In this document: positions 1-64,000 of the stretch, piece after piece
Position numbering within the stretch: the stretch's first letter is position 1
Layout of the letters: the number at the start of each line of letters is the position of its first letter
Source of the DNA: Dioszegia crocea
Lineage: Eukaryota; Basidiomycota; Tremellomycetes; Tremellales; Bulleribasidiaceae
DNA: 64,000 bases
Assembly: GCA_001600615.1 (NCBI GenBank)
Contig: BCKK01000004.1
Location: forward strand, 1,103,316-1,167,315
Reading direction: 5' to 3'
Program-made: the position numbers and the translations under genes
Notes under the pieces: model-generated
Database searches by the model: none
What the model was told of the DNA's origin: nothing
The model's input: only the letters and a program-made list of their open reading frames with translations

Positions 1-779
1 GTAAAGATCTGGTCGAGAAGACTGCGCAAAAAGCGGCATCAGTCTCCCCAGCACACTTCAGATCGGCATTGCGCCTCGCTCGGGAATTGCTTGCTACCCA
101 GCCGGCTGAAAATGACAACTCTCCCTCTCCATCACGTCGAGCATCCTCTACTCGATCAAAGAATGCTGCGGCTTCTTCTTCCTCTGCACCGATCGCACCA
201 TCATCCCTCCCTTCACCCTTCGCGACGCCGAAGAAGAAGATCAAATTCTCAAGTGGCGTAGACCTCACTGGTCTCATCAAGCATACACCAACGAAAGGAA
301 GTCCGCTGAAGCAGAGCGTGACTCCTCGGAGGCGGCATGAAGGGGCGTCAGGATTGGGTGAGATGGACGATGACAATGAAATGGAAGGGAATGACGATGG
401 GGAGGATGCAGAGATGGGCATGGGAACACCATCCAAAGTCCGGAATGCCCACGCTTTGCCTACACCTACAGAAGGGTCTAAGCGGAAAAGAAGGAACGAG
501 GAGGAGGGGATGGACGCTTTCTTTGCTCTGAGGCCAGGGGCAGGGTCGGATTCCACCCCAGTGGCGGGAGAAGGGAGATTTAGAGGGTTTGCGCATGATC
601 CACGTGCCGGTCCCAGTAGGTCGAAAAGGACTGAGGCGGAAAGGAAAGAGCGAAGGGTGAGAAGGAAGAAGGATTGGACGTTCAGGGAGGAGGTTTGGGG
701 TGGAACGGCGGTAAAGAGGCGAAATGAGAAAGTGTTGACGCAGGTCAGGGAAGCTTTGGCGGGTGTCGCTGCTGGCTAG
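1..779 (+). CDS. C-terminal part of a basic, low-complexity nuclear-type protein (5' end outside window)
   Basis: The frame is open from base 3 to a TAG at 777-779, so the window holds only the 3' end of the gene. The first roughly 30 residues look helical (DLVEKTAQKAA...HFRSALRLARELL). They are followed by a Ser/Pro-rich stretch, a Lys/Arg patch (KKKIKF), an acidic run and a basic C-terminus with a conserved-looking tail (DWTFREEVWGG). The composition suggests a nuclear DNA- or chromatin-associated protein. A short helical cyclin-like end followed by a basic tail would fit an ORC6-like subunit, but I see no diagnostic motif, so I leave the family unnamed. It converges with the VPS20 gene, whose stop lies 135 bp away. 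Confidence 0.6.
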   Translation, partial: KDLVEKTAQKAASVSPAHFRSALRLARELLATQPAENDNSPSPSRRASSTRSKNAAASSSSAPIAPSSLPSPFATPKKKIKFSSGVDLTGLIKHTPTKGSPLKQSVTPRRRHEGASGLGEMDDDNEMEGNDDGEDAEMGMGTPSKVRNAHALPTPTEGSKRKRRNEEEGMDAFFALRPGAGSDSTPVAGEGRFRGFAHDPRAGPSRSKRTEAERKERRVRRKKDWTFREEVWGGTAVKRRNEKVLTQVREALAGVAAG

Positions 780-914
780 GCCCGGAGGTCTGCACACAGT
801 GTGCGTTGGACACGATATAATTGTACACAGCAGATAGATCGTATACAACAGATGAAACGACGATCTTCGAGGGGTGAGCCCCCTCCATTGGCCAGATAGC
901 AAAGTGCTTGAGCA

Positions 915-1946
915 TCACGCTGCCAGCGCAACCCGTTCCTCCTTGACTTTCGTTCTCCGCTCTGGAGGATCAGCACAGCTTCTTTCAATCTATAGCATGA
1001 CACACCCTCTTCGACCGTAGGGATAGGCTCCACAGGCTCTTCGACAGGCGCGTTTGGTAAGCTGACCGGTGTCTGGTCAGGCACGTTCGGTATGGCTGGC
1101 TGGACCATCAGAGCCTGACATTTCCAAACAGGACAATGGAATACACTGACCATGGCTTCTCTTTCTAGCGCTTCCAGTTCCGCCTGCACGGCCTCCTCCT
1201 CCTCCGGCGACATCTGCGACATGAGAGCCTCGTCAATCTCCTATCATCGCCGTCAGCTGCGGTACCCCTTGAAAGATCTCAGGGTGCTAGCTTACCCGCT
1301 GATAAGCAACCCCTTCCCGCGTTTGATCCATCAACTTCTCGACCTTCTCAAGCGACACCTCCTTGTGTAATTGCTTAAGCACCTCATTACCCATCTCGAG
1401 GCCTTTATATATCGTCGCTTGGATCTGGGTGAATTCTATCGTGCTGACCTAGGCAGAGTCAGTATGACTCCCCGGATTCAGTGGGAAGGACTTACCAGAT
1501 CTTGCAGTGTCTGCAATTGACCATCAGTCTTGACTAGGAGTTGCTCTTGGTATTTGCGTTGTCGGAGGGCTCTTAGTGCTCTCGTCTGTCGATTAGCCGT
1601 CTAGTTGAAGGTCAGATTATCAAATACACACCTTATCGCCCTTCTTTAGTGATTCTTTAGCAATCTCCTGTTCCCTGTCGAGAACCACCTGCAACTACAA
1701 TCTTAGACGATGCCCCAGTTGGCCGAGGGAGGACCTACCCGCTTCTGATACTGCTTCATCTTATCTCTTTGTACTTTGAGACTATATCGTCAGCTCAGAC
1801 TCCGCTCAGGCCAAGACCGTATGGGCGGCGGGCAAGCCAGATACCGATGAAGATACCCACTCCAGAATGGCTCGATCGTGCGGAGTGATTTTTGGACCGG
1901 GTTGCGCGAGTCCCACAGTGATCATAGCGTTCTTGAAGAGGCCCAT
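915..1946 (-). CDS. VPS20: ESCRT-III subunit Vps20/CHMP6
   Basis: Charged multivesicular body protein of the Snf7 superfamily. In the family, Vps20 links ESCRT-II to Snf7 polymerisation at the endosome. About eight exons assemble to roughly 230 residues. Exon 1 starts MGLFKN, and Gly2 fits the N-myristoylation known for CHMP6. The conserved N-terminus reads KITPHDRAILDLK, then QRDKMKQYQKR and a long basic alpha1-alpha2 hairpin. The acidic MIM-type C-terminus contains MSPEEEEAVQAELEALE and LPNAPVEEPVEP. Exon 1 joins exon 2 through a GTGGGT donor (GA|T gives Asp). The last exon, read after an intron beginning GTGTGT, ends VKEERVALAA. It shares a 195-bp divergent promoter with the GRIP golgin, another membrane-traffic gene. 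The family call is firm. The last two exon junctions are less sure. Confidence 0.88.
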
Positions 1947-2141
1947 CTTACAGTAATGCTATAGTCTGGCTGTTAGCATTGAACAAAGTGGACATGTCAA
2001 CAAAGGTCTCCCGGTCCCACATCCGGATCGTCGGAATCCTTTCCGGCGGAAACTCGCCAAGGCAGCGCAATGGCCCTTCGCCTCACTCACTTTGCCTATA
2101 TACCTCACCAATCTCATACTTGGCTTAAGCAGAGGGACAAG

Positions 2142-5100
2142 ATGTTCCAAGGGACCCTCGCTGATCGTCTAAAAGCGGCTGTGAATCAGCTCGAGGCGAC
2201 CGGCACATCTCTTCAAGCTCGCGCACAAGCAGGATTAGCCAATCCCCCTTCATCACAATCTCCAACTACATCTTCACCTCAGCTTCCCTCGACCGCTCGG
2301 GATGTCCCATTACCCGTCTCTCCTCGAGACTCCAAGAGTCCGATTTCAGGAGGAACAAGGGAAGATGTGAATGCGGAACGCGCTCTGAGCCCGAATCGAC
2401 CGGGCACGGCGACATTTACCCCTGGTAACCTTGCCGAAGGTGCACTCAGCGGTCTGAGGGGACTAAGAGGAGGATTCGGGTTCTCACGAACATCCCTTGA
2501 TGGCCAAAGGCCCGTTGTGTCGCCATCTACATCACCACAAATTGGGACTATGGGCGAGAAGGAGTTACAGGATATACATCATCCTCAAGCAGGCCCTTCG
2601 TCTAGCCCTAGATCAACATCACCTGCTCCCGCTCGTCTACTCCCTTCTGCGTCTTTCCAAATTGGGACGTCGTCAGATCCATCATCTGCGTCCGCAACGC
2701 CCCTCAGGCCTCGATCACCTGGACCCAGTCATCTCCGTACCTTATCCCACCCAAATCCGCCCACTCTCCCACCTCCGAATCCGGACGACCCGGCTTCATA
2801 TCCCCTTCCTCCATCGCCGTCAATTGCGCACAGTCCGCTATTAGCTCCTATGCCACAATATGCTGATCCGCTTGGGGCGTCGCCATTGATGCCTCCTAAG
2901 GAGGATATGGAGGTGCCGGATCTTGGGGTTCAGGAGGCGACTCCCGATATGGAGAGAGAATTGAGCGGATTGGGACTGGTGGAGCAAGCGGAGGAGACCT
3001 CAGAGGATCAGAAGAAAGATCAGGGATCTATAGAAAACGCGAAGAGGGATGAGGATGCTGTAGTCGCCCCGTCCACTGGTCCAGGTATGTCCAGCCGGGC
3101 TTATGGTGAGGTCAGTTGCTGACGGAGCTGCAGCTGGCGATACGTCAAACCTCCAAACCCAGATACTTGCTGCAGACAAGGTGTTGAGGGAGCTTACGCC
3201 TCTTGACGGGGGTATAGCAGACCCGCAGGCACTAGAAGATTGGGTACGGATGGTCACGGGCAAAGTCGGGATGATGGGGGATGAAATGAAGCGATTACAG
3301 GATAAGCTCAACTGTAAGTTGTGAGCCGCTCTGGTGCAGCATTCTTGCGTGCTTATATCCAGTGCAAGATTCTCGGATGGAGGAAGTCCGAGATACCCAC
3401 CGACTAGAATCAACATCCCAGACCGACCTCGTCACCAAGCTTCGCACCCAATTATCAACAGCCGAAACGAATCTGGCATCACGCATGACTGAACTGGCTG
3501 TCATTCCGCAACTACGCACCGACCTCGGCAAGGTACAGACCCAGGTCAAAGAGGAAGAGGAAAAGCGCACCAAGGCCATCTCCCTATTGAAGACTGTGCG
3601 GATGAAGCTGGTGAAGGCGGAGAAGGAGAAGGAAGAGGTTGAGCGTGATAGAGCTGAAGAGCGCGCAGAGAGGAGTCGGGCAACGGAAGAGGTCGAGAGG
3701 GTCAAAGCGGAGATGCAGCGGGAGGTCAGTCGACTAAGGCAGGGTTTTGAGCGGGAGCTGCAAGGTGTCAAGGAGAGGGGCGAGAGGGAGATGAAGGAGA
3801 AGAAGGGGGCATGGGAGTTGGAAATGATAACTACCAAGGTGAGTTCTGAGTTGTAACCGGAGTCTGAGTACTAAGATAGCAGGCTGCACATGCCAAGGAT
3901 ATCACAGCAAAGACGGTCATGGTGAATGGCCTCGAAGCCATCGTCAAGGAGCTCAGTGCGACGAAGGACGAGCAATTCCACACGATCCAAGCTCGGCAAG
4001 CTGAGGCTGAGACGGCCCGAGCGGAATCGGAAACTTTTGCAAATCGTACGAAAGAACTCGAATTCCAACTCAGGGAAGCCAATGAGCGCATCACCTTATT
4101 GGAAGATACACCACGAGCACCGGAACGAGGCCGGCCTCATTTCCTCGAAACTGCCGATCGGTTCAATTCCAGTCCGAGCCCTAGTCCATCTCGCCAGAAT
4201 TCCAATGGCGGTTCGTCAGCTTCCGAGGTCCAGCGTTTGCTTGCTGAAGCGGAAGCGCGAGCAGAGGCCAAACTCTCAGATTTGAGATTCAGAGTGCGGT
4301 CTCTGGAGAAGGAGAGGAATGAGCAAGAGGAGGAATTCGGACAGAAATTGCAAGAGAGAGTGTTTGAGCTGGAGAGACTGCGGAGGGCGATTCAGGAGAA
4401 GGAGGGGGAGATTGCCGAAGCTGATCAGCGGGTTGAGACGGAGAGGAGCAAGACGACAGCCGAGGTGGAAAATCGACAAAAGGTGGAGAAGGAGTTAAGG
4501 GGAATGATGGCTAGGCTAGAAGAGGTCAAAGAGGATGTGGCTACTGCCCAAGAGGGCGAGGTGAGTTGAAGATCCAGAACCCAAGTCTGCATGTCAGAGC
4601 TCGAACTTATTCTGTAGAAAATGGCAAAAGACGAACTATCTCAGCTCAAACTTCAACTCCAAACCTACAATGTCCAATTGGAAGACCAAAAACAAATAGT
4701 CGTCAATCTACGAACGGCCAACAAAACGCTTCGGGAGGAGATGCGGAAAGTTCAGTCGAGCGCGCAGTTAATGGAACGGTCGAGAAATCCGGGTGTGGGG
4801 TATTGGTCCGCGGCTCCAAGCGCAAACTCGGGGCCGAGTAGTGTGGCAAGTACGCCCACGACAGCATCAACGCCGGTGACGGAGAAGCCTCGGCAAAGTG
4901 TAGACGGGGCGGCGGTGTCGATAGCGACGAATGGCTCGAAGGGGAATGAAGAAGAAGAAGTCAATCTTGAAGTAAGTGGTTGTTCCTTCATCCCTCGCGC
5001 ATATGTTGGCGATCCTCCATCCTGGAGATGAGGCTGACTTGGCAGTATCTACGAAACGTCATTCTGCAATTCCTCGAAAACCCCCTGATGCGAAGACAAC

Positions 5101-5177
5101 TCGTCCAGGTGTTGGCCGTTATTTTACACTTCACACCGCAGGAGCTTCGGCGGCTGAACGCTAAGATTACAGCGTAA
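2142..5177 (+). CDS. GRIP-domain golgin (Imh1/golgin-245-like)
   Basis: Long coiled-coil tether of the trans-Golgi. GRIP domains bind Arl1-GTP. The N-terminal 300 residues are Ser/Pro-rich and disordered. Several exons of heptad-type Glu/Lys/Arg-rich coiled coil follow (3103-4841), and the last exon encodes the GRIP domain: YLRNVILQFLE, LVQVLAVILHFTPQE, ending NAKITA. The Tyr of the YLRNV motif corresponds to the GRIP tyrosine that contacts Arl1. Five introns are visible (near 3085, 3314, 3839, 4561 and 4973), each with a GT donor and a CTGAC or similar branch site. I chose the ATG at 2142 (MFQGTLADRL), which begins an amphipathic helix. An in-frame ATG at 2070 would add 24 residues. The gene is divergent from VPS20. 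Confidence 0.88.
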
Positions 5178-5488
5178 TCCAAGGTCATAGAGAGGGAATA
5201 GTGAATATCTTTGTAGAGTAGCTGTGCATCAATCTGGATTCCGCGTCGCGGTCATACCTTGCGGAAAGTACTCATGTTCACAATCTGAAACCCGTCAAAT
5301 TGCCTCCGGACGTGTTTCATGATTTCCGGGTGTGGAAATTACCGAATCCGGCTATTACAGTAATTAACAGGTCCGACGCTCGACCCTTCCCTCGAGCTAA
5401 TGCTTGAGCTTCATTCTATAGGGTATACACCCCTTCAATCCCTCTCTTCCTATTACCTCTTCCCCCGTATTGGCATCAACCAGCAGCC

Positions 5489-8400
5489 ATGTCCATCCTC
5501 TCCGCACTCTTTGGCTCAAAGAAGCGAGCCAAGAAGGCCACTCCTGCAAGATCTGGATCCGCGTCCCCTCCCCCTTCAGCTACCAAGCAGAAAGTCCGAG
5601 CGTCAAGCCCGACAGACCGACCTGGTGCTCCTAGTCGCTTTCGCTCTCTACGTCGGCGTAGCTCTGTCAACCCCTACGACACAGTACAGCGGCGGAATAG
5701 CGGAGATGCAAGTCGGAAGAAGGCTGCCGGAGGTTCGGGCGGGGAATGGAGGTTGCCTGACCTTGGCTTCGCGGGTGATGTCGCCGGGGACAAGGAGACA
5801 AAGTCAGGTCTGGGGCTTGATAATGTTGGAAGAGTCCCTACTCTGTCCCGCGGAGAACGGGGCAAGCTTGAGGCCGTCAGATTTGGAGCTGAGCAGATTG
5901 GAACGGTATGGAAAGTGCTCGGATCTGTTCTGCGGGATAGCGGTGAGTCTATTTTGTATGCGCGAGGGGTCCGTGCTGAACCTTCTCAGATCTACCTGGC
6001 AGCATCCTTGAGACCCTCCCGGCCGACCTCGAGGAGCAAGATCATGCTCTCCGCGCTTTATCAACGCTGGCGGCCCCGCCCGGCACCCTTTCAGACTTCC
6101 CCTCCATCACATCCCACTTCCCCTCTCCATCTTCAGCAGACGCATCGAACATATGGTCAGATCGTCTCCTCGACCTTGCCAGAAACGTCCCATCGCAAGT
6201 TATCGCTTCAACTCTGAAGTGGACGCTCCGCCGACTCCCATCACTCTCAGACACACCCCCAGCCTCGCCCCTTATGCCAACAGCAGTCTATGTCAAATTC
6301 GTCCAGGCCGAGCACGCTGCATCATATCCAAAAGACGCTTATCAGACCCTTTTGGTGCCTGAGCTCGCACGAGACGTCAGGCATGTCCTGCATGAGATCT
6401 TTGATGTTTGGGCGGCATTGACATCTCGAGCGGAAGATCGGTCCGGGCTAGGCGGGAGAATGTCCCTGTTGATGGGATGGTGGATCCTCAATCCAGGCGT
6501 AGGGAAGAGTGCGGGATGGGAAGGGATGTACGCGGCTTGGCGACTGGCAGCTAGAAGAGTGGAACATCTGTTCCTGGCTTGGATCAGGTAAGCCTCGCGA
6601 CTTCTCCAGGACGGCGGACAAGCTGACGCCACAGACATCAATCGACCACACACACTCTACCTACCCGGCTCCTCACACTAGTCGAGAAGTACCCCTTTGG
6701 CCACTCGGAGTACTCTGCCGAAACCTTGCCCTCGCCTCCCCCCTCCACCTTCACCCGTCGAACCCTACACCTGTCCTTGTTCACCGAGCAGCCCCTCTCC
6801 AAGTTGACCCTTTCGCCCGCCGACATCCTCCAAGCTGCACTAAAAGCAAACCCCGACGATGACTCCAGCTTGGGTATGTGGCAGGCGGTCTCATCTGCTG
6901 CCGGCCCGTCCGGCGAGACTGAGCCTGCCGTGGAGTCCTTGGTAGACACCGAATCGGCGACATTCCTCTCTCGGACCGGTCGAGGCTCCAGCGCCCAGCC
7001 TACAACCACCAAGATCTCCACCCCTTCCCGCCAGAGTAGCTTCTTTGAAGGTCGGCCGGACCCTCCATCCCTCAACCGTGTTCCGAGTAATGCCAAACTT
7101 CTCGACACCCTAGCGGAAGAAGTCGGCAAATTAGCCGAGAGCCATTCAACTGCCATCACCCTCCCTCGCCGACACTCTGTTGCCAAACTCCTCCTCCCCG
7201 AGAGCTCGTCGACATGGGATGACTTTACAAAATCTGGATTTGCCGAGGACAAAGATTCTGGTTTAAACCTCGCCTTATCCCCTTCTGCGTCAATCACGAC
7301 GTTCGCTTCTGCGACTCGTGATTCGACTGCCAGTCGAGCCAATGGCTGGACCGTCGTCCCTACTCCTACCGCATCACCAAGTCAGAAACCCTTCTTCGCT
7401 TCTGTTGTCAAATACTACATTGCCAAGGAGGAGATTGTCGACACCGACGACATGTTCATCGCCTTCACCGAGGATGGTCAACTTGATACATCCTCTTCGT
7501 CCAGATGGCCCATCTACACCCTCCTCCGATTGAAAGAACCATTCACCTCGGAGTCTAACGACGATGTAGTTGAAAGACTCCTAATCACCATCGAATATCG
7601 GGCTCCACCCACTCCCCCCCCCGCGACTCCTACCGCCATGGAAGCCACTCCTCCCCGATCATCATCACCCGGTGGCGAGTCGAACTTCCGCTTCGGCTCA
7701 TTTGGGTTCAAGCGCAATAGCTCCCGACCTGGATTCAGATCTCAGCTCTTTGGCTCGTCCCGCTCATTGAGCAAAGATGAAAAGAATGCGGACTTCATCA
7801 CTGAGAAGGATACAATCTACAAGAATGGGACGGAGAGGAGTGGGAACTTCGGAGCGAGCGTAGATGAGCTGGGTCAGTTGACGTCGAGGGCATCGGCGTC
7901 CGTGGTTTCACTAGGGTCTCCGGGAAAGAAGGCGAGGAAAGCTGTGCCGCTTTTAGGCGCGACGGCGGAGGCTCCAACCGAGGCAGCTACACCGGCCGAA
8001 CCTGTTGTCCCCGATCAATCAATCGAGGCACCGACAGCAGCTGTCAACTCCGAAGATGTTCCAGCTCCGTCGATGGCATTGACTTCAGGTCCATCGGTCG
8101 ACACCTCTCCCAGCGAATGGGTGTATGGGGCTGAGGGCGGTGCGCACGTCGTCTTCATCTACACGGGATCTTCTGGCCCATATGCCGGTAAACTTCTCCG
8201 CATCCGTAAAATCAGCAGACATCGAGGTGATCCGCTCGAGAGCAGCTCTGCAATCTGGCGTGATGAGCTTCTGCCACAGCTCGTTCCATCTCGCTTGCTC
8301 GTCGAGGCAGAGGGGGTCAAGGTCGATACGACATGGCTTGGGGAGCTATTAGCGAAGGCCGAAGAGGGGCGAGCGGATGAGAGGAAGGCGAACGGTAGCT

Positions 8401-11249
8401 TGGTCGACGAGGTGGGAAGTGAGCCAAGGGTGAGCATAATGGAGAACCTTCGGGTAGTTGAGGAGAAGTCGGCGGGGACCAGGGTTCTCTCGGTCGAAAT
8501 TAAGGTAAGCTATGACCTTGTTGTGATTTGTTAATCGGGAAGACAAAGGGCAGTAGCTGACTTTACAGCCTAAATGGGGTTTCCTCCCTTCAGCCGACTC
8601 GATCAGCCCGCCTGAAGCTGCAGCGATAAAATCCAAAATTGGCCGATACACCATGCATCAGCACTATCGCGGCATCACCTCGGAGAAAGACACATACGAC
8701 CCGCTTGATCTGTTCTCGGGCGATGAAGAGCATATCAAGCGTGCTCTCGTTGGGCTGTGGGGTATCTGGCGGGAGACAGGCGGTCAAGCCAACAGCTTTA
8801 GGGTGTTTGTTGATGGCAATATAGTCCATCCTGATGAGGTGGGTCTTCACATTGGGTAATGAATGTGACACTGACATGACAGGCCGACACTCAAGGAAGC
8901 TTGCTTCGAGTTACGGCCCCTATCCTCATCCCCCTTCTACGGAAATCCGACGTTCTCCCTGTCCTCCGCACGCTCCAGGCCAGCCTCGATCCTACGGACA
9001 TATCCGACCTCGTCCGTCGTTTCGCCGCCGCCCATCCCTCCACGCCCCTCTTTGACGAATCCGTCGTGCCGGACATTCAACCCTCGGAATTATCCGCTTT
9101 CGCCGCCAAATACCTCTCGACTACTCCAGATGTATCGCCAGAGTGGACGTTGCGAGAACGGATTATTGCTTATTCCCTCTCGGCGATATTCAAGGATTGC
9201 TCCATCATCATTCGAGCGGTCCTTTCGCCTTCGCCCGAAGATGGTACATGGGCCGTCGAGGAGGCAGGGTCGACGGTCAAGATGCTGGATCTGGATTTGA
9301 AGCCGCTCAAGATGAAGCATTGGGCGGAGCTGGATGAGAAGATTTGGAAACAATGGGCGGAGACCAAAGGCGGTGAGGGCTCGGCGAAGGTGGTTGCCGA
9401 GGAAGAGGAGGTAGCATCCACCCCGCACGCCGTGGAGGACGGGCATGCGGTCACTTCCTCGCAGGTCGAAGCGCCACGACTGAGCCTACCGGCGGAGCAG
9501 ACTGCTCCCGCCGGTCTGGCATCCTTCATCTCAATTCCGACTGTAGCTACACCCGGCGTAGGAGCTGAGCGGATCGTCCCTGGTGGTTTCCCCGGTATTC
9601 CCGACGTCCCTCTCAGCACTCCCGGTCTGGACGCTGGACCTAGCTCGGCCCACCCCACTCAGGCTGCTCCCGAACCCACTAGGAATTCGGACGTCAGCCA
9701 GGCGGCAGATGACTACTCGTGGCATCTGCAATGGTATGACGGTCTGGAGGATGCTAGCAAACTCTACTTTGCCCAGCAAGATCTTCAGGGGATGTTTGAT
9801 GTTCTGATGCCGCTCCATGCGATGGTCGAGCGAGTGAGTGACACCGTACTGCAGATAGATCAATGGGCGAGGCTGATAATTTTAGAGTCCTGAGACGGCG
9901 GCGCAAATGTCTTTTGCGGAAATCTATGGCAATGAGCTTCGGACTGCACGCCAGCTCATCCATAAGGATATGGATAGCAGTGAGAGGGAGCTTCAGTCGG
10001 CGTGGGATCTGTACTACTCAGTATGTTTCTCTTCCTCCGCTTCATTCGCTCGCTGACAATCAAGGTATTCCAACGTCTCAGTAAGAAGCTTCGATCTGTG
10101 GGCCTCGTGGCGCAGAGCCCTGTACTAGCGCGGCGAAATCAAAACATCGCCGGCGTGCCTGCTATTGCCCCTTCATCACCGGGAGTTAAGGATATACCGT
10201 CGGACACATCGCACACGGGCAACATCCTCTCGCCAGGCGCGTCCGCTGGTACAGAGTCTGCGAAGGCCGTTTCGGACGCCGAGGATAGCAGTCAACATGG
10301 CTCTACATCGGCGCCCGTGGCAACTTCACAGCAGGAAGAAGTAGAGAGCAAGGATTTGAGCGAGGAGAATGGGGATGAGTCAATGTACTCCTCGACACTC
10401 TCCACCCCACTCGCTCCTGGCGCTTTCAACTTCCCCGACACCCCCAGCAGAGCACTTCCGGTCAAACAGGCGCCATCAGCTGTCGAGACCTCGGCCGATG
10501 TACCCAAATCTACCCCTATCCCCCAATCTCCTACTACGATCGCCGAAACACATCCCATACCCGCCAGCACATCCCCTACACGCGCTTTCTCCCCTGCTAT
10601 CCCAATCGCGGCAGATACTGCAGGTCTTGTAGACCTCTCATCTGAGCCCGAAACCTCTTCTGCCGAATCAGCTTCCAGCTCGCCCGTTAAATCCCGATTC
10701 GAGCGGTCTTTCGCCCCTTCCCCTTCCCCCGTTCCCGAGACAACCGAGCCGAATCTACCTCTATCACTGGTCGACCTGACATTAACACCCATCGCCTTAA
10801 ACTCGCCTACATTCGGGACCGATCTGGTTGACATTGATACTGTGTCTATCCATTCGGGATCGTCAGTCACTGCCGAGACCATCGAGTCGGGCTCTTCAGT
10901 CACTGAAGAATCATCCTACTCGCCCTCGAAACCCTTCAGCAATCTTCACCTACCCTCCACTCCAGAAAGACGCGAAGGTTACGTCCCCTCTGCGCCCACT
11001 TCCATCCTTGGCGAGTCATCTGGAACTCCCACACAACGATCTTTCCCTAGCTTAGGGCCAATAGCCCTTGGCTTACCCATCATCACGCCCAGATCTTCAT
11101 CCCTGCTCTTGAGCGAATCATACCAGAAGGGTCCAAGCTCCCCGACCGGATCGACACATTCTACCCCTAGTCGACCAGAGAGGCGGCGGGTGGACTCTGT
11201 TCCAAGGACTCGTGCGGCGTCCAATGGGCCGGAAAGTCCGATAGGATAG
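5489..11249 (+). CDS. IPK1: Msb1/Mug8 domain - inositol-pentakisphosphate 2-kinase - FRB domain fusion protein
   Basis: Seven exons (5489-5942, 5990-6587, 6635-8504, 8569-8838, 8883-9833, 9886-10020, 10065-11249) give 1,820 residues with all phases closing. Residues about 115-400 match my recollection of the Msb1/Mug8 (DUF1708, RhoGAP-like) polarity domain: FVQAEHAASYPKDAY, GLGGRMSLLMGWW, VEHLFLAWIRH. Residues about 844-1215 are IP5 2-kinase, which makes phytate (IP6): WVYGAEGGAHVV, GKLLRIRK, EIK-PKWGFLP, RYTMHQ, YDPLDLFSG, LSAIFKDCSII and DLDLKPL, so the catalytic motifs are intact. Residues 1344-1434 are an FRB domain as in TOR: GLEDASKLYF, GMFDVLMPLHAM, AWDLYYSVFQRLSKKL. A 390-residue Ser/Pro-rich tail follows. 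The Msb1 end and the IPK1 start lie in one uninterrupted 1.9-kb exon, so these are not two genes. No PI3K-like kinase follows the FRB. The gene converges with RIF1. Confidence 0.85.
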
Positions 11250-11757
11250 GCCATACGGCCTAGGAATTGCGAGAGGGTATGATCCAATCAGGGGCGATGT
11301 GGGAAAGGGGACGTTGAAGGGCGCTGGGCTATGAGGGGGAGGAAGTATCTGGCCATGCGAGGATGAGGCGAGGAGGGATTTAATCTTTCACTTTACGGAC
11401 AATTTGTGTATCTAGGTCTTGATTCTGCTTTACTTACACTAAATGTCGCTCTACTACTAGACTAATTCTACCATACACTGTGTATATACAATATGAATAA
11501 ATTGTCGAGGGCTGATCCACGATACGTGCAGGGCGATTCACACGAACGGATCGGACGAAAAGTTGAAGCAGACAGCTCATGAATAGGTTTTGCAATATGA
11601 CGATGGCATGGATCAGCTATATCAGTCCATTGCTATCTACTACTTTTAACTACTTGCACAAGAAAGCTATACTAAATGCTAAACAACATCTACACCTACA
11701 GATTGCCTGCCTCCCTTCTGGCAGCACAGCACACCCCTCCTTTACAACCCTTCGCAC
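11250..11757. other. Convergent 3' intergenic region
   Basis: This 508-bp space lies between the stop codons of the IPK1 fusion (+) and RIF1 (-). It is AT-richer than the flanking genes (for example around 11450-11500) and carries presumed 3' UTRs. I see no gene or repeat in it. Confidence 0.6.
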
Positions 11758-14700
11758 CTATCGCCTCCCACCTCTCTCCCTCACCGCCCTCTCCTGCAAA
11801 TTGGCAGTCGCAGCATCCCTCAACTCGTTCACATGCTTCAACAGACTGATCACCCCATCAAAGTCCAAACTCGCCACCGCCGCCTTGGCCTTAGCCGCAT
11901 CCTCCACCATACTCAATATCCGCGCCTGCTGCGTCGTGCGTATCGGCGACGCATTGAGCAAAATAGCTTCCCGAGCCGGGGCAAGCCTGATAGACGCTTC
12001 CGACGCATCGTCATAACGACCCTGAGTCGGAATGGGAATGACAACTTCGACTTTGGCGTTCTTCGACCTTGGTTTTTGGCGGTTGGGTAAAGGGGATGGG
12101 TCAAGTTTGGATTTATGAAGTATACCACCGTGTGCAATCTTCTCCGCTCGGAGTCGATTGACCGTCTCAGGACTTGGCTCGGCAGGGACTTCTTCCTCGT
12201 CTTCTTCCTCGTCGTCGTCATCCTCATCCACCCGACCCTTGCCTCCCTGCTGCTCATCATCACTGACGACAATAGCGTCCGAGCTATCGCTGCCACTGTG
12301 CGATGACGTCCGCGATCTTCTCCTTGAGGGTTTAGAGCGTTTGGCCATTGGACGGTCCGAGTGGGGCTTCTTTGTCGATGAGGAAGGACGAGGGACCGGG
12401 TCGGATTCAGGGGCAGGGCGTTTCGAGGATGTTTTAGCGTAAAAGCCGGAAGCAGGGATAACTTCAAACCCAGGTTCATCTCTCCGATTAGGCGAAGAGA
12501 AGAATCCAAAGCTGGAAGCTTTCGTCAACAACCGGTTGAGAATCGATGGGGCTGCCTGTTCCGGTTCCGGGCCTGGCCTTCCCACCTCCTTGCCTTTCCC
12601 CTTATCGGGCACGACTCTAGCCTCGACAACCTCTACATCATCATCATCATCCTCCTCCGTCTTGTCTCCCTCGTCATCCTGAGAATCAGGAATGACAGTA
12701 GTGTTGACAGGCAAAGACTCCACATCCCTCTCGTCCAGCTTGACCCGCTTGCGCGACATCTCCGGGAAAGACTGGGTGGCGCCAATCAACCGATTGTTGC
12801 TTGGTCTTCGGGCACGTTTCCGCTGGTCCACCATCGCTGGCGGACCGAATACGTCATCGCTCCGCCTGATTTCGTCGGCGTTGTTCGACGACTCGACAGA
12901 GTCTTCGATTCGGACAGGGGAGGAAGGGGGGAGAGAACCGACGGGTAGCGGCGAGCCGAGTTGCTGCTCAGGCTGTTCCACCTGAATGGCGGCGATAGTG
13001 TCGTTGATGGGGAGAGCGGATGAATTGGAGATATCGGCATCGTAGTCTTGAGTAGACTCCGCCGGGCCATTGGAGATAAGGCTGACGGCCTCGTTCTCGG
13101 CGGCAGGATCAGAGGCGGGGACCAAAGCTGTGCTCATTGGACCCGCCACGAAAGACTGAGAGTGGGGGAACCGTCTTTGACCATCCGCCTCGTCCATCCT
13201 CTCGGGCTGCTTCAGACCCTTGACCTCAATTAAACCCGGCATGGCAGCCATGACTTCCAAGAGGAACTCTCGGACATCCTCTGACAGATCAAGATCAAGA
13301 CCTGCAAAGCCCTCGCGCCAGAATCGCTCAAAGCGGTTTATGACAATCCGGGACCCCGCGAGGGAGAGACGGGGACCGTACAGATCACTGTAGGTGTCTA
13401 GTGTCTGTCCGGTGGGTAGGATCTCACCGGCTGCGATGGCGCGAGAGAGGAGATCGAGGGCGGCGCAGTAGAACTGGTCTAGTGACAAAGCGAGGGATTG
13501 GGGGAGGATGATGGAGCTTCCGAGCCACATGTAGAGTGCGCCGCTGGTTTCGGAGTTCAACAGTTGCTGCGCAGACCACACGGGTGCTGAAGAGTAGGTG
13601 GTCGTCAGGGCTTGGATGAGGAGTTCGACGCCGGGTGATATGGCGTGCTCAACCTCGGGTGAGGGCGATTGAGAGTCGAGTCGGGGGTGGCTTTGGTGCA
13701 AAGCCGCAGCGACGAGTTTCAGCAGATCCCGAGGTAGATCTTCGAGAGCTGAGCTTGGCGCAGGAGGGAATAACTCGGTCACCATCGTTGCAAGACAGGA
13801 CGACCAGGCAGACGATGCGCTGCAAAAGTCAGTCAAGATTCTAACCAGTGGGTTCAATCTAGCTCACCTCGCCGTCATCTCATTCCCGAACGGTTTTTTG
13901 AGCTGCATTGCCACTGTATCCAGGCATCCACGACGGTCCTCCGATCCATCGATCGCGAGACGCAGCAGGGTCGCCCACGATGTGAGATCTGACAAAGCGA
14001 GGAACGCTGATATTGTCGCCTCACTGCGGAATGGAGCGACGAGGAGAGAATGCAGTAAGGCTGCGTGATCACAGTCGGCGTTTTTGACCGGATCTGCGAG
14101 GATGGAATGCTTGACAATTGTCTGCCATATGTCAAGTTGCATCGATGGATCCTGTGCGAATGTCGAAGGTAGCGCATCGGTGATATCGGCCAATAGTTGA
14201 ATACTATAAGGTGTCGATTCGCTCAGGTTGATCAACTTTTGGATGAGGCCGATAAACGCGGTCCGAGCGGGTGATGTCAGAGTGAGGGAGAGGGAAGGTG
14301 AACGAAGAAGAGCGGTGAGGAGGACGCAGCAAGGGGAGGATTCGCCATGTATGCCGGCACCGAAGACTGGGAGGGGAGAGTCGGAAGTGGAAGATGAAGA
14401 GGAGGGTTGGGCGGAAATCGTGTCTTGGAAAGCATTTGCGCCAAGGACATCGACGGCTATGTCGACAAGCTTGCCCATGATGATTGACCGAGTCTCGTCG
14501 AGGTCCAAGACGCAGCCTCGGGGGCTGAACGTGCCGAGGGGGAGGTATGTCGCCGGGTCAACGCCCCATATGGTCACCAAACGAGCAGTGATGGTTTTAA
14601 CGCCCTCGACGTACTTCTCGGGCTGTTCGAGCCGGACACTAGCGAGTGCGGAGAGGAGATTACCCCATATCCGTGTAATTTGGGATGGGATAACTGCGTC

Positions 14701-17550
14701 CCCGCTTGGTGTCACGCATCCGCCCGCCTTTATCCGGTCCAGATTGTGCACAGCCCCCATGGCCTCCTGCAACATATCCAGCAAGTCCGGTAGACGGCTT
14801 ACGACCCAATCTGCGCCCCACGCGGGGAGCTCCTCCACCATCATGGCCTCAGCCTCTAGATCCGAAGTAGTATTTGTGACTGTTGTTTCGTTGGCAACGA
14901 CAAATACCGAGCCGTTTAGATATCGGTTGGAAAGGAGGGTATCGAGGGACCATGTGGAAGTGGCGGGTTCGGGCGAAGTGATGGCTGACAAAATGTCCCA
15001 GCTGAGATATGTAAGTTCGTCGACTCCCTCAACGGTCAGGAGACCGGTAAGGATTGGCCGGACGACTTTGTCCCATGTCTGATCCAGGCGTTCGATGAGC
15101 GTCCCAGATGGACCCGCCTCAACCGACGCGTCCGAGGATAGATCCTCCTTAACTGGCTGGTCCTGATGATACAGCGCCATCCCAGAGTACGCGTAGATGA
15201 TTGGCAACGCGCCCGAAGCGTAGGTGATGAGGTTCTTTTGGCGATTTTTAGACTTTTCAGTCCGGTGCCAACTGTATCGCTCTGTACCGTCCGAAGCGCG
15301 GTGCAATGCCTTACGAACGCCCTCGGGGAGATTGACTGCTTTTATCGCGAGGTCGACGGGGAATTGGAGGAGGTTGATACGTTTCGCCAATTCGTCCTCG
15401 TCGGCAAAAGGAAAGGGGTCGAAGGATCGGATGAGGGTGTTGTCGGGGGATAGGGAAGTAGTGGTGGCTGCTGTCATATATGCATGAATAGCGTGATTCC
15501 ATGCGGCGCGACCAAGGACGGGTCGGTTGGTATTGGCTGTCATTTGCAGGGCACGCTGAGGGTCAGCCATGTCCAAAACTGAGAACTCACTTCCATGACA
15601 TAGTCGAAAGCCTCGACGACAGTGCCGCTGGAGGCGTATGCCCCACCCATCAAGCTAACCACAACACTCCACGCTCCGCAGCTCCACAATACTCCATCGG
15701 GATTGCCCATCAATTGCTTGATTTTCCCTACGAGCAAATCCCCATTTGTCCGCCTTTCAGCTACCGGTCCGCTATCCTTGATTGTCGCTTTCAGATGCGC
15801 CACAACCCAGAACTCCATCTTCTGGATGACGGCTTTGGTTTTCTGCCATTCTGCCCTTGATGCAGGTGTGGGATCGCAGAGAAGAGCGTTTGTCGTCTGG
15901 GATTGCATATTGATTTTCGCCGCTGCAAACGCGGCGCAAGCGGCAGAGCTCGACATACGGGTCTCAACGACGGGGTCGTACATTCCCCGAATGAGCGGGG
16001 GGAGGAGTGTGGCGTAGTGATTGAGGAAAAGGGATGGATAGGTAATGATGAGATTCACCGCCGCATTGACGCCTTCCTTCCGAACCAATTCGTCCTCCTT
16101 GCCCTTCCTCAGACTACCCGCCGGGACAAGCGCGCCCGACATGGCAGCTTCTACCGCACTGACAATTTTGTCCTGGACTGGCCCGACCGAGATGGCCGGT
16201 ATCCGCATCTGCGCCAAGAGGAAGATAGTCCAGCGGTATGATCGCTTCGGGTTGAATGTGGGCATTTTGGCCGTGCGGGGAATGATCATGGCGTGATCGA
16301 GCAGTGCAGTGAGGTCGGCTTCAGAGAAGCACTCATGAAGCTGATGAGCGCGGAAGACGGCTGCTAGGAATTTCAGCGCGCTCTGTCCGACCCCAGCCGC
16401 CTCTCGGCGGTATCGGATCTCAGCCTCGGTGTAACCTTGTCGACGTTTGGGGCTGTCAAGGGAGGTGTCGGATTTGGGAGAGGAGTTGGGTAGGTCTCGC
16501 AAAGGTTGCAGAGCGCTGAATGGGGAGGTCTCGCGATCTGACCGTGTCGACCCAGGGAATTTCCCCAATAGCCGCCCGAGATCGCGCTGGATCGCTCGAA
16601 CGATCGCAGGCGCCTCTTCGCGTACTGGATGGATGGCTATCCGGATTGATTCGTCGGTACCCGACGCGACATCGGGAGTGGTTGACTCGGCAGCCAGTTT
16701 CGCTCGTAATCGAAGAGTAAGGGTAGTGTATGCCTCTTCGAGAGTGAGGAGATCCTCCGCGCCGTTGAGGATGATGTCGACGAGCGAGGCAGTCATCAAC
16801 GCCCCACCTTCCTCAATCGTCTCCTCTTCCTCCTCTTCTGACTCCGAATCGGTTTCGCTCCTCTCCTCCAATCCCGTTCCTTCTTCGTTTGCGCCAGGGG
16901 CCGGCGCGTCATCCGCCTTAGCTTTTCCCTTTCCTTTCTCCTCAACAGGCTGAGCGGAGGCTCCTCGCATTTTGGCAACCTGGAACGAATCTCGCGCGAC
17001 AATCCTAGGCCGTTTGCCACACACGAGCAGTCTGGCAGGTTCTTTATTCAACCAGCCGCCTTCTTCAGCAGAGGCAGCGATTCGAATGTCGGAAACGCGA
17101 GGTTTTAGGATGCTCCGTGGGACTGACGGTGTGGAAGCTTGCGAAGACAGAGGGGAAGGTGCGTATTTTTGGGTGATTCGAAAGATAGGAGTGGAGTGTG
17201 AAGAGTTGGAAACGTTTAGGTTCTGCTCGTGGAGGTAGGATCTGATCGAGGGAGGAGGAGCGGAAGATTTGGTGGGGGATTCAAGGGAGGGATGTATCGA
17301 GTCTGACTTGTAGAATAGCTTGACGTTGTCAATCTGCTCAGACCAAGCTACACCGCGACGTTGAGATGCTGAGGTGTGAGCTGAGGCCTGAGATCTAATC
17401 AACGACGGTGCGAGCAAGCTTACAGGTCTGCGAGGAATTTAGCTCTTGTAGTAGGGGCGAGGATTTGTTGAGTAATTGATAATTCGACCCAGAGGCCTCC
17501 GGCAAGTCGTCCGAGAAGAATACATTGGACGCGCTGGAGGCACCCGGCAT
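11758..17550 (-). CDS. RIF1: Rif1, telomere/replication-timing protein with PP1-docking motifs
   Basis: Four exons (17550-17424, 17368-15591, 15555-13868, 13819-11758) give 1,884 residues. Rif1 is a HEAT-like scaffold that recruits protein phosphatase 1 to origins and telomeres. The Rif1 N-terminal repeat region is recognisable from FNPKRSYRWTIFLLAQ and KEGVNAAVNLIITYPSLFLNHY to ARMSS-type helices. Close to the N-terminus are two candidate PP1-docking motifs: an RVxF-type RGVAW at residues 47-51 and SILK at 128-131, the same order as in budding yeast. The C-terminal third is disordered, with acidic runs (EDDDDDVEVVEAR, DEDDDDEEEDEEEV) and several basic patches. The start (MPGASSASN) was found by following the reading frame through a short first intron with a GTAAGC donor. 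RIF1 and MSP1 share a 440-bp divergent promoter. Confidence 0.88.
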
Positions 17551-17990
17551 GGAGATTGAGACTAGAGGGACAGATTTGTAGTCGTAGGTGGTGTGGAGGA
17601 GATTGAGGTGGAAGAAAATTTCGTGGCTGGGCTTGAAGTCTGTGAGGAAGCGCTTTTACTTGTCGAGAGAAGTTCTTTTCGTGATCGTTATGGAGCGTTC
17701 TGGAAGTCGTGTGCGATGGTGATGGGAGTGATAGCAGAGAAGAGAGGGAGAGGTGTGATGAGCGGTTGAAAATGGGTGCATCAGCCAGGGTCACTCGACG
17801 CGACCCCCCTTACGGCAGGCACACTTCGGTCAAGTCCGGCGCGTCTTCGTTACACGTGGCCTGGCGCCTGGGCGACCGTGGGAAACTTGTCGGATGCCCG
17901 TGCGATCCGTGAGATCGACCGAGAATTTAGAGCGCCAGCGCATCTCTCGCCACTCATCTTTGTCATCTGGCCTATAAACAATCCCGCAAT
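17551..17990. promoter_or_regulatory. Divergent promoter region of RIF1 and MSP1
   Basis: This 440-bp space separates the two start codons. It holds no open frame with family features. A TATAAA lies at 17972-17977, about 15 bp before the MSP1 ATG, which is too close to act as a classical TATA box. No other motif stands out. Confidence 0.45.
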
Positions 17991-19692
17991 ATGCCCAGAG
18001 AGTGGCCAGTAGGACGGATAGTCATTGAGAGTAAGCCTGACAAGCTAAACGAGAAGAGATAAAGAGCTAAACCCATCAGCTACCTTTTTCGTCGCTTCCC
18101 AAGCGAGTTAATTATTCGATGTCATGACACCAGCTAATACAGACAGTTAGCACTCTTCTACACACTACGCTATGCGATATCATCCCTCTCCGGCTCTGGA
18201 ACGTCCGACACATCCAAGAAATCCAAGCAAAAAGGAGAAACGATCTTGTCAAAGACAGGACTAACTCCTGCTCAATTGGTAGAGCTCGAATTGGACGAGT
18301 ACGAATCGACCATCGCTGGTGAAATCATACCACCATCATCCATCGACGTAACTTTCGAGAGCATAGGAGGGCTCGACGAAATCATCGCCAGTCTTAGAGA
18401 AACGGTCATCTATCCTCTGACATACCCGGAACTGTTCGCATCGGCGAATGGACTACTGTCGGCGCCAAAGGGAGTGCTACTGTACGGTCATCCCGGGTGC
18501 GGAAAGACTATGCTCGCAAAGGCGCTGGCCAAAGAGAGTGGAGCAACATTTATCAATCTGCCATTGTCGAGTTTGTGAGTTCAGCCAGGCGGTGTAGGTG
18601 GCACCAGTTGTTGGAGGAGTATAGGGAATGCTGACTTTACAGGACGAATAAGTGGTTTGGAGAATCGAACAAGCTAGTTGCCGGGCTATTTTCGCTAGCC
18701 AAGAAAGTCCAACCAAGTATAGTGAGTCTCTCACCTGACGAAGAAGTATTTCGGATCGAGTGAATCGAGGATGATGGTATTGAGGAAGGTTCTGGAGCTC
18801 GTCGGATTCGCCAGTGGCTAGAGAGCTGTGCCCGCCGTAGATGTTGATCTGGATTGATCTCATTGTTGGGAAGGAGTATGAAGTGGAACGGTTGGTTTGA
18901 CAGGCGAGGATGATCTTGTTGTGGGGGGACAAGTGCGAACTGGAACGATTGGTTTGACCAGCCAGGATGAGGTCTCAACCCTTATGACCCGCCGTTACAT
19001 CGTACACGCTGGGAAATCTGTGCTGATCATACAGATATTCATAGATGAAGTAGATTCGCTATTCTCTACGCGGAGTTCTGGCGACCATGAAGTGACAGGA
19101 ATGATGAAAGCTGAATTCATGACGTGAGTGACGCAGATCTCGACATCGCAGAGCATCTCCTAACCTCATATAGGCTATGGGACGGCCTGACAACCGCCTC
19201 CGATACTCGTATCCTAGTCCTCGGCGCTACCAATCGGCCAAACGAGATCGATCCCGCCATCCTCCGCCGTATGCCTAAACGATTCCCTATCCGCCTACCA
19301 AATCTCGATCAGCGGACCAAAATTCTCACCTTGATGCTAAATCACACCTCGCTTGCTTCCACCTTTTCCCTGGCGGAACTAGCACGGCGAACGGATGGTC
19401 TAAGTGGTTCAGATCTGCGCGAGACGTGTCGGAATGCAGCGATGGCGCCGGTCAGAGAGGTGATGAGGGAGAAAGGAGGTAAAGGGAAGGAGGGTCTAGA
19501 GAAGGCTAGATTAGAGGTGAGTTGCCTTCCCGAGAAAAGCCGCCGCCAAGGAATGTCAGCTGACGATGTTAGGGTTTCAAGCTCCGGCCGTTGGAAATGA
19601 GCGATTTCATCCTGCATGATTCACACGCGTATGCGCATGTAGATCCGAGCCGGAAAACAGTACCTCTCGGCTATGGCGAGCCGGTCGATTAG
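17991..19692 (+). CDS. MSP1: Msp1/ATAD1-type outer mitochondrial membrane AAA extractase
   Basis: Seven exons (17991-18030, 18080-18102, 18147-18574, 18643-18721, 19035-19123, 19174-19516, 19573-19692) give 373 residues, close to yeast Msp1. Msp1 pulls mislocalised tail-anchored proteins out of the outer mitochondrial membrane. The N-terminal anchor reads FFVASQLALFYTLRYAISSL. The AAA core has Walker A GHPGCGKTMLAKA, the pore/substrate region LTNKWFGES, Walker B IIFIDEVDSLF, sensor-1 GATNRPNEID and arginine-finger LRRMPKRFPI. The N-terminal exon chain is in frame only if the second intron uses a GC donor (AA|GCGAGT). The fourth intron is 313 nt, far longer than its neighbours. The AAA call is secure. 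The first two small exons are my best reading. Confidence 0.85.
18103..18146 (+). other. Probable GC-AG intron of MSP1
   Basis: The donor AA|GCGAGT fits the GCRAGT consensus of GC-AG introns, and the acceptor is ACAG. The nearby GT at 18107 would leave the downstream TM exon out of frame, and that exon has an in-frame TAA just upstream. With the GC donor, exons 1+2 total 63 nt and the N-terminal membrane segment reads through. Confidence 0.6.
18722..19034 (+). repeat. Long MSP1 intron with an internal degenerate tandem duplication
   Basis: The intron is 313 nt where its neighbours are 45-70 nt. Within it, about 18855-18915 and 18916-18975 are diverged copies of one roughly 58-bp unit. Both carry TGGAACG(G/A)TTGGTTTGAC followed by AGGATGA. 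The expansion probably arose by local duplication inside an originally short intron. Confidence 0.6.
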
Positions 19693-19812
19693 CGGAAGAA
19701 GACCGAACATAGCATCTAGGTCAGATCTGACGGTTGTAGATGGATGTAATGCGTCCTTCCTGCGCGCCGAATGAGCTCCATTTGCCCCACTCCAGGGTGA
19801 TGCCATAGTTAC

Positions 19813-19948
19813 TCTTATCGGCTGTGACAATGTTTCAGGTCGAGATGTACGATAAGGAACGATAAGAGATGGCGTGCGTGGTCGATAACTGATGTTTCAG
19901 AATGGCGATAAGAGAGATAGCGATAGATAACGATAAGGATGCTTATCA
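19813..19948. promoter_or_regulatory. Cluster of GATA-factor binding sites upstream of permease 1
   Basis: Within 136 bp there are about eight GATA cores on both strands: CTTATC at 19814-19819, GATAAG at 19851, 19861, 19907 and 19932, GATAA at 19884 and 19926, and TTATCA at 19943. Four are full GATAAG sites. In fungi such clusters bind nitrogen-regulatory GATA factors (Gat1/Are1/AreA/Nil1 family) that control amino-acid permeases. The cluster lies 680-820 bp before the permease 1 ATG and 120-260 bp after the MSP1 stop. Confidence 0.65.
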
Positions 19949-20561
19949 TGGTCCTCGGTGCAAGAGCGGCTGTATGACATGGCCGATCCTCGCCGATCCG
20001 GCACCATTTCTGCAGCGAGTGCAGAGTGTGCGGAAAGGTCCCGAAACCCGCGTTCATCTGCTAGACTACTAGTACCCTTGGACTTCTACAGATTTATACA
20101 CGCTCTGCTCATACTCAGCTTTCGTCGACGGGAGACCGTGACCTCTATGATACGCGCGTGCATTAAATTACGGCTGCGAGACTGAGCGCATGATCGGGCG
20201 TGTGACTGAGAGCATGAACAAGTCGGCATGACGAAGTGAATGAGCCAGTCCGCCAAGAGAAGCAGCACCATGTGCAAGGAGATAGAGTTCCAATGGAATG
20301 CATCCGGCCCTTTCCGGCACCGGTCTTTTCGGAGGACGATGGATCAGTTAATGCTCCGACATGAGAGCTTCCTTCCATCTCTGTGAAACCTTCGCAACTC
20401 CAACTGGACTATCGGCAGAGTATAAATCGCGCCGTGGACGCTGGGAAGGGATGGCTTTCTGTACCCATGCGAGACCCATCGCTCCGGAAGCGGTTGATGC
20501 CTTGGCGATACAAATAATAGAACTCATGTTTGTGGCCCCGCCGATAGCTGATTAGCCCCGC

Positions 20562-20567
20562 TATATA
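20562..20567 (+). promoter_or_regulatory. TATA box of permease 1
   Basis: TATATA lies 68 bp before the ATG. The two paralogous permeases have TATA elements at 69 and 70 bp, which supports a conserved core promoter. Confidence 0.6.
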
Positions 20568-20629
20568 TCTAATCGCTCGCTGACGCCCTCGACTGCTCTC
20601 TCCATCTCACTCATCATCTATCCGCCACT

Positions 20630-23116
20630 ATGGAGAAGAAGGAAGATATCCTCGATGGCAACAGCGGCGTCTATGCCGCTGGCGACTCCACCGTCCTCGC
20701 TGGTTCTGACGCCGAGAGGAATTATACCGCCCAGGATGAGTTCTACGATCCTTCCCTCGAAAGCCGCAACACCAGGCTCGGTCTCACTGCCGAGTCCTTC
20801 AAGCGAGCTCCAGGTATGACTCGGTACGTCCGACTTTCTCCAGTACTGGCGATGAGACGCTGACATCTCAGTGGCCAAGTGGTCCATGGTGAGACTGCGC
20901 CAGAGTACATTGGGCATCAGAACCCGCTACTCCAGGCAAAGATGAAGCCAAGGCATCTCGCTATGATTGCTGTTGGTGGCTCGATCGGTACTGGTCTTTT
21001 TGTGAGTGTCACACGACCATTTTTGGATACCCTCTTGGATAGTCTTGCTGACCTACAGGTTGCTTCAGGTGGCGCACTCCGCACTGGCGGTCCTGCGGGC
21101 GTCATCATTGCTTGGTCTATCATTGGTGTCATGCTGATTGCGGTAAGTTACAGTCATATCGGATCCACCGCATGCTTCTTCTCCCTGCCTCTCTGTTCTG
21201 ATCTGTATCCCTGGCTGACAAATAGGTCACGCAAGCTATTGGAGAAATGTCAATCGTCTTCCCTGTCTCAGGTAAGCCTAATCTGGCTCTTGAAGGTGCA
21301 ACCAGGACATCAGCTGAACTGCGCTCTAGGTGGTTTCTATACATTGGCCAGTCGCATGGTTGACCCTTCTTTTGCTTTTGCCATGGGCTGGAACTGTGAG
21401 ACCCTATCCTACGAGTGTAGGCTCCCTCCGGCTGACTGTCGTAGACGTTCTTCAGTGGGTTGTCGTCTTACCGTTCGAATTGGTTGTCGCCGGTCAAGTC
21501 ATCGAGTACTGGGACACCCCTGTACCACTTGCAGTCTGGATCACTATCTTCATGCTCTTAATATTCGTACGTATACCCCATCAATCATCTCAAATTGGCT
21601 GCCTCTGACAGATCGCAGGTCATTTCGATTTTTGGAACTTTAGGTATGTGACACATCTATACCTCTCCAGGAGTCCCAGACTGACTCTGCAGGCTTCGCT
21701 GAGGAGGAATTCTTTGTAAGCTTGCCATACCGCTAATCGTGGGTTAGATTGCTTACACAGTCAACAGGTCAGTATCCTCAAACTGGTCGTAATCTTCATC
21801 GTTATCGTCACGGGCATCGTCTGCATTGTTGGCGGAGGACCCTCGACCGGAATTTACACTTCTTACCTCGGTGGCGCGAACTGGGTCAACCCTGGCGCAT
21901 TTGCCAATGGCTTCAAGGGTGTCTGTACAGTGAGTACCTCTTTATGGGTATCTGATCGTAGCTGAACATCCCAGGTCTTTGTCTCTGCCGCCTTCTCGTT
22001 CGCCGGAACAGAGCTCGTCGGTCTTGCCGCCTCTGAGACTCCCAACCCCCGGAAGGCCCTCCCTGCCGCCGTCAAGCAGACCTTCTGGCGTGTCGTCGTC
22101 GTCTACATCACATCTCTTACCGTCATCGGCCTGGCTATCCCTTACGACAACCCCGATCTATCTGGTGGCACATCCGGAGCAAGTAAGTGTTCAACTTTCC
22201 TTGCAGTAGGACACAAAGCTAACGATCTTCTCAGACACTTCACCCTTCGTTCTGATCACCACTCTTGCCGGTATCAGGGGTCTTGAGCGTGAGTTGTGCG
22301 TAAAGCCGCTTGCTAATTTCAGACTTGATCAACCTCACCATTTGCCTCGCTGTTCTATCCGTCGGACTCTCCTGCGTTTATGCTGGGTCTCGTACATTGA
22401 CCGCCCTCGCGGAGACCAACTACGCCCCTTCCATTTTCACCTATGTAAGTACCTTCAGTCCGAGTAGTGTGCGTCGTGCGATCTGAGCTGATCTCCGCAG
22501 GTCGACAAGGCCTCTCGACCTCTCATGTCGCTCATCTTTGTCCTTGCCTTCTCCCCGATCGCATACCTCCAGCTGATCCCTGAGAAGGGAGGCGAGATCT
22601 TCAACTGGCTCCTTGCTCTATCGGGCTTGTCCACCCTCTTCACCTGGGGCGCCATCTGCCTCACCCATATCCGATTCAGGCGCGCATGGAAGGTTCAGGG
22701 ACACTCAGTCGAGGAACTCCCCTTCACAGCCATTGCAGGCGTCTGGGGTAGTTGGGTCGGTTTGATCCTCGTCATCCTCGTCCTCGTTGCGCAGTTCTAC
22801 ATTGTGAGTTTCAGACCACGTCCGAGTGCTGTAGTACCGTGCTGATATCCAGGCTGTCTGGCCGATCGGATATGAAGAGGTGGAGAACCGAGTCGAAGCC
22901 TTCTTCCTCAGCTACCTCGCCGCCCCCATCGTTATCGCCTTCTGGATCGCTGGATACATCTGGAAACGCACTCTTCCTCGACGCGCTCACGAAATCGATC
23001 TCGATACAGGCCGCAAGTCTTGGCTTACAGTTGAGGAGATGAGGGCGTATAGGGCAGAGAGGAGGAAGGCGCCGTTGTGGAAGCGTATCGTCCGTGCTCT
23101 GTTCACCACCAGCTAG
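20630..23116 (+). CDS. Amino-acid permease 1 (fungal AAT/YAT family, APC superfamily)
   Basis: Proton-coupled amino-acid importer of the plasma membrane. The start MEKKEDILDG is shared with both downstream paralogs. The cytosolic N-terminus has FYDPSLESR and SFKRAPG. TM1 carries the family signature GGSIGTGLFVASGGALRTGGPAG. Later segments include QAIGEMSIVFPVSGGFYTLA, DPSFAFAMGWNY, FAGTELVGLAASETPNPRKALP and, in the C-terminal tail, KRTLPRRAHEIDLDTGR. About twelve hydrophobic segments are seen. This copy lacks introns that the other two share: after KMKPR, after HLAMIA, after ELVGL and within EAFFLSYL. Substrate specificity cannot be read from sequence. Upstream GATA sites suggest nitrogen control. 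Confidence 0.9.
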
Positions 23117-23560
23117 TTGTCAATATTGGGGATGCATGCAAGGGCGTGAGTTTGCCTCAGATAGGGAGGGACAGTATCGGGCTGAACGTCCCAGAGCGGT
23201 CAAGGTCGCTGTATTCAGATGCTTTGTTAGGCAAACGAGTTCAGTGGGGCTCTGTCAGGGCTGCCTCAATGCTTTCCGTCGTCAAGCAGACTTACAGCCA
23301 CAGCCAAGATGCAACTGATCGTTTCAGCGTCAATCTGCGTCAATTCCTTACCTGAAAGGCTAACGGCAGCATGACGTCACTGTGAATACAGGTTCCGGCC
23401 GGGGTGCCGAGAGAAGCAGATTTGCTGGGCATGCCACATGTCTCTCGGCTCGACGCGTCAAATGGTCGACTGCTCACAAATCCCTCAATCTATAGACTGG
23501 ATGGACGGGACGAGAGGAAGGAGATGAACGACCTCAGATTGAGAACGAAGATCCGGCCGC

Positions 23561-23620
23561 GATAAGGTCCTCGGAAAACCTTGGCTCGGAACTGTGGAGT
23601 CAAGACATGGCAGCTGATAA
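23561..23620. promoter_or_regulatory. GATA sites upstream of permease 2
   Basis: GATAAG at 23561 and CTGATAAC around 23614-23621 lie within 60 bp and about 215-275 bp upstream of the start codon. This is a smaller version of the clusters before permeases 1 and 3. Confidence 0.45.
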
Positions 23621-23765
23621 CGGACGATTGTGATACGTGGACCAAGCAGTCTTGGCAACGAGAGGAGCCATTTCTGGGCAGGGCATAAGAGCCAGTGCGT
23701 GAGTGGAAGAGGCAATTGAGATGTTTGGACCGACCTCGTCGCCCATGTGCTCCACTTGGCTCTAG

Positions 23766-23771
23766 TATAAA
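23766..23771 (+). promoter_or_regulatory. TATA box of permease 2
   Basis: TATAAA lies 69 bp before the ATG at 23835, matching the spacing in the paralogous genes. Confidence 0.6.
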
Positions 23772-23834
23772 GCTCATCCCCCTGTCGTGTGATTAGGAGA
23801 ACTAACATTCCCCCCTCAACGTCTAAATCCGACA

Positions 23835-26467
23835 ATGGAGAAGAAAGATCATATCGTTGACGGCTCTAGTGGCGTGTATGCCGCTGGAAACGAGACTGTA
23901 CCGACAGGATACGACAATGAGCGACAATACAAGGCTCAGAACGAGTTCTATGACCCGTCTCTCGAGAGCCGGGCCACTAGGCTGGGGATAAACATGGAGT
24001 CTTTCAAGCGGGCTCCGGGGACTACTCAGTGAGCCACTGCCTGTTCAGAGTGGTGTTTGGTGGAGTATGACTAAGGAAACCTGTATCACTTGCTGACGTG
24101 ACTTAGGGGCCAAGTCGTCCACGGTGACACTGCGCCTGAGTACATTGGCCACCAGAATCCTTTGCTTCAGCAGAAGATGCAACCTAGGTAAGTCGCTTGG
24201 CGCGACTCCTGCCGTACTTGTGAAATCCGACTGATTCACCAGACACTTGGCAATGATTGCTGGTGAGTTTTAACCCTCAAACCGTGCCTTTTACCCTTGC
24301 TGAATTCTGCAGTCGGTGGTTCTATCGGTACTGGTCTCTTCGTACGTCAACTCTGGGTCGCTGTATGCCAAGGATTCCGTCTGATATCACTTAGGTTGCC
24401 TCTGGGGGTGCTCTTCGAACTGGTGGTCCCGCTGGTGTCATCATTGCCTGGGCTATCATCGGTGTCATGTTGATCAACGTAAGTTGACTGAGTTTCCAGG
24501 AAGGAGAACTGGGTAGCTGATATTTCTCAGGTCACCCAGGCTCTGGGTGAAATGGCTATTGTCTTCCCGGTTTCTGGTAAGCCCGCTAGTCCGCCTTCTA
24601 CAGCGTGACTGAAAGGCTGACAATCGCTAGGTGGTTTCTATACGCTTGCCTCGCGAATGCTGGATCCTTCATTCGCCTTTGCCATGGGTTGGAACTGTGC
24701 GTCTCCTTCCTCTCCCAGGTGCCGTGTGCGACGTCAGACTGATGAGATCAGATGTTCTCCAGTGGGCTGTCGTCTTGCCCTTGGAGCTGGTCGTAGCAGG
24801 ACAAGTGATAGAGTATTGGGACACACCGGTGCCGCTTGGTGTCTGGATCACGATCTTCTTCCTCCTCATTTTGGTAAGTTGCAACCAGGTCGATGTTTAT
24901 GCTGGAGCTTACCGGGTCGTAGATCATTTCTGTCTTCGGTACTCTAGGCTTTGCCGAAGAGGAATTCTGGGTGAGTGTGGTGTACGGCTCGTGAAAGATT
25001 GGTCTGTGCTGACACTGCCCTTAGGTCAGTTTGCTCAAACTGCTCGTAATCGTCATGGTCATCATTACCGGAATCGTCTGCATCGTCGGTGGGGGACCTG
25101 CAGGCGGCGAATTCGACTCGTACGTTGGTGGGCGTAACTGGGTCAGCCCTGGTGCATTCGCCAACGGCTTCAAGGGAGTCTGCACTGTGAGTCCTTCCTG
25201 TCCAGATCCGTCCAGACACATCTGACACTCACAGGTCTTTGTCTCCGCTGCTTTCAGTTTTGCCGGTACAGAGCTTGTTGGACTGGTGAGGAGGCTGCGC
25301 ATTGCTCTGATTGGAGATTTGCTGACCGTCATAAAGGCCGCAACTGAGACCCCGAACCCCCGAAAGGCTCTCCCTTCAGCTGTCAAGCAGACTTTCTGGC
25401 GTGTGACTGTCATTTACCTCACTTCATTGACCGTCATCGGTCTCGCCATCCCTTACAACAACCCGGATCTGCAAGGAGGAGAATCAGGAGCTAGTGAGTC
25501 ATTACCAGCTACCATGAATATAAGCACATCTGACGTCTCCAGATGTCTCGCCCTTCGTGCTCATCACCACTTTGGCGGGTATCCCAGGCATGCGACGTGA
25601 GTCAGAACTAAGTGGACCTATCACAGCGGGCTGACTCTTCAGACGTAATCAACATTACAATCTGTCTTTCCGTACTTTCTGTTGGTCTATCTTGCGTTTA
25701 CGCCGGTTCCCGAACTTTGACAGCATTGGCAGAGACCAACTATGCCCCCAAGATCTTCACCTATGTGAGTAATAAGCTTCAAGTCGCGGTTCAAACTGAC
25801 GCCCAGGTCGACAAAGCTTCTCGACCTCTCGTTTCGGTTTGCTTCATCCTCGCATTCTCGCCCCTCGCCTACCTCCAGCTCATTCCTGAGAAAGGAGGCG
25901 AAATCTTCAACTGGCTTCTGGCGCTTTCTGGCCTGAGTACCCTCTTCACTTGGCTCGCCATCCTCGTTACGCACATTCGATTCCGAAGGGCGTGGAAGGT
26001 GCAGGGACATTCAGTGGAGGAATTGCCATTCACCGCTCTCGGTGGTGTGTACGGAAGTTACCTCGGTGCCTCTCTGGTCGTCTTGGTCTTGATTGCGCAG
26101 TTCTACATCGTAAGTTCACATTAATGAATGACTGAGAATTGAGCTGATGTTCAGGCTGTATGGCCTTTGGGATACTCTGACGTTGAGAACCGTGCTGAGG
26201 CTTTCTTCTGTAAGTAGCTTCTCTCCCACCAAGTGGATATGAGTCTGATAGGCTTCAGTGAGCTACCTCGCCGCTCCCATCGTCATCGCCTTCTGGATCG
26301 CGGGCTATCTATGGAAGCGCACCCTGCCCCGCCGAGCGCATGAGATCGACCTCGATACCGGCCGAAAGACTTGGCTCACCGTCGAGGAGATGCGGGCCTA
26401 CCGCGCTGAACGTAGGAAGGCTCCTCTCTGGAGGCGTGTCGTCAGGGCGCTCTTCACCACGAGCTAG
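23835..26467 (+). CDS. Amino-acid permease 2 (tandem paralog)
   Basis: Same family and architecture as permease 1: N-terminus MEKKDHIVDG, FYDPSLESRATRLGIN, SFKRAPGTT, then VGGSIGTGLF, GGALRTGGPAG, QALGEMAIVFPVSG, FAGTELVGL, AATETPNPRKALP, EKGGEIFNWLLALSGLSTLF, and tail KRTLPRRAHEIDLDTGR...LFTTS. More than fifteen short introns interrupt it, including ones after MQPR (24187), HLAMIA, ELVGL (25285) and EAFF (26209) that permease 1 lacks. The splice junctions I followed keep the frame and I see no disabling change. N-terminal motifs and several intron positions make it closer to permease 3 than to permease 1. Confidence 0.88.
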
Positions 26468-27139
26468 GGAGGCGGAGCCCACTGGTCACTATGCCAGCTT
26501 TTAGGGTGCGATCAAGAGCTTCGGGTGGTGTCAGGTGCGAACACTAGCGCGGAATTGTGTAGCCATTGTAGTGAGTCAGTGCTGCATGCACTGTATGTTC
26601 ATGAGCGAGGAGCTGCACTTGTTTTGAATATTGAAGACTTCATCAGGTCACTTACAGCCTCTTACAGCTCACATACACATCAGGATCCTACATCGCGACT
26701 CGCGCGAGCGGCCCGAAGACGGGCGCCACTTACGTATCCGAAACATCTGTTACGGAGCCCTGACGTCACTGCCGCCCGGGGCCGAAATTTCGTCTCGGCT
26801 CCTTCTCCGCTTGTGTCGTAGTCTCCTTGTGAGTCTCCAAAATAGAACAGCCAGGGACGAGTAATGAATGGGTGGGATGCAGGGCCGCAGGGGGGAAAAG
26901 GCAGAGAGAGGAAAGAGAAATTCACATGGACTTGGGAACTACTTGGGACCGTGTGGAGCTCGCGGAATGGCGAGCCAAGTCCAAGCCTCTCTGTGGGAGT
27001 CGCGGAGGAAGAGCTGGGAGATTGCCCGAGTGTGGTCGAATCTGTGTCTCGGGCCGCAGATCCGATGCAGGGAGAGTTTGCTCGATGTTGAACAGGGGCC
27101 CGTAGCCTCCGAAGAGCGGAATGTAAGGCACATCCGCCT

Positions 27140-27187
27140 CTTATCATTGGACGACCTTCGTATCCCTCTTCGTGTTATCGACTTATC
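27140..27187. promoter_or_regulatory. GATA-site cluster upstream of permease 3
   Basis: CTTATC at 27140-27145, TTATC at 27175-27179 and CTTATC at 27182-27187 lie within 48 bp, 95-140 bp before the ATG. All three are on the same strand. This fits a nitrogen-regulatory GATA factor site group close to the core promoter. Confidence 0.55.
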
Positions 27188-27210
27188 AGTCATTCCCACT
27201 CCTGTTGACT

Positions 27211-27216
27211 TATATA
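27211..27216 (+). promoter_or_regulatory. TATA box of permease 3
   Basis: TATATA lies 70 bp before the first ATG, at the spacing seen in the other two permeases. Confidence 0.6.
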
Positions 27217-27280
27217 GCGTCTAGCTCGTCTAATAACTCAGCACTTTCGCTACACCCTGGGCTGAGTTTGCAAGTCCAAC

Positions 27281-29993
27281 ATGGAGAAAAACGCAGTTAA
27301 CATGGAGAAGAAGGAGGCCAATATCGACGCCTCCACTGGCGTCTACGCCGCTGCTGATCATGGAGGAATCAACGGCTCCGACACTGAGCGGCACTTCACA
27401 GCCAAGGAAGAATTTTACGATCCCAGTTTGGAATCGAGGGCAACCCGGTTGGGTATTAACCTCGAATCCTTCAAGCGGGCACCTGGAGCGACCCGGTAAG
27501 CTCTCTTTTGGAATCATCGTTGGCCCGATGGCCGCTGATGCTTCGCAGAGGCCTGGTCGTCCATGGTAATACTGCTCCTGAATACATCGATCAGCAGAAC
27601 CCGCTCTTGCAGCAGAAGATGAAGCCACGGTGAGTATCAACAGGCTGTCGCTCAGTCCTACTCCGAGGTTATGGCTGATCCTTTCAGTCACCTGGCTATG
27701 ATTGCCGGTATGTACCTCTTTCGTGCCAATAGCTCCTCACCATGTGCTAGTGGTAGACGAAAGACCATATACTGAATGTTCTAGTTGGCGGTTCTATCGG
27801 TACTGGTCTCTTCGTGAGTCAAGCGTCAAGACGCACGACAGCTTTCTGATCTTTAGGTTGCTTCTGGTGGTGCCCTCCGAACTGGTGGTCCCGCAGGAGT
27901 TCTGATCGCGTGGATCTTGATGGGCGCTATGTTGGTCAATGTGAGTTTACTCGGTCTGTTCTGGCACATTCCACTGCGCTGTGACTTCTTTTCCACCATC
28001 GATGCCGCGCTCGTGTGACCTCAAATGCCAGAATGGAGCTGACAATGACAGGTCACTCAGGCTCTGGGAGAGATGGCTATTGTGTATCCTGTGTCCGGTA
28101 CGTTCAGTTCCAGGGCAAGGAAAAGCGATAATTCATGATCGGGCTGATGTCGCGCAGGGGGCTTCTATACACTCGCCTCTCGAATGCTTGACCCTGCCTT
28201 TGCATTTGCTATGGGATGGAACTGTAAGTTTTCATTGACTAGCGGAGGGATCTGTGGCTGACTTTACCCAGATGTCCTCCAGTGGGCTGTCGTTTTGCCT
28301 CTTGAGCTAGTCGTAGCTGGTCAAGTCATTGAGTACTGGGATACCCCTGTGCCACTGGGTGAGTAGTATCTTATGGCTCTCTGACCGATACAGCTGCTTG
28401 GATTACGATTTTCCTTGTTCTGGTCTTTGTGAGTGAATATTTCCCTGGTTGACCGATTTCTCTCGAACTTGGACTGACAATGCAGATCCTATCGGTGTTC
28501 GGTACCCTCGGCTATGCAGAGGAGGAGTTCTGGGTGAGTGACTCTGATCACCCGTAGTCATGCGTTCCTGCTCACACACTTGCAGGTCAGTTGCCTTAAA
28601 TTGATTGTCATTACCATCGTTATCATCACTGGAATCATTACCATCTGCGGTGGAGGACCTGCGAACGGCGGCTTCAGCTCCTACTACGGTGCGAGGAACT
28701 ACTATGATCCAGGAGCGTTTGCGAATGGGTTCAAGGGTGTCTGCACCGTCTTCGTATCCGCTGCTTTCAGTTTTGCCGGTACTGAGCTCGTTGGCTTGGT
28801 GGGTACTTTCCCCCGTACCAAGTGGCTCTTCGGCTGACGAGTAGGCCGCTACTGAAACTCCCANCCCCCGAAAGGCACTTCCCGCCGCAGTCAAGCAGAC
28901 CTTCTGGCGCGTTGTGATCATCTACGTCACCAGTTTGACCATTATCGGCCTCGCGGTACCCTACACCAACCCGGATCTTCAGGGCGGAGAGTCTGGTAAC
29001 AGTAAGTTGGATCTGCAATTCTCGGAGAAAGATATTGATAGCCAGATGTTTCTCCCTTCATCCTCGTTACAACCTTGGCGGGCATTGAGGGTATCCGACG
29101 TGAGTTCTACGGCCTTTTCAACATGGAGAAATTTAGCTGATCAAGCAGACCTGATAAACATCACCATCTGCCTCTCTGTTCTCTCCGTCGCGATGTCTTG
29201 CGTCTATGCTGGCTCTCGTACTTTGACAGCCTTGGCCGAGACCCACTATGCCCCATCGATTTTCACCTACGTGAGTACATGCCCGTTCTCCGTTACAGAA
29301 ATTATGAGCTGATGGGCAAAAGGTCGACAAAGCGTCCCGACCCCTTATGTCGGTCATCTTCATTCTCGCATTCGCGCCACTTGCCTACCTCCAGCTCATC
29401 CCTGAAAAGGGTGGTGAAGTTTTCAACTGGTTGCTGGCTTTGTCCGGATTGAGTACACTCTTCACCTGGCTGGCCATCTTGGTTACCCACATCCGCTTCC
29501 GAAGGGCCTGGAAGGTTCAGGGACACTCGGTTGAGGAGCTGCCCTTCCGGGCTGCTGGAGGGATCTATGGTAGTTGGTTCGGGGCCATTCTTGTCGTATT
29601 GGTCTTGATCGCTCAATTCTACATTGTAAGCAACTCGATTCCTGAAATGCAGACGGGTCGCTGATAGGACAGGCTGTGTGGCCCATTGGCTACGGTGAGC
29701 TTACAAGCAGTGACCGTGTTCAGACCTTCTTCTGTGAGTAATACAAGCACTACCGTCAGCCAAGCATTAGCTGATCCTGGTAAGTGGCCTACTTGGCTGC
29801 CCCGATCCTTATCGCCTTCTGGATCATCGGTTACGTCTGGAAGCGAACTCTTCCTCGCCGAGCCCACGAGATCGATCTCGACACGGGCCGAAAGACTTGG
29901 CTCACAGTCGAGGAGATGCGCGCATACTGGGCTGAGAGGCGCAAGGCGCCCTTGTGGAAGCGTATCTTCCGGATGTTGTTCACGACCAGCTAA
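27281..29993 (+). CDS. Amino-acid permease 3 (tandem paralog)
   Basis: Third member of the array. Two ATGs are in frame. The second, at 27302 (MEKKEANIDAS), aligns with the start of the other copies, so the first would add seven residues. Family motifs are present: FYDPSLESRATRLGIN, VGGSIGTGLF, GGALRTGGPAG, QALGEMAIVYPVSG, DPAFAFAMGWNY, FAGTELVGL, PRKALP, and tail KRTLPRRAHEIDLDTGR...LFTTS. It has an intron in the PVPL region (28359) that the others lack, and lacks the GVCT|VFVS intron that both others have. Base 28864 is undetermined (n) inside the exon encoding the TETPNPRK motif. This is a sequence ambiguity, not evidence of a broken gene. Confidence 0.88.
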
Positions 29994-30355
29994 ATCGCTT
30001 GTTGTTGGCTGAATTGAATTGGGTGGAATGTTTCGTTGGAACAAATTCTGTAGCCTCACATAACTATGATCCAGTCTGCTGTAGTATTCCAATGAATCAG
30101 CTTGCAATTGTTGATTCTCATCGAGCAGCACGAGTCGGTTGGCGAGGAAGCCGGCAAGTGGAAACCGCCACTTTAATTTCGCCACCCAGCTCCCAAGCCA
30201 AAAGTGGAGGCCGATTACGCATCGCCATTTGGCTCATTCTATCATCGTCCATATCGTCTCTGCCTCCCGTATCGATACTTGTAAATCCCTAGAGTCCCTT
30301 CCCCTACACCTACAGCACTTCGCTGCCATCCTACCGCCCGCGAGCTCCCTTCGAA
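29994..30355. promoter_or_regulatory. 3' UTR of permease 3 and promoter of LON
   Basis: This 362-bp spacer lies between a stop and the next start on the same strand. The last 100 bp are pyrimidine-rich on the plus strand, as common before fungal start codons. No further element is recognised. Confidence 0.4.
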
Positions 30356-33300
30356 ATGATACCTGTGCGCTCAGCAATCCGATCGGGTCCATATCGGCGA
30401 TGTCGGCCGAGCCAGCTCTCATCCATCTCTACCCCCTCATCGCGATCATCCCTCAGCATTATAGCCCGACCGACAAGTACGATAAATACGATATCGTCTC
30501 AGTCTCTCGCCCACCCCTTGGCTATCCGCAGTCTCTACTCCTCGGCTATTCTGAGGAAAGATCCGAAATGGTTAAATTCGGCTGAATCGAAGGAAGGCGA
30601 AGCTGAGTCAGAAACAGCAGAGAAGGCTGTGGACGGTGCAGAAGAAGCTGAGAGCTCGAAGGCGGCAGAGAAACGAGCGAATGCTCAGATCGACGCAGCT
30701 GGAGAGGCATCTACAGAGGTCAAGGCGTCTTCGGCTAAATCTTCTTCCTCATCGTCACCCCCCTCCGGCGCCGCTCCCCCTGCGTCAGCGAGCTCTGGCT
30801 CCAACTCTGGATCATCCCCATCCGATACACCACCGAAGCCTGGAAAGGAGATCGCTAAGCCTTCGATTCCAGAGGTATACCCCCAGGTTCTTGCCCTTCC
30901 GATCACCCGCCGCCCACTCTTCCCCGGCTTTTACAAAGCCGTCACTATCACCTCACCTTCCGTCATCAAAGCCATCCGAGAGCTTCTGGCTCATGGCCAG
31001 CCTTACATCGGGGCCTTCTTGCTTAAGGACTCGGCATCGGATTCGGACGTCATCACCTCGATGGACCAGGTTCATCCAGTCGGAGTCTTTGCACAGATCA
31101 CGTCGGTGTTCGGATCGGCCGAGGCGAACAAAGGCGGAGAAGGAGGGGAGAACAAGCCTGAGACTCTGACAGCGGTGCTCTACCCCCACCGACGGATAAG
31201 AATTGACGAGCTTGTGACGCAAGCTCCTGCGCCTACTGGCGAGCCCATCTCTTTGGCGAATGTGGTCGAAGTGGTACACAAGCAGGAGACAGAGGAGGAT
31301 GTGCCAAGCTTCGAAAAGGAGGTACCTAGCGTCGAAGAGGTCAGGGAGGAGCTTGGAACAGTTTCGACGGAAACAGAGTCTAGCGAAAGTTCCAAAGGTT
31401 AGCAATGAAAAGCCGCATTCTGGTCAAGCTGACGATTCAGATGAGGCTGCCAAGCCCCCACATTCACCCGTTGGCTTCCTACATCCCCTTCTACCCAATA
31501 TCTCCCTGACAAATGTGTCCAACATGACGATTGAGCCATACAAGAAGGACTCACAGACTATACGCGCAATCATGAGCGAGCTTATCTCGGTATTCAAGGA
31601 TATCGCTCAACTCCAGCCTATCTTCCGTGAACAAAGTGAGTACCGTTTAGCTTGAGCGATTGCGAGGTAGTCTCGAAGCTGATGATATAGTCACAAGCTT
31701 CACCATGTCCAACTCTACGGCAAACGTATTCGACGAGCCAGATAAGCTTGCCGACTTTGCCGCAGCTGTATCGACGGGCGACGTACACGACCTGCAATCG
31801 GTTCTCGAATCCATGTCTGTCGAAGACCGACTGCAGCAATCACTCCTGATTTTGAAGAAGGAGCTCATCAACGCTCAGCTTCAGAACAAGATCTCCCGCG
31901 ATGTAGAGAGCAAGATCCAGAAGCGCCAGCGGGAATACTACCTCATGGAGCAATTGAAGGGGATTAAGAAGGAGCTCGGTATGGAGAGCGATGGCAAGGA
32001 TAAGCTGGTTGAGAAGTTCAAGGAGAAAGCGGCCAAGCTTGCGATGCCTGAAGGCGTGCGCAAGGTGTTTGACGACGAGATCAACAAGTTGATGCACCTC
32101 GAACCCGCTGCTAGCGAGTTCAAGTGAGTCGATCATTGCATCATGCGGAGGACGAGCTTTTGCTGATCTGCTCAGTGTGACAAGAAACTATCTCGACTGG
32201 CTTACACAGGTCCCATGGGGCGTCCACTCTCCCGAGAACTTCGACATCAACCACGCGATCCAGGTCCTTGATGAGGATCACTACGGTCTGAAGGATGTGA
32301 AGGACCGGATCTTGGAGTTCTTGGCTGTCGGAAAGCTACGGGGCACGGTGGAGGGGAAGATTATCTGTTTGGCTGGACCTCCCGGTGTGGGTAAGACTAG
32401 TATTGGAAAGAGTATCGCTCGTGCCCTCGGCAGGCAATTCTACCGGTATGTCATTTTGATCACCTGTTTGTTCTGAGTATACTGATGTACAGATTCTCGG
32501 TCGGTGGTCTGCATGATGTTGCGGAGATCAAGGGTCACAGGAGAACATATGTTGGGTGAGCTTGCTGGTGCTTTTCGTCTCGTGTGTGTCGGTCGCTGAC
32601 GATCAGTGCAATGCCCGGAAAGCCCATCCAGGCATTGAAGAAGGTCGCCACTGAAAACCCTTTAATCTTGATCGACGAGGTGGACAAGATTGGTCGTGGG
32701 CACAACGGTGACCCCGCTTCAGCCCTTCTTGAGATGCTCGACCCCGAACAAAACTCCTCCTTCCTCGATCACTACATGGATGTCCCCGTCGATCTCTCCC
32801 GCGTACTCTTCGTCTGCACTGCCAACGTTCTCGACACCATCCCCGCCCCTCTTCTCGACCGAATGGAGGTGCTTGAAGTCAGCGGATACGTTTCGGCCGA
32901 GAAGATGAACATTGCCGAGAAATACCTCAGCCCACAAGCTAAGGAATCGAGTGGGTTGAAGGAGGTTGACATTGAGTTGGACCCGGCGGCGATCCAGGAT
33001 TTGATCAGGTATTACTGCCGAGAGAGTGGTGTGAGAAATCTCAAGAAGCAGATTGAGAAGGTGAGAGTTTTCTTTTTCTGTCTGATTTCACAGCTGACAT
33101 GATAGATCTACCGTAAAGCGGCTTTCAAAATCGTGTCCGATCTTGGCGAGCTCGGCCTGCCAGAACCAGAACAACCCACACCAGCTACTAGTGCCGATGT
33201 CCGCACCGTCGACTCACAACAAGTCGATACTAAACCCACCGACGAACTCCTACCCGCAGATGAGGTCTCCCCGACTGTTAAACCCGCAGCCGAATCCGAC

Positions 33301-34420
33301 GCTACCAACGAAGATGGCAAGATGGTCGTTACCACCACACCCCGCGCACCGCTCAAGATCCCCGAGACGGTCACTGTTCGTGTTACACAGGAGAATTTGA
33401 GAGACTATGTTGGCCCTCCTATCTACCACAAGGACCGGCTGTACACCTCCGCACCACCTGCCGGTGTTAGCACAGGATTGGGGTACCTCGGGAATGGGTC
33501 TGGAGCTGTCATGCCGATCGAAGTGACTGTGAGTGTGTCTAGCTCTTTCCGATGAGTTACCACTGAAACTTTAGTCAATGCCTGGAAAGGGTGGTCTGCA
33601 ATTGACCGGTAAACTTGGCGAGGTCATTCGCGAATCTGCGCAGATTGCGCTATCTTGGGTTAAGTCGAACTCCTACGCTTTGGGCGTGACCAAGACGGAG
33701 GCGGAGATGATGCTCAATGACCGTGATCTACATCTGCACATGTGAGTTAACCGACTTAGAAGTGGTACGGACAAGGGGTTGTTTCGGCGCCTCGGCGTCG
33801 AGGATCGAACCGTACCGAGTGCCCGGCACGGTATCTAACGGCCGCTGGTGCTCGAACCTCGAGCTCTCGACGCCAGTTCAATCAAACTTTGTTCCACTCG
33901 ATTCTTAGTGCTCGCGCTGACGCCACAGGCCTGAAGGCGCAATAGGCAAAGAAGGGCCATCTGCCGGAACTGCCATCTTGACTGCTTTCGTTTCGCTGTT
34001 CACAAAGACGAAGGTGGACCCTGATGTGGCCATGACTGGAGAAATTTCATTGCTGGGTCAGGTCCTACCTGTTGGTGGGTTGAAGGAGAAAATGTAAGTT
34101 GTTGTAGTGGGATCGAAGAGACCCTCCGAGCTAACAAAAGCAGTTTGGCAGCACACCGAGCCGGGATCAAGAGTGAGTCGGGCGACTTTGTTGCGTTGCG
34201 AGCGCATCAGCTGACATTCCCAGAATTGATAGTACCCGCCGCCTGCAAATCCGACATTGATGAGAATGTCCCAGATTCCGTCAAGTCCGGTATCGAATTC
34301 GTGTTTGTCGAGGAAGTCCGACAAGTTCTACACGAGGTTTTCAGGGGTTCAGAAGCTGCAAAGAGGTGGATGGAGACGCTACCAGCGGAGAAGAAGCCAG
34401 AGCGGGTGAGCGTGCCCTAG
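30356..34420 (+). CDS. PIM1: Mitochondrial Lon protease (Pim1)
   Basis: ATP-dependent serine protease of the mitochondrial matrix, about 1,140 residues in eleven exons. The Arg/Ser-rich start ([15 protein letters not shown]) is a mitochondrial presequence. A Ser-rich linker and the LON substrate-binding domain follow ([18 protein letters not shown] onward). The AAA+ core has Walker [28 protein letters not shown], Walker B ILIDEVDK and [16 protein letters not shown]. The protease domain has the catalytic Ser in EGPSAGTAI and the Lys in [10 protein letters not shown] Lon-typical insertion rich in Pro/Thr separates the AAA and protease parts. One intron (33742-33928) is unusually long and structured. 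The gene is complete and appears functional. Confidence 0.95.
33742..33928 (+). other. Long structured intron of LON
   Basis: This 187-nt intron (neighbours about 50 nt) splits the Met codon just before [13 protein letters not shown]. It holds two interleaved inverted repeats: GGTACGG 33764-33770 with CCGTACC 33810-33816, and GGCGTCGAG 33794-33802 with CTCGACGCC 33866-33874. The 11-bp near-palindrome GTGCCCGGCAC (33819-33829) lies between them. The flanks are canonical (GTGAGT donor, CGCTGAC branch, ACAG acceptor). A structured intronic RNA is possible, but I see no snoRNA boxes or tRNA fold. Confidence 0.5.
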
Positions 34421-34858
34421 ATGGACGATTAGAGATATAAAGAGCGTGACCCGTCGGGTCATGGAAGGAAACGAAGAGAAGAGATACTGTCATATCTGTC
34501 TGTTGTTCTTGGAAATTAGTAAAGGCATAACCTACAAACTCGCATCTCATGCATTGCAATAAGCAGTACCAAATTAACCCGGGGTGAGGACAGTTTCTTG
34601 CGAGTCCATCTTGCATATCGTTAAGGCTATACATGCGCACGGCGGGTTCGTGATATACAGTAAAGGTACTACCTAAAAGTGGAGACTAGGCTCCTGCGAA
34701 TATATATACTGTCAAGAATCAAGAAGGGGTGTGGGAAACGAGCAAGATATCTAATCTAAGTACGCCTTTCCACAAATCAGCATGTCTATGAAATGTCCGA
34801 TTATTAACAACGTCCTACGACCGACCAGCTGAACCACCCCCTCATCTATCCCGCAGCT
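34421..34858. other. Convergent 3' region of LON and an unknown gene
   Basis: This 438-bp space lies between two facing stop codons. It is AT-richer than coding sequence, as expected for two 3' UTRs. No gene or repeat is seen. Confidence 0.5.
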
Positions 34859-36457
34859 CTACTCAGAGTCCGACGACCTCCTGCGCAAAAGCTTCATCCT
34901 CATCTCCATACCCTTCATCTCCCTCAACTCCCTCTCGCGCATTTCCTTCTCCTCGATAGCGCGCAACTCGGCGTCGGGGTCACACAGCGTAAACTCGCCG
35001 CTGTCCGATGACCCGTCATCCGAGTCCTGCTCAAGTCCGTCGCGAAGAACGACCTGAGGCGCAGGCGTGCATGTGATGATTGGCATGTTGAGTGTTGGGG
35101 AGCCGTGCATTCCAGTGGACCCGGATCGGATGGAGTGGATCGACGTAGTGGGTGAGGTAGGCGAAGACGATCGAGGTGGTGTAGAGAGATGAGCGAAGGG
35201 GTGCGCAAAGCGAGTCTCGGTAGGTGTGAAGTAACCAGACCGGAAGGGGAAAGTGGACTTTGTGGGGGAGATTTCGTTGGCGCGGCCAATGTGGAGTGGG
35301 GGAACGGCAGGACGGTTCTCGAGCGACGGAGGTGTGACTTTGAGAACAGGTTTGGTTGTCTTGTCCGGAGTAGACATTGTCACCTTGGAGCCACTGGCGA
35401 TACGGCCGTTGGTCCGCTCGCGAAGGAATGATGACAGGCCAGCGGGTGGGCTAGGAGGAGTAGCCGGGCGCTTCTCCATAATCCGCTGCAGAGCCAATCG
35501 GCGGTTGAGAAGGGGGTTGGGGATCTCGTCCGTGGGTGTACGGAGCTCGACCGAGTCAACCGAGTCGCAAGACTGCGTGCGGGGAGAGGTAGGTCGAACG
35601 GCAACGGAAGGGAGGGCATCAACCGAGCCGGATCGTCTCAAGCGAGAAGTCACGGTGACCCTCGCCTGAATCTGCTGGAGACTCGGAAGGCGGGATCGTC
35701 GAGATGATTTGGGAGGGGTGGAGGTTGCAGCAGTGTGCTCAGCCAGCTTGGCGGCGCTGAGGGGTTCGATGGTGCTGCGTCGGCGCTCACGGACGGCAGC
35801 GACGTCGGCTGAGACTTTACGCGCCTCCTGAACGAAATCGACGGCGCTGAGCCGGGGTACGAACTCGGGAGGGGGCTGGGTTTGGTCGAGCGTGGAGAAG
35901 GTGGAGCGAGTGGGGGAGGGTTCGGCAGACTGTGTCTCGTAGAGAGCAAAGGGACGCTGAATCCAGGGTCGGGTCGGCTTGCAGCTGGAGGTTTCCTGCT
36001 GGCGAGCAATGGACGCGGCGAGCTGGGAGGTAGGGGGGAGGATGAAGTTGTAGGCGCTAGGCGAAACGCCGGGGGAAGTCTGAGCATCCTCAATGAATTG
36101 AGCTGGGGTGTCAGTCAGGTTTTGATGTGAAAAGGGGACAGACTTACTCTTCTCCTTGCGCTCCTTGGCCTTCTCTAGCACCTCCCAGACCATCTTACTC
36201 CTGCGCGTCGACACGGCCTTGACACCCCCGTTCCATTCCTTCCATCCCTCCTGGAATGCCTCCTCCCAGTCGCCATTCTGGTCCATGAATCTCGGCCCGC
36301 TCGCCACCTTGTGCTGAGCGAGGAAAAGGGGCGAGTTGGGATCGGAGGAAAGGGCAGCTTCGGCTACAGAGAACGCGAGCATCCTGAGGGGTGTAGGGTC
36401 GGGCGAGCTAGGGAGCACGGCGTGCATGGAGTTGGAGAGGAGCATCGTCTGTGACAT
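34859..36457 (-). CDS. Ser/Pro-rich protein of unknown function
   Basis: I do not recognise this family. The first 100 residues look folded: PLRMLAFSVAEAAL, FLAQHKVASGPRFMDQNGDWEEAFQEGWKEW, SKMVWEVLEKAKERKEK. The rest is Ser/Thr/Pro-rich with many SP/TP sites, which suggests phosphoregulation. The end is an acidic then charged coiled helix (ELRAIEEKEMRERELREMKGMEMRMKLL) with an SSDSE tail. One 45-nt intron (36103-36147) with good splice signals is a multiple of three and open, so retention would add 15 residues. The spliced protein is about 517 residues. A 1.8-kb gene-free region lies upstream. Some conserved Tremellomycete-specific role is plausible but not shown. Confidence 0.75.
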   Translation of the reverse strand: MSQTMLLSNSMHAVLPSSPDPTPLRMLAFSVAEAALSSDPNSPLFLAQHKVASGPRFMDQNGDWEEAFQEGWKEWNGGVKAVSTRRSKMVWEVLEKAKERKEKSKSVPFSHQNLTDTPAQFIEDAQTSPGVSPSAYNFILPPTSQLAASIARQQETSSCKPTRPWIQRPFALYETQSAEPSPTRSTFSTLDQTQPPPEFVPRLSAVDFVQEARKVSADVAAVRERRRSTIEPLSAAKLAEHTAATSTPPKSSRRSRLPSLQQIQARVTVTSRLRRSGSVDALPSVAVRPTSPRTQSCDSVDSVELRTPTDEIPNPLLNRRLALQRIMEKRPATPPSPPAGLSSFLRERTNGRIASGSKVTMSTPDKTTKPVLKVTPPSLENRPAVPPLHIGRANEISPTKSTFPFRSGYFTPTETRFAHPFAHLSTPPRSSSPTSPTTSIHSIRSGSTGMHGSPTLNMPIITCTPAPQVVLRDGLEQDSDDGSSDSGEFTLCDPDAELRAIEEKEMRERELREMKGMEMRMKLLRRRSSDSE

Positions 36458-38288
36458 GTTGGCTGACGTGATGTGGGTGAAGGGGGTTCTTAGGTGTGGG
36501 GGCTTTTGTTCGTAATTTTTGCAGGCGTGAATGCGTCGATATCGCAGTTTGGTTCGTTTCGTTTGTTGAGTCCAGCTCGAGGCTACCTGAGCCTTATTGA
36601 TTGTGCGTGAAGAGAAGAGTATAGAGGCGGTGCTGATGAGAGATGTGGGGGGTTCGAACTATATACCGAGTTGTCGTTAGGAGTAGGAGTAACCCTTTGA
36701 TTGGGTCGAAACGCGAGACTGCTTTGTTCGTGCAGGGCTGGTGACGTGTATCAAACACGACAGAGAGCGAGTTGGAGGGGGAACAAAGGAGTATACTCGA
36801 AGGTGTGTGGACAAGGGGCGGTGTTGTTCGTGGAGTTGAGTGACGATAGGCTGGAGGTGGATCAGCCTTTTGTCTAGGATAGCGCAATTATAAGAGTGTG
36901 GGGGTTATTGTAGGGAGTGACTGGAGAGATGCCTATCAAAGGACGCGACGTGAGGTTGGGGAGGGAACAAAACAGATCAAGCAGAGGAGAGATAGCTTTG
37001 GTGAAAGGGGGGGATGGAGGATAATTCGCGCCTCGCCCCAACATGAAACGGTGTAGATCCCTCGCGTCCCTCCCTCTGTCCTTGTCCCTGACTTTCCTCT
37101 TCGACGCGCGGCATTTCCCCTTTGGCCAACTAGAAACACAGACACACACAGGTAATCCCTTGCACACACACCAACAAGCTCACAGCACGGACAAAGAACA
37201 CACCTTTACGTCCAAGCGTCAGAGTCGCGTCCAAAGTCGTGATTGTCTATTCCTGATTGGGTTTTGTCGAGGGCGTGATGCGATGCGATGCTATGCGATG
37301 TATGATTATGATTGTCGGACAGAAGATGCGGTGAACAGTGAACCAGTCACGTCTCGAATTAGGCGAAAGAGGAGAAGAAAGAAAAGGGCAAGTAAAGGTG
37401 TCAAATGAGTGTGGGGTGAGTGAAGTTGTCTACTGTTCTAGAGGTAAAGCGAGATCTACACTACGTTGTTGGAATGGGGGAGAGAAGGGTTAAGGCGGGG
37501 AAAGAGAATAGATGTAATGAGACAAATGATCAGATCAAGCTACTCATTCGCACAACAAAGATCACCCCTTCGCGACTGGGGGCTGGCCGAGTCACAACAG
37601 GGTCACAGGGCAAAAATGTCACACTCGCGCACAATCATCACGCTATAACGGCATCATCGGCCGTGCCTGAAACGCTAAGTTAGGATGCCTTCTTGCAGTC
37701 TGCTCTTCTGCTGCACGAGTAGCTGGATGCATGTAAGGAGGCAGTGGCTTGTGCTATGGCGCTCTGCCTCGGTGAGATATGGGCGTTGTTCGCGCTGTAT
37801 CGAATGGAACAAGGGCGACAACGCGACGGACTGTCCGGAATCGGCCAGGTCAAACATCCGAAACGCTTCCGAAACGCCAGGGGGCAGCGCGTCTCGTAAT
37901 TGCCTGAAACGGCAATTGGTTGCCAAGGGTCCGCTTTTAGCTTCAACCCTAATGTCAGTACATGTCAGTGTCACCCTCCACCACTCCTCCACCGTGTCAC
38001 AGCGTGTCATCATCCTACAAACAGTCAAAGTGTGCAGCCGCTGCGTGAATTGGGAAACGCACACGGGCGACTAGTCATAACATGCCGAAAACACAGTCGC
38101 CTTGGAAGCTGACTATTCGACAGGCATTTTGGGCTCATCCCCGTCACATCCTGATGTCTCAACGCAATATGGACGAGCCGGACAAGTCACACTATCACCC
38201 ATATCATGGATGCTTTCGTGCCTTATGTTGGAAAGTCGCTCAGTAGATACATCCCCCGCACAAACATGATATACAATTATAGCGCAAA
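36458..38288. other. 1.8-kb gene-free region upstream of the Ser/Pro-rich gene
   Basis: This is the largest single-copy gap in the window, between the start codon of the unknown minus-strand gene and the stop of Aurora. It contains a GATGC-type microsatellite (37276-37302), CA-rich runs around 37138-37170, and a short hairpin with AATTGCC and GGCAATT arms around a 6-nt loop (about 37898-37917). Open frames of up to 129 codons occur on both strands but lack introns, family motifs and sensible composition. It probably holds a long 5' leader and regulatory sequence, or an unrecognised noncoding transcript. Confidence 0.5.
37276..37302. repeat. GATGC-type microsatellite
   Basis: Imperfect tandem copies of GATGC, GATGCTAT and GCGATG in a 27-bp run, followed by ATGATTATGATTG. 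A low-complexity run with no assigned role. Confidence 0.55.
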
Positions 38289-40280
38289 CTATGACTCCCT
38301 ATGCGTCGGAGCTGACTGACCCCCGCTGACCGTTTTCCGCTTCTCGTACTTCTTGATCCAAGGGTGCTTGAGCACCTCAGTCAACGGTAGTCGGTCTTCA
38401 GGCTTATATCTCAGCAGCTGCAGATGATCAGCGTACAGCCACATGCCTTGCCACTTCCTCATAGATTGGATGACAACGCAGACTTACTCGCTTGATCAGA
38501 TCGGTCGCTTCGAGCGAGACGGTGGATGGGATCTTGAGATCGATGGAGGATATACGGCGATAAGTGGCGTGTGTGCCCGCCCGGTCCTAATATGTCAGCT
38601 TGGACTTGCATTTCTCATGATCCGTTCAACTCACCTCGAACGGAGGGGTCCCGACCAAGAACTCATACGCCAGTACACCCAACGCCCACAGATCCACATG
38701 CTTGGTGTGCACTCGTCCCTCTACCATCTCTGGTGGAAGATAGTCGAGCGTCCCACAGAGAGTGTTGCGTCGATCTCCGGGTGCGTGCTGAGGATATCAG
38801 CGGGTAGAACCTTCAGACGTGCTTCTTTACTCACTACGCTCCATCCGAAATCGGCCAACTTCAATTCCCCGTTCAAGCCTGTGATATCAGCTCCGCTTGT
38901 ATAACGACGCCCAGAGGTGCATGATATTCGAGGTGACAAACTTACCGATGAGGATGTTTTCGGGCTTGATATCCCGGTGCATAATATTCTTGCCGTGCAG
39001 GTAATGGAGCGCGTCGGCCATTTGTTGAATATACTGCGAATGTCAGCTGCAGCAAGGGCGCGTATTTCTCAATTCAGCATTTACTCACCCTGCTAGACCT
39101 CTTTTCCCCAAACGACCCCACTTTAGATAGCTGCTTATACAGCTCACCCTTGAGCGCAAACTCCAGCATTAAGAAGATCCGCTTCGAGTCGTGGAAATGA
39201 TTGTACAGTCGGATGATATTTGGGTGTCTACGATTATCAGCTACATGTGGACCACTATGCCTCAAATGGAACATCACGAAATTGGACTGTGTGGACTTGG
39301 ATGGGATGGGTGGGATCAAGAGGGAGAAGTGGTTTGGAGAAGTGGTTTGATGAGGTCGATGAGGCGGTCTGGCGAGAAGCCTTGTCACAGGCGTGACGAT
39401 CCCTCTGGATTCATGCGGGAGATCGATGCTGGATTGCCAAGCTTACCTCAAGTTCTGCTGAATCTCAATCTCTCTTCGGACCTGCTTTTCCACCCGACCC
39501 GAGATGATTTCCTGCTTATGGAGGCATTTGAGCGCGAGGATGAATTCGTGTTGACCCTTCGTTCGGCATAGATATACTCGACCAAACTTGCCCTTCCCCA
39601 ACGGACGGCCGATATCGAGATCTGACAAATATCGGATGTTCAAAATACCACTAATAGCATCAGCAACATTCCCATTGCCTATGCGCAGACAGATGCGTCA
39701 CTCACGTCGGAGTCATCGATTCCAGATCTAGCGCTTTGGCTCCTTCTCCCGTCGGCGCCTCTCTTACGTCCCAGTCCTTCTCGAGCCCGCCATCATATTT
39801 TCCTATTCCCCCATTCGACGCTAGACCCGCCCTTGCCTGGATGGTAGGCGCCATCGCTCGACCGGCGGTAGAGTGGGCCGGACCGTGTAGCCCGTGAGCG
39901 GTATGCTGGGTGACTGCATGTTTCTTTGGGGTATGACCCGAAGATTGGGGGTCGCGCTGTTTAGGCTGAGCGGTAGATGATTGACCGTGACCGGTCTGGG
40001 AGGGAACGACAGTATTGACGCCTGCGATTTTGAACAGTGGGGCTCTGGGATCAGAGGCCGATACCCCAGCTCCTGCAGGACGCGTGACAAGTCCCTTGTT
40101 GGCCGGACGGACAAAGTCGGGGTTCATATACTTAGTCATGACTCCGCCGAGTCGAGGGGGTTTGTTTGTTGATGCGGAACCAGAGGTCGAGGATGAGCCT
40201 GCGGCAGATGTGGTCCGGGGTGGAGAAGCAGCGGGTGCGATTGAGAGCGAAGACATCATGTTCGCTAGGGGATTCGCCAT
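38289..40280 (-). CDS. IPL1: Aurora kinase (Ipl1-type)
   Basis: Mitotic Ser/Thr kinase of the chromosomal passenger complex, in about nine exons. The N-terminal 190 residues are disordered and basic. The kinase begins [23 protein letters not shown] with ATP Lys in LALKCLHK, then [13 protein letters not shown], the catalytic loop [11 protein letters not shown], and LADFGWS (the Aurora form of DFG plus tryptophan). The activation segment reads [20 protein letters not shown], with the activating Thr in RRNT. After it come [21 protein letters not shown] and HPWIKKY. The DFGWS and [12 protein letters not shown] signatures separate Aurora from Polo and PKA families. The gene sits alone among unrelated neighbours. 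Confidence 0.93.
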
Positions 40281-40835
40281 GGCGGCTAGAGGTGGGGGTT
40301 GGTCGAGCCGTCAAGCTGTATGTATAGGTTGATTGACAAGCGAGATGTTGTTTTGGCTCAAAAGACAGGCGCGCTCATTTGCTTCCGAAAACCCCCTTCA
40401 GGTATTCTGCCATAACGCCGCAATTCTCCGGGTAGTGGGGCGGCCGGCCGCCCCTGGCCGCCCCGACGGCCCTTTTCAAAAGACCCCCACCCTACTCAAT
40501 CATACAAGGACGACTCACACTGAACTACTTGCATGACCGCCCGACTGGGGCTGTGGATATGAAGCTGCACGACGACGTACTTTCTACTGATCATGGCATG
40601 TGGAGTGAGTTAGACGGGGGCCATAACGCTCCGCCTCGATCTCCATGGCGGTCATTCTTCTGTAGCGGCGAGCTCGAGCGTCAATCGATATAGCGAAAGT
40701 ACCAACTACATGGCTATACAACAGTATCTTATAGTATCTGACATCGCACAAGCTTGACTGTAGAGTCTAGACGATTAGCGAACCCAAAACACACTTCCGC
40801 TCTATATGTAGTACGTACCTTCAACAGCTCCATTC
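40281..40835. other. Promoter region of Aurora and 3' flank of the next gene
   Basis: A 555-bp spacer on the upstream side of Aurora. Apart from the GC palindrome I see nothing further in it. Confidence 0.4.
40437..40454. promoter_or_regulatory. 18-bp perfect GC palindrome upstream of Aurora
   Basis: GGGGCGGCCGGCCGCCCC is self-complementary over its full length and lies 157-174 bp before the Aurora ATG. A partial half copy (TGGCCGCCCC) follows directly. It may be a binding site for a dimeric factor or a simple GC-rich accident. Confidence 0.4.
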
Positions 40836-41604
40836 TCACACTCCGCACCGCTCCAACTTCTCACCCCGCCCATACATTGTTGGCTCCGCCGTCCCTCGAC
40901 CCCTATGCGACTTCGTCACATCGTCCATCTGAATCTCACCCACCTGTATCCCTCCCCGAACACCTCGATCTTCGAGCTCAGCCTGCACGTTCTCTCGATC
41001 GAGCGACTCCACGCCTACTTCTGCCTCCGCCATGGCAGCTAGTAAGACGTAGATGCTTTTCAACAAGGCTCGCTTTTGCGCAACGAGGACTTCGACCTGC
41101 TTGGCAATAGCATACGCGGCGGTGATGTGTTGATGGAGGGGGTGGAGGGGGATGTGGGAGAGGTATGTGTCGCTGAGAAGGGCTTGGTAGCAGCACGGGC
41201 AATGCAGGATGGGGGCGTAGATGATGGACTGGTTATCGCTGGGCAGGCCTTTCAACTGAGAAAGTCAGCTAGAGGGCTTGAAGGAGTTGGCAGGCGGAGA
41301 CGGAGGAGAAACAGGTGGTGTCTAATCAGGTCGAATCCCGTTTGACACGAGGCCCTACTTCACGGGCGTCAGAGCGATGAATCCACTCACCAAGAGCTTC
41401 TTATGCGCCAGATCTATGCGAGGTCGTAACCTCCACCACTCTCCACACAATCGGCTGAGTCTCTCCTCGATTGTCGGTATTTCGCGGTTGATCCTATTGA
41501 TATGCCTAGGGGTGTGATTAGCCACACTCCCTATTCACCTTTGACAGTTCCTCGTCCTCAGCTTACCTCGCTACGGCGTTTCGCCGCTCCAAAGCAGTAG
41601 CCAT
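40836..41604 (-). CDS. Unknown protein with a short coiled coil (5' end uncertain)
   Basis: I do not recognise this family. Three exons join in frame: MATALERRNAVAR, then HINRINREIPTIEERLSRLCGEWWRLRPR...AHKKLL after a GTAAGC intron, then LKGLPSDNQSIIYAPILHCPCC...HITAAYAIAKQVEVLVAQKRALLKS after a 135-nt intron. It ends with a charged tail at 40836. The middle exon is helical and leucine-rich. The CPCC with a following His could bind zinc, but this is not a known pattern to me. The same frame stays open upstream of the ATG to about 41717 (EFVDYRFCSIAPTIDARSEFVLNVRFPSSRQRR). The true protein may therefore start further out with more exons, and the ATG at 41604 is only the first in-frame Met. Confidence 0.5.
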
Positions 41605-42721
41605 CTCGCAGGTCGCAACCCGGCGTTGACGGCTTGACGGGAATCGAACGTTGAGCACGAACTCAGATCGCGCGTCGATGGTAGGTGCGATGGAGCAAAA
41701 TCGATAGTCCACAAATTCGGGATGGCCAACTCAGTCTGCTCGAGGTAGATGGTCTGGACAGTGCCGTGTCGGCGTCCGCATACTACGAGAAGTGACAGGT
41801 CGAACCGAGAGAAGGAAATCACTCGCGGTAGCGGCAGAGACCGACCACGTGGCTGGTGGCAAACCGTCCGTGCCTGGGTCCCTGAAACGCCCAAGCGTTT
41901 CAAGGTTTGCTCTTGTTGACCTTTGTTGTCCTTTTGCCATCTTGACCGTATGGAAACCTCACAGCCTCATATAATATCGATCACATCAATCGACTGCGAT
42001 ACCATAGCGACAACCGAGAAGTCGGAGTTAGGTTTGAAGCTGTGCGCGCCAAAGGGGGTCGAAGCTCAAAGGCATCTCTGTCCCTTCCCCACTTTGCGCC
42101 CGCGCCTGCGGCTACAACGCGCCGCTTCGCCCGCACAGCGTTCCGCACCTCTTCGTCCAGGGTCGTAATACACGGCTCCGATAAGATCACATCTCCGACC
42201 AACCGAGACCCGAGTAGAAGATCCAACCTTATTCAATCTGCCGCAAACACCTTTGGTCGTCATCGCCTCCTCATACGGACAAGAATACCGTCATCCAAGG
42301 TCCACCCTGTCCGATAATCGCTCATACGGACGGCACAGCTTCCAGTCAGTCTCGGTCGAGTCCAGTCGGCTTTATCGGAGGCCTAGGCCGTCATAGGATC
42401 TCCCTACCAAGCGCGTTTATTGGCTTTCCTGCACCTTGACAACGGCTCGGCAGTCGACAACCAATGAGAATAGACGTCCAGGCGGATGAGGGATATATGA
42501 GATATGCTTTTGAGAGGTCCGATAAGCCGCTTTTTTGCCACCGCGGCAGAGCTGAAGCGAACGTGGAGATCCTGGGCGCAGGGGAGATCCCTTGGAGTGG
42601 GAGGATAAAGGAATGACGGATCTTGCTTTCAACAGTTAGTCAACCCCTCCATCCGTCTCTTCTCCTTCCAGACATCTACCATACTATTATACCAATCATC
42701 TGCCCTTCTCGCCCATCTACA
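41605..42721. other. Region without a settled gene; possible upstream minus-strand exons
   Basis: The minus strand keeps two overlapping open frames here: one directly continuous with the gene to the left (to about 41717) and another at 41571-41903 that reads VVCGRRHGTVQTIYLEQTELAIPNLW. A third lies at 41981-42226. These could be exons of a longer gene, but I could not join them with confident splice sites and known motifs. The right part (42320-42721) holds the promoter of the membrane-protein gene, pyrimidine-rich just before its ATG. Confidence 0.35.
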
Positions 42722-43474
42722 ATGCTTCAGCTCAAACCCACAGCGACGTTCCTCTTCACCAGTCTGACTGCCGCCGCCCTGACGATCCCTGTACGTTACC
42801 CCCCTCCTTTCGCCGCCTTGTTCTCGTAAACCACGCACTCTTTCAATTCGGGGGTGGTAACTTACTGACGCCTCAGATCACACACCCTCTTCCTCTTCCT
42901 GACCACACAAACGCGATTTTCACGCTCGCGACCACTTCACTCATCCGAGACGGGACCGGCGGGGTGGGCGAGGTAATCAAGGTCTTTGCCACCCGAGATG
43001 AAGCTTCCAGTGGGATCAGCGGGATTGCCATAGGCGGTCAGTCAGCTTGCGGTCACGCGCACATTGTTTACCCAAGCTGACATCGTAGGGATCGTAGCCG
43101 GAGTCGTCCTCGGTATCCCCCTTCTGATCTTCATCATTGCCAAATTCTGCCGAGCCGCCCCTACCCCACTCAACGGCCAAGGAGGCTATCCCCATCCTCA
43201 GGCTAAAGTCAAGTTCCTCTCCTTCAACCAGCCCGGTCCGTATGCCGCCCACCTTACCCCTCCACCTCCAGCCTACGCCCACGGCATGCAGCTGCAGCAA
43301 CAGCAGCAGTACTACTCCCCTTACGCCGCCGGTGGCCATATCGAGATGCCTCAGACGGTCCACCACAGCACGGGCGGCAGCTTCTATGCCCCCGCTGCAC
43401 AGCCGCAGTATACTCAGGAGGAGGAGAGGGGGGTCAGATTCGGTCCAGTGGGCGTTAGGCGGTACGGGGGATGA
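42722..43474 (+). CDS. Small single-pass membrane protein with signal peptide and Pro/Gln-rich tail
   Basis: Three exons. The first gives a signal peptide (MLQLKPTATFLFTSLTAAALTIP). A short extracellular stretch follows, with NAIFTLATTSLIRDGTGGVGE. The third exon begins with one membrane helix (GIVAGVVLGIPLLIFIIAKF) and a Cys-Arg stop-transfer. It then has a cytosolic tail rich in Pro, Gly, Gln and Tyr (PPPPAYAHGMQLQQQQQYY). Total is about 200 residues. The layout is that of a small type I membrane protein, like cell-wall or stress sensors without the large mucin domain. I do not recognise the family. Confidence 0.7.
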
Positions 43475-44233
43475 AGGGCGACACAGACTCAACTTTGACA
43501 CCACTATCAGTTATCACCGGTGATTGCGATATCGACTACAACGACCGACACAACCAGACTGCAAGCGCCACGCTCGACCTGTGCATATGGTACACTAAGC
43601 CCAGTATGGATCATCACCCCTACGCAAGTCAAGTCACTCCAACTTCTTATCCCGTCATGATCTGGATGGCATCAGCCGGAGGGTAGGAAGCGTGTTTCAG
43701 ATTTGGGGTATTGCTGGCCTGAAGGGATGAGGCTGTATCTGTGTTATACTTGTATTGGAAAGAGATGTATTATACTTGTCTACCATCCGAGGCGCAGTCG
43801 GAACTCGCTGCCGGCCTGTGCGGAGGATCATGCACACACGTACACACACACACGCCACACACACACACCGTGACGCAGCGTGACACAGCAATTAACTTTA
43901 TGGGAAGCGATCAGATCGTGGTCACAGACCATCCAGATGTAGCATGCTGCATCCCTACATCATTCCTTTGTGCTCTACACCCCTACTGAAACGTGAGCAC
44001 TGATACATCACCCCAAAGGAGGTCGTGTGAGCAGCTGGCTGACTCCTCAAGTCCCCCGAGGCCTCGCTTTGTTCGATCAACCGTCCATCGCCCCAAGATT
44101 TTCTGTACACACTTAAGCCCGAGCACAATCAGATTGACCTAACGAAGGCTCCAAGTGAAAAGTAGGTCATGACAGCTTCGTTGACACCTTCTGGAATGAT
44201 GAACAATCACGCTCCAGGCTCTAACCCAGCGAT
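43475..44233. other. Intergenic region with CA microsatellite
   Basis: A 759-bp region between two plus-strand genes. It contains a CA-rich microsatellite (43832-43868). Apart from that, no feature is supported. Confidence 0.5.
43832..43868. repeat. CA/CACG microsatellite
   Basis: A 37-bp run of imperfect CA dinucleotides interrupted by GT and GCC. No role assigned. Confidence 0.7.
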
Positions 44234-44779
44234 ATGGCAGCTGATCAATCAGACAACCATCGAACAGCCATGGACTATCTTACAATCATCGCCACACGGT
44301 CCCTCCTCCTATTCCCCTCTCCTAAACCTGCAGCATCCACATCCTCAGCCCAAGACGACAATTCCCCACCTACGACCCCTACCAGCACCTTGCCCTCCCC
44401 CTTCCCCATCGCTATCCCCATCTCCAATCTCCTCAGCCCCGACTCGCGCCTCTTCTTTTTCCTCCAAAAGCACATCCTGCGCCGCCCGGAAGACATGACC
44501 ACACGGGACGAGCGAGACGAAGCTGAAGTCATGGTCTGGCGCGAGCTTGCCAAGGCGGGGACTTTTCTGCGAGAGCTGGGCATGGCGGTGGCGCGAGGCG
44601 AAGTGCGGGAGTCGGGGCTGAAGGAGGTGGCTAGGCGGTGCGGGCTGGTGTTGGTGCGTCCTGCTAGAGAGGAAAAGGGTCAGAGGGCTGTAAAGAGAAA
44701 CAGCGAGGGGTGCAGGAGGAGCTATGCAGGCAGTGCGCATGGGAGTGATGCTGGGCAAGGAGAGGGAGTAGCAGCTTGA
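44234..44779 (+). CDS. Small unknown protein, single exon
   Basis: 181 residues from MAADQSDNHRTAMDYL. The first third is hydrophobic then Ser/Pro/Thr-rich. The middle has a compact helical part: LLSPDSRLFFFLQKHILRR, ERDEAEVMVWRELAKAG, LRELGMAVARGEV. The end is basic and Gly-rich. Codon choice and helical periodicity look coding, but I know no family for it and there is no intron to support it. A competing frame starts at 44169 and is less protein-like. Confidence 0.5.
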   Translation: MAADQSDNHRTAMDYLTIIATRSLLLFPSPKPAASTSSAQDDNSPPTTPTSTLPSPFPIAIPISNLLSPDSRLFFFLQKHILRRPEDMTTRDERDEAEVMVWRELAKAGTFLRELGMAVARGEVRESGLKEVARRCGLVLVRPAREEKGQRAVKRNSEGCRRSYAGSAHGSDAGQGEGVAA

Positions 44780-45025
44780 GCTCTGGGCTTTAAGACAGCC
44801 TGAGTTCCTCATACGACTTCATCGACACATTCACTCCATACCCGACTTCCACTCCACGCGATCACCCTACTTGTACCCAGTACCCAATCCGGCCATTCGC
44901 TTTCCCTTATATTCCTTTCCATTCCCGATCGATCAATGGTAAACTCACCACGCACCAAAGAGCCGAGCTTCATCCCAAAGTCATATCACGCATTGTGCAT
45001 ACCAGTCATACTAGTCACACTTGTA

Positions 45026-45467
45026 TTATAGAGCCAGCAAAGCGTACCTGCATGTATCAGAATTGTGGCATACCATTGACCGATCTTCTTAGCCAAATCC
45101 CGACCACCCAGCCATCAGGAACTTTGACTCACCCAGCCATCATCACCGCCCCTCCAAGCGGGGTCATCGGACCAGCAACCTTCCCAACCTTCTCCCTGGC
45201 CAGGACCAGCGCAAAGATCGTGCCGCTGAAGACAGCGCCGCCAGCCATGATCATTCCGGCCGCAATTCGATACTTGCGAAGCCCGGCAATGAGTCCAGGG
45301 TGAAAGGAGACGACAAGTAGTCCCAGACCATTGTAGATCATATACTGGGAGGCGGTAGTCCAAGAGCCGATGGATCGCTCGGATAGAGCCGGGGTGCGAT
45401 TCCGGAGACCGTGGGCTCCAAAGGCGCCTAAGGCCATCCCTGTTGCCGCTGCGAATTTGAGCTCCAT
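45026..45467 (-). CDS. DUF423/TMEM256-type small membrane protein
   Basis: Small multispan protein of the YgdD/TMEM256 family, whose function is not established. The signature GMALGAFGAHGL is followed by WTTASQYMIYNGLGLLVVSF and two more hydrophobic helices (IAAGMIMAGGAVFSGTIFALVL, PLGGAVMMAGYALLAL). The last helix is completed by a second exon after a 78-84-nt intron with a GTGAGT donor and CAG acceptor, ending in TAA. I chose the ATG giving MELKFAAATG. A short upstream ATG (MSAINAQ) is not in frame without an atypically short intron. It shares a 232-bp divergent promoter with the ING gene. Confidence 0.8.
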
Positions 45468-45699
45468 CCATACTGTGTACAAGTGGTCCCACTGAAGATT
45501 GCGCCGGTGCGCCAGGCTACTTGTGCATTGATGGCGGACATATTGGATGATGTATAGACGGCTTCATCGATCTTGAGGTGGTCCGGTAAGTGTTTCAGAA
45601 TCTGCTTCCGCACAGCTTACAACTCAACTCCCTTTTCGCTCTGTTTTGAATCATCAACATCACCTCTCGCACACCCCGTCCTCTACTGCATACATCCAC

Positions 45700-47037
45700 A
45701 TGGCAGGCTACGCTCAGACATTACATATTCACGAGAAGTTCAACCCCGAAGAAGCGGCGCATGTAGCGGCAGAATTTGTCGCGAGTAAGTCAATTAGAAT
45801 TCCGTTTCGCCACCTGCTATGGATGAGATGCTAATCGCTCAGGTCTGGACAATTTGCCGGGAGAGGTGACATTCTTACTGGAAGAAATCAGAGAGAAGGA
45901 TGTCCGCATCAATCGTATGTGGTCCATACGCATTGCAAGGGCACGCTAACCCACTAGAACTACTCGCCCGAATTAATACGCGCCATTTCGGCCTGACAAA
46001 GCACGCTCGGTCCACCATTACAAACTCAAAAGACAAAGATCCAGCTGCAACAGGAGCTACGACACCTCCCTTCCCGTTGCCTCTCCCACCTGGCACTCCT
46101 CTGCCTACCGGGCATTTATCCACCAAGGATGCCCAGGCGCTGACTAAGATCGCCTCGGAATTCGCCAAGGTCCAGGCGCTGCAAGATGAAAAGATAGCGC
46201 TGGCGGAGCGGATGGAGCGGATAGTGGGGCGAGCGAAAGAGCGGGGAAGGGCCGAGTGGCTTCGGGTTGGAGGGATGGATCTGGAGGAGGTGCAGAAGCT
46301 GAGAGAAGAGGGGGAGATTCGGGGCAGAGAAGAAATTGCAGGTGGAATGGTTATGCTACCCAGTATGGGCCTTGGCGCAGCTGGCGACAGACCAAAGAGT
46401 AAGTCTTTAGACTTACTAAGGTGGGTAGAAGTAGGAGCTGACGAGCAGAACGCAAACCTCACGCTATTCCTATTCCGCCCACTTATCATCCCGGACATAC
46501 CGTCCACCCCCCGCCTACCCACTCCGCCATGATGCCTCCCCCGGCACCGACGACTCGTGGACCCGGCCGACGCCGTGCAGATCGACATCAATCATCTACC
46601 TCTCGTTTCTCAGAGAATGAATACCCACCAGCTCCGGCTTCGGACGCATACGATCCAGACGTCGATGCCGAGGGAGAGGAGTACGATATGGACGGTGAGG
46701 GCGAGATGGAGGGTGAAGTGGGCGAGATGGGAGATGGTGACGATGAGCTGTACTGCGTCTGCCGACAGAAGAGTTATGGTGAGATGATTGGGTGCGACGC
46801 GCCGGATTGCGAGATTGAATGGGTAAGTTTTCGTGTCATTCGCTTTGGTCGTGGATCAGGCGTGTCAGGATAGTGAGGGCAGAGTAGCTGATTATACAGT
46901 TCCACGTCAAGTGTGTCGGGGTCACTGGAGCGCTACCAGATACCTGGTTCTGCCCTGCGTGCGTCATCAAGGCGGGCATGTCTGGGTCGCATGGAAGAAC
47001 AGCAGGTAGAGATAAGAAGGGGCGCAAGGCACGCTAA
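45700..47037 (+). CDS. ING-family protein with PHD finger (NuA4/Rpd3-type chromatin reader)
   Basis: Histone-mark reader of the inhibitor-of-growth family, in five or so exons. The N-terminal ING helix bundle reads LDNLPGEVTFLLEEIREKDVRINELLARI. A long linker with a second coiled helix (ALTKIASEFAKVQALQDEKIALAERMERI) and an acidic stretch follow. The C-terminal PHD finger has the Cys4-His-Cys3 pattern: [32 protein letters not shown]...WFCPACV. Tyr and the acidic [11 protein letters not shown] segment match H3K4me3-binding ING PHDs. The intron before the Pro-rich linker ends GAGCAG, and the frame continues K-RKPHAIPIPP. The exact homolog (Yng1, Yng2 or Pho23) is not decided. Confidence 0.9.
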
Positions 47038-47148
47038 ATGCCCCCTCTTGCACCGGTCATTTTTGCAAAAGAGGAGACCGTGGGGTCGTTGTAACGAATG
47101 TATGTGTACAAATATCAAAAGGTGTAGACAATACAGGACACAGAAAGG

Positions 47149-47206
47149 TGTAGATCACCGTAAACCCGGACAGCATCTGTAGATCACCGTAAACACAAAC
47201 AGCATC
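47149..47206. repeat. Two abutting copies of a 29-bp direct repeat
   Basis: Copy 1 is 47149-47177 and copy 2 is 47178-47206. They start TGTAGATCACCGTAAAC and end CAGCATC, differing at four central bases. They lie in the 3' intergenic space between ING and the bestrophin-like gene, 110 bp after the ING stop. Confidence 0.8.
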
Positions 47207-47283
47207 AACATTCATAACTTTCACATGGGTGTTCTTTATTGTGTATCTTCAGCTAGCGTCCGGTGACAATGGACGCATTCCCA

Positions 47284-49680
47284 TCATTCCCCGTCCCCAT
47301 CGCCCGCACCATCATCATCTGCCCCATAATCGTCCGCCCTTTGCAGATCTGAACGGGTGAAGGGCTCAAAATCATCCTCGTCACCTTCCGGAAGTCTCTC
47401 CAAAATGGCCCTGAGGAGTCAGTACGTCCACACAGTCGCGTAGTGATAGCCGAGACGTCTGAACTCACTCGCACTCGCAGAGTAGCTCGGTACAGTAAAG
47501 ATCCAAGTTCAGATCGCAAGCATCACTGTTCAGAATCAGTGCAATCCTTGTGCCTCACACAAGCTCCAGTGAAGGACTTACGTTCCGAATGGCATTTCGA
47601 CTTGAGCAGCAATGTGCTCTACACCCATCATGGTGAATGCAATGGCTGTGACGATGAAGACCATCTTCCATCCGAGAAGATCAACCAGGGTAAAGGGCAA
47701 GATGAATAAGAAGATAGTGACGGTCTGTTTCAGATGCACGCCGAAGATGACGGGAAGGGGTGTTTGGACGCTGTGAGAATGAGCACAGGACAGCTGGGGG
47801 GTTGAGTATCGGAAGCTCACATTCGCTCCATTGAGCTCAGCTGATCGGTCATGCTTTGCACCAACGCCTGCATAGCATTCATACCCTTGTAGTCGTCAGC
47901 TTTTATTGAAAGGGAAACGGTTCCAGAAAGCTCACTGCAGGTCCCACAGCCTCGAGACACCCCATCCTTCTGAACCTAAAGATGGTCCGGCTGATCTCGT
48001 GAGCGCTATGAATGTCAGCTATCAGGCCAAAAAGCTCGACACAAAATTCAGACTGAAATTCTTGTTCGAAATGATACTCACATGATGAGCGGCAGACCAA
48101 GCTCCACCATCCTCCCCAGCCCAACCTCCGCACGCTGCTCCTCCCCTGTCGCCGTGTACCGAATATCAGGCTTGACCCCAGGCTTGATCAACGGTGTCCT
48201 CTCCGAAGGTGATGCACGGATCATACGAGGCGACGACCGCTCTCGATGAGACGTATGATCGTAATGGTCTTCAGCGACCCGCACAGCTGTAGGCCTCCGC
48301 TTGAGTGGGGCCCGATTGTTATTGCGCAGACGCGCAAAAGCGGATTTGACTCCAGTCCCACTGCCGCCACTGCCACTGCCATTGCGCGTTGGGAACTGGG
48401 GGAGGGAAGTGGTGGATGTCATTCCCCCGCCAGAAAGCGGAGACGTGGGCCGAAAGCCAAGGAGGGATTCTTCATCCGCCTGACTTGGGCTATCGATGAG
48501 AGGTTGACCGGATCCGGGAGATGAACCACAGTCGTCGTGGATGATGCCGGCTCGGTGGAGGTGGTGCATGCTAGCACCTGTCATAGACGCAGGAAGTAGG
48601 CCTGCTTGTTAGCTTGAGCGACCAAATGGTGTCCATTATTGCTCACCTTTCAAATCATCATGATGGACCCCGCCCTCGGCTCGAAGATGATGCTTCGTTG
48701 ATACCGCAAACGCCACGATGAGTCTAATCAGGCGCTTCTTCTCCTCTGTAAGTCGCGCTCGAGAGATGGGCGGTTTTGCGTCGGATGCGGCGGGGTTCAC
48801 GGGAGGGAGTGTGACTACGATCCAGACATTCTAACAGGAATCAGCCGAAGATTCGACCGGTTTGTGCAACGAATACCAAACTTACACGAGAGAGGTTTCG
48901 GGCGTTCGAGATCAAGGTTGTGAAGTCTTTTCTTCCTCTACGCAATTGTCAACTGTGCAATCATGCTTGCCAAAGATATGACAAAAAAAGCTTACTCGGC
49001 AAATCGCTCATATGCCGTTGTGTTACGGAAGACTGTGCGCAATCAGCACATCGCCTCACTCGACTTACCAAGCAGAAGGGCAACGACGACAGACAGCAGA
49101 GGTACTGAATGTCAGCTGTAGACGCCAAGTTCGAAGGTAAGTCACATACCGACATTGTTGGTCAATCCGACCTCTTTCCCGTAGATCTTAGACGCAGCAG
49201 CTACGCAAGCCGAGAAGAAAGTCACGCTGAGTACTGGTCCGAGAACTGTAGGTATGATAGAGCCCCTCCAGACTAGTACGTCCGGCAACCAAGAGATCTT
49301 TGACAACTCAAAGGCCGTCAGCTACCACTTGCGAAGGGGATGAGCTTGGACTTACTCGGGGTTTGTGATCTTCGACATCTTGCAGCTTCAAGAGAGAAGC
49401 AAGGACCGTGATGGGCAGGGTCATTGCGCTCTGTAGTATCAGCGGTGCTTTCAAATCGATGGAAATTGGCCTCCGTTGAACTTCAAGAGCTCACCATACT
49501 AGCTTTTGGAGCTGGTGCGGATTCATGCGACTCCTTCATCTTTCCTTGAGCCTTAGGCGACATTTCTTTCCTTTCGGGCGAGATTCGATCTCTTTTGGAT
49601 TGGCTGTCTTCCATCTTGAGTTCTGGTGTGCCGCACAATAGATCAACGCGAAAGACAAGGCTACGCGCTGGGCCGCCCAT
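47284..49680 (-). CDS. Bestrophin-like (UPF0187) membrane anion channel
   Basis: Integral membrane protein of the bestrophin/YneE family, likely a chloride or anion channel of the plasma or vacuolar membrane. More than ten exons. Motifs in order: LVWRGSIIPTVLGPVL, FRNTTAYERFAE then GRKDFTTLISNARNLSRNVW (the bestrophin FRxxxAYxRWWEGRxxW box), and the late helix HLKQTVTIFLFILPFTLVDLLGW followed by EMPFGTDACDLNLDLYC. A Ser/Gly/Arg-rich loop (about 48078-48584) is inserted between the two halves, as common in fungal members. The tail is acidic. The first Met (49680) begins a short hydrophobic start. A downstream Met (MEDSQSKRD) is an alternative. Confidence 0.85.
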
Positions 49681-50007
49681 TTAAGCTCGAGCATCCTGAA
49701 ACACTATCCTGAGTGTGGCGTTTCATCGACAAGAACCGCCATGACCTGCGTCTGTATGTGGAAAGCAGAGTGCAGGTCGAGCAGATAATTGTGAGAGATC
49801 GCTGGGGCTTCGGTGCGCCGTTGGGCTCTAATCAGAACCGTTGGAAGCGCGTCTATGGCGAAGATGAAGTTGACTGCGCCAGAAGTCCGGGTGACAACTA
49901 ACGTCAGCAGGATTACGTGTCCGACTCCGCATTCCTGCACCTCATCGGTGGTCGGCGGGTGGACAGATACATCGTTTATCTTGCCCGCTCAACCACCAAT
50001 CTCGACT
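49681..50007. promoter_or_regulatory. Divergent promoter of the bestrophin-like and LRR genes
   Basis: A 327-bp space between two start codons facing away from each other. No specific element recognised. Confidence 0.4.
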
Positions 50008-51916
50008 ATGGCCGGCTCAGGTTCCGGCTTATACGTCAAAGGCGTACTCTCACACTCATCGTGGGACCCATCATTCCGAAGAGGCACCAAACGGGCCCGA
50101 ACAAACCGCTCAATCTTCAACTCGACTGATGACTGGGACGAGCTTGTCGCCTTCTCCGCCCTATCTACAGCTTCTGTGTCGACGCGGCCTGCGAGACCGC
50201 GAGGTCTACAGACGCTCGCTGTGTGCGCTGAGCATTGCGCTGTGCGGAATTTCAAGCGATTGTACGAGGAAGGGAAAGTTCGGAATGAGGGAGGGTTGGC
50301 GGGGAAGGGGTGGTGGGAGGTTGAATGGGAGATTGTGCCTGATCACCTGAAGTTGAAGGTCAGAGACGGGGTTTATAGGCGGTATGGAAGTATGTTGAAG
50401 ATGGACGTTATGAGAGATGTAAGTCCCAGTTCGTGTTGTTGAGATTGGAAGTGCTGAGGCTGTAGTAAAGCTCTTCATGATATCCCCTGAACTCCATTAC
50501 CCAGGCGATCTCATCCCCGCTTTATCATCCGCTTCTTCAATAAAGACCCTTCATCCCCCAGCCGACATGGCAAGCTCGATCACATCACTAGACCTCCGTC
50601 ACTGTCCCCAGATGACAGATGCGGCGATCGCGAGTCTGATTCACCATCTGCCGAATTTAGAATACCTCAATTTGAAAGAGTGTACGCTGGCGGGGAGTCA
50701 GACGGCAAAGACAATCATGAAGCGATGTGCAAATATCCGGGGTCTGAATTTGAAGGGCACAAAGATCGGAGAGGTGGATCTGACGGCGTTATTGGGGCAA
50801 TATGGGGACCGGCTGGAACGGCTTAAGATGGATAATCTGACTTGCCAGAATGTGAGCCTGACCTCTTTGCCCATTGTAGGGTCGATAATCTGACGCGAAA
50901 TTCAGCCCGACGCAGTCTTCACATCCTCCTCATATCCCCATCTGACCCATCTCTGCATCCCAGGCGACCTAATCAATGCCACCGAGCAGAGTTTCCGCGC
51001 CAGAGCCCGGCAGTCGGGCCACACCATCGCCCATCCCACCCCTCGCCCATCTAGGCCCGACGCAGCATTCGACTGGCCATACTTTGCGGAAATCTTCCCC
51101 GCTCTGACCCATCTATACCTCCCGGGCCTCCTCATTCCCCCCAGTACAACGATCAAACTCGTCCCAAAGCAACTCGTCAAGCTCTCACTCGGATTCGGTG
51201 GTCCGCCCGTACCCGTTGGCACCCTCACGCAGCTTATCATCTCCCAAAGCGCTTCCCTGCGATCGATCCACATCGGGCATCTTCTGCCGGACCGATCTCC
51301 AGCGCGGGACTTTGAGAATCTAGGTCAAGCACTCTTTGAGTGCGCTGGAATGCAGGACTTCCGATTCGCAAGTGATGCGGGCGGGTCCAAGGATAATAAA
51401 TGCGACCAAGCAATGCAGAGGTTTTCTGATCTCGTCTATCAGGAAGCGCTGAGTGGACCTTGGCGGGCGTCATTGAAGGTAAGCCATCGTCGCAGCTTCC
51501 AGTACATTTAGCTGACAGTGTAGCACCTCCATCTGTCTCTGCCTCAAAAAATCTCAGCAGATGCTTTCAGCCGAGAATCAATCGATACGGTCATTCCGCC
51601 ACTTGAACATCTCTCGCTTCCTGCTGCAGACATCAGATCGACTTCAGATCTCGCAGTCAATCTCTCCGCATTCCGAAGTTTGCGAAACCTCGATCTGAGC
51701 GGGACAAGCATAACGACAGACGAGGTGTATACCATACTTGACAGCTGCCTGATGTTGAGTCGGATCGATCTGACTACATGTCGAGGGGTGGGAGTCAGAT
51801 TGAGAAGGGGCATATTCGAGGCATGGGCGGAAGACAGAGAAGAAAAGCGACGAGAAGCGGCGGGCGAGGTGGAGCCGGAAAGTACCGGAAGACGGCCAAA
51901 GAGAAGGCGCGGATGA
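50008..51916 (+). CDS. Leucine-rich-repeat protein (F-box/Amn1-like)
   Basis: Four or so exons, about 550 residues. The N-terminal 140 residues are basic and carry a helix pair (GLQTLAVCAEHCAVRNFKRLY, WEIVPDHLKLKVRDGVYRRYG). After these are cysteine-type LRRs: ITSLDLRHCPQMTDAAIASLIHHLPNLEYLNLKECTL, IRGLNLKGTKI and, near the end, FRSLRNLDLSGTSITTDEVYTILDSCLMLSRIDLTTCRG. The C-terminus is a basic tail (RRPKRRRG). LRRs of this type occur in F-box and Amn1/Rad7-like proteins that select substrates for ubiquitination. I see no clear F-box, so the partner and role are open. It converges with the PPR-like gene, with stops about 64 bp apart. Confidence 0.75.
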
Positions 51917-51979
51917 AGTGGCTAATCTAATGTATATCAAGTTGTACAACCTATGAAAATATGAAACATGCCCTTTTCT

Positions 51980-54478
51980 TCATTGATCGTTCCCCCATCG
52001 GGACGCAGCGGACATTCTTCCCCCTCTATCCCTGATCTTCTTCACGAACTGTGCCACCTCGGTCTCAGATGCCACCGGGCCCTTGACCCATTCCTCCAAC
52101 CACCGTCGCAAGATATCTTCATCTCTGACGAATGCCGAGCCACCGTTCTCATACCAACCCCTCACCCGCCGTCTCGGACCCTCTACTTCCCCCACAAATG
52201 CCAATGCAGAGCACATGGACCTCCAATTCGGTTCGATCCCCAACTCTCGGGCCCATGACAACGCCGTGGGGATCTCTTCCGCGAGATTGAAAAATCCCAG
52301 AAGGTTGATATATGAGTGAAAAGAAACGGCATTTGGTATGAGATGGGTATACTTGGCCGTGGGGAGAGGATGACGCAGCTCGCCTGGATCAGGTGGATCG
52401 TAGGGTAAGAGGATATCCTCCAGGCGGGCAAAGGCGCCAAATTCGAGTGGGGAGTGGATATTAACAAGATGAGGCCAATTGCCAAATATGACATCTTGGA
52501 AGATCCGCCGGGCGTACTGCCACGGTCGCATATTACCCATCATTTGCTGCCATGTTGGGCCATCCGGATCAAGCAGGACACGATGGTCGTGCTTGGCGAG
52601 TTTGGCAACATCGAAAGACATGGGTTCGGATGTCCAGGGAGAGGGGTGGGGGGTGAAGATGCTGATGGCTCCGACAAGGTGTCGGAGTCGGGAACGGACG
52701 GTGTCCGGCTCGTCTGTCTCGGTCCTCCGTGATAGACGACAACAGTCAAGGAGGATGTTGAGGGATATGTGGTCAGGCCATACACCCCATCGGGGCTGGG
52801 CAGCCGCCATCAGACGCAAGGCCACGCTAGGGCGGCCAGCCCGGATGTATTGAGTGAGGAGGGCATTCAGATTGAATGAGTCGATAGTGATGGAACGCCG
52901 CCAGCTCGATGTGAGCATGGACGTCGGCCGCCGTGCCCATCCGTCGATGAGCAGAATCGCTGCAGATGGACCATGCAGCTCTGCACAGAGGGGAGTCACA
53001 GCCGCCAGCAACTGCCGATCGACGAATCGTCCGGGAGGTGCACCAGGTGCCCGTTGCCTATCGCTGAGATCGGTGAACATCTCCCAGGCTTGCTCACGAT
53101 CACCCCGCGCAGCAAGGCCGCTGATGATGGGTGTCATGATGTGCGGAATCGTAAGATCTTCCGTGAGGGCTTCGGCGATGTCTAGGAGGTCGTCGGTGGA
53201 AGTGTGAGGGGATCGGGAGAGGCGATTTGCGAGAATAGACCAAGCATATGGTCGACTGGGGAAAAGACTGGGCTCGAATGTGTCCCCTTCATCTGGTGCT
53301 GGAGGAATATCGAGGAAGGGCTCCAACGAGTGGATAACAGCCTGGGCCGTAGCGCCACAGCGCGCGAGAGTGATTTGATCGACCGCCTCGAGAGCAGACC
53401 TTGCGTCCGCCAACTCCTTCACACCGTGCGCCACCCTTGCCTCTTTCCGCCTCATTCCCCGCGCCGCTTCCTGATCCGCCTTCTGCGCCAGTGCTGTAAA
53501 TCTCATCGCCCGCTCTGAACTGCCCTCACCCCCTTCGGAGATTACGCTATATCCGCATAGCCTCAGCTCTCCGGGAGATAACTGCTGTCCCGGGATGTGC
53601 GAGAGCAACAGCCGCCGCATTTCGGGTGTCCACACCACGCGACTGAACAACTGCTGCCGAACGTCGTTGCTGATGAGGGATGGGCTAGATGAGGATGAAG
53701 GGGAGGATTGAGCGAGGTCAATAGCGAATGAAGCAAGGCGCAGGATTTCGCTATTGACACTTGGGGGGAGATGGTTCGAAAGCGCCTTTTTCTTGCCATC
53801 GGGAATGGCGGAGAATTGCCGGAATGTCTGCAAGGAACGCAGCAGGACAGCTACGGTCGCCATGGCGTCGTCCGTCTCCACCTCCGTATCTTCGACCGCC
53901 CTTGCTAGCCGGACCAGCATTGCGTCCATGATCACTGTGACCAAGGGGAGTGCGCGCACTGCCTTGATTCTCCTCAACATCCGCCTGGCAACTTCTGCTC
54001 CTTGATTTACATCACTTTCCTCCATGTACCGCACCACAATGGGCAAGAAGCGGACGAGGGATGACTGCTCCGCCGGACCGGTTAGAGCCCCGAGTATGGC
54101 ATCTCGAGGCCAAGAAATGGAGTGGTCTAGAAATGCAGGAGGGTCGACAGCATCGAGTCTGGTGGAGAGGGATGATGAATTTTTGGTTCGGGGGTCGTCG
54201 AGCAGAAGTTGGAGGCGCCTGAAATAGTTGTGGCTGGGAAAGACTTGCGAGGTCTCATGATAATGACCTTGACCAGGATTTCTCAGCTCAGTGGAGGGTA
54301 TAGTCGGGGCTGTATCTGACGGTGTCGAGTGCAAAGTATTGGCAGTGGAAGGGAGGGGTGCGTTGGGATGAAGGGGCCATCGGGCGAGACCAGCTGCAGC
54401 TTGCCTGTCCCAATCAGCAGATTTCTCAGATTCGACTCCGGATAAATCGACTGACCTTAAGCACAAGCCATGGCGCAT
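51980..54478 (-). CDS. PPR-like, probably mitochondrial RNA-associated protein
   Basis: About 815-832 residues. The N-terminus MRHGLCLRQAAAGLARWPLH (after removal of a 51-nt intron, 54405-54455) is an amphipathic basic presequence. The body is all-helical with paired helices typical of pentatricopeptide-type arrays: YAWSILANRLSRSPHTSTDD, QAWEMFTDLSDRQRAP, SFNLNALLTQYIRAGRPSVALRLM, SLNILLDCCRLSRRTE, SFHSYINLLGFFNLAEEIPTAL. The motif periodicity is weak, so PPR is a family-level suggestion. PPR proteins handle mitochondrial transcripts. Sharing a promoter with the complex I gene NDUFV1 fits that setting. Confidence 0.65.
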   Translation of the reverse strand: MRHGLCLRSVDLSGVESEKSADWDRQAAAGLARWPLHPNAPLPSTANTLHSTPSDTAPTIPSTELRNPGQGHYHETSQVFPSHNYFRRLQLLLDDPRTKNSSSLSTRLDAVDPPAFLDHSISWPRDAILGALTGPAEQSSLVRFLPIVVRYMEESDVNQGAEVARRMLRRIKAVRALPLVTVIMDAMLVRLARAVEDTEVETDDAMATVAVLLRSLQTFRQFSAIPDGKKKALSNHLPPSVNSEILRLASFAIDLAQSSPSSSSSPSLISNDVRQQLFSRVVWTPEMRRLLLSHIPGQQLSPGELRLCGYSVISEGGEGSSERAMRFTALAQKADQEAARGMRRKEARVAHGVKELADARSALEAVDQITLARCGATAQAVIHSLEPFLDIPPAPDEGDTFEPSLFPSRPYAWSILANRLSRSPHTSTDDLLDIAEALTEDLTIPHIMTPIISGLAARGDREQAWEMFTDLSDRQRAPGAPPGRFVDRQLLAAVTPLCAELHGPSAAILLIDGWARRPTSMLTSSWRRSITIDSFNLNALLTQYIRAGRPSVALRLMAAAQPRWGVWPDHISLNILLDCCRLSRRTETDEPDTVRSRLRHLVGAISIFTPHPSPWTSEPMSFDVAKLAKHDHRVLLDPDGPTWQQMMGNMRPWQYARRIFQDVIFGNWPHLVNIHSPLEFGAFARLEDILLPYDPPDPGELRHPLPTAKYTHLIPNAVSFHSYINLLGFFNLAEEIPTALSWARELGIEPNWRSMCSALAFVGEVEGPRRRVRGWYENGGSAFVRDEDILRRWLEEWVKGPVASETEVAQFVKKIRDRGGRMSAASRWGNDQ

Positions 54479-54910
54479 GTCTACCTCATTTCAGTCGTCC
54501 TCAAGACACACAACACATCAGAAGCTGCCATATTTCAAAAAACGCAGCGTGATTCAGGTTGGTCACGTGACTCACACGCCGAGCCTCGATTTTTCGCTGA
54601 CTTTCGTTTGCTCATACATCTCTTCCTGATGAACGGGGCTCTCGGTATACCTTTGTACCAGAGCTGGCTCTCTTGCCTATCGGTGCAGGTAAGTGCTCTA
54701 TTTGCGGCGAAACCTGAGTCTGAGATTCATTGCCCCGGCGGGACTGAGCCCCACTTTGAGCCAGTCCCCCACTCTGTGTAACGCCACGTCACAGCTTCCG
54801 TATCAAAATTGTTTCCGCCAACCAGGATCGGGCAATTCGATCCGTACCAGGGGCAAACCAAGGGATCGATCACTGCTCGCATACATTCTCTACCCACACC
54901 TATCACAACC
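54479..54910. promoter_or_regulatory. Divergent promoter of two mitochondrial genes
   Basis: A 432-bp space between the PPR-like (-) and NDUFV1 (+) start codons. Co-regulation is possible but no shared motif is proven. Confidence 0.4.
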
Positions 54911-56654
54911 ATGAGACCCGCTACGTTACTTATGCGCACACCGCGCACTATCCCCCGATCCATCACATCTTTCAGCGCCCGCTCGCGATCCCTCGCTACA
55001 GTCGCCGATCCACCCGTCCGTCGATATGGTGGCCTGAAGGATCAAGATCGGATCTTCACCAACTTGTTCTGCAAGCATGACCACGGCATCAAAGGTGCTC
55101 AGAGCCGAGGCGATTGGCACAAGACCAAGGAGATTTTGTTGAAGGGCGATTCATGGATCATTCAGACCATGAAGGATTCGGGCCTGCGAGGTCGAGGAGG
55201 TGCTGGTTTCCCAAGTGGCTTGAAGTGGAGCTTCAGTGAGTCCATATGAGTGGGTTGATGGATTGTGCTGATGGCATAGTGAACAAGCCAGGATGGGAGA
55301 AAGACAAGCGTCCCCGATACTTGGTCGTCAATGCCGATGAGGGAGAGCCGGGAACCTGTAAAGATCGAGAGATCATGCGGGGAGACCCTCACAAGCTTGT
55401 CGAAGGATGTCTAGTAGCCGGTCGAGCTATGAACGCAACAGCGGGTGAGCTATATCTGCGATCACCTTAAGGCTAAGCTCATCATCTAGCCTACATCTAC
55501 ATCCGAGGAGAGTTTTACCAGGAGGCCGGACACGTCCAGCAGGCTATCGACGAGGCATACAAAGCCGGGTTCATCGGCAAGAACGCTTGCGGATCTGGCT
55601 ACGACTTTGATGTCTACCTTCACCGAGGTGCCGGCGCGTACATCTGCGGAGAGGAGACAGCGCTTATCGAGTCTCTCGAAGGCAAGCAGGGCAAGCCTAG
55701 GCTCAAGCCCCCATTCCCCGCCGATGTCGGACTTTTCGGTTGCCCCTCGACTGTCGCCAACGTCGAGACGATCGCTGTCGCGCCAACGATTGCTCGACGA
55801 GGTGGAAGCTGGTTCGCTGGGTTCGGACGGGAGAGGAACAGCGGTACCAAGCTGTTCTGCGTTTCCGGACACGTCAACAACCCTTGTGTTGTCGAGGAGG
55901 AGATGTCGATCCCTCTGCAGGAGCTGTTAGAGAAGCACTGCGGTGGTATCCGGGGCGGATGGCAGAATCTGAAGGGTATCATTCCGGGAGGATGCTCCGT
56001 TCCTGTCATCCCTCGGGAGACATGTGAGCAGGTATTGTAAGTCTGCGCTTGGACCAAGAATGGGATTCCGCTTACCTCTCAGGATGGACTACGACTCGCT
56101 CAAGGATGCTCAGACTTCTCTCGGTACGGGAGCTGTCATCGTCATGGACCAGACCACCGACATGATTTCCGCCATTGCCCGATTTGCCAAATTCTACAAG
56201 CACGAGTCTTGTGGTCAGTGCACGCCCTGCCGAGAGGGTACGACCTGGATGATGAACATGATGGACCGGATGGTCGAGGGCAGAGCTCAGGAGCGGGAGA
56301 TTGACATGCTGTTGGAGTTGACGTAAGTTGTCCACCTGATCACGCTGTGGATGTTGCTGACTCTTGCAGCAAACAAGTAGAGGGCCACACCATCTGTGCA
56401 TTGGGAGACGCCGCCGCATGGCCTATCCAGGGTCTGATGAGACATTTCCGTAAGTCCGCTGTCAATATCAGACTTTGAGAACACCAGCTGACGATACGTA
56501 GGACCTGAAGTAGAGGCTCGAATTGCCCAGTTCCACGCCAAGAACGGCCAGGTTCTCTTTGGCGGCAAGCTACTTTCAGAGACCGACCAGCGTTACGCTA
56601 TACCCGATAACTTGGGAGGAGACGCGCGGAGGTCGATCGCTTCGCCCATGTAGG
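54911..56654 (+). CDS. NDUFV1: NADH:ubiquinone oxidoreductase 51-kDa flavoprotein (NDUFV1/NUO51)
   Basis: Complex I subunit that binds NADH, FMN and the N3 iron-sulfur cluster in the mitochondrial matrix arm. Six exons. The presequence [17 protein letters not shown] is Arg-rich. FMN/NADH motifs are [39 protein letters not shown] and [18 protein letters not shown]. The 4Fe-4S ligands are [13 protein letters not shown] plus the distal Cys in [13 protein letters not shown]. The C-terminus ends [15 protein letters not shown]. Length and motifs match a complete functional subunit. Its presence means this fungus keeps complex I. Confidence 0.96.
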
Positions 56655-58485
56655 GAGTTAGTGGATAGCGGAGATTTGTATGTATGTCTTATTGCACGAT
56701 TGGGTCAGGGGTTCGAGGCTACTGATCTAATCTGAGGGGTCGGTACTTGAAAATATGACAATGCGCTCTCACCAGAAAGTGGAGGCCTCAGCTCCACGGA
56801 TCACTAATCGGACACATCTTACAGACGCGACTTGGCACGCGACCAGTTGGATGAAGAGTCGCGGGGCCGCATATACTCACTTTCGTACTCATAGAACAGC
56901 CACCGTCACTCACTTCAAGGCCGCCTTTCGCCACATCCTGGCCGAAGAGAGGCCGGGACACTGAATATAAAGACTCAGTTTCCAGAGTCTATCGACCACG
57001 TAGCGTACCCTAGCGGGAATAGTCCGCACAAACCTCATGTGCGGGGGGAGGGTAGGTGGGTAGCAAATATATGACTTTAAAAATCTTTAATACTGTAATT
57101 CTTAAGCCTACTTAAGATGATCTTAATTCACCGTATATGTCGAAACGGATACAGACAAGCAGCGACTGGAGCACGGATGCCCAGCAATTACACAGTATCT
57201 TTAAGAGAACGGAACGAGGACCGAGACATAGCACAAAGTCTCGCGTGGTCAAGCTTTTTGCTGCGTTGTTCGGGGGGTCTCTGGGAACAGGAGGGTGTCA
57301 AATACGATGGTGTGGCGCATTGTAGAAGCCTTCTGATTGAGCTGGTTCGAGATCATGAGCCCCCATCGAGCGGACTGCATGGCTCTTGCGACAGAGATGG
57401 CAACGCCACCCCGGCCAGAAGCCGAGCTCAATGTACAGGTCTACACAAAAAGGTTTGCGGCCGCGTAGCGTATCCTAGCGGGAACAGTCGGCACTGACCT
57501 CATGTGCGGGGGTGGGCAGGTGGATTTGACCGTATGCGACAAGACGGGAGATTTGACGCTCTTAACTTGGATGGTCAACCTGCACTTCACAGTAATATGT
57601 GTGAGATGGATACTTCAAGAAGACGAACAGGATCCGAATCTACGCCACAATACTTACATCCCACCATATTTGCGAATGGAACGAGAACCGAGACATAGCA
57701 CAAAGCCTCGCGTGGTCAAGCTTTTTGCTGTCTGTCTGACGCATGAGGAGAGTGGGGACTGTGGCGTGAGAGATTCAACGACGGACTGATCAGAAGCCAT
57801 TTTAGGATGGGCTGATCCGAACTTTCCAGTTTCAGTAAGCAAATGACCTTGCAGCTTCCATGGGTCTTTCGGCACCCTGGCACCCGCGGTCAAAAACCGA
57901 GCTGCAGCTGTGTATAGCGCGTCGAGCAAAAAGGATCTCGGCCGCGTAGCGCTACCCTAGCCGGAACAGCCCGCACAGACCTTATGTGCGGGGGCGGGCA
58001 GGTGGGAGTAAGACTATACCGGCTCAGCCGAGAGAACAATCCAACTTTTGTCCTTCCAAACTTATGTCCCTCCAAAACCGAGACTATGTCTCGCGCGGTC
58101 ATCTTTTTGGCCCCCACTCTCGGCCCGCTCGATTGTGGGGATCGGGCAGTCGGCATCGCGGTTCGCATGTAGCGAGAGATTTGAGGATATTCTGAATGAT
58201 CAATGGTGATATTAGGTCGCCTTACATCTATTCATATATCTTCACTGTATGACCCGCATTCATGCTCGATCTCCATGCTGCTGCTGCGGCAGAAAGTAGC
58301 CAGCAGATACGTTGAGAGTCAGACACAAGAGGAGACGGCCAGCTGGCGCCACTTGTAATTCGCCACTCACAAATTTCGCCCAAATCCCAATCTGCATCAA
58401 CTATCACTTCCACCAACACACTCATCGTCCTATCCACAATCAAAGACAGGCCTGACTCCCAGCCGACCATCTCATCAACCCAATC
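56655..58485. other. Gene-free region carrying a three-copy tandem repeat
   Basis: 1.8 kb between NDUFV1 and the GSKIP-like gene. No conserved coding frame. The centre (56999-58180) is a degenerate tandem array described separately. The flanks are unique. The right 300 bp is the promoter of the next gene. Confidence 0.6.
56999..58180 (+). repeat. Degenerate tandem array of a 465-480-bp unit with conserved hairpins and T5 runs
   Basis: Units start at 56999, 57464 and 57945 with CGTAGCG(T/C), then CCTAGC(G/C)GGAA and a hairpin with arms such as CCGCACA and TGTGCGG, followed by GGG(C/T)AGGTGG. 133-224 bp further on, each unit has CCGAGAC...(G)TCTCGCG(T/C)GGTCA...CTTTTT: T runs at 57255-57259, 57722-57726 and 58104-58108. 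Stem arms CGAGAC and GTCTCG can pair in units 1 and 3. Unit 3 has lost about 90 bp in the middle. Intervening segments are highly diverged while these blocks stay similar, suggesting selection on short structured elements. Confidence 0.7.
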
Positions 58486-59098
58486 ATGTCCTCTCCACCA
58501 CCCTCCAACATCCTCTCGGACCCCGTCTCTGAGCTGGCCTTGGCACTTCAGATGAACGCATTCGGTGTAGACCCTACAACCACCTCAATAGTCGTCGAGG
58601 AGTCATTCCCAATCACAGTCGAAGATAGGGAGCGGATAGCTCTCGAGGCGATACGTACGGGTCACATAGGAGAGGGAGTGACTGCGAAGGCTAAAGTGGG
58701 GCTATTAGGCGCGGAAGGGGCGGTGGTTATTGTGCTGGATAGAAGAGGATATACTGTGAGTTTTTGCGATCTGTATGATACCGTTTCTCCTCGCTTTGGG
58801 CCTCACTGGATAATATGGTGGTGCTCTACGTTGTAAACCAACTTCTGGCTGATCCACATAGCTCACCGAAGCCACAACGGCAAATGGCAAAACCTACCCT
58901 AATCAAACATTCGAATCTCTCGAAGCGCTCCTTATCGGTATCAGCCCAAGCTACGTTTCAGCCATGACGGCGGAAATCCAACGGCGGTTTGCAGATCACG
59001 ATTTCGGTCAAGAAGAGGAGGTGGAAGTTGGAGATGATGATGCGCAGGCGGCAGAGGAGGTAGCTAAGCAAAAAGCGGCGGAACGGCCGGCGGAATAG
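58486..59098 (+). CDS. GSKIP-domain-like small protein (DUF727)
   Basis: Two exons (58486-58755 and 58862-59098) give about 168 residues. The domain order fits the GSK3-interacting/GSKIP fold: a helix-rich start, VVIVLDRRGYTLTEATTANGKTY, then the conserved helix FESLEALLIGISPSYVSAMTAEIQRRF. The end is acidic (EEEVEVGDDDAQAAEEV). In animals GSKIP binds GSK3 and PKA. In fungi the role of small homologs is not established. The recognition rests on the SLEALL-ISPSY helix and the preceding beta strand, so it is a fold-level call. Confidence 0.65.
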
Positions 59099-59665
59099 GA
59101 TGGGGTGGGAGGGGAAGTGATCACTGTCCTCGAGTCATAGACGTCGATGAGACTAGCCGGGATAGGACGGTCATACCCAAGTGGCAGGCGAAGCCCGGGG
59201 TAATTGACGGCGAGGGCCATGGTGATGGCGGAAGGTCTCCATTATCACTCTCGTTATCCTACATGTGCGGGACATGATCTCCTCGTTCGTATGCCATGCG
59301 ATCGCTCATCACTCTACTCCATGATGTGTCGTGTACTCTGTGCAAACGCGAGACTCTGCTGGTTCGTGGACTCCAATGGGGGAAGCTAAGGGACGAACGG
59401 AAAAAGTTGGCTGACAGCCTTCCTGCTGCGTCCATCCCGCACTATGTCGCTATGTAAACGACCCGTACATTCTCACAGACAAGCACTTCGCCTCTAGACA
59501 TCGTCTCTGCCCCATCCTCGCCGTTGTGCGCTTAGATAGTAGCAATTCAGCTCAGCCGTCCCACACCGCATTCCTCATCTCGTAAGCGATATTTGCGACG
59601 ACTGCAGCTCCTCAAATTTCAAGACTGTGCGATACATATTCCATTGATCAGCATCCACTCGGCAG
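59099..59665. other. Intergenic region before the JmjC gene
   Basis: A 567-bp space on the plus strand between two stop/start codons. No motif, repeat or gene seen. Confidence 0.5.
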
Positions 59666-61395
59666 ATGAGCGCCAGTATACACAGTCAGTCAGTGGCTGG
59701 GCTAGAGCTCGCCCTTGAGAGGCTGCTCGAAGATTATAGAGGTATGGCGAATTCAGCCACAGCAATAAGGGGAAAGATTGACTGATTTGCGCAGATCTGC
59801 AACAACCACGGCCGACAATCTTACCAAGCCCCCCTAGCTCGCTTGAGGCACTGCGTATGCTGAATGCCTCTCATCCGGCCGTTATATATGGTGATTTAAA
59901 TCGGGGCATACTTCCTGCAATGCCCAAACCGCAGAAGCTGACTTTCCACAGGATGTACCCCTCAGACCCCATCATCGGCTACTGCGGGCCATGACTGGCA
60001 CTCTGGACATACATACAAACGCATCCTCGGAAATGGGCAGATCACTATAGCTTTTACAGACGACGGGTAAGTCTGATCGCGGGTCTACTTGTGGCGAGAG
60101 GAGGGAAAATGCTGACGGTTGAGATTAGCAGATTCGGTCCGGAGATCACCTGACGGGAGTACAAGTTTCGTCAAGCCCCTGGAAGAAAAGATGAGCGTTT
60201 CAGACTTCTTGGACGGGTTATGTGGGTGGTCTTCTAGGCTTAGAGACATCCAAAAACTGAACAGCCAGGCGATCCGGAACGGCCAGAAGTCATGTATCTC
60301 CAATCCCAAGATGGGAATGTCTTCCGCTCCGAAGCGCGAGATGGCGGAGATGAGCTTTCTGGGATGCGTCAACATCTCGAGCGCGACCTGGAATGGATGA
60401 AGGAGGCCGTAGGTCAGTCTATGTCATCGATGTATGGTAGGGGAAGAGTATGAGCTGATTGGGCATGTCAGGCGAATCTGCTGAAGCTGTGAATCTTTGG
60501 ATCGGGTCTAGTCGGAGTGTTACTTCGCTGCATCATGATCCGTACGTACTCTCTTCCATGACTCCTTCTGGCACTATAGGACGAGATCGGCGCGCGTGAT
60601 AGGAAGTGGACGCGGGCGGGCGACACCGGCGCTGCTCGGATACGGGGCACTGGAGAGACTAGGACTACCTATCCAAGGCGACGATGAAGGATGCGAGACG
60701 CTGAGACCTTGCATGAAGACGGGGCAGGATAATCCCTGAGCTGACTCGAGACAGATACGAAAACATCTATCATGTCCTATCAGGCACAAAGACATTCACG
60801 CTTATATCGCCTATCGAAGGTCTTTGGCTATCGCGTAAGCTACGATCCCTCGTTCGCTTCGGGAGGTATACGGATCAAGCTGACACTACCTCAGAGCATT
60901 TCCACCCAACATCCACACTTCACCGTTCCAAGTCCAACCCCTCTGATCTCATACCCATCCTCGATGCACCCCCAACATATCCTGTACCGTGGGTAGAATC
61001 AGACAACTTCCCGTCACCGATCGAACCCATAATCATCACTTTACAAGTTGGTGAAACGCTGTATCTGCCTAGTGGGTGGTGGCATCGTGTAGAGCAGACG
61101 GAAGGGCCAGGAGGACTCGCAGTCGCTGTCAATTAGTGAGTCTTCGCGGGCGAGACATTCGGTGGGCCTCGCGTTAACAACGGACAGCTGGTATAACTCT
61201 CATATAGACCCTTCTTCGAATGCGCTCTTCAGGTTGGCGCAACGGATCGCGAGACAGGCTGGGAGGCTGGGGGTCTTACCTGTCGATGTGGAAGATAGCG
61301 ATAGTGGAGACGAAGGTGTAGGGGAAGGTGTTTGGGGAGAAGAGGGAGATAGTGGGAGTGGAGAGGAATGGGAGCCTTCAGAATGGGGAAGATGA
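59666..61395 (+). CDS. JMJD7-like JmjC (cupin-8) Fe(II)/2-oxoglutarate oxygenase
   Basis: About eight exons, roughly 375 residues. In animals JMJD7 is a lysyl hydroxylase of DRG GTPases. Sequence order matches: MSASIHSQSVAGLELALERLLEDYR, the strand AGHDWHSGHTYKRILGNGQ then ITIAFTDDGLADSV, PERPEVMYLQSQDGNVFRSEA, the iron-binding SLHHDPYENIYHVLSG (HxD type), TFTLISP, and the distal His in LYLPSGWWHRVEQ followed by LAVAVNYWYNSH. A Glu/Gly/Ser-rich tail follows. The 60542-60753 intron (212 nt) splits the HHDP motif and is long for this locus. The DRADS-type splice joins were resolved by phase: the fourth exon needs the acceptor TTGAG and the fifth a GTGGGT donor. Confidence 0.82.
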
Positions 61396-61544
61396 AATAT
61401 GTGAAGTGGACGCTTTGTAAAGCTGTTCGTGGAAACACCTTCGAGAATGAACATACAAATGGACTATATACATATTTTTAGATATTCACAATCTCCCCAT
61501 ATCCGCACCGACTGCCCTGCCAATTGCTCTCGTACAGTACACCT

Positions 61545-63101
61545 CTACACCCTCTTGATTCCCGGGGCTATGCCCTGTCCTGACCCGCTCGAACTCCCAG
61601 TCTCCGGCACCGCATCCATCACATTTACGCCCTTGCCCTGTAGATCCGCCCGCATGGAGATCAACACCTTCTTGCGCACACCAATCATCTTGCGGTAGAT
61701 ATAGTAGAGGGACGCAAGGGTGATGATGGCCGTGACGGCGAAGACTGAATCGGAAATTGCTGTTGAGGGGGTTTTGCCGGATGTGTCGCCTGCTGAGCCG
61801 GCTAGGACGACTGTGGTGTTAGTTGTGGTGTGGAATGAAAAGGCATGGGTAGGATGCTCACCTCCGACGTAGACTGCGATCAGCTGTTTGGGAAGACCGG
61901 CTACGAGCGCCAGGCAGTATTGCCAGAACTACGCGGTCAGCGAGGCCGTCCGAGCTTATAGACTCCAGGGAAGGGGTCGACTTACGGGTAGGCCACAGAC
62001 TGCAAATAGGACAGTGGAGAAGTGACTGCATTGCCATTAGCATCTGTCCAACTCCAGGACTTCGGCCCTGACTCACGTCGGAATAGCGCTAAGACGGATC
62101 ATGAAGGCCATCCAGAATCCTCCGTCTCTGACGACCTGAGTTAAACAAGCGTAGTTGAGAGATTTTTTGGTCATTCGTTCAGCACGAGCAGAACACCAGT
62201 ATTTGAAAACGCTAAAAGAAGTCAGGTTGGACCTTCAAAGCAAAAGAAGGACTGACAAGTAGTTTGCAATTTCTCCTAGAGAGATACCAGCCGCTACGAT
62301 TGCGAAGCCTACGCCTAGACCCCAGACTATACCGACGAGGATCATTACGATTTCTGCATTGTCAGTGGATGGCATAGGGACAGTGGTAGGGGATTTACCA
62401 TTTCCGAATAAGGGTGGGAAACTGAGGACGAATAGGATGGCGACTGGGATCAACCAGCCTACTTTGATGGTCTGGAGACGGCGAGTAAAGGGGGTGAGCC
62501 AGTTGATGATCTGATCATTAGCTCATGTACAAGATTGAAGGGGACACTATTCAATGGCCGAGTGAAGTCCAGCAAATCGCAAGGCTAGTCGATCTGCTCG
62601 CCGCCCATGCACCAAGCTCACCTGATGATGGAAGATGGCCATCAAGGCCACCACAACGACCAACAGCACGAATGCTATATAGTACCATGTCCACTCTTTC
62701 CGTATCCAGAATCTCCAATTCTTCGCCTTGTCCCATGTGAGGATCCCGTCCTCATACGCCTCTCTCTCGTCCTCTGTAAGCTCCTGTTCCGTCTCGTGCA
62801 TGATCGAAGAGTAGGGATGGGCATGATGCGGATGTGCTCCAGCCGCTGTTGGGGAAAAGGAAGGATCGTTCGGGTGATTCAGCATGTGAGCTGGAGTCTG
62901 AGTGACAGGGTAGGCTGGATGTTGAGGGTATTGCTGGTATGCCTGCTGATTGCCACCGTATGGATACCCTTGGGCTGCAGAAGTGAGCGGCCGATCCGAG
63001 GCGTCTGTAGGCAGGCGCTGGTGGTCGTTTAGCAGAGCTCGGGGAGGTGAAGGAGGGTACGATTCATATGTGTTGTAAGGAGAGGGTTCCGGTTTCGTCA
63101 T
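61545..63101 (-). CDS. TVP38: Tvp38/TMEM64-type Golgi membrane protein (VTT domain)
   Basis: Multispan protein of the Tvp38/DedA superfamily, with members in Golgi and ER membranes linked to lipid scrambling and trafficking. The N-terminal 130 residues are a Pro/Gln/Tyr-rich cytosolic region (start MTKPEPSPYNTYESYPP). TM1 is WYYIAFVLLVVVVALMAIF. The VTT core has VGFAIVAAGISLGEIANY, WMAFMIRLSAIPTHFSTVLFA, GLPFWQYCLALVAGLPKQ and a final helix TAIITLASLYYIYRKM. Several short exons. The ATG at 63101 is the first in-frame methionine with a plausible context. It converges with the JMJD7-like gene (150 bp). Confidence 0.85.
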
Positions 63102-63537
63102 TGCCGTTCGGTGATCCTTTATCTGTAGAGATGCCAAGAGTTGAGAATGATTGAAACTAGCCTTTGAGGTGATACAAATGAAGCTATCATCTCACGCTTC
63201 CATCCATCTCGGCTACTCTGCTACAGCTGTGCCCGTCTCAGACACCGACCGTTGCACTGCCACACATCACTGAGACAAAGAGCAGCAGCAGCTGCAGATC
63301 TATGATCTTCGCACCAGAATAGCGATGCCGGCATCCCGCCGCGCCCGTTTTAGACTGGTCGCGGACATCCCTTCCATCTCCGTCTGTGGGGACGCACGGG
63401 TCTCAAAGTGCCACACCAAATTCACCCGAAATGCTCGAAATAACGCCGAGCCCAGCCATTGCGATTTCGAGATTTTGCATAGTGAAGCACTAGCCAATAC
63501 AACCTAATACAACCTACCTCAATACACATCAGCCAAA
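63102..63537. promoter_or_regulatory. Divergent promoter of TVP38 and RPS21
   Basis: A 436-bp space. It carries an AG/CT-rich tract around 63275-63300 and, just before the RPS21 ATG, the pyrimidine- and CA-rich leader typical of ribosomal protein genes. No specific factor site is claimed. Confidence 0.45.
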
Positions 63538-64000
63538 ATGGGTTAGTTCACCCTGCACACTACGAGCTGCGTCCGCTCGTCAAGAGCATACCGAATCGAC
63601 AAATTTTGCTCGAGACGGGCGGACGAAGCGGAGCGAAATTGCAATTGGCACAAGGGGAAATGCTGATCGTGCTTAGAGAACGATAAGGGCGCCCTCGTTG
63701 ACTTGTACATCCCCCGTCACTGCTCCGCCACCAGTACGTCGAATTCCTGTATACCTGGCGTTCAGATCTAAACGGAGTGGAGGAATTGAGGGAGAAAATA
63801 GGATGGAAGGATACAAAGGACAGATGGATAGGCATACAGGCGCGGCGAATTAGGCGGATTGGGATGGGAGAATACGGGCGACATTGGAATGGAGCGTTGG
63901 ACTGACTTTATAGACCGGCTCATCACCGCCAAGGACCACGCCTCGATCCAAATCCAGATCGCCGACGTTGACGCCGACGGAAAGGCCATCAAGAACCAGG
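63538..64000 (+). CDS. RPS21: 40S ribosomal protein eS21 (partial, runs off the window)
   Basis: Small-subunit ribosomal protein. Exon 1 is only ATGG (63538-63541), exon 2 is 63677-63733 and exon 3 starts at 63914. Protein begins [24 protein letters not shown] then AKDHASIQIQIADVD, matching the eS21 family over its length so far. The 135-nt first and 180-nt second introns are long for this locus, as is usual for ribosomal protein genes. The 3' end is outside the window. Confidence 0.95.

What the first reader, a model, noticed from the sequence alone, without database searches (positions are those of the whole stretch)
9708..10140. A TOR-type FRB (rapamycin-binding) domain outside any TOR kinase
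Residues 1344-1434 of the 1,820-residue protein match the FRB signature blocks: GLEDASKLYF, GMFDVLMPLHAM-ER, SFAEIYGNEL and AWDLYY-VF-R-SKKL. Aligned to human mTOR from memory, the rapamycin-contact positions are kept: Leu1352 (2031), Ser1356 (2035), Phe1360 (2039), Trp1421 (2101), Asp1422 (2102), Tyr1425 (2105) and Phe1428 (2108). Thr2098 is Gln1418. As far as I know FRB modules occur almost only next to PI3K-like kinase domains of TOR. Here no kinase follows; the domain sits behind an inositol kinase. An FKBP12-rapamycin or phosphatidic-acid binding module on IP6 synthase would be a new link between TOR-type signalling and inositol phosphates.
Basis: partly seen in the sequence, partly recalled or inferred. 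Interest (0 to 1): 0.94.

Follow-up and report, generated by a model that had tools for sequence, protein, structure and literature searches.

The report
TOR's rapamycin-binding domain on IP6 synthase
In a fungus, likely a relative of Cryptococcus, the only gene found for the predicted enzyme that makes the signalling molecule IP6 also encodes a copy of the rapamycin-binding domain of the growth kinase TOR, which is predicted to dock IP6 synthesis to partners of the TOR pathway.

Summary
It lies behind a whole IPK1 domain (214 bits) and a partial Msb1/Mug8 match (51.6 bits). No PI3K-like kinase domain matched in this protein; TOR and a TOR-like kinase are separate loci. One 951-bp exon encodes the end of IPK1 and the start of FRB.

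The FRB most likely came from a TOR gene as genomic DNA: both its introns sit at the same codon and phase as in this genome's own TOR, seven residues are shared only with that TOR, and a tree groups the two (97/94). Of 61 proteins fetched, 23 have both Msb1/Mug8 and IPK1 domains and 39 have IPK1; 0 of those 39 match an FRB profile. Silent sites are saturated (4 of 19 fourfold sites match) while 51 of 99 residues match own TOR, so selection likely kept the domain.

Likely role (inferred): a TOR-type docking cleft on IP6 synthase. No binding was tested.

The parts
5489..11249 (+). Msb1/Mug8 - IPK1 - FRB gene; exons 5489-5942, 5990-6587, 6635-8504, 8569-8838, 8883-9833, 9886-10020, 10065-11249 (1,820 aa)
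   Evidence: Spliced by GT-AG sites, open throughout; no transcript data
6109..6698 (+). Msb1/Mug8 domain, residues 192-372 (partial profile match)
   Evidence: PF08101, 51.6 bits against a cut-off of 23.6, profile positions 46-224 of 423
8124..9341 (+). Inositol-pentakisphosphate 2-kinase (IPK1) domain, residues 848-1217
   Evidence: PF06090, 214 bits, profile 1-375 of 375; PDB chain 5xu6_A E 1.7e-94; only locus found in the genome
8883..9833 (+). Exon shared by the IPK1 C-lobe and the first part of the FRB
   Evidence: Direct translation gives PF06090 (55.7 bits) and PF08771 (35.6 bits) in one open frame
9570..9629 (+). Left linker island, residues 1294-1313, shared with three relatives that lack the FRB
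   Evidence: Motif scan and alignment
9717..10085 (+). FRB domain, residues 1343-1433, in three exon pieces
   Evidence: PF08771 85.7 bits; PDB matches; contact residues
9834..9885 (+). Intron inside the FRB, phase 0, after ER and before SPET; own TOR has one at the same place
10021..10064 (+). Intron inside the FRB, phase 0, after YYS and before VFQR; own TOR has one at the same place
10389..10445 (+). Right linker island, residues 1535-1553, shared with the same three relatives
   Evidence: Motif scan and alignment

Best explanation
This gene encodes an Msb1/Mug8 - IPK1 - FRB protein whose FRB was likely copied as genomic DNA from a TOR gene and is predicted to act as a docking cleft that brings IP6 synthesis to TOR-pathway partners. 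Shown by sequence: the three domains in one gene model, one exon shared by IPK1 and FRB, intron positions identical to own TOR, kept contact residues, and no FRB in the relatives examined. Inferred: the segment landed in a variable, probably disordered linker and was then kept by selection as a binding domain. Inferred and untested: the cleft that in TOR takes amphipathic helices of TORC1 substrates, and FKBP12-rapamycin, binds the same kinds of ligand here, so that IP6, which mTOR itself binds, would be made close to TOR targets or regulators; FKBP12-rapamycin would occupy the site and release or redirect the enzyme.
For: FRB 85.7 bits, E 2.8e-24; human mTOR FRB E 2.6e-28. Seven contact residues kept. 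Both FRB introns at the same codon and phase as in own TOR; chance of two introns falling on two given sites among 276 is 2.6e-5. Seven residues shared only with own TOR, against 0 or 1 shared only with any of the 23 other rows. Tree of 26 rows: window + own TOR 97/94. Fourfold sites saturated (4 of 19 match) with 51 of 99 residues kept. 0 of 39 IPK1 proteins fetched has an FRB, 31 of the 39 having a C-lobe with at least 150 aa of tail; in three relatives the flanking islands are 71, 72 and 81 aa apart, in the window 221. FKBP-type genes match at three places in the genome. Literature: the FRB takes amphipathic helices of p70S6K and PRAS40, InsP6 sits in the mTOR FAT domain (PMC7464330, passages); IP6 raises mTOR activity in vitro (PMC11782818, abstract); rapamycin lowers inositol phosphates in Chlamydomonas (PMC7672647, passage).
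Against: No binding, expression or localisation data. Only one genome has the fusion, so selection on the insert cannot be measured between species. The copy has lost 12 of 38 columns that are at least 90% conserved in TORs, and the retention of the conserved contact columns (5 of 5, against 21 of 33 others) is not significant (Fisher p 0.13). Its tree branch (0.82) is twice that of own TOR (0.42). T2098 and R2109 are changed, though own TOR has the same changes. The spliced domain was not modelled in 3D.
Confidence: 0.5

Rival explanations
1. Membrane tether: the FRB serves as a phosphatidic-acid or lipid-binding helix bundle that holds the Msb1-IPK1 protein at membranes of growth sites, with no TOR-pathway partner.
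For: The residues that PMC2997006 names for phosphatidic acid binding have their equivalents here: L1352, F1360, Y1425 (passages). The N-terminal Msb1/Mug8 match would fit work at polarity sites (recalled knowledge of yeast Msb1).
Against: R2109, recalled as important for phosphatidic acid binding, is Gln here. No lipid binding was tested.
Confidence: 0.17
2. Decoy: the spare FRB competes with TOR for substrate helices or for FKBP12-rapamycin and so tunes TOR, and the fusion to IPK1 merely supplies expression and solubility.
For: The cleft residues are the same as in own TOR at the twelve positions looked at, except one (Q1363 where own TOR has Ser).
Against: It was set into a single-locus enzyme gene rather than an independent short gene; no stoichiometry data.
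Confidence: 0.13
3. Passenger: a recent or neutral insertion of TOR DNA, still open but without a function.
For: One genome only; faster branch than TOR and 12 of 38 conserved columns lost.
Against: Saturated silent sites with 51 of 99 residues kept, open frame, two intact introns and kept contact residues do not fit long neutrality.
Confidence: 0.12
4. Gene-model artefact: the FRB exons belong to another transcript, or to an assembly error, and not to IPK1.
For: No transcript data; the fusion is known from one genome.
Against: One open exon spans the IPK1 C-lobe, the left island and the start of FRB; the right island follows in the frame of the last FRB exon; TOR itself lies elsewhere, on C1.
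Confidence: 0.04

Closest known systems
FRB domain of TOR kinases (PF08771; human mTOR, yeast TOR2, own TOR)
   Same: Profile match over positions 8-99 of 99, named contact residues, and intron positions of own TOR
   Different: No FAT, PI3K-like kinase or FATC match in the protein; sits 126 residues behind an IPK1 domain
Msb1/Mug8-IPK1 fusion proteins of Kwoniella, Cryptococcus and Cutaneotrichosporon (P0001, P0016, P0017, P0019, P0031 and others)
   Same: Same first two domains in the same order; 23 of the 61 fetched proteins have both
   Different: None of the 39 IPK1 proteins fetched matches the FRB profile
Ipk1 of Cryptococcus neoformans (CNAG_01294); solved IPK1 chain 5xu6_A
   Same: IPK1 domain, 5xu6_A E 1.7e-94 over the whole domain; in C. 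neoformans deletion shows Ipk1 to be the major IP5 kinase (PMC4817067, start of abstract, passages)
   Different: Described there as 415 aa with PF06090; no FRB or Msb1 domain in the passages seen. That 5xu6 is the C. neoformans enzyme is recalled, from no call.
FRB-like helical bundles of SMG1, Tra1 and DNA-PKcs
   Same: An FRB-like bundle other than that of TOR (PMC7464330, passage)
   Different: Those sit in the kinase N-lobe of PIKKs; here no kinase of that kind is present

Membership tests
FRB domain (PF08771) | Profile score above the curated cut-off | tested here: met
   85.7 bits against 24.7
FRB domain (PF08771) | Rapamycin-contact residues L2031, S2035, F2039, W2101, D2102, Y2105, F2108 | tested here: met
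   7 of 7 kept; T2098 and R2109 are Gln
FRB domain (PF08771) | Four-helix bundle fold | not tested
   The spliced protein falls outside the stated rule of the structure tool; about 50% identity to solved FRBs makes it likely
FRB domain (PF08771) | Binding of FKBP12-rapamycin | not testable with these tools
   Needs a binding assay
TOR kinase | FAT and PI3K-like kinase domains with the FRB | tested here: not met
   Pfam finds only Msb1-Mug8, Ins_P5_2-kin and FRB_dom at E 0.01 in the 1,820 aa; PF00454 in the genome gives no match at this locus
IPK1 (PF06090) | Profile over the whole domain | tested here: met
   214 bits, profile 1-375
IPK1 (PF06090) | Catalytic motifs EIKPK, R-x-x-MHQ, KDCSI, D-L-x-LKPLK | tested here: met
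   Present at residues 972, 1000, 1168 and 1200 and aligned with a solved IPK1; that these are the catalytic motifs is recalled
IPK1 (PF06090) | IP5 2-kinase activity | not testable with these tools
   Needs an enzyme assay
Msb1/Mug8 (PF08101) | Profile score above the cut-off | tested here: met
   51.6 bits against 23.6, but only profile positions 46-224 of 423

The most novel reading that the evidence does not exclude
Evolution has built a rapamycin-addressable IP6 synthase: by exon shuffling from TOR, this fungus gained a second, kinase-free docking site for FKBP12-rapamycin and TORC1-substrate helices on the enzyme that makes IP6, a ligand of TOR itself, so that TOR signalling and IP6 supply answer to one ligand and rapamycin acts on both.
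Probability: 0.3. Interest if true: 0.88.

Novelty: new variant of a known kind. Interest (0 to 1): 0.74.

Why it matters
The papers seen here describe the FRB as part of TOR, with FRB-like bundles in a few other PIKKs. A natural FRB freed from the kinase and, it seems, kept by selection lets one ask what the domain does by itself: which helices or lipids it recruits, and whether IP6, which raises mTOR activity in vitro (PMC11782818, abstract), is made where TOR works. Whether inositol phosphates act above, below or beside TOR is called unclear in a review of plant and algal work (PMC7672647, passage); here the two are joined in one protein. It is also a clear case of domain shuffling with introns as witnesses, and a hint that in such a fungus rapamycin may not act through TOR alone.

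Tried and rejected
FRB-only search among proteins of about 545-1730 aa: 37 candidates shared words, none at E 0.001. That search needs shared exact words and may miss distant FRBs, so it is weak evidence of absence. The IPK1+FRB searches (about 545-1730 and 1000-3185 aa; each scored only the nearly 8,000 candidates sharing most words) are better evidence; neither returned an FRB-bearing IPK1.

Retro-copy (cDNA) origin: rejected, since both introns are present at the TOR positions. Donor = TOR-like kinase on C2: unlikely, as its FRB match lies in one open frame without those introns and is far more divergent (branch 8.9). Ancestral FRB lost in the others: less parsimonious, given 0 of 39 and the closely spaced islands in three relatives, but not excluded. 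Rows dropped: one search used 39 of the 61 fetched proteins (the other 22 carry FRB and PI3K-like kinase domains). Of the 39, five gave no C-lobe match (P0006-P0008, P0014, P0015) and three more have tails under 150 aa (P0012, P0037, P0057). Of the 31 left, two are named as Rhizoctonia (P0036) and a plant (P0052), and the unnamed metagenomic rows are of unknown species. TORs of other Tremellomycetes were not in the FRB tree.

Special protection of the conserved contact columns: tested, not significant (5 of 5 against 21 of 33, p 0.13). DNA similarity between the window and the TOR locus beyond the first FRB piece: one real match only, 72% over 113 aligned positions.

Literature: one held paper has both 'FRB domain' and this kinase; its passages treat them apart (PMC7672647). 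Msb1 together with this kinase or Ipk1: 0 papers. Searches meant to find FRB outside TOR listed nothing that by title or abstract start reports it; one search showed 20 of 48 papers. Of those I opened PMC2997006 and PMC7464330 (passages), PMC2838846 (one passage) and PMC11836306 (no passage on FRB in the main text). Most subscription papers are not held.

The species was not identified; Tremellomycete is inferred from the nearest named orthologues (49% identity to Kwoniella shandongensis).

Full report
What is there. Seven exons between 5489 and 11249 splice with GT-AG introns of 44-64 nt into 1,820 codons. Pfam finds three families at E 0.01: Msb1-Mug8 (residues 192-372, 51.6 bits, profile 46-224 of 423), Ins_P5_2-kin (848-1217, 214 bits, the whole profile) and FRB_dom (1343-1433, 85.7 bits, E 2.8e-24). 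The exon 8883-9833, read straight from the DNA, matches both the kinase C-lobe (55.7 bits) and the first FRB part (35.6 bits); the 45-residue exon 9886-10020 matches FRB with 30.4 bits. So the join of IPK1 to FRB lies inside one exon and does not depend on a splice guess. No RNA data were available.

The FRB is TOR-type by sequence. It matches human mTOR FRB chains from E 2.6e-28 and yeast TOR2 at E 7e-21; identity is 46 of 93 to human and 51 of 99 to this genome's own TOR. The residues equivalent to L2031, S2035, F2039, W2101, D2102, Y2105 and F2108 are kept; T2098 and R2109 are Gln, as they are in own TOR. Position 2098 also varies among the other TORs aligned. The residues that PMC2997006 names for rapamycin resistance or interaction in yeast (S1975, W2041, F2048) and for phosphatidic acid binding (L1971, F1979, Y2045) have their equivalents here (passages).

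It is not part of a PI3K-like kinase. The genome search gives three FRB loci: C1 with PI3K-like kinase exons behind it (TOR), C2 with a divergent FRB (44.7 bits) and kinase exons (TOR-like), and the window. IPK1 matches at one locus only, this one (the tool scores only its best candidates). FKBP-type matches lie at three places; one, on C6, reads by eye like a small FKBP12-type protein cut by introns.

Where it came from. TOR on C1 has two introns in its FRB, after EK (before GPET) and after YYN (before VFQR), both phase 0; the window has introns after ER (before SPET) and after YYS (before VFQR), both phase 0. Two introns falling by chance on two given sites among 276 would have odds of 2.6e-5. 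In seven alignment columns the window FRB and own TOR share a residue that no other row has; with any of the 23 other rows the window alone shares none or one. A 26-row tree groups the two with 97/94 support; the window branch is 0.82 and the TOR branch 0.42. TORs of other Tremellomycetes were not in the set, so the age of the copying within the class is open.

Where it landed. Two searches gave 61 distinct proteins, 39 with an IPK1 domain. Twenty-three carry both Msb1/Mug8 and IPK1 domains, among them Kwoniella, Cryptococcus and Cutaneotrichosporon proteins; the fusion of these two is thus widespread there. A profile built from 24 TOR FRBs, with filters off, gives none of the 39 a score better than E 0.91, and the window E 2.6e-33. 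Thirty-one of the 39 have an IPK1 C-lobe with at least 150 aa of tail, so the place for an FRB was visible in them. Three metagenomic proteins (P0003-P0005), whose IPK1 C-lobe is 76-84% identical, carry the two linker islands that flank the FRB in the window. In them the islands are 71, 72 and 81 residues apart; in the window 221. Their starts, inside the domain, suggest single open frames from a bacterial-type gene caller; I infer this from the sequences and could not check it on DNA.

Selection. At codons with the same amino acid, only 4 of 19 fourfold sites match own TOR, so silent sites look saturated, yet 51 of 99 residues match. A long-neutral copy would not look like this. Against it: the copy has lost 12 of 38 columns that are at least 90% conserved in TORs, and the five contact columns among them, all kept, are too few to show special protection (p 0.13).

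How it would work (inferred). In mTORC1 the FRB cleft takes amphipathic helices of p70S6K and PRAS40, presumably in competition with FKBP12-rapamycin, and Rictor/Avo3 covers it in TORC2; InsP6 sits in the mTOR FAT domain (PMC7464330, passages). IP6 and IP5 raise mTOR activity in vitro, reversibly (PMC11782818, abstract), and rapamycin lowers inositol phosphates in Chlamydomonas (PMC7672647, passage). An FRB on the IP6 synthase would place it with the same helices or partners, beside TOR or in competition with it, and could make it a second rapamycin target. Rivals are a lipid tether, a decoy and a passenger. Only binding and deletion tests can decide.

Novelty. The domain and the enzyme are known; the combination was not seen in the paper searches made nor in the protein searches. 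I rate it a new variant of a known kind.

Noticed in passing
Orthologues P0001, P0002, P0016-P0031, P0034, P0035 and others: An Msb1/Mug8-IPK1 fusion is widespread in Tremellomycetes (23 of 61 fetched proteins), yet no held paper has both Msb1 and Ipk1. C. neoformans IPK1 is described as a 3245-nt gene for a 415-aa protein, so its gene model may deserve a second look.
   Followed up: partly
P0006, P0007, P0008, P0018, P0027: These orthologues also carry a precomputed RhoGAP domain (PF00620) besides Msb1/Mug8, which suggests that the Msb1 part is RhoGAP-like.
   Followed up: no
G000 contig C2, 114808-116547 (L003): A TOR-like kinase with a divergent FRB in one open frame (44.7 bits) and kinase matches beside it.
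   Followed up: partly
P0036, P0057: IPK1 is annotated next to a kinesin motor in Rhizoctonia solani and next to zinc fingers in Tilletia horrida: other fusions or gene-model mergers.
   Followed up: no
3880-5177: The upstream gene looks by eye like a coiled-coil protein with a golgin GRIP-like C-terminus; Pfam gives only a sub-threshold Med3 match (24.8 bits, cut-off 29.3) to one of two pieces scanned.
   Followed up: partly
11758-13863, - strand: Downstream open frame of 701 aa that converges on this gene; no Pfam match at E 0.01.
   Followed up: partly
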